A DNA stretch of 39,887 nucleotides. Origin: Gammaproteobacteria bacterium (GTDB taxonomy: Bacteria > Pseudomonadota > Gammaproteobacteria > AKS1). Position 1 is the first letter of the stretch. Each line of letters opens with the position of its first letter. A program made the translations under genes and the position numbers. The notes below the pieces were generated by a model. It worked only from the letters and a program-made list of their open reading frames with translations, was not told the origin of the DNA and searched no databases. Location: positions 1-39,887 of the forward strand of contig JALTKS010000099.1 in assembly GCA_027006175.1 (NCBI GenBank). Direction: 5' to 3'. Positions 1-39,887 of the stretch are shown here, one piece after another.

Positions 1-1205
1 CCAAAGCGACGTTCTGCTGCATTGTCACGAAATTCCTTTTCGATATCCGCTTTTACTTCTTCGAAGCTACGAGTACGCAGTTTTTTGTCATCAATATTAA
101 GCAAGATATGACTCACATCACGTTGAGCACCCTGAATACGATTAAGTTTAATAAGATGTACACCAAATGATGTTTGCACTGGTTTGCTGACTTCACCTTC
201 TTTTAAGGCAAACAGGACATCCGTAAAAGCCGGTTCCATATCAAAACCACTAATCAAACCGATTTTTCCGCCCTTCTTGGCTGAACCAGAATCTTCTGAG
301 AATTCCTTTGCTAACGCGGCAAAATCTTCACCGGCTGCAACACGATCACGAATCTTGTTCAAGGTTGCTATTTGTTTCGATGTATCAATTACTGCATAGT
401 CTGCTTTGCGATCTTCATAAAACTCTCGCAATGTCGCTTCATCCGCCACCGCTTGTTCTGATAAATTTTCAGCGGATAATACAACGTACTCAACCGATAC
501 TTTTTCTTCTGTCATAAAACGATCAATATTTTGATCATAATACGATTTGATCATGTCATCGTTAATGTTGGCTTCATGCTGATAGTCTTCCGCTTTAAGC
601 GTCATCATGCTGAAACTGCGCTGTTGGTTTTCTAATGCCAGCCAACCATCAACCTGTGCATCCGTTACAAAAGCGGTATTCGTTAAACCATTGACAAATT
701 GCGCGGTGATTTCATCCTGTTTAAGACGACTTTTGAAAATACTGTTATTCATTCCTTGCAGACGAAGTCTCTGCTTATAGGTTTCTTTATCAAACTTACC
801 GTCTTTTTGAAAAACCGGTACTTGAACAATAATATTATTGATTTGTTCATCACCAACATTAAAGCCAGCCTTGATAGCCGCGAAAGTGAGCAAACGTGAT
901 TGCACCATGCCTTCCAGCACACGCTGACGCATGACGTCTTCATTAAATAATTGCTTAAACAAGGGATGATTAATGTCATTACCCAATGCTTGTAATAATT
1001 GCTGACGTTGTTGATCACGGTAAGAACGATATTGGTTTTCAAATTCACGTTCAGAGATCGTAATGCCATTTACCTCGGCAACATCTGTACTACCGGGATT
1101 ACCGACATAGCCCTGAATACCAAACAAGGCGAAAACGACAACAAGAAAACTAACGATGATCCACGCAATCCAACTTTGGGCGCGGTCACGAATGGCCTGC
1201 ATCAT
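1..1205 (-). CDS. ppiD: Peptidyl-prolyl isomerase-like periplasmic chaperone PpiD (3' end outside window)
   Basis: Membrane-anchored periplasmic chaperone that helps newly exported outer-membrane proteins fold. The frame is open without a stop from the ATG pair at 1200-1205 to the window edge, about 400 residues of a family usually near 620-640. The N-terminus MMQAIRDRAQSWIAWIIV is followed by a single membrane segment (about residues 11-33), as expected for PpiD. A SurA-N-like helical region follows, then a parvulin domain (about residues 262-345) recognised by EDFAALAKEFSEDSGSAKKGG and FGVHLIKL. The first parvulin strand lacks the usual SHIL histidine, as in E. coli PpiD, so the domain may be inactive as an isomerase. 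It lies downstream of hupB and the tRNA pair, which matches the lon-hupB-ppiD order. The Shine-Dalgarno is weak, so either adjacent ATG may be used. Confidence 0.93.
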   Translation of the reverse strand, partial: MMQAIRDRAQSWIAWIIVSFLVVVFALFGIQGYVGNPGSTDVAEVNGITISEREFENQYRSYRDQQRQQLLQALGNDINHPLFKQLFNEDVMRQRVLEGMVQSRLLTFAAIKAGFNVGDEQINNIIVQVPVFQKDGKFDKETYKQRLRLQGMNNSIFKSRLKQDEITAQFVNGLTNTAFVTDAQVDGWLALENQQRSFSMMTLKAEDYQHEANINDDMIKSYYDQNIDRFMTEEKVSVEYVVLSAENLSEQAVADEATLREFYEDRKADYAVIDTSKQIATLNKIRDRVAAGEDFAALAKEFSEDSGSAKKGGKIGLISGFDMEPAFTDVLFALKEGEVSKPVQTSFGVHLIKLNRIQGAQRDVSHILLNIDDKKLRTRSFEEVKADIEKEFRDNAAERRF

Positions 1206-1258
1206 GAAACTGTACTCTGGTTATTATTTAATGGACGTATTATGCGGTCTGGAGGCAG

Positions 1259-1297
1259 AAAAAACAAAGGGCGTACCCGTTAAGGTACACCCTTTGT
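1259..1297 (-). terminator. Intrinsic terminator of the tRNA-Val/tRNA-Asp transcript
   Basis: A 14-bp stem (arms 1264-1277 and 1284-1297, one G-U pair) encloses a 6-nt loop and is followed on the minus strand by a run of T from 1264 down to 1259. It begins nine bases after the 3' end of tRNA-Asp and sits before ppiD, so it separates the tRNAs from ppiD. Confidence 0.85.
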
Positions 1298-1305
1298 CGC
1301 CGTAA

Positions 1306-1382
1306 TGGCGGAGCGGACGGGATTCGAACCCGCGACCCCCGGCGTGACAGGCCGGTATTCTAACCAGCTGAACTACCGCTCC
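1306..1382 (-). tRNA. tRNA-Asp (anticodon GTC)
   Basis: The reverse complement folds as a 77-nt cloverleaf with encoded CCA. The acceptor stem is GGAGCGG/CCGCTCC, the anticodon loop carries GTC and the T-loop is TTCGAAT. It is nearly identical to E. coli tRNA-Asp as I remember it. It follows tRNA-Val with a 6-nt gap and is probably processed from the same precursor. Confidence 0.97.
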
Positions 1383-1388
1383 AGCGCT

Positions 1389-1464
1389 TGGTGGGTGCTG
1401 AGGGGATCGAACCCCCGACATTCGCCTTGTAAGGGCGACGCTCTCCCAGCTGAGCTAAGCACCC
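1389..1464 (-). tRNA. tRNA-Val (anticodon TAC)
   Basis: A 76-nt cloverleaf with encoded CCA. The acceptor stem is GGGTGCT/AGCACCC, the anticodon loop CTTACAA gives TAC, and the T-loop is TTCGATC. It is the first gene of a Val-Asp pair downstream of hupB; no terminator was seen between hupB and this tRNA, so readthrough from hupB is possible. Confidence 0.97.
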
Positions 1465-1514
1465 AAGAGGAAGGAATATTTCTATTTCCTAACTACCCCT
1501 TGTTCAGAGGCGCG

Positions 1515-1787
1515 CTAGTTTACGGCATCTTTTAACGCTTTACCAGCCTTAAATCCAGGAACATTTGAAGCCTTGATTTGAATGGGCTCACCAGTGCGTG
1601 GGTTACGTCCAGTACGAGCTGCTCGAGCACGAACAGAAAAGGTACCAAACCCTACCAGGGTAACTTGATCGCCGCCTTTAAGGGCATTCAGGATGGCATC
1701 AAGTGCACCATCAAGTGCACGTGTTGCTGACGCTTTAGAAAGATCTGCACTTTCTGCAACAGCATCGATTAATTCAGCTTTATTCAT
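1515..1787 (-). CDS. hupB: DNA-binding protein HU-beta
   Basis: Small histone-like protein that bends and compacts DNA in the nucleoid, working as a dimer. The product from the ATG at 1787 is 90 residues, exactly the usual length. It opens with [18 protein letters not shown] and carries the HU arm signature [12 protein letters not shown] near residues 60-71. An in-frame ATG at 1832 would add 15 residues, but the AGGGGAG ribosome site lies nine bases before the 1787 start and the family begins there. It sits between lon and ppiD as in E. coli and Pseudomonas. A near-consensus promoter lies about 110 bases upstream. Confidence 0.97.
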
Positions 1788-1898
1788 TCGGTTTAACTCC
1801 CCTGTCGTGTTTTTATTTCCAATCGTCGTCATTGATGAACATGAGCGACATTATTTTATAATGACTATTTGGTTGTTATGGGAAAACAAGTCAGTTCT

Positions 1899-1927
1899 CT
1901 TATCCCATAGCCCCTGATAGCTGTCAA
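1899..1927 (-). promoter_or_regulatory. Sigma-70 promoter of hupB
   Basis: On the minus strand a perfect -35 TTGACA (1927-1922) is separated by 17 bases from GATAAG (1904-1899), which matches the -10 consensus at four of six positions. It is the best promoter match between lon and hupB and gives hupB its own transcription unit after the lon terminator. Confidence 0.65.
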
Positions 1928-2067
1928 GCGAGCTTATTGTGGCATGAAATAAATTAATTAAAGTGTGATGCGTTCATCAGGATGAACATTTAACGGACAT
2001 TAAACAACATCAAGCAGTTAGCATTCATGATTAATAAATGTTTGAAGAGTTGACGATAAACAGACGT

Positions 2068-2103
2068 AAAAAAAAGACCGGTAAAAAAATCACCGGTCTT
2101 TTT
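2068..2103 (-). terminator. Intrinsic terminator of lon
   Basis: A perfect 12-bp inverted repeat (2071-2082 and 2092-2103) with a GACCGGT core and a 9-nt loop is followed on the minus strand by eight T. It starts 28 bases after the lon stop codon. The A/T flanks could also allow termination in the other direction. Confidence 0.9.
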
Positions 2104-2131
2104 GAATTGGCCTCATTCCTGACTATTTAGC

Positions 2132-4564
2132 TCAGTGATGTTGCAGTGGTTTTCCCTTACCCGACTCAGGCTTTGATTTAGAACTTGAACCGGTTGATGC
2201 ATCTTTCGTCAAAGCTTCAGGCATTCGTGTTAGCGCTACTTCCAATACCTCATCAATCCAGCGAACCGGTTTAATATCCAGCGCCTCGACAATCGTTTTA
2301 GGAATATCGGCAAGATCGCGTTCATTTTCATGCGGAATCAAGACCGTTTTAATACCACCACGGTGTGCCGCAAGAAGTTTTTCTTTCAACCCACCAATCG
2401 GTAACACCTCACCACGTAAGGTAATTTCACCGGTCATTGCTACATCGGCACGAACCGGAATACCGGATAATGCTGAAACGAGTGACGTACACATCCCCGC
2501 ACCGGCACTAGGGCCATCTTTCGGCGTTGCACCATCGGGCACGTGAATATGAAAATCAAACTTCTGATAAAACTCAGGATCAATACCCAGTGCATCCGCA
2601 CGGGTTCTCACGACGGTCATCGCCGCTTGAATAGATTCTTGCATCACATCACCGAGTTGACCGGTATAAAGTGGCCGACCTTTGCCCGGAATCGCAGCGG
2701 CTTCAATGGTTAATAAATCACCACCTACCTCAGTCCATGCCAGACCTGTTACCTGGCCTATTTGATCGGTGTTTTCTGCCTCGCCATAACGGAATCGTTG
2801 TACACCTAAATATTTCTCGAGGTTCTTCGATGCTACTTTTACTTGCTCATCTCGAGGGTTAAGCAAAATATCTTTGACTACTTTACGGCAAACTTTTGAG
2901 ATTTCGCGTTCCAGACTACGCACACCCGCTTCGCGCGTGTAATAACGAATCATGTCGCTAATGGCTGAATCTGCGATAGCAATTTCTTTATCTTTCAAAC
3001 CATTATTCTTGATTTGTTTCGGTACTAAATACCTTTTTGCAATATTGAGTTTTTCGTCTTCGGTATAACCTGATAAACGAATCACTTCCATACGATCAAG
3101 CAAAGGACCCGGAATGTTCATACTATTCGCTGTAGCAACAAACATGACATCCGATAAATCGTAATCCACTTCAAGGTAATGATCATTGAAGGCATGATTC
3201 TGTTCTGGATCTAATACTTCTAATAAGGCCGAAGCAGGATCACCACGAAAATCAGTGGACATCTTATCTAGTTCATCAAGCAGGAATAATGGGTTGCGTG
3301 TTCCCGCTTTGGTTAACTTCTGCACAATTTTACCGGGCATCGAACCAATGTAAGTACGGCGGTGACCACGAATTTCAGCCTCATCACGTACACCACCAAG
3401 TGCCATACGGGTGTATTTACGACCTGTCGCACGCGCAATCGATCGACCCAATGAGGTTTTACCTACACCGGGAGGTCCTACTAAACAAAGGATGGGACCT
3501 TTGAGCTTTTTAGCGCGTTGTTGCACGGCTAAATACTCAAGAATACGTTCCTTCACTTTTTCCAGACCGTAGTGATCTTCATCCAGTACTGCTTCGGCTT
3601 CGGTTAAGTTACGTTTAACTTTGCTCTTCTTCTTCCATGGCACACCGGTAAGCGCTTCAATATAGTTACGCACCACGGTTGCTTCAGCAGACATCGGCGA
3701 CATCATCTGTAGTTTCTTTAACTCAGACTCGGCTTTTTCTTTGGCCTCTTTTGTCATACCGGCTTTATCAATTTTCTGTTGCAGCTCTTCATTTTCATTC
3801 GGCGCATCTTCCATATCGCCCAATTCTTTTTGAATCGCTTTCATTTGTTCATTGAGGTAATACTCGCGCTGACTTTTTTCCATTTGACGTTTAACACGTC
3901 CACGGATGCGTTTCTCTACTTGTAGAATATCGATTTCTGATTCCATCAATGCCATTAATTGTTCAAGGCGTTCACGGATATCAACCACTTCCAATACATT
4001 TTGCTTTTCGTCTAACTTCAATGCCATGTGTGCGGCAATGGTATCGGCCAAACGCGCAGGATCTTCTATTCCAGAAAGTGATGATAAAATTTCAGGAGGT
4101 ACTTTTTTGTTTAGCTTCACGTATTGATCAAACTGATTCATTACTGAACGAACCAATACTTCTGCTTCACGTTCTGATGGTTGATCTGATTTAAGGACAC
4201 TCACTTGTGCTTTAAAGAACTCTTCATTCTCCATGAAGTGCAACAAACGTGCTCGTTCGCCACCTTCAACTAAAACCTTAACCGTGCCATCTGGCAATTT
4301 AAGTAATTGCAAAATAGTAGAGACGGTACCGATGCGGTACATGTCATCCGCTTCAGGATCATCCTGTGCGGCACTTTTCTGCGCCACCAACATAATTTGC
4401 TTGTCCGCTTCCATTGCAGACTCAAGTGCTTTGATTGATTTGTCACGTCCAACAAACAACGGGATCACCATATGCGGATAAACCACTACGTCTCGCAGGG
4501 GTAATACCGGAATCACACTAATTTGTTCGTCTACGACGGATGATGATGTTTCTTCGTTCTCCAT
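2132..4564 (-). CDS. lon: ATP-dependent protease Lon
   Basis: Cytoplasmic AAA+ serine protease that degrades misfolded and short-lived regulatory proteins. It is 810 residues long, close to the usual 780-815. The N-terminal LON substrate domain spans about 15-210 and is followed by a coiled region. Walker A is GPPGVGKT (363-370) and Walker B is LFLLDELDK (426-434). The protease domain contains the catalytic serine in DGPSAGAGM (Ser686) and the catalytic lysine in GGLKEK (Lys729), spaced 43 residues apart as in E. coli. The Ser/Lys-rich tail after about residue 790 is not conserved. It lies downstream of clpX, with its own heat-shock-like promoter and its own terminator. Confidence 0.99.
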
Positions 4565-4628
4565 ACTGGAGCCTCGCGGTGCAGGGCATAATCCCTGAGT
4601 TTTTTATTGCAACATTGCACTAGTCTAG

Positions 4629-4655
4629 ATTGGGATGAATTTAGCAATAATCAAG
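4629..4655 (-). promoter_or_regulatory. Heat-shock (sigma-32 type) promoter of lon
   Basis: CTTGAT (4655-4650) and CCCAAT (4634-4629) are separated by 15 bases on the minus strand. This is close to the sigma-32 consensus CTTGAA with CCCCAT and normal spacing. It lies about 65 bases upstream of the lon ATG and past the clpX terminator, where lon of E. coli also has a heat-shock promoter. Confidence 0.6.
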
Positions 4656-4688
4656 ACGTAAATCATGCATAAATATTAATCTACCGAT

Positions 4689-4723
4689 AAAAACAAAAGC
4701 CCCGCTCAGTGCGGGGCTTTTGT
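4689..4723 (-). terminator. Intrinsic terminator of clpX
   Basis: A perfect 12-bp stem (4694-4705 and 4711-4722) with a GCCCCGC core and a 5-nt loop, followed on the minus strand by TTTTT. It begins seven bases past the clpX stop codon. Confidence 0.92.
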
Positions 4724-4729
4724 AAAAAT

Positions 4730-6010
4730 CTAATCTGACGCTGCGGCCTGATCGGGTTGCTCGTATATCATTAGCGGCTCTGATTCACCCTTAATGGTAT
4801 TTTCATCAACCACAATTTTCTGCACGTCTTCCATTGAAGGTAAATCGTACATTGTATCGAGTAAAGCGTATTCAAGAATAGAACGCAGACCACGCGCACC
4901 GGTTTTTCTTTCCATCGCCTTTTCAGCTACGGCGCCTAAGGCATCGTCACGGAATTCCAGTTCACAGTTTTCCATTTCAAACAGGCGTTGGTACTGTTTC
5001 GTAATGGCATTCTTAGGTTCAGTCAGAATCTGAATTAACGCATCTTTATCCAGCTCTTCCAATGTTGCAACAACCGGGAGACGTCCGACAAATTCAGGGA
5101 TCAAACCGTACTTAATTAAATCTTCTGGCTCAGTACCATGCAAGATTTCACCCAGTTTCAAAGTTTCATCTTTGGTTTTCACTTCGGCTGCGAAACCAAT
5201 ACCACCCTTTTCAGAACGATCGCGAATAATTTTATCCAGACCCGCGAAGGCGCCACCACAAATGAACATGATGTTAGCCGTATTCACTTGCAGGAATTCT
5301 TGTTGTGGATGTTTACGTCCACCCTGTGGCGGAACCGAAGCAACAGTACCTTCAATAAGTTTCAATAAGGCTTGCTGTACACCTTCACCTGAAACATCAC
5401 GTGTAATTGATGGGTTATCTGATTTGCGTGAAATCTTGTCGATTTCATCAATGTAAACGATACCCGTTTGGGCTTTTTCTACATCGTAATCACATTTCTG
5501 TAATAACTTTTGGATAATGTTCTCAACATCTTCACCCACATAACCGGCTTCGGTCAGTGTTGTTGCATCTGCAATGGTGAATGGCACATTCAATAAACGT
5601 GCAAGTGTTTCAGCCAATAATGTTTTACCACTACCCGTTGGACCGATAAGAAGAATATTACTTTTAGATAATTCAATATCGCCTGATTTAGCTTCACCGA
5701 CCTCAAGACGTTTATAGTGATTGTAAACAGCCACCGCGAGGACCTTCTTCGCTTTAGACTGGCCAATCACATACTCATCAAGAATATGGTTAATTTCGTG
5801 GGGCGTGGGTAATTTGCTACCAGAGGCAACCGATGACTTTTCCTGAACTTCTTCACGAATAATGTCATTACATAATTCGACACACTCATCACAAACAAAA
5901 ACTGATGGCCCTGCTATCAGTTTCCGAACTTCGTGCTGACTCTTGCCGCAAAATGAACAGTACAACAACTTTTCGCTGTCATCACCGCTGTTTTGACCAT
6001 CATCGCTCAT
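4730..6010 (-). CDS. clpX: ClpXP protease ATPase subunit ClpX
   Basis: AAA+ unfoldase that recognises tagged substrates and feeds them to ClpP. It is 426 residues long, the usual size. The N-terminal zinc-binding domain has Cys18, Cys21, Cys40 and Cys43. Walker A is GPTGSGKT (124-131), the pore loop is GYVG (157-160), Walker B ends in IDEID (188-192), and the ClpP-docking IGF tripeptide is at 272-274. It follows clpP with a 177-base spacer that holds two small stem-loops, and its transcript ends at a strong terminator before lon. Confidence 0.99.
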
Positions 6011-6118
6011 GAACCTTTCCTCATTACACTTGTATAACTTGTTTAAGGTTATACCTTGCTAGGATTTTAACGAAGATGCAAGTGCATCTGTCAATCATTA
6101 ATATCCGTTTAATCTGTA

Positions 6119-6175
6119 GGGAAATTAGTGTTTCCCGCTTGTTCCTCACAGTTTAGACTGTTTTTCGCAACAAGC
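6119..6175 (-). other. Tandem stem-loops between clpP and clpX
   Basis: Two hairpins lie back to back after the clpP stop. The first pairs 6137-6143 with 6169-6175 (GCTTGTT/AACAAGC) and contains an inner 5-bp hairpin (6148-6152 with 6157-6161). The second pairs GGGAAA with TTTCCC (6119-6136). Neither is followed by a T run, so they are not convincing terminators. They may affect mRNA stability or partial readthrough from clpP to clpX. Confidence 0.35.
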
Positions 6176-6187
6176 TTGCTCAGCAAT

Positions 6188-6841
6188 TTACTCGCTGTCA
6201 GTATTTGCCTGGCTGCGATCCGTCAAAACGGCATCAATTAAACCGTAATCTGCCGCTGTTTGACCACTCATAAAGTTGTCACGGTCTGTATCTCGTTCAA
6301 TTGTCGCTAAATCTTGTCCTGTGTGATGCACCATAATGGCATTGAGGCGATCACGTACCAGCAACATTTCCTTGGCATGAATCTCAATATCTGATGCCTG
6401 ACCCTGTACACCGCCTAAAGGCTGGTGAATCATCATTCGTGAGTGAGGCAGACAAAAACGCTTGTCTTTTGCACCACCGGTCAATAATAAGGCACCCATA
6501 CTCGCCGCCATACCAATACACAATGTGCTCACATCCGGTTTAATGAACTGCATGGTGTCGTAAATCGCCAAACCTGCACTCACCGAACCACCGGGTGAAT
6601 TAATGTACAAATGAATGTCTTTGTCCGGGTTTTCTGATTCGAGGAACAATAATTGCGCCACAATCAGGTTTGCCATGTGATCTTCAACCTGACCAACCAG
6701 GAAAATAACCCGTTCTTTCAATAGACGTGAATAGATGTCATAAGCTCGCTCACCGCGTGAGCTCTGCTCTACCACCATTGGCACCAGGCCACTATTGTAA
6801 ATTCCGTCATTCATACCATTGTTGTTATAGCTATCGGTCAT
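6188..6841 (-). CDS. clpP: ATP-dependent Clp protease proteolytic subunit ClpP
   Basis: Barrel-forming serine peptidase that degrades proteins delivered by ClpX or ClpA. It is 217 residues long. The catalytic triad is visible as Ser114 in MAASMG, His139 in MMIHQP and Asp188 in DTDRDNF, with the same spacing as the E. coli enzyme. [11 protein letters not shown] (80-90) forms the substrate-binding strand. The start at 6841 is supported by AAAGGAAG eight bases upstream; a second in-frame ATG at residue 10 could also be used after propeptide loss. It lies 25 bases after tig, so tig and clpP are probably cotranscribed. Confidence 0.99.
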
Positions 6842-6866
6842 TTGAACGCTTCCTTTAATCTCTGCG

Positions 6867-8177
6867 TTAGCCCTGTCTTGAGGCCATTAATGCTTCAAAT
6901 TCTTCTTTCTTTTCAATGGTTTTGGCTTTCTCAAGCACCCAATCAACCACATTTTGTTCAAGTACAACCGCTTCAACTTCACTTAAACGGTTCTTGTCAG
7001 CATAGTAGTAATTAATCACTTCTTCCGGTTTTTCATACGGCGCGGCAATTTCTTCTACTGCTGCACGTACTTTGTCCGGTGTTGCGACAAGCTCATTCTT
7101 GCTAACAATTTCAGACATAATCAAACCGAGTGATACACGGCGAACCGCTTGATCACGGTATAAATCATCATTCACCGTGCCTTCTGGCATGGGTGGCATA
7201 CCTTGCTGTGCAAACATCTGTGCCGTTTGTTCAGCCAGGCGCTTAATCTCATCTTTAACCATGACTTCAGGTAATTCAAGCTCGTGTTGCGCAATAATCG
7301 CATCCATTACGTTTGTTTTGGTGATTTCGCGTATAACCTGATCAAGCTCACGCGTCATATTCTCTTTCACTTGCTCACGGAGTGCGTCGACAGAACCATC
7401 TTCAACACCCAGCGCTTTAACAAACTCTTCATCCACTTCTGGAAGCACTGGCTCGCTAACAGCTTTAATGGTTGTTTCGAACTGTACCGTTTTACCCGCG
7501 AGATCTTTATTGCCGTATTCTTCAGGGAAAGTTGCATCAATGACTTTTTCTTCCGCTGTTTTGACGCCATTTAAGCCTTTTTCAAAGTCTGGAATGAACT
7601 GACCCGCACCCAAAACAACCTTCACATCCGTGCCTGTACCACCGTCAAACGCTTCGCCATCAAGCTTACCGACGAAATCGATGGTAACTTGATCGCCCTC
7701 TTTGGATTGACGTGATACATCGTTCCATTCTTTACGTTGTTCACGAATCCGATCAATCGTTGCATCAATATTGGCATCTGTGATCTCAACGACAGGCGTT
7801 TCAATTTCTGCTGATGCCATGTCAGACAGGGTTAATTCCGGCATTATTTCGAAAACAACCGCATATTGAGGGCCTTTGCCTTCTTCTAATGGTAAAAACT
7901 CAACTTGAGGTGCACCAGCAGGACGCAAATTTTCCTGATTCATGGCTTGATAGAGACTGGATTGAACCGCTTCTTCAAGCGCTTCTTTACGTGCTTCGTT
8001 CGAAAACCGTTTCTTAACAATGCTCAGAGGTACTTTACCCGGACGAAAACCATCTATTTTAACGGTACGTGCTATGTTTTGAAGACGATTCTGAACTGCT
8101 TTTTCAAAATCTTCTTCTGGCAATTCAACCGTCATGCGTCGTTCTAGACCATCACGCTTTTCAACTGAAATCTGCAT
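6867..8177 (-). CDS. tig: Trigger factor, ribosome-associated chaperone
   Basis: Peptidyl-prolyl isomerase and holdase that binds at the ribosome exit tunnel and meets nascent chains. It is 436 residues long against about 432 in E. coli. The ribosome-binding signature GFRPGK is at residues 43-48, the FKBP-like domain runs from about 155 to 240 ([20 protein letters not shown]), and the helical chaperone C-terminus follows. It is the first protein gene of the tig-clpP-clpX unit and lies 44 bases after tRNA-Leu with no terminator between them, so it may be cotranscribed with that tRNA. Confidence 0.98.
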
Positions 8178-8221
8178 TTCTCACATCCTCTAGGCCGGTG
8201 CATTACGACCGGAAAAATAAG

Positions 8222-8306
8222 TGGTGGGGATGGGGAGACTCGAACTCCCACGCCTCGCGGCACCAGAACCTAAATCTGGCGTGTATACCAATTTCACCAC
8301 ATCCCC
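8222..8306 (-). tRNA. tRNA-Leu (anticodon TAG)
   Basis: An 85-nt class II tRNA with a long variable arm and encoded CCA. The acceptor stem is GGGGATG/CATCCCC and the anticodon loop ATTTAGG gives TAG, reading CUN leucine codons. It is separated from the upstream tRNA cluster by a terminator and has its own candidate promoter. tig follows 44 bases downstream. Confidence 0.96.
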
Positions 8307-8382
8307 AAAAAACTACATAAATCAAAATCTTAAAACACGAACCACTGCTTATGGGGGCAATGGCCTGTTTGTTCAAACCGGC

Positions 8383-8411
8383 ATTATACAGACTCTATGC
8401 TCATCACGTAA
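8383..8411 (-). promoter_or_regulatory. Candidate promoter of tRNA-Leu (and perhaps tig)
   Basis: A perfect TATAAT (8388-8383) with GC-rich sequence just downstream, as in stringently controlled stable-RNA promoters, lies 17 bases after a weak -35 TTACGT (8411-8406). It is past the terminator of the upstream tRNA cluster and about 70 bases before the mature tRNA-Leu. Confidence 0.45.
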
Positions 8412-8462
8412 GCCATTACAATCCCACGCATTTCACGCGGAATCATTCGGCATTACATACAA

Positions 8463-8492
8463 CAAAGGGCTGCGACATTTCGCAACCCTTTG
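8463..8492 (-). terminator. Terminator of the Pro-Arg-His-Lys tRNA cluster
   Basis: A 13-bp stem (8463-8475 and 8480-8492, one G-U pair) with a 4-nt loop ends in CCCTTTG. It is followed by TTGTAT on the minus strand, a weak T tract. It starts seven bases after the 3' end of tRNA-Lys. Confidence 0.7.
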
Positions 8493-8499
8493 GTCTGTA

Positions 8500-8575
8500 T
8501 GGTGGGTCGTGACGGGTTCGAACCGTCGACCCGCGGATTAAGAGTCCGCTGCTCTACCAACTGAGCTAACGACCC
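8500..8575 (-). tRNA. tRNA-Lys (anticodon CTT)
   Basis: A 76-nt cloverleaf with encoded CCA. The acceptor stem is GGGTCGT/ACGACCC, identical to the E. coli lysine tRNA stem, and the anticodon loop CTCTTAA gives CTT rather than the more common TTT. It therefore reads AAG specifically. It is the last tRNA of the four-gene cluster. Confidence 0.95.
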
Positions 8576-8604
8576 GTTTTTGATCAACTCAAAAACGTTA
8601 AATA

Positions 8605-8681
8605 TGGGGTGAACGATGGGGCTCGAACCCACGACAACCGGAATCACAATCCGGGACTCTACCAACTGAGCTACGCTCACC
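8605..8681 (-). tRNA. tRNA-His (anticodon GTG)
   Basis: A 77-nt tRNA including the extra G at position -1 (8681) that pairs with the discriminator C, the histidine identity signature. The acceptor stem is GTGAGCG/CGTTCAC, the anticodon loop is TTGTGAT, and CCA is encoded. Confidence 0.96.
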
Positions 8682-8726
8682 ATAAAACCTGAAAATTGAC
8701 GCGATGTTTGCAAAAAACACCTAAAA

Positions 8727-8803
8727 TGGCGCGCCTGGCAGGAGTCGAACCTGCTACCCTCGGCTTAGAAGGCCGATGCTCTATCCAAATGAGCTACAGG
8801 CGC
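8727..8803 (-). tRNA. tRNA-Arg (anticodon TCT)
   Basis: A 77-nt cloverleaf with encoded CCA. The acceptor stem is GCGCCTG/CAGGCGC, and the anticodon loop CTTCTAA gives TCT, which reads AGA/AGG codons. Second tRNA of the cluster. Confidence 0.96.
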
Positions 8804-8888
8804 ATAATATTGCCGAAGCGCAGTGTACATCTCACTACACTAACCTCGAAAATGTCGGAATATCCCTCTAACACTCTCGATCTTAATT

Positions 8889-8965
8889 TGGTCGGGGTAG
8901 AGAGATTCGAACTCCCGACATCCTGCTCCCAAAGCAGGCGCGCTACCAGACTGCGCTATACCCCG
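8889..8965 (-). tRNA. tRNA-Pro (anticodon TGG)
   Basis: A 77-nt cloverleaf with encoded CCA. The acceptor stem is CGGGGTA/TACCCCG, and the anticodon loop TTTGGGA gives TGG. First tRNA of the cluster, about 40 bases after a strong promoter. Confidence 0.96.
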
Positions 8966-9005
8966 ATACGGTCTGCTAATCCTCGCAAGAATTAACAGGC
9001 ACGGG

Positions 9006-9034
9006 ATGATACGCGTACCGGTAGAAATCGTCAA
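9006..9034 (-). promoter_or_regulatory. Promoter of the Pro-Arg-His-Lys tRNA operon
   Basis: TTGACG (9034-9029), a 17-base spacer and TATCAT (9011-9006) lie on the minus strand, each hexamer one mismatch from consensus. CCCGTGCC follows, a GC-rich discriminator of the kind linked with stringent control of stable RNA. It diverges from the folD promoter in the same 145-base gap. Confidence 0.75.
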
Positions 9035-9044
9035 CGCATCTTCG

Positions 9045-9074
9045 GTGAAATCACATAACTATTTCGGGTATAAT
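9045..9074 (+). promoter_or_regulatory. Promoter of folD
   Basis: GTGAAA (9045-9050) and a perfect TATAAT (9069-9074) are separated by 18 bases. The -10 lies 36 bases before the folD ATG. It is divergent from the tRNA operon promoter. Confidence 0.6.
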
Positions 9075-9110
9075 TCGGCTTCTTTTGATTTCGGCAGCAT
9101 AGGCGGATAG

Positions 9111-9968
9111 ATGACAGCTCAACGTATTGACGGCAAACAGGTTGCCGATGAACTTATCATTAAGGTTCGTGACCGTATCACCGCTCGCGTTAATAGCGGT
9201 AAACGTGCGCCAGGGCTTGCCGTTGTGCTGATTGGAAATGATCCCGCGTCAGCTGTTTATGTAAACAGTAAGCGTAAACGCTGTGAAGAGGCCGGTGTTA
9301 AATCGTTTTCTTATGATCTTGATGAATCAACAACACAAGCGGAATTACTCAAGCTGATTGATGATCTCAATCATCATCCCGAAGTTGATGGTATTTTAGT
9401 TCAACTCCCTTTACCGAAACACCTTGATGCTGACCTGGTCATTGACCACATCGACCCGCATAAAGATGTTGATGGTTTTCATCCATATAATTTTGGTCGC
9501 CTCGCCCAACGTCGCCCACTGCTTCGCCCTTGTACACCGCGTGGTGTGATGACATTGCTTGAATCAACCAGCATTGAATTGGCCGGTTTAGATGCGGTTG
9601 TGGTGGGCGCTTCAAATATTGTGGGTCGCCCCATGGCTTTAGAACTTTTAATGGCACGTTGTACAGTTACTATTTGTCACAGTAAAACCAACGATCTTGC
9701 CACCAAAGTTGCTGCAGCTGACATCGTTGTTGCCGGTGTGGGCATTCCCAATTTTGTAAAAGGTGAATGGATTAAACCGGGTGCCATCGTTATTGATGTA
9801 GGCATTAACCGTTTAGACAATGGCAAATTGGTCGGTGATGTAGGGTTTGAAGAAGCAACTAAAAACGCCGCGTGGATCACCCCCGTTCCCGGTGGTGTCG
9901 GCCCCATGACCGTCGCGACGTTATTAGAAAATACGCTCGACGCTGCAGAGCAACGCGAGACGCATTAA
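9111..9968 (+). CDS. folD: Methylenetetrahydrofolate dehydrogenase/cyclohydrolase FolD
   Basis: Bifunctional enzyme that interconverts 5,10-methylene-THF, 5,10-methenyl-THF and 10-formyl-THF in one-carbon metabolism. It is 285 residues long, the usual size. Catalytic Tyr50 and Lys54 lie in YVNSKRK, the substrate segment is [14 protein letters not shown], and the NADP-binding domain contains [14 protein letters not shown]. The C-terminal signature [12 protein letters not shown] is intact. The start follows AGGCGG and directly succeeds a good promoter. Its stop codon is one base from the stop of the convergent secreted-protein gene. Confidence 0.98.
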
Positions 9969-9969
9969 T

Positions 9970-10608
9970 TTAAAAAGCGGGTGGTAAGAACTTTGCTGCT
10001 GACAGCGGTATTGTACCAAAGCACGCTTTATATTCAGCACTCTCCCCAATTCCACCCTTTTTGCGCAAATCGATAATTTCATAATCTTCAAAACTAAAAT
10101 CGACATGCTTACCGTTCCAGTCACCTTCACAACTTTCATAGGTTATTTCATCATTGGCATCAAAATTTCTAAATGCTTTTAATTTGCCATTGTAGTTATA
10201 AAGGGTAAGTAAGGTTTGTGATGGTGCATTTCTAAAACCGGGTAAATAAGCCACCGTGTAATCGTGATCAAGGCGACCCTGCTTATCGTATAAAAAAACT
10301 TCCAGTACATGTAACTGTTTTGGGTTCTCAATTTCCCAATGCACACGGGTGAGTAGCTGACCTGTTTTAGCATCATGGTATGTATGCTCTTTGTAAAAAT
10401 CAGGGTTGCCACGGTAACCCCCTATGCGCGTGGTCTCTTTTAGCTTACGCGTCTTAAGAATTTCTTTATGCATGGCTAACAATTTATCTGCAAAAAGATT
10501 CCATGCTTTAACATGTTTCGTATCTTCTGTTTGCTGACCACGTTCAGCGGCCTGAACCTGAAAACTCATCGCTGAGAATGCCAGTAGCAGTATTAATCCA
10601 ATTCGCAT
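9970..10608 (-). CDS. Secreted protein of unknown function
   Basis: I do not recognise the family. From the ATG at 10608 the product has 212 residues. A GTG three codons upstream is open, but GAGG lies eight bases before this ATG. The N-terminus MRIGLILLLAFSAMSFQVQA is a clear signal peptide, probably cleaved after VQA near residue 20. The mature part is soluble, rich in aromatic and charged residues (EVFLYDKQGRLDHDYTVAYL, LLTLYNYNGKLKAFRNFD). It has two cysteines far apart (in YESCEGDW and YKACFGT) that could form a disulfide in the periplasm. It sits 62 bases after cysS on the same strand and ends one base from folD. Confidence 0.75.
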   Translation of the reverse strand: MRIGLILLLAFSAMSFQVQAAERGQQTEDTKHVKAWNLFADKLLAMHKEILKTRKLKETTRIGGYRGNPDFYKEHTYHDAKTGQLLTRVHWEIENPKQLHVLEVFLYDKQGRLDHDYTVAYLPGFRNAPSQTLLTLYNYNGKLKAFRNFDANDEITYESCEGDWNGKHVDFSFEDYEIIDLRKKGGIGESAEYKACFGTIPLSAAKFLPPAF

Positions 10609-10670
10609 TTGACCCACCTCAATTATAGTTATTATCTCAATTCCTACAGTATGACCACAAAAATCTGAAA

Positions 10671-12056
10671 TTATTCCCTACGCCAACGTGTTTTTCCGGC
10701 ACTGTCTTCAAGAATAATACCCATTGATGTTAATTCATCACGCAACCTGTCCGCTTCTGCCCAATCTTTCGCGTCACGCGCGGCATCACGCGCAGTCACC
10801 ATGGCATCAATATCATCTATATCAGTATCATCCGTTGAGCCCGACAACCATTCTTCCGGGCTTGCTTGAAGTAAACCCAATAAATCAGCTAACTGTTTTA
10901 ACTCGCCCGCTAACTGGTTAGCCGAATCTATATCAGCACTGCCTTTAGCCTTGTTTATCGCATGGCGTAGATCAGACAACACAGCAAGTGCACCCGCGGT
11001 ATTAAAATCATCATCCATTGCAGCATAAAAACGCGTTGAATAATCTGTTTCCGCAGCATCCATAACAGGATCAAGATCACGTAAACTGGTGTAGTAAGCA
11101 TCAAGAGCCGAACGAGCCATATCTAATTGCTTATCCGAGTAATTCAACGGACTACGATAGTGGCTACCTGTTACAAAATAACGTACCACTTCCGGTTTGT
11201 ATTGCGCCAGAATTTCTCGCACGGTGAAAAAATTACCCAGTGACTTCGACATTTTTTCATCGTCAATACGCACAAAGCCATTGTGCATCCAGACATTTAC
11301 AAACTTTGATCCGGTAGCCGCCTCAGATTGGGCAATTTCATTTTCATGGTGAGGAAACTGTAAATCCATACCACCACCATGAATATCAAAATGATCGCCA
11401 AGACAATGTGTCGACATGGCAGAACATTCAATATGCCAACCGGGGCGCCCTTTTCCCCATGGTGAATCCCAGCTTGGCTCATCTGGCTTCACTGCTTTCC
11501 ATAAAACAAAGTCCAGTGGATCGCGTTTGGCCGTGTTGACTTCTACTCGCGCACCCGACTGCAAATCGTCTAAATGTTTTTTCGACAACGCGCCATAATC
11601 CGCAAAACTATTAACACTGTAATAGACATCGCCATTATCTGCGGCATAGGCATGCCCTTTTTCAACCAGATTAGCGACCATATCAATAATTTGCTGCATA
11701 TAGGCGGTTGCACGCGGTTCTTGATCTGGCCGCTGTACAGCCAAATCATCCGCATCCTGATTCATTTCAGCAATGAATCGTTCGGTTAAGTTATCAAAGG
11801 GCTCCTTGTTTTCATTCGCTCGTGCAATAATTTTATCGTCAATATCAGTAATATTTCGAATATAGGTGACGTGCTCATCACCAAATACATGACGTAAGTA
11901 ACGGTTCACCACATCAAACACCACCAAAACACGTGCATGCCCTAAATGACACAGGTCGTAAACCGTCATACCACAGACGTAAAGACGAACATTTTCAGGG
12001 TCTATCGGCTCAAAAGGCGCCTTTTTGCCGGTTAGGGTGTTGTATATTTCAAGCAC
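10671..12056 (-). CDS. cysS: Cysteinyl-tRNA synthetase
   Basis: Class I aminoacyl-tRNA synthetase charging tRNA-Cys in the cytoplasm. The best start is the GTG at 12056: it gives 461 residues, the same length as E. coli CysS, begins with the family-typical (M)LEIYNTLTG, and has GAGAGG ten bases upstream. Upstream ATG (12074) and TTG (12092) codons would add a non-conserved tail, and the ATG overlaps the ribosome site. Zinc ligands are Cys28 and the later HIECSA and HHENE segments, the HIGH motif appears as HLGHA (37-41), and KMSKS is present in [11 protein letters not shown]. It is divergent from ppiA, as in other gammaproteobacteria. Confidence 0.97.
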
Positions 12057-12142
12057 TGCAAATTTGCCTCTCATTATCGTTTTCAGCGACAAATGGTAGC
12101 GGATTACGCTGCCAACAACAAAGCCTCTGGGTTTAACCCTCT

Positions 12143-12170
12143 TTCATAGGCCCAATAAAGACTATATTAT
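12143..12170 (+). promoter_or_regulatory. Candidate promoter of ppiA-ppiB-lpxH
   Basis: TTCATA (12143-12148), a 16-base spacer and TATTAT (12165-12170) lie 38 bases before the ppiA ATG. The hexamers match consensus at four and five positions, so this is plausible but not decisive. Confidence 0.4.
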
Positions 12171-12207
12171 GTGCACAATTCAATATGACACTTAAGTAGC
12201 TAAAACC

Positions 12208-12795
12208 ATGAAAACCTCAATGACACTCTTAAAACAACTGTTTTTATCCGCGATTTTATTCGCCGTCGCACAAATCGGCTTTGCCGCTGACACGGTGAAG
12301 GTGCGTATGCAGACCTCAATGGGCGATATCGTACTTGAACTCGATAAAGAAAAAGCCCCCATTTCTGTCAAAAACTTTCTTTCCTATGTTGAAAGTGGCG
12401 CCTATGAAGGCACTATCTTTCACCGCGTTATAGACAACTTTATGATTCAAGGCGGTGGCTATGACGAGAACTACAGCCGTCGTCCAACCCAACCGCCCAT
12501 CGTTAATGAAGCGGCGAATGGTTTAAAAAATCGCCGAGGTACGATTGCCATGGCACGGACTAACGCCGTTCACTCAGCCACTTCACAATTTTTTATTAAT
12601 TTAAAAGACAATAGCTTCCTTGATCACAAAAGCCCGACTCCACGCGGTTTTGGTTACACCGTATTTGGTAAAGTCATTGCCGGGATGGATACCGTGGATG
12701 CGATTCGCAAAGTCAGAACTGGATCAGGTGGTCCTTTTCCAAAAGATGCACCCACAACCAAAATTGTCATCAACAAAGTAACAATTGAAAAATAA
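12208..12795 (+). CDS. ppiA: Periplasmic cyclophilin-type peptidyl-prolyl isomerase
   Basis: Catalyses cis-trans isomerisation of X-Pro bonds, here in the periplasm. The product has 195 residues with a signal peptide of about 26 residues ending GFA-ADT. The cyclophilin core is clear: [35 protein letters not shown] and [15 protein letters not shown]. It resembles the next gene closely and is followed by it 25 bases later, so the pair is a tandem duplication with one secreted and one cytoplasmic copy. Confidence 0.93.
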
Positions 12796-12820
12796 ACATA
12801 CTTCAACAAGGTCGTTATCA

Positions 12821-13339
12821 ATGATTAAATTAAATACCAATCACGGCACCATTACTCTTGAACTCGATGCTGAAAAAGCACCATTGACTGTTGCGAATTT
12901 TGAACAGTACGTTAAAGACGGTTTTTATGATGGCACTATCTTTCACCGCGTCATTGACGGATTTATGATTCAAGGTGGTGGCATGGAACCGGGCATGACT
13001 CAAAAAGAAACCCGTGACCCCATTAAAAATGAAGCCGACAATGGTTTATCGAACGACATTGGCACAATTGCTATGGCACGTACCAATGACCCTGATTCCG
13101 CATCAGCACAATTCTTTATTAATATTAAAGACAATAGTTTCTTAAACCACTCGGCTCCCACTACCGCTGGTTGGGGTTACTGTGTTTTTGGTAAGGTCGT
13201 TGATGGCATGGATGTTGTTAATACAATTAAAGCGGTTGATACAAGTAGTGCCGGCATGCATCAAGATGTGCCCGTTGAAGATGTGATTATTGAAAGTGCC
13301 GAGATTGTTGAAGAAACCGATGAAGCTGACGAAGAATAA
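12821..13339 (+). CDS. ppiB: Cytoplasmic cyclophilin-type peptidyl-prolyl isomerase
   Basis: Cytoplasmic prolyl isomerase. The start at 12821 gives 172 residues beginning [15 protein letters not shown], the normal PpiB N-terminus. The longer open frame from 12785 overlaps ppiA and adds a non-conserved leader. AAGG lies about ten bases upstream of the chosen start. Core motifs [14 protein letters not shown] and [15 protein letters not shown] are intact. An acidic tail ([12 protein letters not shown]) is unlike E. coli PpiB. It precedes lpxH by 24 bases, the conserved ppiB-lpxH order. Confidence 0.95.
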
Positions 13340-13363
13340 ATCGTTATATGATTTAATAATCCG

Positions 13364-14083
13364 ATGGCCTTAACTCTCTTCATCTCTGATTTACACCTCG
13401 ATTCGACTCTACCGGAACTAACAGACTTGTTCGTGCAGTTCATGCACGAACAAGCACCCAAAGCAGATGCTGTTTATATTCTCGGCGATCTGTTTGAAGC
13501 ATGGGTTGGTGATGATGATGATCGCGCTGGCACCCAATTGTTTATTGATGAACTTCGCGCATTAGCAGACAAAGATGTGCCCTTGTTCGTTATGCCCGGC
13601 AATCGTGATTTTTTATTCTCCTCGGAATTTGAAAAACGCTGTCACTGCACATTATTAAACGATCCAACCGTTATTGATTTATACGGCACACCTACCCTGT
13701 TAATGCACGGCGACAGTCTTTGTACTGATGATATCAAGCATCAGGAATCACGCGCGTTATTGCGCAGTACTGACTGGAAGTCTCGTTTTCTTGACCAGCC
13801 ACTGGAAGATAGAATTCAACAAGCCAAAGAATATCGCAGCATGAGCCGTAAACATTTAAAAGATGCTCCGGATGCCATTATGGATGTTAATCAGGAGGCA
13901 GTTATTAACGCAATGCGTGAGCATAAGGTACAGCAGCTTATTCATGGTCATACGCACCGCCCTGCTATCCATTCACTGACAGTGAATGGAGAACAAGCCA
14001 GGCGCATTGTTCTGGGTGACTGGAACAGTCAGGGCAGTGTTCTAAGCTGCAACGAATCAGACTGTCGCCTAACTCGGTTTTAG
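13364..14083 (+). CDS. lpxH: UDP-2,3-diacylglucosamine diphosphatase LpxH
   Basis: Calcineurin-like metallophosphoesterase that hydrolyses UDP-2,3-diacylglucosamine to lipid X in lipid A synthesis, at the inner face of the cytoplasmic membrane. It is 239 residues long. Metal ligands are visible as Asp9 and His11 (SDLHLD), Asp42 (GDLFEAWVGDD), Asn80 (GNRDF), His115 (MHGDS) and His196/His198 (GHTHRP), each one position from the E. coli numbering. Its last 15 bases overlap the end of the convergent lipoprotein gene. Confidence 0.98.
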   Translation: MALTLFISDLHLDSTLPELTDLFVQFMHEQAPKADAVYILGDLFEAWVGDDDDRAGTQLFIDELRALADKDVPLFVMPGNRDFLFSSEFEKRCHCTLLNDPTVIDLYGTPTLLMHGDSLCTDDIKHQESRALLRSTDWKSRFLDQPLEDRIQQAKEYRSMSRKHLKDAPDAIMDVNQEAVINAMREHKVQQLIHGHTHRPAIHSLTVNGEQARRIVLGDWNSQGSVLSCNESDCRLTRF

Positions 14084-14872
14084 TGGTTTCTCCGTTGCAG
14101 GGGCTTGTAACTCATCAATAGAAAACTGATCAAATTCCTTCGGTAAAACAAACAGCGCAGCCTTAGGTTCATAGGCATTATCAAAATCGATCAAACTACG
14201 TTGATATCCTGTATGGTCACGTTCATGAACAGGTAAACCGAATTGTAGATATTTGTCTGGCTGAAAAATATTGATTGCCATATCACAAGCATTACGCAAA
14301 TCAGCCGGTGTAATATTCATTGTTTTAGCATGTTGCCCCGCTAAAATGCGCCGATACTCAGCAATAGCTTCCGTAGCATCGGTCATCAAACCTTCAGCAA
14401 TCATTGCATCCTGACATGCCTGACCATTAATTTTGAAAATATAATGAACCAATTCATGCCCATCGATCATGGGAGAATCTTTATCCGGCGTGCGCACGGT
14501 TTCCGGATTCAACTCTATTGGTGACGTTGTTGTTACCGCCTGATGTTTAACAACCAAAATAGCATCATTTTCATCGGAAACACTGTAAACAATTTGTTTG
14601 GCTCTATCGACCAGCACAAATTCATTGCCATCATTATTGTCATCTAAACGAATAAATTTATCCGTAATAATAATGCGCGACTCATAGGGTTCAATGTTAG
14701 GTTCTTCTATCTTATAAAGTAGCAATATTGATACGGGGCTTGCTTTTGTCTCTAATGGCTTGGCGATATCTGCTGCCACAGGTGCTGTCGACTGTGTTTT
14801 TGTTTCAGGAGGTGTTTCATCACACGCAGACAAAATAACGACAATAAAAAATAAACCGATCAACTTCTTCAC
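14069..14872 (-). CDS. Lipoprotein of unknown function
   Basis: I do not recognise the family. The start codon is GTG at 14872, with GAGG eight bases upstream. The 267-residue product begins (M)KKLIGLFFIVVILSACDE, a lipoprotein signal peptide with the lipobox LSAC and lipidation at Cys17. A Thr/Pro-rich linker leads to a folded part with IIITDKFIRLDDNNDGNEFVL and YSVSDEN strands, then a helical part with two widely spaced cysteines (QACQDA, RNACDMA). Acidic residues at the DNNDGNE segment could bind a metal, but this is speculation. It starts 11 bases after the DUF455 gene, so the two are probably cotranscribed. Confidence 0.78.
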   Translation of the reverse strand: MKKLIGLFFIVVILSACDETPPETKTQSTAPVAADIAKPLETKASPVSILLLYKIEEPNIEPYESRIIITDKFIRLDDNNDGNEFVLVDRAKQIVYSVSDENDAILVVKHQAVTTTSPIELNPETVRTPDKDSPMIDGHELVHYIFKINGQACQDAMIAEGLMTDATEAIAEYRRILAGQHAKTMNITPADLRNACDMAINIFQPDKYLQFGLPVHERDHTGYQRSLIDFDNAYEPKAALFVLPKEFDQFSIDELQAPATEKPLKPS

Positions 14873-14883
14873 TTCTCTATCCT

Positions 14884-15678
14884 CTACAATTTTTCCAGCA
14901 TACTCATTTCTGAGGCAGTAAAACCCGCCTGCTCACGAGCAGCATAATGGAAAGGTCCTCTTACTGCACCTTTCATGTACTTTTCAATCAATTCAGCAAA
15001 TATTTTTTCAGGGTCTAAATCCCGCTGCTGGCAGAAATAGCGGAACCATCGCGTTCCGACTTCAACGTGACCTATCTCATCGGCAAGAATAATATCAAGA
15101 ATTTCCACAGCACGGTGATCACCTTGCTGTTTCAAGCGCTTAATCATAGCTGGAGTTACATCCAGACCTCGTGCTTCTAATACGCGTGGCACAAGTGCCA
15201 TTCTCACCATCCCATCATGTGCGGTCTGTTGCGCCATTTCCCATAAGCCGTTATGTGCAGGAAAATCACCGTAATCGTAGCCAAGTGTGCGTAAATGGTC
15301 ACGTAATAAACCAAAATGGTAGGCTTCTTCTCGGGCGACATTTATCCAGTCAGCATAAAACTGTTCGGGCATGTCTCGAAAGCGATACACCGCATCCCAG
15401 GCGAGATTGATGGCGTTAAATTCTATATGGGCAATGGAATGGATCAGTGCCGCGTGTCCCTGTTTATTGCCTGTTTTACGCTGCCGTAAGTCTTTAGGTA
15501 GCACTAATTCGGGTTTATCAGGTCGCCCAGGCTCGCCGATGGGCGTGGGCTCGGAATCACTGTGGATACTTAATTCACCGGCTAGCCAAGCCGCTGACGC
15601 ACTGTTTGTGCGTTGGCATTTAACATCCGGCTCACAAGCCAGTAAACACTGTTCTGCAATAGTAAAAAGAGTTAGCAT
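14884..15678 (-). CDS. DUF455 family ferritin-like protein
   Basis: Member of the DUF455 ferritin-like superfamily, whose biochemical role is not established. It is 264 residues long. The four-helix di-iron style ligand pattern is visible: AHIEFNAI, REEAYHFGLLRDH, EARGLDVTPAM and LADEIGHVEVG, which would supply Glu and His ligands. There is no signal peptide, so it is cytoplasmic. It lies 23 bases after the EAL gene and 11 bases before the lipoprotein gene. The ribosome site is weak (GAGG 14 bases upstream), which could mean translational dependence on the upstream gene. Confidence 0.88.
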   Translation of the reverse strand: MLTLFTIAEQCLLACEPDVKCQRTNSASAAWLAGELSIHSDSEPTPIGEPGRPDKPELVLPKDLRQRKTGNKQGHAALIHSIAHIEFNAINLAWDAVYRFRDMPEQFYADWINVAREEAYHFGLLRDHLRTLGYDYGDFPAHNGLWEMAQQTAHDGMVRMALVPRVLEARGLDVTPAMIKRLKQQGDHRAVEILDIILADEIGHVEVGTRWFRYFCQQRDLDPEKIFAELIEKYMKGAVRGPFHYAAREQAGFTASEMSMLEKL

Positions 15679-15701
15679 GCACTAAATCATACCTCATCTA
15701 C

Positions 15702-16994
15702 CTAGCGATCGCTCCAATCTATATCGCAACACAACACAATATTATTACCTTCCTTATCTTTGACCAAGATAGATAGGGTTATACAAACAATACCGGCTGT
15801 CATCGATAAATAAGGACGACTGATATGTACTTTACCTGGCTCACTGATGGCTCGACGAAAGTATGGTCGCCGAAACCAGGAGGCGCATGTTTGTTCCTCA
15901 AGTACAGCAAAACGTTGCGGGAAAAGATCGGCGTGATCCTCAGGAAAATAGTTCTTTCCTAACTGATGCCCTTTACGGTTAAGCATGTAACAACGTTCTA
16001 CACCTGAAAATTGTAATAAATGATTAATGGCTATTTCAACCAGTTCACCCTCTACGATCGCAGTCGATACTTCATCAAATGCAACAATATAAGCATTCAA
16101 TTTTCGCGCCGAGCTTTCCTCACGTTGTGTTACTCGACTTTGGTAAGCTAAACAAAGATGAGAAAGATCCATTCCCCCTTCGCCCACTGCATCACTCGTT
16201 ATATCAACCAGTAGATTTCGGTTTGGTTTAGACAGATAATAGCCCTGTACAAAATCAGCGCCTGAATCAACCGCCTTTAATGCCTGTTCTTCTTCCTCAA
16301 TACCTTCCAGTAATACCAGGCTTCCACATTCGTGTATCAATGAAACAAGATTAGTCAGCATTCTATTGGCAACACTATTATATTTAATGTCTTTAATAAT
16401 CGATTTATCAAACTTGACGATATCCGGTTTAATTTCAAGAACCCGATCAAAGTTTGAATTACCTTTGCCAAAATCATCAATCGCAATTAAACACCCTAGC
16501 TCTCGATAATACTCAATCGCCTCATTTAATTTATCTTTATCATCAACTGATTCTTCTAGAATTTCGATAACAATATTTTCTGGCTTGATATTATTATCGT
16601 TAAAAAGCGCTTCAATGTATGAGCCATTTTTTTTGCCCCCCATCAAAACCACAGGATGCACATTCAGAAATAACCAATTAGGTTCATCTGTCTGCCTCAC
16701 GTAATTTTTTATATGCAGGTAACAACTTAAATGATCTAGCTCAATAACTTCTTCAGTGGTTCGCAGCGTATTAAAAATTTCCAGACGAGAGATCGAATGC
16801 TTGTCAGAATCAATTCCTCTGAGTAAGCCTTCATAGCCGATTGGTTTGCGGTGAGATAAGCTGTAAATAGGTTGAAAATTGGAATGTAATTCTATGCCAT
16901 GCATTTCCGCTTCATACGTACCATTCGGTAAGGTAAAAGAACTGTCCTTATATTTCTTTAGCATTAAATCACTCTTGTGCTTATTTCCCGGCAT
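15702..16994 (-). CDS. EAL-domain cyclic di-GMP phosphodiesterase with C-terminal sensory domain
   Basis: Predicted to hydrolyse cyclic di-GMP, a second messenger for motility and biofilm. It is 430 residues long. The EAL domain (about 35-265) keeps all expected metal and catalytic residues: Glu55 in YEGLLRG (EGL in place of EAL), Asn111, Glu144, Asp173-Asp174 in DDFGKG, Lys194, Glu230 and Gln250 in QGYYLSKP, so it is likely active. Residues 290-430 form a separate domain (CYMLNRKGHQLG, WFRRPYFRRAI, GIVCITLSILV) reminiscent of the Cache/PAS-like domain C-terminal to EAL in Bacillus YkuI. No membrane segment is present. It is first in a probable operon with the DUF455 and lipoprotein genes. 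Confidence 0.92.
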   Translation of the reverse strand: MPGNKHKSDLMLKKYKDSSFTLPNGTYEAEMHGIELHSNFQPIYSLSHRKPIGYEGLLRGIDSDKHSISRLEIFNTLRTTEEVIELDHLSCYLHIKNYVRQTDEPNWLFLNVHPVVLMGGKKNGSYIEALFNDNNIKPENIVIEILEESVDDKDKLNEAIEYYRELGCLIAIDDFGKGNSNFDRVLEIKPDIVKFDKSIIKDIKYNSVANRMLTNLVSLIHECGSLVLLEGIEEEEQALKAVDSGADFVQGYYLSKPNRNLLVDITSDAVGEGGMDLSHLCLAYQSRVTQREESSARKLNAYIVAFDEVSTAIVEGELVEIAINHLLQFSGVERCYMLNRKGHQLGKNYFPEDHADLFPQRFAVLEEQTCASWFRRPYFRRAISEPGKVHISRPYLSMTAGIVCITLSILVKDKEGNNIVLCCDIDWSDR

Positions 16995-17129
16995 GCCTGC
17001 TTACCTCAGCATCTATATTAGATTATTCTAATATATATACTTGTATTAGTCTAAGGTAATTATCGGCCTCATTGATGTTTTATGAAGCCTCAGGGTTCTA
17101 AAATGAAATATTGATGTCTTATTCGCTCT

Positions 17130-17160
17130 AAAAAAAAGGGAAAGCTCACGCTTTCCCTTT
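17130..17160 (-). terminator. Intrinsic terminator of mscS
   Basis: A perfect 11-bp stem (17135-17145 and 17150-17160, AAAGGGAAAGC) with a 4-nt loop, followed on the minus strand by a T run down to 17130. It lies about 30 bases after the mscS stop and separates the metZ-mscS unit from the EAL operon. Confidence 0.88.
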
Positions 17161-17191
17161 ATGTATTGCATCTTAAACAAATATATCTGGA

Positions 17192-18001
17192 TTATGATTT
17201 ATGTATGTCCATTTGTGGATACGGAATAGAAATACCTTGCTCATCGAAAGTTAATTTAACTTTCTCCGTCAAATCGAATTTAACCGCCCAGTAATCGCCA
17301 CTCTTGACCCATGGGCGTACCACAAAGTTAACGCTACTATCGGCAAGCTCAGAAACAGCGATCAATGTCTCTGGATCTTTCAAAATTCGCTCATCACTAT
17401 CAACAAGACCTCGTAAAATATCTTGTGCTTTTTTTAGATCATCGTCATAACCAATTCCAAATACCATATCAATACGGCGTGTATCACGAGCAGAGAAATT
17501 CGTAATCGTACCACCATAAATACTGCCATTCGGTACAATAATTTCCCTGTTATCACCGGTACGCATCATTGTGCTAAAAATACTGATCTTTTCAACGGTT
17601 CCTGAAACACCACCCGCATCAATAAAATCACCTGTTTTAAACGGACGGAACACAATCAACATCACACCGGAAGCAAAGTTTTGCAATGAACCTTGTAATG
17701 CTAAACCAACCGCTAAACCAGCTGCACCCAACAATGCGATTAATGATGTTGTATCAACACCTAATTGATCCAGTGCCGCAATAATAATAAATAGCAATAA
17801 AGCGGCTGATAGAATCGAACAAATAAAGTCTATTAAGATATTGTCCATCTTGGCTTTGTTTAATACTTTGCGAACAATACCCACTATAATTTTCGCAAGT
17901 ATGCGACCAACTATATAAATTAGCGCTGCAAGAACAATGTTAATTCCCCACGGAATTACATAAGTACTCAACATTGCCTGCACATCAATATTTTCCAACA
18001 T
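17192..18001 (-). CDS. mscS: Small-conductance mechanosensitive channel, MscS family
   Basis: Heptameric inner-membrane channel that opens under membrane tension to release solutes on hypo-osmotic shock. It is 269 residues long against 286 in E. coli. Membrane helices lie at about 12-36, 56-80 and 86-118. The pore-lining TM3 has the diagnostic LGAAGLAVGLALQGSLQNFASG pattern. The beta domain (VFRPFKTGDFI, VPNGSIYGGTITNFS) and the alpha/beta vestibule domain follow. The start has GGAGG close upstream. It is 19 bases downstream of metZ and therefore probably shares the SAM-II-controlled transcript. Confidence 0.95.
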   Translation of the reverse strand: MLENIDVQAMLSTYVIPWGINIVLAALIYIVGRILAKIIVGIVRKVLNKAKMDNILIDFICSILSAALLLFIIIAALDQLGVDTTSLIALLGAAGLAVGLALQGSLQNFASGVMLIVFRPFKTGDFIDAGGVSGTVEKISIFSTMMRTGDNREIIVPNGSIYGGTITNFSARDTRRIDMVFGIGYDDDLKKAQDILRGLVDSDERILKDPETLIAVSELADSSVNFVVRPWVKSGDYWAVKFDLTEKVKLTFDEQGISIPYPQMDIHKS

Positions 18002-18020
18002 ACTCCCTCCAAATATCTAA

Positions 18021-19205
18021 TTAAATTAAACCCGCTAAACCATGTTGTAAATCTGCTTTTAAATCGTCAATATCCTCAAGACCAACCGCAATTCGTATTA
18101 GCCCATCTGATATCCCTGCATCGTCACGCTGTTCTGGTGTTAGGCGACCATGCGTGGTGGTTGCAGGATGTGTAATCGTTGTCCTGGTATCACCCAAATT
18201 AGCCGTTATCGATAACATTTCGGTTGCATCAATTAACCTCCATGCGTCATCCTTGCCACCTTTTAGTTCAAACGACAATACCGCACCCGGCCCACTTTGT
18301 TGTGACTGCGCAATAGCATATTGCGGATGTGTTTTAAGCCCTGGAAAATAGACTGCAGAGACGGCAGGTTGTGCTTGTAACCATTCAGCCAGTTGCTGTG
18401 CATTGTCGCAATGTGCTTTCATCCGTACAGATAATGTCTCAAGCCCTTTCAAAAAGGTCCAGGCATTAAACGGGCTCATACTTGGACCACAAGTGCGAAC
18501 GACACCAAAAATATCTTTACCGACAATATCTTCCTTGCCAATCACAGCCCCCCCCATGCAACGACCTTGTCCATCCAGAAACTTGGTGGCTGAATGAATA
18601 ACAATATCCGCACCTAAGGCTAAAGGACGTTGCAATACAGGCGTACACAAACAATTATCGACCACCAGTAAACAATCGCTGTCATGAGCAATGGTTGCCA
18701 GCTGATGAATATCGGCCACTTCACCTAAGGGATTTGAAGGTGTTTCCAAAAACAGGAATACGGTATTGTCCTGAATCGCTTCTTGCCATGCATTCAAGTC
18801 AGTTAAGCTTACGAATGTTGTTTCAATACCAAATTTAGCCAGATGTTGAGAAAACATAACCGTGGTGGTGCCAAAAATACTTTGTGACGCAACAATGTGA
18901 TCACCCGCTTTTAACAAGCCAAGACACGTTGATAGAATTGCCGCCATACCAGATGAGGTTGCTACACAGCGTTCACCACCTTCCAGTGCCGCTAAGCGTT
19001 GCTCAAACGTCCTTACGGTTGGGTTAGTGAAGCGTGAATAGATATTACCGGGTTCATCACCAGAGAACCGTGCAGCAGCTTCAGCCGCGCTACTAAATAC
19101 ATAACTGGATGTAGTAAAAATCGGTTCAGAATGTTCACCTTCAGCGGTACGCACTTGTCCTGCACGTACTGCGAGGGTATTAAATTTATAGTCTTTGTCA
19201 GACAT
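18021..19205 (-). CDS. metZ: O-succinylhomoserine sulfhydrylase MetZ
   Basis: PLP enzyme of the Cys/Met metabolism family that makes homocysteine directly from an O-acylhomoserine and sulfide, the direct sulfhydrylation route to methionine. It is 394 residues long. The PLP lysine is Lys208 in SATKFLDGQGR, the cofactor aspartate is Asp183 in VVDN, and YSRFTNPT and SSGMAAI are the usual phosphate-site and substrate segments. Position directly after purF matches metZ of Pseudomonas; discrimination from O-acetylhomoserine enzymes or MetB rests on this context and general resemblance. AAGGAGG precedes the ATG. Expression is governed by the SAM-II riboswitch upstream. Confidence 0.93.
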   Translation of the reverse strand: MSDKDYKFNTLAVRAGQVRTAEGEHSEPIFTTSSYVFSSAAEAAARFSGDEPGNIYSRFTNPTVRTFEQRLAALEGGERCVATSSGMAAILSTCLGLLKAGDHIVASQSIFGTTTVMFSQHLAKFGIETTFVSLTDLNAWQEAIQDNTVFLFLETPSNPLGEVADIHQLATIAHDSDCLLVVDNCLCTPVLQRPLALGADIVIHSATKFLDGQGRCMGGAVIGKEDIVGKDIFGVVRTCGPSMSPFNAWTFLKGLETLSVRMKAHCDNAQQLAEWLQAQPAVSAVYFPGLKTHPQYAIAQSQQSGPGAVLSFELKGGKDDAWRLIDATEMLSITANLGDTRTTITHPATTTHGRLTPEQRDDAGISDGLIRIAVGLEDIDDLKADLQHGLAGLI

Positions 19206-19262
19206 CCTGCCTCCTTATCCCATTCTATGAATACATGGTAACTGTTTTACAGGAGCAGGCAC

Positions 19263-19296
19263 AAAAAAACCTGCTCAACGATCGCTAAAGCAGGTT
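19263..19296 (-). terminator. SAM-controlled intrinsic terminator upstream of metZ
   Basis: AACCTGCT (19296-19289) pairs perfectly with AGCAGGTT (19275-19268), and the 3' arm runs into seven T in total on the minus strand. It begins one base after the SAM-II aptamer tail and ends 58 bases before the metZ ATG. It has no reading frame to terminate except the riboswitch leader, which identifies it as the expression platform. Confidence 0.88.
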
Positions 19297-19297
19297 G

Positions 19298-19353
19298 CCC
19301 TCCCTTTAGCTGCATTTATTAAGCGCCCGCAATCTGAGTCAAATCGGCGCTTT
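19298..19353 (-). ncRNA. SAM-II riboswitch controlling metZ
   Basis: The minus strand matches the SAM-II (metA-type) aptamer pattern closely. A P1 stem AAGCGCC/GGCGCTT encloses the conserved GATTTG and ATTGC loop elements, then come AATAAAT and GCAGCTAAAG, and a GGGAGGG tail that can form the pseudoknot with the P1 loop (CTC with GAG). GCTAAAG (19310-19304) is also perfectly complementary to CTTTAGC (19290-19284), giving an anti-terminator hairpin that competes with both the aptamer core and the terminator. Predicted logic: SAM bound, aptamer locked, terminator forms, metZ off. A consensus-like promoter lies just upstream. Confidence 0.88.
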
Positions 19354-19371
19354 AGTATTTCTAACGAGGCA

Positions 19372-19400
19372 AGTCTAGGCAGTGATGGGCTGCCTGTCAA
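19372..19400 (-). promoter_or_regulatory. Promoter of the metZ leader
   Basis: A perfect TTGACA (19400-19395), a 17-base spacer and TAGACT (19377-19372) lie on the minus strand directly after the purF stop. Predicted initiation is about ten bases before the aptamer. The spacer contains a 6-bp inverted repeat (AGGCAG/CTGCCT) that could be an operator or a remnant of a purF hairpin. Confidence 0.68.
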
Positions 19401-19402
19401 GA

Positions 19403-20911
19403 TTATGCGGTATTATGCATGTCCAGCGAAACTGATTTTTCTTTACCGGGTTCCTTGGCTGAATCTGAGCGCAATAATTCCAGTTGCTCAAGATAAAGAG
19501 AGGTAATTCCCTTGGTCACATATTCCCCATTAAATACCGAGGTATCGAACCTGGTTATGGATGTGTTTCCACGATGAACTGCATCAATGAGATCATCGAG
19601 ATCCTGAAAGATTAACTTGTCTGCACCAATTGCTTCTGCAACTTCTTCTTCGCTACGACCATGTGCAATTAGTTCCTGTGCACTTGGCATATCAATCCCA
19701 TAAACATTGGGGTAGCGGACGGGAGGCGCGGCGGACGCAAAATAAACTTTTCGCGCACCAGCATCACGCGCCATTTGTATTATTTGCTGTGAGGTTGTGC
19801 CCCGCACAATCGAGTCGTCAACCAACATTACATTTTTATCTCGAAATTCCAGATCAATGGCATTGAGCTTTTGGCGTACTGACTTCTTGCGCTGCTTCTG
19901 ACCTGGCATAATGAAGGTGCGACCAATATAGCGATTCTTAATAAACCCTTCGCGATACTTTACGCCAAGTTCATTTGCCAATTGTAATGCTGAGGTACGA
20001 CTGGTATCAGGAATAGGAATAACCACATCAATATCATGATCTGGCCAGACACGTTCAATCTTGTGTGAAAGATTTTCACCCATCCGTAACCGTGCTTTAT
20101 ACACAGAAACGCCATCCATAATAGAGTCGGGACGCGCAAAATAAACATGTTCAAAAATACACGGTGCAGGATCAGGATTACGTGCACATTGTCGCGTGTA
20201 TAACTCACCTTTCATGTCAATAAAGACAGCTTCACCCGGTTCGACATCTCGGATTAACTGGAAGCCTAATGCATCAACGGCAACACTTTCCGATGCCACC
20301 ATACTTTCAGAACCATTTTCAGTCTGACGACTACCAAAGACCAGCGGCCGAATACCATTCGGATCACGGAAAGCAACAATCCCATAGTCCGTAATCATGG
20401 CAACAACAGCATAACCACCACTGACACGCTGATGCACACGTGCAACAGCAGCAAAAATATCATTTTCATCAATACGAAGTTTGCCTAATGCCTGCAACTC
20501 ATGAGCAAAAATATTCAATAATACTTCGGAATCTGATTCCGTATTGATATGACGTAAATCTTCGCGGAATAACTCCTGTTTTAGTTCATCGGCATTTGTC
20601 AGGTTGCCATTATGAGCAAGGCTGATACCAAAAGGAGAGTTCACATAAAAAGGTTGTGCTTCAGCAGATGAGGCGCAGCCAGCTGTTGGATAACGAACAT
20701 GCCCTATGCCCATATCACCCGGCAGTTCGAGCATATGACGTGTATGAAAAACATCTCGCACCAAACCGTTGCTCTTGCGCAGATGTAATCGACCGTTATG
20801 GCACGTAATAATACCCGCGGCATCTTGCCCACGATGCTGTAAGACAGTTAAACCATCATAGAGCGTTTGGTTTACTGAACTACTACCAACAACACCAATA
20901 ATGCCACACAT
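19403..20911 (-). CDS. purF: Amidophosphoribosyltransferase
   Basis: First committed enzyme of purine synthesis: transfers glutamine-derived ammonia to PRPP. It is 502 residues long (E. coli 505). The sequence starts MCGIIGVVG, with the glutaminase nucleophile Cys2 exposed once Met1 is removed and no propeptide. GHVRYPTAG and LAHNGNL belong to the glutaminase site, and [13 protein letters not shown] (about 365-378) is the PRPP-binding loop. It follows cvpA by ten bases with GAGG nine bases before the ATG, the conserved cvpA-purF pair. Confidence 0.98.
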
Positions 20912-20921
20912 TGTTTAAGCC

Positions 20922-21413
20922 TCATGCATAATGGAAATTATCGGCAATGTCTTCCGGCAGGAAGCCTTTTAGCCAAATCGCCATTTCTTGAAAATGTTTT
21001 ATAAAAATTGAATCTTGCCACCATGGGTCTGCTGGTAATTGTGTTAAGCCAGCCATGAGTACCAGTATAGCCACAATTACGACTCCGCGCGCGATCCCAA
21101 AAATAACCCCTAACATGCGGTCAGTGCCGGTTAATCCAGACTTTTTAACCAGTGTTGAAATAAGGTTATTCACGATCGCAGCGATGATCAACGTAACCAC
21201 GAATAACAATGCAAAGGCACTGATCAATCTTAATGAGGGTGTATCAATATATTGGGTTAATATCGTCGCTAGATTCTGATGAAAAGTGAAAGCAACCCAA
21301 AATGCCAATACCCAGGCAACCAGGGACAGAGCTTCTTTGACAAACCCCCGCAACACGCTAATAAGTGCTGAGAGTGTGACAATAATTATAATGGCGTAAT
21401 CAACCCAAACCAT
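20922..21413 (-). CDS. cvpA: CvpA family inner-membrane protein
   Basis: Small inner-membrane protein needed for colicin V production in E. coli; its general role is uncertain. The start at 21413 gives 163 residues beginning MVWVDYAIIIIV, parallel to E. coli MVWIDYAII; an adjacent ATG at 21416 and a TTG at 21419 are alternatives. Four hydrophobic segments lie near 5-25, 28-50, 63-88 and 101-122. RGFVKEALSLVAWVLAFW and KKSGLTGTDRMLGVIFGIARG are the family's conserved segments. It sits in the folC-dedD-cvpA-purF order. Confidence 0.95.
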   Translation of the reverse strand: MVWVDYAIIIIVTLSALISVLRGFVKEALSLVAWVLAFWVAFTFHQNLATILTQYIDTPSLRLISAFALLFVVTLIIAAIVNNLISTLVKKSGLTGTDRMLGVIFGIARGVVIVAILVLMAGLTQLPADPWWQDSIFIKHFQEMAIWLKGFLPEDIADNFHYA

Positions 21414-21518
21414 CATCAATCTGCTATCAAACCAAACATACCGCCCCCATCGTTATGCAGCAGATCCTAACAGAGCCACGTCTTTAGATGAAGAATAAAT
21501 TAGGGCTGTGAGTGCCCT

Positions 21519-22157
21519 TTAAGATGGATGTTTTACGATGAATGTCCGGCCTTTGTAAATACCGGCCAATTTCTTACGCAAACTTTCAGCTGATTCACGC
21601 TTTATCTCTGGACCAACACGAACACGAAAATTGGCGATATCCTTAACATAAACAATATCAACAAATGCAGAAAAGCCTTTTTTACGTAATTTATCTCTTA
21701 ACGCAAAGGCATTTTTCTTAGAACCAAAGCTGCCAACTTGTACCGCCCAGGCACTTAAGCCCGCGCGCAACTTTTGAACCGTATTGGTTTTTTTTGTTGG
21801 TTTAGGCGTAGGTTTTGCCGATGCGACTTTAACCGGCGGTGTCTTTTTTTCGACCGCTTTTTTTACATTCTTGGTCTCTGCCTTCATATTTGATGCTGTT
21901 TTAGGCGAAACTTGCGCAGCAAGGCCTTTTTTAATGACTAATTTGGGTTCTGCAGCGGGTTTAATTGTCACGACTGGGGTTAAGGGAATAACTTTGGAAA
22001 CGTAACCACGCTCAGGTTTAGTAGGGATATTGGTTTCCGTGATCTCTGAATTGCCCGTTTCACGCCCATCTAACACCATTGGGATAAAAATGACCGCCAG
22101 TGAAACCAACACTGTCGCGCCGACCAAACGAACTTTTAAATTGGTTTCTTCCATCAT
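21519..22157 (-). CDS. dedD: SPOR-domain protein (DedD-like)
   Basis: Bitopic membrane protein expected at the division septum, where SPOR domains bind glycan strands lacking stem peptides. It is 212 residues long. A single membrane segment lies at about 9-27 (VRLVGATVLVSLAVIFIPM), then a long basic Lys/Pro/Ala linker, then a C-terminal SPOR domain (about 133-212) with AWAVQVGSFGSKKNAFALRDKL. AGGA lies before the ATG. Position between folC and cvpA matches dedD of E. coli; in Pseudomonas the equivalent is simply called SPOR-domain protein. Confidence 0.9.
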   Translation of the reverse strand: MMEETNLKVRLVGATVLVSLAVIFIPMVLDGRETGNSEITETNIPTKPERGYVSKVIPLTPVVTIKPAAEPKLVIKKGLAAQVSPKTASNMKAETKNVKKAVEKKTPPVKVASAKPTPKPTKKTNTVQKLRAGLSAWAVQVGSFGSKKNAFALRDKLRKKGFSAFVDIVYVKDIANFRVRVGPEIKRESAESLRKKLAGIYKGRTFIVKHPS

Positions 22158-22188
22158 TCTAATCCTGAAATAATCATCGTCATTATAA

Positions 22189-23484
22189 CTACTGAGCCAT
22201 TGCCTCGGCTACTGTATAAAAGGAGCCACAGATCACAACTCTATCATTGGCTTCACTATCTTCCTGAGCCCGTTGAAATGCCTCAGTTACAGAACCGAAA
22301 CAATCCACTATTTCCGAGGAAATTCCATTACTTATACAGACATCTTTAACCTTATCTGGTTCCGCAGCACGTTGCACCTTAGGCGCGGCTATGTACCATT
22401 TTGACACCTGCTCAGACAGATGTGAGGTTATTTGCTTAATATCTTTGTCTGCCATCACACCGAAAACTAGTCGTGTTTGCCCTTGAACAGGATCCTTCGA
22501 CAGGGTTCTCGCCAAAACAGCCGCACTGGCCGGATTATGCGCCACATCAAAGATACAACTCACCTCTCCACTATAGCATTCAAATCGACCAGGACATTGT
22601 ACGCGCTCAAGCCCTTCTGAAATATCAACACTATCTACCGGGAACTCAACTAATTGTTGTAACACGGCAACGGCAACGGCGGCATTATCGTACTGACAAT
22701 CAGCGCCTAATGCGGGTCTTTCAAGTTCAGTGATAGTGGGCTTTCCATCCTCGATCCAGTCCCATTTATCGCCATGTCGCTGTACATCAAAATCTTCACC
22801 CAGGACTGAAAGCACTGCGCCCGTTTGTTGTGCCACTGTTCGGACCGATTCGGGAACATGACGATCACCACAAACAGTGATGTGTCCTTTACGCATAATA
22901 CCGGCTTTTTCAAAACCAATTTTTTCTCTGTCATTGCCGAGCCAATCTTGATGATCAATATCGATGCTCGTGATCACAGATATATCAGCATCAATAATAT
23001 TCACCGCATCCAGTCTGCCACCCAAACCCACTTCCAGTAACACCACGTCCAACGTGTGACGAGAGAAAATATCAAATGCCGCCAGGGTGCCATATTCAAA
23101 GTAACTTAGAGAAGTATTCCCTCGCGCGCACTCAACTCGAGAAAAAGCACGGCATAAACTGGCATCATCTATATCAATGCCACCGACATGAACGCGCTCG
23201 TTATAATGCCGGAGATGAGGAGAGGTATAACTGCCCACGCTATAACCTGCGTTAAGTAAAATACTTTCTAGCATGGCAATAGTCGAACCTTTGCCATTAG
23301 TACCAGCAACAACAATCACTTTATACGCGAGTTGGGATAAATTCTGACGTTGAAAAACCGCTTGAACTCGTTCAAGACCCAACTCAATTTCCTGCGGGTG
23401 CAGTGTTTCTAAATAGCTAAGCCACTCAGTTAGGGATTTCGTGCTATCACATTTTTCTACCTGTAATGTGATCGAGGGTTTCAT
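22189..23484 (-). CDS. folC: Folylpolyglutamate synthase/dihydrofolate synthase
   Basis: Mur-ligase-like enzyme that adds glutamate to dihydropteroate and extends the polyglutamate tail of folates. It is 431 residues long. The nucleotide loop GTNGKGS is at 61-67, and the metal/folate segments YTSPHLRHYNERV, LLEVGLGGRLDAVN and SIDIDHQDWLGND are intact. The C-terminal domain has IFDVAHNPAS. It lies ten bases after accD and 31 bases before dedD on the same strand, in the usual order. Confidence 0.97.
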   Translation of the reverse strand: MKPSITLQVEKCDSTKSLTEWLSYLETLHPQEIELGLERVQAVFQRQNLSQLAYKVIVVAGTNGKGSTIAMLESILLNAGYSVGSYTSPHLRHYNERVHVGGIDIDDASLCRAFSRVECARGNTSLSYFEYGTLAAFDIFSRHTLDVVLLEVGLGGRLDAVNIIDADISVITSIDIDHQDWLGNDREKIGFEKAGIMRKGHITVCGDRHVPESVRTVAQQTGAVLSVLGEDFDVQRHGDKWDWIEDGKPTITELERPALGADCQYDNAAVAVAVLQQLVEFPVDSVDISEGLERVQCPGRFECYSGEVSCIFDVAHNPASAAVLARTLSKDPVQGQTRLVFGVMADKDIKQITSHLSEQVSKWYIAAPKVQRAAEPDKVKDVCISNGISSEIVDCFGSVTEAFQRAQEDSEANDRVVICGSFYTVAEAMAQ

Positions 23485-23494
23485 TCAGAGAAAT

Positions 23495-24400
23495 TTAAGC
23501 AGATTCAGGTTCTGCATCAACAAGCTCTTGCTTGTCGATTTGTGGCGCAGGTTGGCGCGTTAACATTGCCAAAATCTGGCTCACTTTGTCTCGCATCTCA
23601 CCACGCTTAACGATCATATCAATCACACCGTGCTCAAGTAAAAATTCACTACGCTGAAATCCATCAGGTAATGTTTCTCGCACCGTCTGTTCAATGACAC
23701 GAGGACCCGCAAAACCGATTAAGGCTTTAGGCTCGGCAATATTGATATCACCTAACATCGCTAAACTGGCAGAGACACCACCCATGGTCGGGTCAGTCAT
23801 TACCGAAACAAAGGGGATGCCGCGTTTAGACATGCGCGCCAATGCAGCACTGGTCTTTGCCATTTGCATTAATGAGAACAATGCCTCTTGCATGCGCGCG
23901 CCACCACTGGCAGAAAAACAAACCAGAGGAATATCTTCAGCTAAACAATATTCGGCCGCACGACGAAAACGCTCACCCACAACTGAACCCATTGAGCCAC
24001 CCATGAAACGGAATTCAAATGCACACGCTACCAGAGCAATGCCATTAACGCGTCCGCTCATGACAACCAGAGCATCATCTTCATCGGTATTCTTTTGCGC
24101 TATAGAAAGTCGATCTTTATATTTTTTGCTGTCTTTAAATTTTAAGGCATCAACGGGAACAAGTTCTGTGCCTAACTCAAGGCGAGGTTCTTCATCTAAA
24201 AAAGCTTCTAAACGACGACGCGCGCCAATACGCATATGGTGGCCACACTTGGGACAAACATCCACATTACGCTCAAGCTCAGCACGGTAGAGGACGGCGT
24301 TACAGGCTGTGCATTTTGTCCACAAGCCTTCCGGAACGCTCTTGCGCTTCGAACTATCTGTTCTTATCTTCGATGGAAGTAATTTTTCAAACCAACTCAT
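23495..24400 (-). CDS. accD: Acetyl-CoA carboxylase carboxyltransferase subunit beta
   Basis: Beta subunit of the carboxyltransferase that makes malonyl-CoA for fatty acid synthesis; it needs AccA, which is encoded elsewhere. It is 301 residues long. The N-terminal zinc ribbon has Cys30, Cys33, Cys49 and Cys52, and the crotonase fold contains [13 protein letters not shown] and [13 protein letters not shown]. It follows trpA by 90 bases; a 7-bp hairpin without T tract (24427-24446) in that gap is too weak to call a terminator, so accD and folC may be read from the trp transcript. Confidence 0.98.
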
Positions 24401-24490
24401 AATATTCTATAGCTTTATTAATATGTTACCTGACTAATCTCAGGTAGGAGTCTAATTATAGCGCAGTTTTCGCGCCGTGCCTCTACCCAA

Positions 24491-25297
24491 TTAAAGACTG
24501 TCCAGCGCTTGCCTGATTTCAGCTAAAATAGCGCAAATTGCAGGAGAAACGGCCTCAGGGTTGTCCTGATGAGCATCTGCCTGACGCACCAACACACTGC
24601 CAACAACCACTGCATCGGCAACCGCACCAATATTTCTGGCCGAATCAGCATCTTTAATACCAAAACCGACACCAACCGGAAGCTCAGTATGACGACGAAT
24701 TGCTGCCATTTTATCTGCCACCGCGCCCGTATCCAGCGTTGCTGCACCGGTCACGCCTTTTACAGATACATAATAAACAAAACCACTTGCAGCAGAGCAG
24801 AGTTTTTCTATACGTTCATCTGTGGTGGTGGGTGCAATGAGAAAGATAGGATCCATTTGATACCTGGCAAGTTCTGCAACAAATTCACTGCCCTCTTCAG
24901 GAGGTAAGTCCACTGTCAGTGCAGCATCAACACCCGCACTTGATGCGAGTTCAGCAAATTTGGCATAACCCATGACTTCAATCGGGTTTAAATAGCCCAT
25001 TAAAACAACAGGCGTGTCTGTGTCTGTTTCTCGAAATTCTTTTACCATTGCAAAGACATCATGCAAACTGATGTTGTGTACTAATGCACGTTCACTGGCT
25101 TTTTGAATCACTGGGCCATCTGCCATCGGATCAGAAAACGGTACTCCGAGTTCAATAATATCAGCACCCGCTTTAACCATGTCATGCATTAAAGGAACGG
25201 TTACCGAGGCAACCGGATCACCCGCAGTCACGTAGGGAATTAAGGCTTTGCGTCCTGCTTCACGCAGCGACATAAATTTTGTTTCAATACGACTCAT
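24491..25297 (-). CDS. trpA: Tryptophan synthase alpha subunit
   Basis: Cleaves indole-3-glycerol phosphate to indole, passed through a tunnel to TrpB. The start at 25297 (second of two adjacent ATGs) gives 268 residues and puts the catalytic acids at Glu49 and Asp60 ([16 protein letters not shown]), the same numbers as in E. coli. The other ATG, at 25300, overlaps the trpB stop in TAATG, implying translational coupling. [15 protein letters not shown] and GVGFGIKD are the phosphate-binding segments. Confidence 0.98.
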
Positions 25298-25299
25298 CA

Positions 25300-26520
25300 T
25301 TAAAATTCAATCCCATCACGTGCGGCCACTGTATGAATATCTTTGTCACCACGACCTGACAAATTCACGATAATAATTTCATCTTTTTTCATGGTCGGTG
25401 CGAGCTTGGTGACATACGCCAAAGCATGACTTGACTCAAGTGCTGGCAAAATACCTTCAATGCCTGTGACATCATGAAAGCCCTGCAGAGCTTCATCATC
25501 ATTAATGGCAACGTACTCAGCACGTCCCACATCTTTTAACCATGAATGTTCTGGGCCAACGCCGGGATAATCCAGTCCTGCTGAAACAGAATGTGTTTCA
25601 ATAATTTGACCATTAGGATCTTCCATCAGATAAGTACGGTTGCCATGTAATACACCCGGTTGCCCGGCACAGAGTGGTGCAGCATGATGACCGGTTTCAA
25701 TACCATCACCCGCCGCTTCGACACCAATGATTTTTACACCGGCATCATTTAAGAACGGATAAAACAAACCAATCGCATTTGAACCACCACCGACACAGGC
25801 GACTAATGCATCCGGTAATCGCCCTGCTTGTTGTTGAATTTGCTCACGTGCTTCACGGCCAATGATAGCTTGAAAATCACGTACCATTGCAGGATAAGGG
25901 TGGGGGCCCGCCACTGTACCAATAATATAAAAGGTATCATCAACATTGGTGACCCAATCACGCATTGCTTCATTCAGGGCATCTTTAAGTGTTGCTGAAC
26001 CCGATTCAACAGGAACAACTTTTGCGCCTAATAACTTCATGCGATAAACATTCAGTGCCTGACGCTGAATATCTTCTGCGCCCATGTAAACAACACATTC
26101 CATACCAAAACGCGCAGCAACTGTGGCTGTTGCAACACCGTGTTGACCTGCGCCTGTTTCTGCAATCACACGTTTTTTACCCATGCGTTTTGCCAGCAGC
26201 GCCTGACCGATGGTGTTATTTACTTTATGTGCACCGGTATGATTAAGATCTTCACGTTTCATGTAGATTTGCGCGCCACCCAGTTTCTCCGTCCAGCTTT
26301 TTGCAAAATAGAGCGGTGATGGTCGACCCACATAATGTTTTAAATCATGATCAAACTCAGCCAGAAACGCGGGATCCTTCATCGCGCTTTCATAGGCGCC
26401 CGTTAATTCTTCAATGGCTGCCATCAGGGTTTCGGAAATAAAGCGACCACCATAGGGACCAAAATGACCTCGATCATCCGGCATATTCATAAAATCATTA
26501 ATGCTGTCTTGCTGACTCAT
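25300..26520 (-). CDS. trpB: Tryptophan synthase beta subunit
   Basis: PLP enzyme joining indole and serine to tryptophan. From the ATG at 26520 the product has 406 residues. A longer open frame from 26547 would overlap trpF by 14 bases and has no ribosome site, so I prefer 26520, though this choice is not certain. The PLP lysine is Lys99 in [16 protein letters not shown]. The glycine loop [11 protein letters not shown] and C-terminal LSGRGDKD are intact. It forms a tight trpF-trpB-trpA unit. Confidence 0.97.
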
Positions 26521-26533
26521 TTCACTTAACTCA

Positions 26534-27154
26534 TTATTGCGCGGCATTAACCGCTGTCACAAAGGCACGAACTTTTTCGGCATCTTTAATCCCTTTGCTC
26601 TGCTCAACGCCACTGCTGACATCGACCGCATAAGGGTTCATTTGCTGGATTGCTATTGCCACATTGGACGGTTCTAATCCACCGGCGAGGATTATAGGCG
26701 TATCGAGCCCATCTGGCACGCGATCCCAGTCAAAAACTTCGCCCGTGCCACCCGCCTCATCAGGATGATAGGTATCGACCAATAATCCTCTTGCCGCACT
26801 ATATTGACTTGCCGCATCCACCAGATCCGCATCGTCTTTCATACGAATCGCCTTAATATAGGGTTTATTGAATGCCTGACATTGCGCGGGGGTCTCTGAA
26901 CCATGAAATTGCAGTAAATCTACCGGTACAGATGCTAATACATCTTCAACCTCAAAGTGTTCCGCATCAACAAAAAGCGCCACGACCGTGACAAATGCAG
27001 GTAAAACAGCGCAAATAGCCTGTGCTTGCTCAATCGTCACCGCACGCGGAGATTTAGGATAAAACACCAGTCCAATCGCATCAGCGCCAGCATTAGCGGC
27101 AATCAGCCCGTCTTCGGGACGGGTAATCCCGCATATTTTAATTCGTGTTGTCAT
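26534..27154 (-). CDS. trpF: Phosphoribosylanthranilate isomerase
   Basis: TIM-barrel enzyme catalysing the Amadori rearrangement of phosphoribosylanthranilate in tryptophan synthesis. It is 206 residues long. The catalytic pair is Cys8 in [10 protein letters not shown] and Asp127 in [16 protein letters not shown] and [15 protein letters not shown] bind phosphate. It opens the trpFBA unit. In related bacteria truA is the next upstream gene; here about 6 kb of other genes intervenes. No leader-peptide attenuator is visible upstream. The ribosome site is weak. Confidence 0.97.
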
Positions 27155-27302
27155 CTGGCGTATTTTAGCCGAACAGAAATAATTTTGATATATAAAATAG
27201 TGACTTAGACCTGCTATTGTTATCCAATCAACACTGACATAGGCTTGAATAGACTAATAAGTCTAAAAACAATAAAAAAATCATCACAAGAGCGGCGATT
27301 CT

Positions 27303-27824
27303 ATGTTTTCTTACTTCAAAACCAATCTTGCAACGGGTTTCAAAACCTCACCGTTACACCGAACGATGCTATCAATCAGTCTTTTTATTCTATTTGCTGT
27401 TTTTGCCATGGCAACCGGATTTTCTACTGGTTTACTGAAATTTGCATCACTTGAATCAGATCTGATTTATATTTTACCTTTGACCTTATTCATATTCCCA
27501 TCATTGTTTGAAGAAACTGTGTTTCGAGGCTTACTCATCCCCAACGATACTGTATTAAAGGGCTCAAAAGAGATTTTAAAACGAAGTTTGTTCAGCTCAA
27601 TTATATTTGTGATTTGGCATCCATTTAATGCGCTCACCATTAACCCTGGCGCAAAGAATTTTTTCCTTGATCCCTGGTTTTTATTGATTGTTTTTGTCTT
27701 GGGGATGATTTGTAGCCTTGGCTACATTTTTTCACGTTCACTATGGGTGCCAACCATTATGCATTGGTTGACTGTTTTATTCTGGGTACTATTTCTAGGT
27801 GGGCGAAATCTTGTATTACAATAA
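27303..27824 (+). CDS. CPBP family intramembrane metalloprotease
   Basis: Predicted multi-pass membrane endopeptidase of the CPBP (CAAX protease/Abi) family; the substrate is unknown. It is 173 residues long, at the short end of the family. Family motifs are complete: EETVFRG (Glu70, Glu71, Arg75), FVIWHPF (His106) and IMHWLTV (His154). Four to five hydrophobic stretches are visible. Relatives include bacteriocin self-immunity proteins, but no bacteriocin gene is nearby. It is isolated on the plus strand, convergent with a 56-residue protein gene, and lies in the A+T-richer accessory segment. Confidence 0.87.
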   Translation: MFSYFKTNLATGFKTSPLHRTMLSISLFILFAVFAMATGFSTGLLKFASLESDLIYILPLTLFIFPSLFEETVFRGLLIPNDTVLKGSKEILKRSLFSSIIFVIWHPFNALTINPGAKNFFLDPWFLLIVFVLGMICSLGYIFSRSLWVPTIMHWLTVLFWVLFLGGRNLVLQ

Positions 27825-27835
27825 ACTTGATATAA

Positions 27836-27867
27836 AACAGGAATGCTATTCCATAAAATAGCATTCC
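27836..27867 (-). terminator. Hairpin terminator overlapping the end of the 56-residue gene
   Basis: A perfect 11-bp stem (27840-27850 and 27857-27867, GGAATGCTATT) with a 6-nt loop, followed on the minus strand by TGTTTTATAT. The stop codon of the small gene lies inside the stem. The T tract favours the minus strand. Confidence 0.6.
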
Positions 27868-28016
27868 ATGTGATCGGCATAACAATCATTTGCATGTAAC
27901 CAGTCTGTACATTCTTGTACCGCATCATCGATGGAACCGAATGTAGCAATAACACTACCATGATCGGTCATTAGCAACGCACTGTTATCCATCATTTCTT
28001 TAATGTATAGATTCAT
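27846..28016 (-). CDS. Small protein of unknown function (56 aa)
   Basis: I do not recognise this protein. From the ATG at 28016 it has 56 residues; TTGGAG seven bases upstream is a good ribosome site, better than for the longer frame from 28049. The sequence is acidic and cytoplasmic, with three cysteines in its second half (VQECTDWLHANDCYADHMECYF) and a predicted strand-helix pattern (ALLMTDHGSVIATFGSIDDAVQECTDWL). The pattern 'display value, strand, then DDAxxxC-W helix' resembles small cofactor-free regulatory or DUF proteins, but no function can be assigned. It lies 109 bases after the hybrid kinase on the same strand and ends in its own terminator. Confidence 0.62.
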   Translation of the reverse strand: MNLYIKEMMDNSALLMTDHGSVIATFGSIDDAVQECTDWLHANDCYADHMECYFME

Positions 28017-28125
28017 TGTTTTCTCCAATAAACTTGTGCAAAAGTACACGATTGGAAGAATGAATCGCTTCAGTGAACGCCCTATGACAGAAATATTAAT
28101 CTTTTATGACAAACCAGAACGAACG

Positions 28126-30828
28126 CTAGGTTTTAGATACTTCATTGAGTTCTCTTAATTGTGTAACTGTTTCCTCGATAAGATTATTTAAATCTTTTTT
28201 ATAAAAACGCGCTTCCTCAATTAAATCACTTTTTAATGCCTCTTGTATTTTTAATACGGCATGATTAAGGCTTTCTAATTCGAAATAGCAAATTAAGCCA
28301 TATAATTTATGTACCGTTTCTCGTGCTTTCATATTGTCGTAACGAGAAAGCTCATCATCCAGTTCACTGCTATGCATCCATAAATTATTTATTAATGTTT
28401 CAACTAAATCTGTCGGTAACTTGTCAGACAATTTAGTTATGCCAACAGAGTTAGTACAGTTTTCAATAATCGTATTTATTAATTTTTTCTCATCAATTGG
28501 CTTAAATACACAGTCTGTAAAACCTTTATGAATCAAAGCATCATTATCATTTGCGAAAACATCCGCTGTAATAGCGATGATAGGTGTTTTAGCAGCAATA
28601 CCTTGCATATTCCTAATAATAGAAACGGCTTCTGTGCCACCGAGATCGGGCATATGTAAATCCATGAAGACAATGTCATAGCCTGTTTGCAAACAGGCAT
28701 TGATTGCTTCCTTACCATTATTGACGCTGTCAGCCTTTATCCCATAACCTTCAAGAAGATCATTGATATAGAGTCGATTAAACTGGTTGTCTTCTGCAAC
28801 AAGCACTTTGATGTTTTGATATTGTGATAGTGAATTATCAACTTTCTCACTGGTCTCACTAACAGCCGTGCCAATGGCAACATCAAAACAACGTGCAACC
28901 TCCTTCATCAGGGTTCGCACACGTAAAGGCTTCATTAAAACATGTGTGTTTTTATCAATTGATTCAATAAATTCATCACTGCCATCATTACTACTGAGTA
29001 ACACTAATACGTTACCATTAAATATTTTTCTAATCGGCTCAATACATTCATTATTAAATGCAATCAAATCACTGTCTGCTGGCACTGATACAATCACCAT
29101 CGACTTACCATCAGACACCGATAAACCATCAAGTAAAGTATCCACGTTTCCATGGCTAAACGTCTTCACATTCATGTGTAATAAATTATTTCTCAATGAT
29201 CGACGTGAGTGATGGTGTGGATCAAGTAAAAATACTGCCGCTGACTCAGGAAGATTGATAGTGACAGGCGAATACTCGCTAATGATGTCAACGGGTACTG
29301 AAACATTAAAAGTAGTGCCCTTGCCTGCTTCAGATTCAAATGATACTGAACCGCCCATCATCTCAATTAATTGCTTTGATATAATTAAGCCTAAGCCTGT
29401 TCCACCTCTTTTACGTGTTGCTTTGGAGTCCTCCTGGTAAAAAGGCCTGAATAATTTTCGTTGCGCGTTTTCATTAATACCAATACCTGTATCAATCACT
29501 GACATTAAAATTGATTCACTGTCAGTCTCCGGGTCCATACGTGCATGTAAAATAATTGAACCTTCGTCTGTAAATTTAATTGCGTTATTGAGTAAATTTG
29601 TTAATACCTGCGTTAATCTTAATGGATCAGCCATGATGACATCAGGCATATCCGAATCTATTAATAACACCAGCTCAATATTTTTATCCTGAGCTGCGGG
29701 GCTGAGCATCGATATCGTATCTTCAAGGTACTCTCGCACACTAAATTCAGATGGTTTTATTTCTATATTGCCTGAATCCAGTTTTGAAAAAACCAGAATA
29801 TCATCGATTACTGTCAGTAATTGTGTAACGGCGCGGCTTATTGTTCGCGTATACTCAATTTGCTTATCGTCACTGGCATGTTTGGCAAGCTGTCGACTAA
29901 AACCAACCACCGCATTAAGTGGTGTTCTGATTTCATGACTCATATTAGCAAGAAATTCTGACTTGGCATCTTTCGCCTGCATCGCTTCACGCCGCGCATT
30001 GCTTAACTCAATGTTTTTCTTTTGCAGCGTATCAACAACCGTTTGTACTTCACAAACAGCCTCCTCAACACGTAATTCAAGTTTGGCATGAGATGACTCC
30101 ATCTCATTCGCCATAATATTAATACCGTCTTGTAATCTGCCTATTTCGCCACCCTCATCAACATCAAGACGGCCCGACAATTCCCCTCTCGTCATTCTTG
30201 AAACAAAATTCATCATGTTCTTGATAGGAACAATAACTGAATTACCTATTGATAAAGCCAACAGCAAACTGGCAAAAAGACCGATTAGGACGATTATTAG
30301 TGTTTCTTTTATAACAACTCTTTCCCTTTCAACATATATATCCGTTGATAGAGCAACTCTTACCCAGCCAATAATTTCCTTATTTGACTCAGTAGCATCA
30401 CCTTCAAGTAACAAATTGAGATCATCTTGCCTGATCCCGGTTAGATATATTGGCGCTCTAAATATCTCTATGTTTTTATCCGCAACAGATGAGTCAATTA
30501 TTGATGCGTTTTCACTCTTGCCTTTTTCATAAATAACATCACCGGTATTATTAAACACGCCCATATAGACAACATCTTTTTCTTTAATAATACTGTTAAT
30601 AATATTCCCAATAATCCTCTCATTACCAACAACCACTCCAAACTCAAGTGCTGGCGCAATATTGTTCGCCAGATAGTTACCACGTTCTTCTAAACCATCT
30701 CTTATTTCTGTGGTTCGACTATTAATTGTGTAGTAACCAAGTAATGTTGCAACAATAGCAATCGGGATGATGGCTAAAAAGACAACACGCAAGCGTATGC
30801 CCCATGAAGAAATTCTTAGATCAATCAT
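28126..30828 (-). CDS. BarA-like hybrid sensor histidine kinase
   Basis: Membrane sensor kinase of 900 residues predicted to run a His-Asp-His phosphorelay. Two membrane segments (about 12-34 and 172-198) bound a periplasmic sensor like the single Cache domain of BarA (LANNIAPALEFGVVVGNERIIGNI). HAMP (about 199-250), a coiled coil, HisKA with His298 (SHEIRTPLNA) and an ATPase domain (NLLNNAIKFT, DTGIGI, GGTGLGL) follow. Residues 530-650 are a receiver-like domain lacking the phosphoacceptor Asp (VIVSVPAD). Residues 672-790 form an intact receiver (Asp723 in FMDLHMPD). An Hpt domain carries His840. GAGG lies five bases before the ATG, which overlaps the end of the binding-protein gene by eight bases. 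Confidence 0.93.
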   Translation of the reverse strand: MIDLRISSWGIRLRVVFLAIIPIAIVATLLGYYTINSRTTEIRDGLEERGNYLANNIAPALEFGVVVGNERIIGNIINSIIKEKDVVYMGVFNNTGDVIYEKGKSENASIIDSSVADKNIEIFRAPIYLTGIRQDDLNLLLEGDATESNKEIIGWVRVALSTDIYVERERVVIKETLIIVLIGLFASLLLALSIGNSVIVPIKNMMNFVSRMTRGELSGRLDVDEGGEIGRLQDGINIMANEMESSHAKLELRVEEAVCEVQTVVDTLQKKNIELSNARREAMQAKDAKSEFLANMSHEIRTPLNAVVGFSRQLAKHASDDKQIEYTRTISRAVTQLLTVIDDILVFSKLDSGNIEIKPSEFSVREYLEDTISMLSPAAQDKNIELVLLIDSDMPDVIMADPLRLTQVLTNLLNNAIKFTDEGSIILHARMDPETDSESILMSVIDTGIGINENAQRKLFRPFYQEDSKATRKRGGTGLGLIISKQLIEMMGGSVSFESEAGKGTTFNVSVPVDIISEYSPVTINLPESAAVFLLDPHHHSRRSLRNNLLHMNVKTFSHGNVDTLLDGLSVSDGKSMVIVSVPADSDLIAFNNECIEPIRKIFNGNVLVLLSSNDGSDEFIESIDKNTHVLMKPLRVRTLMKEVARCFDVAIGTAVSETSEKVDNSLSQYQNIKVLVAEDNQFNRLYINDLLEGYGIKADSVNNGKEAINACLQTGYDIVFMDLHMPDLGGTEAVSIIRNMQGIAAKTPIIAITADVFANDNDALIHKGFTDCVFKPIDEKKLINTIIENCTNSVGITKLSDKLPTDLVETLINNLWMHSSELDDELSRYDNMKARETVHKLYGLICYFELESLNHAVLKIQEALKSDLIEEARFYKKDLNNLIEETVTQLRELNEVSKT

Positions 30829-31777
30829 TTTTCACCTCGGCTGCTTTTATCTTGGCACTGATAACATCCGGGTTATCGATCGACAAATTTAACCTGGTAG
30901 CGATTCTTTTGTTTATATCAACAGTAAATCGTTGCGGGTATCGATTCCATATTTTCCTTCTGGTACTATTTATATTTTCAGACAACCAGTTTGCAGCGCT
31001 TCGTCCGGCATCTGTTGGCGTGGTATAAACAGCGGCGACTGCCCCCGCTTCAACATAAGACCTCGAATAAGCTATCACTGGCTTTCTATTCACATTAGCC
31101 ATGTACAGCAACCATTTCGCTATCTTTCTATTCAGTACATCACGATCATATAAGGCAACATACGCACTTGTTTCCTTTATTAAGGATTCAATAACATCAA
31201 GTGATGCTTTATCCGAACTCTCTTCTTTACTAACAAGTTTCAATCGCAATTTATTTGCCGCAGAAATATAATCTTGTTTTTCTGAAACAGATGTCGGCCC
31301 AAATAACATGCCAATGTTATTAACACGGCTATTCAAAACCAGTTTTGCTAACAACATGAGACGCTCAGCAGGCTGATCCAGATAAATAACTGAATAGTTT
31401 CTTTTTGATTTACTGTTCTTACTAATAAATTGATAGGTGCGTTTTGAAACCAGAATATTTAATGTCGGGGTGGGTAGCTTTGTAGAAGTGATAAATCGCA
31501 GTGCCTTGGTTCCAACGACGATAATATAATCTGATTTTTTACCAATTTCTTTTATATCAATGTTTTCTAAATCACTAATCGTTGTTAATTCATAGTCTAA
31601 ACCAGACATGCTATCCAGTTCTTCTGTAACACCATCAACAGCATCATAATAAAGACGTGACTCACCACTTAATAACATTGTTATTTTCGTTGTGGTATCT
31701 GTGTAACCCCATAGCGAAAAACACAACAAAAATATTGCTGTGGTTAATTTAATGATTGGGTGAGAAGTTAAAGTCAT
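30821..31777 (-). CDS. ABC-type substrate-binding protein without transporter (sensor partner)
   Basis: A 318-residue periplasmic binding-protein fold of the 'ABC substrate-binding protein' (TrpX/YqhF-like) type. The N-terminal signal peptide covers about residues 1-25 (LTTAIFLLCFSLWGY). The typical two-lobe pattern shows as DYIIVVGTKALRFI, NIGMLFGPTSVSEKQDY and AVAAVYTTPTDAGRSAANWL. No permease or ATPase gene is adjacent. It lies between a response regulator (33 bases upstream) and the hybrid kinase (8-base overlap), so it most likely presents a ligand to that kinase rather than to a transporter. The ligand is unknown. Confidence 0.82.
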   Translation of the reverse strand: MTLTSHPIIKLTTAIFLLCFSLWGYTDTTTKITMLLSGESRLYYDAVDGVTEELDSMSGLDYELTTISDLENIDIKEIGKKSDYIIVVGTKALRFITSTKLPTPTLNILVSKRTYQFISKNSKSKRNYSVIYLDQPAERLMLLAKLVLNSRVNNIGMLFGPTSVSEKQDYISAANKLRLKLVSKEESSDKASLDVIESLIKETSAYVALYDRDVLNRKIAKWLLYMANVNRKPVIAYSRSYVEAGAVAAVYTTPTDAGRSAANWLSENINSTRRKIWNRYPQRFTVDINKRIATRLNLSIDNPDVISAKIKAAEVKND

Positions 31778-31810
31778 GTCTAATCACGCTAAAAGCGTAG
31801 TTAGTCTCTT

Positions 31811-32497
31811 CTAATCATCAGGTAGCACCCGTGCATTACGGGCTTTTACAACAACTTCTGTTCTATTAGATGCATTAAATAAACGTAAGATTGCAGTAAC
31901 ATGAATCTTGACGGTATGTTCAGATACACCTAACTCTCTGGCAATTTCTTTGTTTGCTTGTCCTTTCGCCATCAGGCCCAGGACCTGACTCTGACGCTTT
32001 GTTAAACTTTCTGCTGACTTTACTATTAATTCATTTTCTTCAATTTCCTGCATATTCATCTCTGCAGGTTGTGGGATACGATCTTCTGAAGAATCTGACT
32101 TAGCTTGCATCATATCTGCAGGGATATAGGTGCCACCACTTTTAACTAATTGGATAGCACTCAACATTATTTCCATTGGTGCTGATTTAGGAATAAAACC
32201 GCTTGCCCCCAAATCAATCGATTTCCGCATATACTCTGGTTCTTCTGCAGCAGAAACAACAATAATAGGAATATCAGGATAGTTGTTACAGATATGTATG
32301 AGTAAATCAAAGTCCTTCGCGCCAGGCATAAACAAATCCAGCAAAACCACATCTATATCGGCATGTTGTTGCAACTGTGCTAAAACAGTTTCTCTATCTT
32401 CAGCCTCAACGATTGTGTCAGCAATTGAATTATTTCGTAACGCATGCACCATGCCTTGACGAATAAGGGCATGATCATCAGCTATTAATACCTTCAT
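31811..32497 (-). CDS. LuxR/NarL-family response regulator
   Basis: A 228-residue transcription regulator. The receiver domain (1-120) has the acidic pair Asp7-Asp8, phosphoacceptor Asp54 in VVLLDLFMPG and Lys in FIPKSAP. The LuxR-type helix-turn-helix covers about 163-226 (LTKRQSQVLGLMAKGQANKEIARELGVSEHTVKIH). It is the first gene of a three-gene minus-strand operon with the binding protein and hybrid kinase and is the natural phosphoryl acceptor of the kinase's Hpt domain. AAGGAAG precedes the ATG. A GTACC-N7-GGTAC inverted repeat (32512-32528) just upstream could be an operator. Confidence 0.95.
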   Translation of the reverse strand: MKVLIADDHALIRQGMVHALRNNSIADTIVEAEDRETVLAQLQQHADIDVVLLDLFMPGAKDFDLLIHICNNYPDIPIIVVSAAEEPEYMRKSIDLGASGFIPKSAPMEIMLSAIQLVKSGGTYIPADMMQAKSDSSEDRIPQPAEMNMQEIEENELIVKSAESLTKRQSQVLGLMAKGQANKEIARELGVSEHTVKIHVTAILRLFNASNRTEVVVKARNARVLPDD

Positions 32498-32598
32498 TTA
32501 TTCTTCCTTTTGTACCATTATCAGGTACTTAACTTATTATTAGAACGATTAAAAGATGAACTTGCACTAACCAATAATAACTAGCTCTTATGTGCTAT

Positions 32599-32626
32599 TT
32601 CTCATAACAATGTGATTTCCTATACT
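32599..32626 (+). promoter_or_regulatory. Candidate promoter of the intergenic small RNA
   Basis: TTCTCA (32599-32604), a 16-base spacer and TATACT (32621-32626). The -10 matches consensus at five positions, the -35 at four. Predicted start is about 32633, seven bases before the first hairpin of the small RNA. Confidence 0.4.
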
Positions 32627-32632
32627 ACTTCT

Positions 32633-32737
32633 GACCTTAGATACTAGTCACCTAGTATCGGCAAGTGTGGTGCACGTGCCTCCTCCTCATTGAGACCGTG
32701 TACCCTTCTGCGGGCACCTTTCTGGTGCCCGTTTTTA
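32633..32737 (+). ncRNA. Candidate trans-acting small RNA with anti-Shine-Dalgarno stretch
   Basis: Three hairpins lie in order. Hairpin 1 is a perfect 8-bp stem with a TCAC loop (32640-32659). Hairpin 2 pairs GGCAAGTG with CACGTGCC (32660-32680, one mismatch). Then comes an unpaired 30-nt stretch with CCTCCTCCTC (32679-32688) and a strong intrinsic terminator (32711-32736). No plus-strand open frame accounts for the terminator. Single-stranded CCUCC motifs pair with ribosome-binding sites and are a known seed type in bacterial small RNAs. The 5' end is inferred from a modest promoter match. No known RNA family was recognised. Confidence 0.58.
32711..32736 (+). terminator. Intrinsic terminator of the candidate small RNA
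   Basis: A perfect 8-bp stem CGGGCACC/GGTGCCCG (32711-32718 and 32724-32731) with a 5-nt loop and TTTTTATTTT after it, on the plus strand only. The minus-strand flank is not T-rich, so it does not serve the divergent operon. Confidence 0.88.
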
Positions 32738-32835
32738 TTTTATATACTCTAACATATTGATTCTTTGGATTATTGTATTCTAACGCCAATAACGTCTATC
32801 ATCTCCCGAACACTTACAGACATTTTATATAAACA

Positions 32836-33072
32836 ATGCTTATTCCCTATCAAGAAATTAAAGAATCTACATTAATCGCACTCATCGAAGAGTTCATTGA
32901 TCGTGAGGGAACAAATTACGGTGAATTTGAGGTAAGTCGCTCTACTATGATTAGCCAGGTTCATCAACAACTTACTGATGGTAAAGTCGTCATTTGTTAC
33001 GATACAGATTCTGAAACCTGTAACTTAATCACCGCCAATAAAGCAAAAACCATGGGTGAAAGTTTCGATTAG
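32836..33072 (+). CDS. yheU: YheU family protein (UPF0270)
   Basis: Small cytoplasmic protein of unknown function, 78 residues. The N-terminal half MLIPYQEIKESTLIALIEEFIDREGTNYGE matches the E. coli YheU pattern (MLIPWQ..., FV-REGTDYGE) closely. It has no recognisable Shine-Dalgarno before the ATG. It lies 60 bases before the RRM gene on the same strand and may be cotranscribed with it. Confidence 0.9.
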   Translation: MLIPYQEIKESTLIALIEEFIDREGTNYGEFEVSRSTMISQVHQQLTDGKVVICYDTDSETCNLITANKAKTMGESFD

Positions 33073-33132
33073 GTCTTTTCATCTGTTTAAGTGCCAGTTA
33101 TGCTAAAAACGTCCAATTAAGGGGGGATGAAA

Positions 33133-33525
33133 ATGGAACTTTTCATAGGCAATATCAGTGCTGGGACAAGACAGCATGAACTTCAAAAATTTCTGGGTAG
33201 TTATGGTAAGCAAGCGACATTATCATTACGAAAACTAAAATTTGATGCGTCTGTTTATTATTATGCGCACGTCAATATTGAATCCGATAAGGTGGCATTA
33301 AAAGCAATTAAAAAGCTACATGGAAAAAGACTAAACGGTAAACCCGTTCTTATTAGAGAATTTGAATATCGTGCCGGAAATAATGATCGCCGCAGTTTAA
33401 ACTGGCGCAACCTATTATGGGATAAAATGGAACGCCGCTTATCTGAACGCCGCAACCGCTCACGTGTCTTTGAAAGGAAAGAACCTGAATTTATGGGCTA
33501 TAACAATGTTGCAAAGAAAGGCTAA
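33133..33525 (+). CDS. RRM-domain RNA-binding protein
   Basis: Single RNA-recognition-motif protein of the small bacterial type, predicted to bind single-stranded RNA. From the ATG at 33133 it has 130 residues. The G-rich ribosome site (AAGGGGGG) lies seven bases upstream of this ATG but directly abuts the in-frame ATG at 33127, which is why I prefer the later start. RNP2 is LFIGNI (residues 3-8) and RNP1 is YYYAHVNI (about 43-50), with KKLHGKRLNGKPVLI closing the fold. The C-terminal 50 residues are strongly basic (RRSLNWRNLLWDKMERRLSE). It ends overlapping the convergent truA stop by four bases. Confidence 0.88.
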   Translation: MELFIGNISAGTRQHELQKFLGSYGKQATLSLRKLKFDASVYYYAHVNIESDKVALKAIKKLHGKRLNGKPVLIREFEYRAGNNDRRSLNWRNLLWDKMERRLSERRNRSRVFERKEPEFMGYNNVAKKG

Positions 33526-34304
33526 ATAATTAAACCCGTGCCACTTTTTTCTGGTATCGCAAATTCTTCAGGATAGGCAACATTCATAAAATACAAACCA
33601 TCAGGTGCAGCAGTGACTCCGCCTAACTTTCTGTCTTTATGTGCCAGGACTTGTTCAGCCCAGTCAATTTCCTGTTCGCCCATCCCTATCGCCATGAGTA
33701 CGCCAGCAATATTTCTCACCATATGATGAAGAAAGGCATTGGCACAAATATCTATACAAATAAACCGACCTTTCTGTTTCACCGAAAGCTGATGGACTGT
33801 ACGAATTGGGCTTTTTGCCTGACATGCTACTGCCCGGTAGGAACTAAAATCATGTTCTCCAATTAATGACGCTGCCGCTTTAGACATGCGCTCAATATCA
33901 AGTGGTTTTCCTTGCCATGTGACACGTCTGGACAAAATAGCCGGACGAGAAAATTGATTCAAAATAATATACTGGTAACGTCTGTTCAACGCTGAGAACC
34001 TTGCATGGAAATGCTCATCAACCGGTTTTGCCCAATGCACTGATACATCTTTAGGCAGGTTTGCATTAGCACCAAGCACCCATGAACGTTCACTACGTTC
34101 AGCCGTTGTTTCAAAGTGAATAACTTGCCCTAATGCATGTACACCTGTGTCGGTACGTCCGGCACAAATAACACTGATCTCTTGATCCGCAACCGTTGAT
34201 ATTGCCTTTTCAACGGCTTGCTGAACACCATAACCATGTTTTTGACTCTGCCAACCATTGTAAGCAGAACCATCATATTCTATTCCAAGAGCAATTTTCT
34301 TCAT
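33522..34304 (-). CDS. truA: tRNA pseudouridine synthase A
   Basis: Converts uridines 38-40 in the tRNA anticodon stem to pseudouridine. The start at 34304 gives 260 residues beginning MKKIALGIEYDGSAYNGWQ, the family N-terminus; the longer open frame overlaps the upstream gene. The catalytic aspartate is Asp52 in CAGRTDTGVHALGQV. ANAFLHHMVRNIAGVL is the other signature. The ATG overlaps the TGA of the upstream membrane-protein gene in ATGA, so translation is coupled. In related genomes truA sits between fimV and trpF. Confidence 0.98.
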   Translation of the reverse strand: MKKIALGIEYDGSAYNGWQSQKHGYGVQQAVEKAISTVADQEISVICAGRTDTGVHALGQVIHFETTAERSERSWVLGANANLPKDVSVHWAKPVDEHFHARFSALNRRYQYIILNQFSRPAILSRRVTWQGKPLDIERMSKAAASLIGEHDFSSYRAVACQAKSPIRTVHQLSVKQKGRFICIDICANAFLHHMVRNIAGVLMAIGMGEQEIDWAEQVLAHKDRKLGGVTAAPDGLYFMNVAYPEEFAIPEKSGTGLII

Positions 34305-34978
34305 ATCAGATACAGTATGACAAACAACACGATAGGGATTAGCCATTGTGTTGGTGCTGGCATTTTGATGTAAGGTAATGAAACTGAAATATCAGGTGTC
34401 TTTCTCGCCTGCTGCTCAACGTCTATTAATAAACCAGCCACCGTATCAATCCCTCGCTGAACAAAAGAGCCCGTTTTTTGTTTTGCCTGCAATGATTTTT
34501 TGATTTCAGATTCTTTCTCTGTAACCCGTTCCATAGTTAATACCAGACGTGCTGCAAATACGCCGGTATCTATTTTAAATAATTTGAACGGTGTTATTAA
34601 CCACATAATAGATACTATCAACGCTTCTTTGCTTGTCGATTTAATAATTAACACCACCGCAGTGACAATATTTAATAAAACTAGCGCTCTTAATATACCG
34701 ATAACCAGACCTTCACTACTCGGAATTAATACCAATGGAATAGTGTCTGAAAAAATCACCGGACTACCTGGAATAAACCAGCCATAAAGAACAAGAAGCG
34801 AAAACCATAACCACTTCATTCGCCAACACATTCGCCAAACATCTTGCCAATAATGTCGTCCTTTTAGAGCAATGAGTAAAAATAAAGAAACAGCAATAAT
34901 AATAACGCGCTCAGGGCTCAACGCAACCAGCATGCCAATAATGACGAATAAACAAATAATTTTAATAAAAGGATGCAT
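34301..34978 (-). CDS. CbiQ/EcfT-like membrane protein
   Basis: A 225-residue membrane protein resembling the T component of energy-coupling factor vitamin/metal transporters. Hydrophobic segments lie near 6-38, 53-68, 90-116 and 205-225. The N-terminal MHPFIKIICLF and the later FAARLVLTMERVTEKESEIKKS region look like the EcfT start and coupling-helix region, but the usual Ala-Arg-Gly motif is not evident. The start is ATG 34978; a TTG at 34996 is the alternative. No ECF ATPase or S component is nearby, so partners and substrate are unknown. It lies between fimV and truA and is translationally coupled to truA. Confidence 0.72.
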   Translation of the reverse strand: MHPFIKIICLFVIIGMLVALSPERVIIIAVSLFLLIALKGRHYWQDVWRMCWRMKWLWFSLLVLYGWFIPGSPVIFSDTIPLVLIPSSEGLVIGILRALVLLNIVTAVVLIIKSTSKEALIVSIMWLITPFKLFKIDTGVFAARLVLTMERVTEKESEIKKSLQAKQKTGSFVQRGIDTVAGLLIDVEQQARKTPDISVSLPYIKMPAPTQWLIPIVLFVILYLI

Positions 34979-34991
34979 GATTCCAAACGCA

Positions 34992-35019
34992 AACAACCGG
35001 CATCAGAGTGCCGGTTGTT
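34992..35019 (-). terminator. Hairpin after fimV
   Basis: A perfect 11-bp stem (34992-35002 and 35009-35019, AACAACCGGCA) lies 18 bases after the fimV stop, with a 6-nt loop. The minus-strand flank TTTGCGTTTGG is only moderately T-rich, so termination is probably partial, letting some transcripts continue into the EcfT-like gene and truA. Confidence 0.6.
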
Positions 35020-35037
35020 GATACTGCTAAAATATTT

Positions 35038-37608
35038 TTAAAGCTGATCAATCAGACCTTTTGCTTCTGATTGTTGATCCTCACTACCTTCTGTTAGTAC
35101 TTCATCAAGAATAGCTCGAGCACCGTCAGGGTCACCCATATCAATGTAAGCCTTTGCAAGATCAAGCTTGGTAGCAACCTCATCCATACCCAGCATGGCA
35201 TCATCGACGTCAGCATCTAAATTCAGGCTGTCATCATCAATTTTAGCTTCTGGCTCACTCACGTCTGGTTCGTCTAAAACGAGCTCATCTGAACCTGTAT
35301 CGGTAGCTGTGTCACTATCATCTAGTTCAAGCTCCAAATCCCCAAAGTCAATTGCTTGCTCTGGTTCCTCTGTAGGCGTTTCTTCACTTGTGGTCGTATC
35401 AGTTACATCATCTATTTCCAGAGAAAGCTCATCCATCTCTAATGTTAAGTCATCATCCTCGTCTGTGTCAGAACCAGACTCAAATGATTCAAGCTCCATA
35501 TCAAGTGATAATTCATCATCACTATCAACGCTTAATTTCTCCGAATCACTATCAGCAGCTGATGTGACATCATCCATATCAAGACTTAAATCAAGATCAT
35601 CATCCAGGTCATCACTGATACCTTCAAGATCAGAAAAGTCATCTTCACTTGCTGATTCATCTGCACCAAATAATTCATTACCAGGGCAAAGTTCACGACC
35701 CATTACAACTGCTTTATCCCACAGAGCAGTATTTTGATCATCCATTGAATTATTAAGCTGGGTTGCATGTGCCAGGAACGACTCAGCATTGCCAGTTGCA
35801 TGGTAAACTTCCATCAACTTCAATCGAAGATCCAGTCTATCCGGCTCTTGTTCAATTGAAGCAAGTAATAGCTCTTCAGCTTGTTGATGCTTACCATAGG
35901 CAATGTAAACATCTGCCTCGGCCGAAGGATCAACTTCACTGGAATCAGATTCCAGCGCACCATCCATTGCGCTCGGTGCAAAATCACTCAATAAACTTGT
36001 TTCTGCATTCGGCGTTGTCGTCGTTGTTGAAGCAGCTGGTTTACCCGAGAGAATACTTTCAGGGAACTGCATATTATTTTGACGACGTTTTATGATTAAC
36101 CAAACCACCACAAGTATTGCAATCAATACGGCAATCATTGCCCCAAGAATCATTGGATCATCAAACAAACCAGGTTCTTGGTGAGATTCAACCGGTTTGG
36201 CTGCAACAGGAGGCTTAGGCTTAACGTCTGGTGTCTTCACCTTTGGTATTTCATCCAGAGCATAAGGATTAATCTTATTGCTGTCCGGCACAACCGGCTT
36301 AACAACCGATTTAACAGGTTCTGGTTTTTCTTCAACAACTGGCTCAGGTGTTGTTTCAACAACAGCTGGGGCTGCTTTGCTCGAATCCGTTAATTTACTT
36401 TGTAACTCAGAAAGAGAATCATCTTTTAGCTCAAGCAAACGCTCCATTGAACCTATTTGATCTTCTAACGACTTAACACGGCTTTGAAGCTCATCATTTT
36501 CTTTCGTTTTAGATGCGATTTGTTCATTTGCGAGCGCCAATTTTTCTGAAGAAGCTGCATCATCTTCACCAACACCTTGTGAACCCGTTGACGTAGAATC
36601 AGGTGTTACAAGTTTAACGGTCGACTCGACTGTTTTCGGCGCGATTGAAGACTTACTTGTTGAAGCCGTCGTTGTTTTAGTTGTCCCAGTTGGCGTGGCT
36701 GAGCTTGTTAAATTAGTTTGAGCATCGCGCCACGCTAGATTTTGTTGTCGTGCTAATCTAACGGCATCAGCACGATCAATCGCTTGAATATCCGTTAAAT
36801 CGGGTACGCGTAAAACAACTCCCGATTTCAAGCCATTAATATTATTATTTGAAAACGCCTCAGGATTTTCCTTTTGCAAGGCAAGCATCATTTGTGACAC
36901 ACCAATACTATCGTCCGGACGAATTGCCTCGGCTATCGACCAAAGTGTTTGGCTCTTCTTAACTTTATACGTATCGCCCGTATATGCCGGTTTCGCAACA
37001 ACACGAGGTGATTGATCTAATTCTGGCGCAGCCACTGCATCAATTTCGATACGAGGGAATAAATCATCTTCGCGACTACGTGTTACAACAGGTGCCGAAG
37101 GAACAGGCGCTGTAGCAAAAGTGACAGGGGCAGGGGCTGGTTTTTCTTCACGAATAATACGGGTTGGTGCTGCAACAACCGGTGTTTGTACTGGCGCCGC
37201 TTTACGTTGTGCAAAAATAGGCGGGTCAAGTAACAAGGTGTATTCACGCAATAAACGACCACTTGGCCAATCAATATCAACAAGGAAATCAAGAAATGGC
37301 TCACGAATAGGACGGTCGGAGTACACCTTAACGTAGGCATTTCCATCCCCTTTTTCGATCACTTTAAATTTCAGGTATGAAAGGTGTAAAGGACGATCAA
37401 TCCCTGCCGCAGTAAACTCTTTTAGTGTAGCAAGTGAGACACGAATATTGTCGCCTTCACCTGGCCGAACTGAAAACAGTTGAATCTCAGCATTGAGCGG
37501 TTCACTTAGTGCTGATTTTACTTCGATACCACCAACCCCGAGGGTAAAAGCAACATTCGAAGCCAACAGGCAGATCAACGTGGTAAAAAATATTTTGAGT
37601 TTGCGCAA
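35038..37608 (-). CDS. fimV: FimV family polar scaffold protein
   Basis: Inner-membrane hub protein that in Pseudomonas organises the cell pole and supports type IV pili. It is 856 residues long and starts with TTG, supported by GGAG eight bases upstream and an in-frame stop further up. Signal peptide 1-20; FimV N-terminal domain about 22-132; LysM peptidoglycan-binding domain 211-268; coiled coil about 354-408; membrane segment 487-507; TPR-like segment near 570-640; a highly acidic Asp/Glu/Ser region about 660-800; and the C-terminal FimV motif (LDLAKAYIDMGDPDGARAILDEVL). It sits between asd and truA, as in Pseudomonas. Confidence 0.96.
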   Translation of the reverse strand: MRKLKIFFTTLICLLASNVAFTLGVGGIEVKSALSEPLNAEIQLFSVRPGEGDNIRVSLATLKEFTAAGIDRPLHLSYLKFKVIEKGDGNAYVKVYSDRPIREPFLDFLVDIDWPSGRLLREYTLLLDPPIFAQRKAAPVQTPVVAAPTRIIREEKPAPAPVTFATAPVPSAPVVTRSREDDLFPRIEIDAVAAPELDQSPRVVAKPAYTGDTYKVKKSQTLWSIAEAIRPDDSIGVSQMMLALQKENPEAFSNNNINGLKSGVVLRVPDLTDIQAIDRADAVRLARQQNLAWRDAQTNLTSSATPTGTTKTTTASTSKSSIAPKTVESTVKLVTPDSTSTGSQGVGEDDAASSEKLALANEQIASKTKENDELQSRVKSLEDQIGSMERLLELKDDSLSELQSKLTDSSKAAPAVVETTPEPVVEEKPEPVKSVVKPVVPDSNKINPYALDEIPKVKTPDVKPKPPVAAKPVESHQEPGLFDDPMILGAMIAVLIAILVVVWLIIKRRQNNMQFPESILSGKPAASTTTTTPNAETSLLSDFAPSAMDGALESDSSEVDPSAEADVYIAYGKHQQAEELLLASIEQEPDRLDLRLKLMEVYHATGNAESFLAHATQLNNSMDDQNTALWDKAVVMGRELCPGNELFGADESASEDDFSDLEGISDDLDDDLDLSLDMDDVTSAADSDSEKLSVDSDDELSLDMELESFESGSDTDEDDDLTLEMDELSLEIDDVTDTTTSEETPTEEPEQAIDFGDLELELDDSDTATDTGSDELVLDEPDVSEPEAKIDDDSLNLDADVDDAMLGMDEVATKLDLAKAYIDMGDPDGARAILDEVLTEGSEDQQSEAKGLIDQL

Positions 37609-37742
37609 CGTCCCTACTCCATCATCTATTCATTATAATTATCGACTGCACTGAGACGCTAACAGTGACAATCTGATCCCTGTTTTCACAGAGTTATAGG
37701 CCAACAACTAGAATGACCTTTATATAGTTCTTGTAACTATAC

Positions 37743-37770
37743 ATTATAGATAGCATTTTACAAATTTCAC
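37743..37770 (-). promoter_or_regulatory. Candidate promoter of fimV
   Basis: GTGAAA (37770-37765), a 16-base spacer and a perfect TATAAT (37748-37743) on the minus strand, downstream of the asd terminator. It implies a fimV leader of about 125 nt. Confidence 0.5.
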
Positions 37771-37832
37771 GGCTGAAACTGTGATTAAATCAACATTCAG
37801 ACGATTTAAAAGCAAAAAGTGAGCGTTTTAGA

Positions 37833-37862
37833 ATAAAACCGGCCGAGCGAAGCCCAGCCGGT
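37833..37862 (-). terminator. Intrinsic terminator of asd
   Basis: An 11-bp stem including two G-U pairs (outer arms ACCGGC at 37862-37857 and GCCGGT at 37843-37838) closes a tight TTC-type loop and is followed by TTTATT on the minus strand. It lies about 57 bases after the asd stop. Confidence 0.78.
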
Positions 37863-37918
37863 GATTCGTTAATAAACCTTGTATTCCTATTAAGTAATTG
37901 TTTTATAAGAAATTATAT

Positions 37919-39031
37919 TTATTTTTGCTCAAGCAAAATTCTTAACATACGACGTAGAGGCTCCGCTGCGCCCCATAACAACTGATCACCCACCGTAAAC
38001 GCCGATAAATAATCATTACCCATAGTTAATTTACGCAAACGCCCTACAGGTACATCCAATGTCCCCGTTACAGCAGCGGGTGTAAGCGCTTTCATGCTGA
38101 TATCACGGTCATTTGGTACAACTTTCACCCAATCATTGGCTTGCGCAAGGATATTATCAATCTCATCCAATGGCACATCTTTGTTTAACTTAATAGTCAT
38201 TGCCTGACTATGGCAGCGCATTGCGCCGATTCGAACACAAATGCCATCAATCGGTGTTGGATTCGCTGAAGTACCAAGAATTTTGTTGGTTTCGACCTGT
38301 GCCTTCCATTCTTCACGGGTTTGACCTGTTTCAAGCTGCGAATCCAGCCACGGAATTAAACTTCCCGCCAATGGCACTCCCCATTGGTCAAGCGGATATT
38401 CATCACCGCGCAGGAAATCAGTGACCTGTCGGTCAATATCCAGAATTGCTGAAGCCGGATCATCGACCAGCGTTTTTACATCATCATGGATTGCGCCCAT
38501 TTGTTTTATCAGCTCGCGCATATTCTTGGCGCCTGCACCCGATGCTGCCTGGTAGGTCATGGGGCTGATCCATTCAACCAGATTTTGTTTAAACAAACCA
38601 CCAATCGCCATCAACATTAAGCTAACGGTACAGTTACCGCCAACAAAGGTTTTACCACCCTTCGCCAACGAATCTTTAATAACATCCATATTAACCGGGT
38701 CAAGTACGATGACGCTTTCATCTTCCATGCGTAATGAAGAAGCCGCATCAATCCAGTAACCTTTCCAGCCGGATGCGCGTAATTTAGGATAAATTTCTTC
38801 AGTGTAACCACCACCCTGACAGGAGATAATGACTTCCATCGCTGACAATTCGGCAATGTCATTGGCGTCTTTCAGTGCTGGCACATCTTTACCTACGTCA
38901 GGACCGGCTTGCCCTGTTTGTGATGTGGTGAAGAAAACCGGATCGATTAAATCAAAATCGTTTTCTTCGCGCATTCGTTGCATGAGCACCGAACCCACCA
39001 TTCCTCGCCAACCGATTAATCCTGTACGCAT
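37919..39031 (-). CDS. asd: Aspartate-semialdehyde dehydrogenase
   Basis: NADPH enzyme reducing aspartyl phosphate to aspartate semialdehyde, the branch point for lysine, diaminopimelate, threonine and methionine. It is 370 residues long, the gammaproteobacterial long form. N-terminal nucleotide motif is [16 protein letters not shown], the catalytic cysteine is Cys134 in [10 protein letters not shown], and SGAGAKNM and the [11 protein letters not shown] histidine segment complete the site. AGGAG lies nine bases before the ATG. It follows leuB, the conserved order, and supplies the homoserine route that MetZ completes. Confidence 0.98.
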
Positions 39032-39112
39032 TTTCTTAACTCCTAACTATTTAATTCTGTGTTTTTCAGTCTTTAATTTAATTCAACATGTTTCAATAAA
39101 TCACCTGAAACC

Positions 39113-39220
39113 TTAGGTTGTATTAGGGTTACGCCAGCCTCATTAGGTGTTAAGTTCGCCGACGTCAAGCACTCAGCGTGGAGGTGACCTTTGCGCACCC
39201 ATGCAGCGAACCAAACCTAA
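39113..39220 (-). repeat. Structured, repeat-like element between leuB and asd
   Basis: A 108-base element bounded by perfect 7-bp inverted ends TTAGGTT (39113-39119) and AACCTAA (39214-39220) contains a second nested 6-bp pair (GTTCGC 39154-39159 with GCGAAC 39206-39211). Three TTAGG-type copies lie on its left side, one with GGGTTACGC. The GGGTTACG and AACC elements recall short dispersed repeats of proteobacteria, but a structured leader RNA of asd is also possible. The strand given is that of the flanking genes. It is more G+C-rich than the surrounding gap. Confidence 0.45.
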
Positions 39221-39231
39221 TCACATTAACT

Positions 39232-39887
39232 TTACTTACCAGCTCTCATCGCAGCCACAACCGCATCACCCATTTCAGCCGTACCAATAACCGTCATGCC
39301 ATCCGAACTAATATCAACCGTACGCAATCCCTGATCGAGAACAGAACCAACCGCATCTTCAATACGCTGCGCATCGTCCGCCTTGTCAAAGGTATAACGC
39401 AACATCATCGCTACCGATAAAATAGTTGCCAATGGATTCGCTTTGTTCTCACCGGCAATGTCCGGCGCGGAACCATGAATCGGTTCGTACATGCCTTTAC
39501 CACTTGCATCAAGAGAAGCCGATGGCAACATGCCAATGGAACCCGTTAACATGGCGGCACAGTCTGAAAGAATGTCGCCAAACATATTGGTCGTCACCAT
39601 TACATCAAACTGTTTGGGGGCGCGAACTAATTGCATTGCCGCGTTATCCACGTACATGTGGTTTAATTCAACCTCAGGATAGTCTTTGGAAATATCAATC
39701 ATAACGTCGCGCCACATTTCGGTGACTTCAAGGACATTGGCTTTATCCACTGAACATAAACGGCGATCACGTTTCATTGCAATATCAAACGCATTACGAC
39801 CAATACGTTCTACTTCGGATTCGCTGTAAACCAATGTGTTGTAACCCTGGCGTTGTCCATCGTCCAGTGTGCGAATACCACGTGGCT
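39232..39887 (-). CDS. leuB: 3-isopropylmalate dehydrogenase (5' end outside window)
   Basis: NAD-dependent oxidative decarboxylase of leucine synthesis. Only the C-terminal 217 or so residues are present; the frame is open to the window edge ([30 protein letters not shown]). The diagnostic segments [20 protein letters not shown] and [19 protein letters not shown] (NAD-binding and catalytic regions) are intact, and the protein ends [13 protein letters not shown]. It is upstream of asd on the same strand, separated by 200 bases holding a structured element. Confidence 0.97.

Follow-up and report, generated by a model that had tools for sequence, protein, structure and literature searches.

A SAM-II leader ahead of metZ in a gammaproteobacterium: a predicted transcriptional OFF switch with many relatives below the Rfam cut-off

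Introduction

The SAM-II riboswitch class (SAM_alpha, metA element; Rfam RF00521) was described by Corbino et al. in 2005, who reported selective binding of SAM and proposed a transcriptional OFF switch (PMC1273637). Occurrence of the class in gammaproteobacteria was reported in 2007, together with terminators as its commonest platform in alpha- and betaproteobacteria (PMC2258182), and again in 2009 (PMC2704228). A SAM-II element acting by termination ahead of Sinorhizobium meliloti metZ (sRNA RZ) was published by Scheuer et al. in 2022 (PMC9373788). Finally, a comparative study of Rfam motifs in about 200 proteobacterial genomes gave SAM_alpha as confined to Rhizobiales and Rhodobacterales and reported as new a betaproteobacterial metXZ element (Leyn et al. 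2014, PMC4239095).

The leader described here lies upstream of metZ in a gammaproteobacterial stretch of 39,887 nt, hereafter the window. It shares with RF00521 the P1 stem, the P2 pseudoknot and the conserved core, and is also alike in having a promoter a few bases before P1, a terminator past P2 and a methionine gene downstream. It differs from the family in its score, which is below gathering, and in its gammaproteobacterial consensus, GCGCC-GATTTGA-CAGCTTGC-GGGCGC. The S. meliloti element, likened by description, has the same gene, aptamer class and terminator-type platform, but its host is an alphaproteobacterium. A sequence-only reading of the window had considered direct termination in a gammaproteobacterial purF-metZ context worth recording. 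Since gammaproteobacterial SAM-II, the terminator type and a terminating metZ SAM-II have all been published, the layout is not unusual: the leader is an ordinary SAM-II, and its class, its occurrence in gammaproteobacteria and termination ahead of metZ were already known. The metXZ element, again likened by description, is a metX/metZ leader in which a terminator follows a possible pseudoknot of two helices, and may itself be SAM-II.

Results

The leader elements occupy the minus strand of 19253-19400, between purF and metZ, where they can be read directly. From 19400 to 19253 their order is TTGACA-N17-TAGACT, AAGCGCC-GATTTGACTCAGATTGC-GGGCGCTT-AATAAAT-GCAGCTAAAG, 9 bases, CCTGCTTTAGCGATCGTTGAGCAGG, seven T and GTGCCTGCTC. 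The features of the locus are the following.

19403-20911, minus strand: purF, the upstream neighbour (TIGR01134 above cut-off)
19372-19400, minus strand: sigma-70-type promoter TTGACA-N17-TAGACT, beginning 2 bases past the purF stop codon
19400-19395 and 19377-19372, minus strand: promoter hexamers TTGACA and TAGACT, with a 17-base spacer
19301-19354, minus strand: SAM-II aptamer (RF00521 and model R1 matches)
19346-19352, minus strand: P1 5' strand AAGCGCC (sequence; P1 covariation)
19329-19336, minus strand: P2 (pseudoknot) 5' strand CAGATTGC (sequence; conserved alignment columns)
19321-19327, minus strand: P1 3' strand GGCGCTT (sequence; P1 covariation)
19304-19310, minus strand: GCTAAAG, P2 3' strand and putative antiterminator 5' strand
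19284-19290, minus strand: CTTTAGC, putative antiterminator 3' strand, inside the terminator 5' half
19270-19294, minus strand: terminator hairpin CCTGC...GCAGG, -10.5 kcal/mol (folding; kept in relatives)
19263-19269, minus strand: terminator U7 tract (sequence)
19253-19260 (motif region 19253-19262), minus strand: post-U-tract arm GCCTGCTC, complementary to the terminator 3' arm
18021-19205, minus strand: metZ, O-succinylhomoserine sulfhydrylase, the predicted controlled gene (NCBIfam NF006003 and TIGR01325 above cut-off)
17192-18001, minus strand: MscS-family channel gene, 19 bases past metZ (MscS subfamily match below its cut-off)

The promoter and the aptamer motifs listed by the sequence-only reading (AAGCGCC/GGCGCTT, GATTTG, ATTGC, AATAAAT and GCAGCTAAAG) are all present on the minus strand. 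Its perfect complementarity between GCTAAAG (19310-19304) and CTTTAGC (19290-19284) was recovered, as was the gap between metZ and mscS. The terminator, which it had placed one base after the aptamer, has a stem (CCTGC, from 19294) that begins 9 bases past GCTAAAG.

A default Rfam scan at gathering thresholds reported only tRNAs in the whole window, because the RF00521 score of the leader lies below gathering. In a permissive scan of 19200-19450 with all 4227 families, RF00521 matched over its full model length with 32.0 bits (E 8.8e-6), against a gathering score of 36 bits, which is a curation threshold and not a biological feature. The orthologue of the same genus (G001:C2:138146-138220) reaches 36.4 bits and passes it. 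As the window score was sub-gathering, a second model, R1, was built from 47 aligned aptamers of relatives, none of them from this genus, gathered via RF00521 hits, metZ leaders and the SAM-II motif. The leader element scored 71.4 bits with R1 (E 5.8e-19), and the runner-up in the window 9.8 bits; given how its set was gathered, R1 is independent of the genus, though it does depend on the SAM-II definition, and its E-values should be read as rough. The two E-values exclude chance for the aptamer. The SAM-II long loop family RF01726, with which the window has the core letters GATTTGACT, ATTGC and GCTAAAG in common, was rejected, its 16.6 bits falling short of the required 44.

The window P1 is a seven-pair stem enclosing the GATTTG...TTGC loop. 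Pairing in P1 reaches 97% among relatives, and four of its six pairs show changes on both sides. In the P2 pseudoknot, formed by loop TTGC with GCTAAA, the GC-GC pairs are invariant and the outer pair 35-73 covaries; GCTAAA is invariant across the 47 aligned aptamers. In the R1 alignment the window keeps all the SAM-II core letters (GATTTG, TTGC, AAAT and GCTAAA), whose contact roles were reportedly seen in the crystal structure of Gilbert et al. (2008). Syntenic copies occur in all four genus members, one of which is a Sulfuriflexus sp. Judged by sequence, membership of the leader aptamer in SAM-II is established. The sequence-only reading had let this identification stand or fall with an above-threshold hit of the Rfam covariance model: taken literally, the window hit falls short, although the genus orthologue passes and R1 matches strongly, and the identity itself is borne out by comparison across dozens of genomes, by R1 and by covariation.

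A second SAM-II is found in the same genome upstream of metK (L032 1501-1576; G000:C118:32404-32479), with its own TTGACA-TATAAT promoter and its own terminator. Both copies thus have the gene context of the class, metZ here and metK there. A total of 88 leaders were collected, of which 71 precede metZ and 6 metK; others precede metF, metX, metN and a cysB-like gene. Since some of the 88 were gathered by searching for metZ, the metZ share is biased upward. The downstream genes, named from their protein sequences, are methionine and SAM genes. At L159 the SAM-II lies about 230 bases before the cysB-like gene, which encodes a LysR-type regulator, a position that would link SAM sensing to cysteine control. 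At L224 and L227 SAM-II precedes metX, and to judge from MetX the two genomes look betaproteobacterial. At L235, L239-L245 and L250 the SAM-II is a variant in which P1 and GCTAAA are separated by an insertion, often a hairpin; R1 hits confined to P1 were considered as false positives, an explanation that was rejected since most of the inspected ones proved to be SAM-II interrupted ahead of GCTAAA by an insertion. Tandem aptamers occur at L246, L247 and L059, in some of which the first has a terminator and the second lies near the start codon. Such tandems are not new, as 44 have been described (PMC9481103).

Adjacency of purF and metZ is common across the class. In loci that have both the aptamer and purF, 196-302 bases separate the aligned purF and metZ; in loci lacking the aptamer the gap is mostly shorter and in a few long. 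An mscS-like gene follows metZ in 4/4 genus genomes and in 0 of about 105 other loci, one further positive locus (L071) being from the same genome as L003. mscS was therefore rejected as a conserved operon member, its linkage being confined to the genus. From the spacing, co-control of mscS with metZ is plausible.

The distribution of SAM-II was assessed in 369 genomes of the class, representing 271 genera. The grouping is probably that of GTDB, which places betaproteobacteria within Gammaproteobacteria. RF00521 was found in 118/369 genomes at E <=1e-3 and in only 30/369 above gathering, compared with 183/369 genomes and 133/271 genera for R1, a few of them weak (E near 1e-4); owing to the grouping, these shares do not refer to gammaproteobacteria in the older sense. 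The RF00521 gathering score thus misses most SAM-II copies in the class, and SAM-II is far commoner in gammaproteobacteria, as grouped here, than the Rfam cut-off suggests. MetJ, the textbook methionine repressor, was found in 4/369 genomes and in none of the R1-positive ones.

The promoter scan found 1 site where 1.0 was expected, so that the promoter taken by itself does not exceed chance. Among related leaders, 66/84 have a site of at least 9/12 at the promoter position, compared with 4.7 expected from shuffles, and it mostly ends 5-10 bases before P1. This constant position supports a promoter of the leader's own. The hairpin 19270-19294 was not flagged by the terminator scan, presumably because of its bulge or large loop. 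When the hairpins were folded in isolation in silico, the antiterminator (GCUAAAG-CUUUAGC) had -12.5 and the terminator -10.5 kcal/mol. The unbound leader, folded up to the U tract, prefers the antiterminator, and the terminator forms when the aptamer strands are held. With a complete U tract, however, the minimum of the free RNA already includes the terminator. This counts against a switch, and switching must therefore rest on timing.

The comparison was extended to 74 leaders with a U tract; those lacking one were left out and may act differently. Upstream of the U tract, complementarity to GCTAAAG of at least 6 Watson-Crick pairs was found in 53% of the 74, compared with 2.7% after shuffling, and the pairing meets the terminator 5' arm in 47/52 leaders where both helices are callable. 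On the other side, 21/74 leaders have fewer than 5 such pairs, which speaks against a switch. By sequence and energy, antiterminator and terminator are mutually exclusive and a U tract follows, as in a transcription-terminating riboswitch. The comparative pairing and the window complementarity support the terminator/antiterminator layout that had been proposed from the window alone.

Directly past the U tract, most leaders carry the motif R-T-G-C-C-Y-G-C, which pairs in fixed register with the terminator 3' arm. In the window this arm forms 7-8 base pairs in silico (-13.3 kcal/mol). At least 5 Watson-Crick post-U pairs are present in 24/74 SAM-II leaders, compared with 6.6% of 137 terminator-like control sites, which were loosely defined and taken from the collected loci. 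Matching within individual loci that goes further than the common consensus is weak, the observed value being reached by 24/2000 permutations in a test where kinship was handled only by removing near-identical rows. The motif is absent before metK. No description of it was found in those parts of the literature that were covered.

Discussion

Antiterminator complementarity and a constant promoter position, both common to related leaders (GCUAAA with UUUAGC for the former), together support a transcriptional OFF switch. The leader is very probably a SAM-II riboswitch of this type for metZ, whose transcription start, SAM binding, direction of response and termination are predicted. Transcription would begin shortly before P1, from the promoter directly behind purF. 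At high SAM, the ligand would hold the P1/P2 pseudoknot and keep GCUAAAG occupied, so that the CCUGC...GCAGG hairpin and U7 would terminate transcription. At low SAM, GCUAAAG would pair with CUUUAGC in the terminator 5' half and block the terminator, and metZ would be transcribed, perhaps with mscS.

Control could also act at two levels, termination being followed in the read-through RNA by translation control, with the terminator 5' arm CCUGCUUU pairing with the metZ ribosome-binding site AGGAGGCAGG. The full leader does fold in this way in silico, and the eight-pair complementarity is present in 4/4 genus members. Yet CCU pairs with any AGGAGG site, and over 52 leaders the mean helix is 5.65 compared with 5.30 in shuffled sequences; as a general second control the pairing has no support beyond the genus, and we consider the two-level arrangement improbable. 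The sub-threshold Rfam score and a terminator that does sit behind purF might instead suggest a SAM-II-like relic, or a chance likeness next to an ordinary purF terminator, devoid of regulation. This is contradicted by the R1 score, the covariation, the syntenic copies throughout the genus and a promoter lying between purF and the terminator; it is largely excluded and was rejected as very improbable. That the aptamer senses a related ligand, such as SAH, draws on the fact that SAM is assigned here from sequence; with every conserved core letter kept and the selective SAM binding of the class (PMC1273637), it is barely credible.

The OFF switch ahead of metZ may have a third arm. The RTGCCYGC motif may lock the read-through state, and a broader proposal is that it captures the terminator 3' arm after passage of the polymerase, thereby locking read-through, and that such leaders are a main methionine control in gammaproteobacteria lacking MetJ. 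We hold this proposal as a whole to be possible, though rather unlikely.

The blind spot in the Rfam cut-off matters more than a single new SAM-II before a methionine gene. Revising the RF00521 model or its threshold would set many annotations right.
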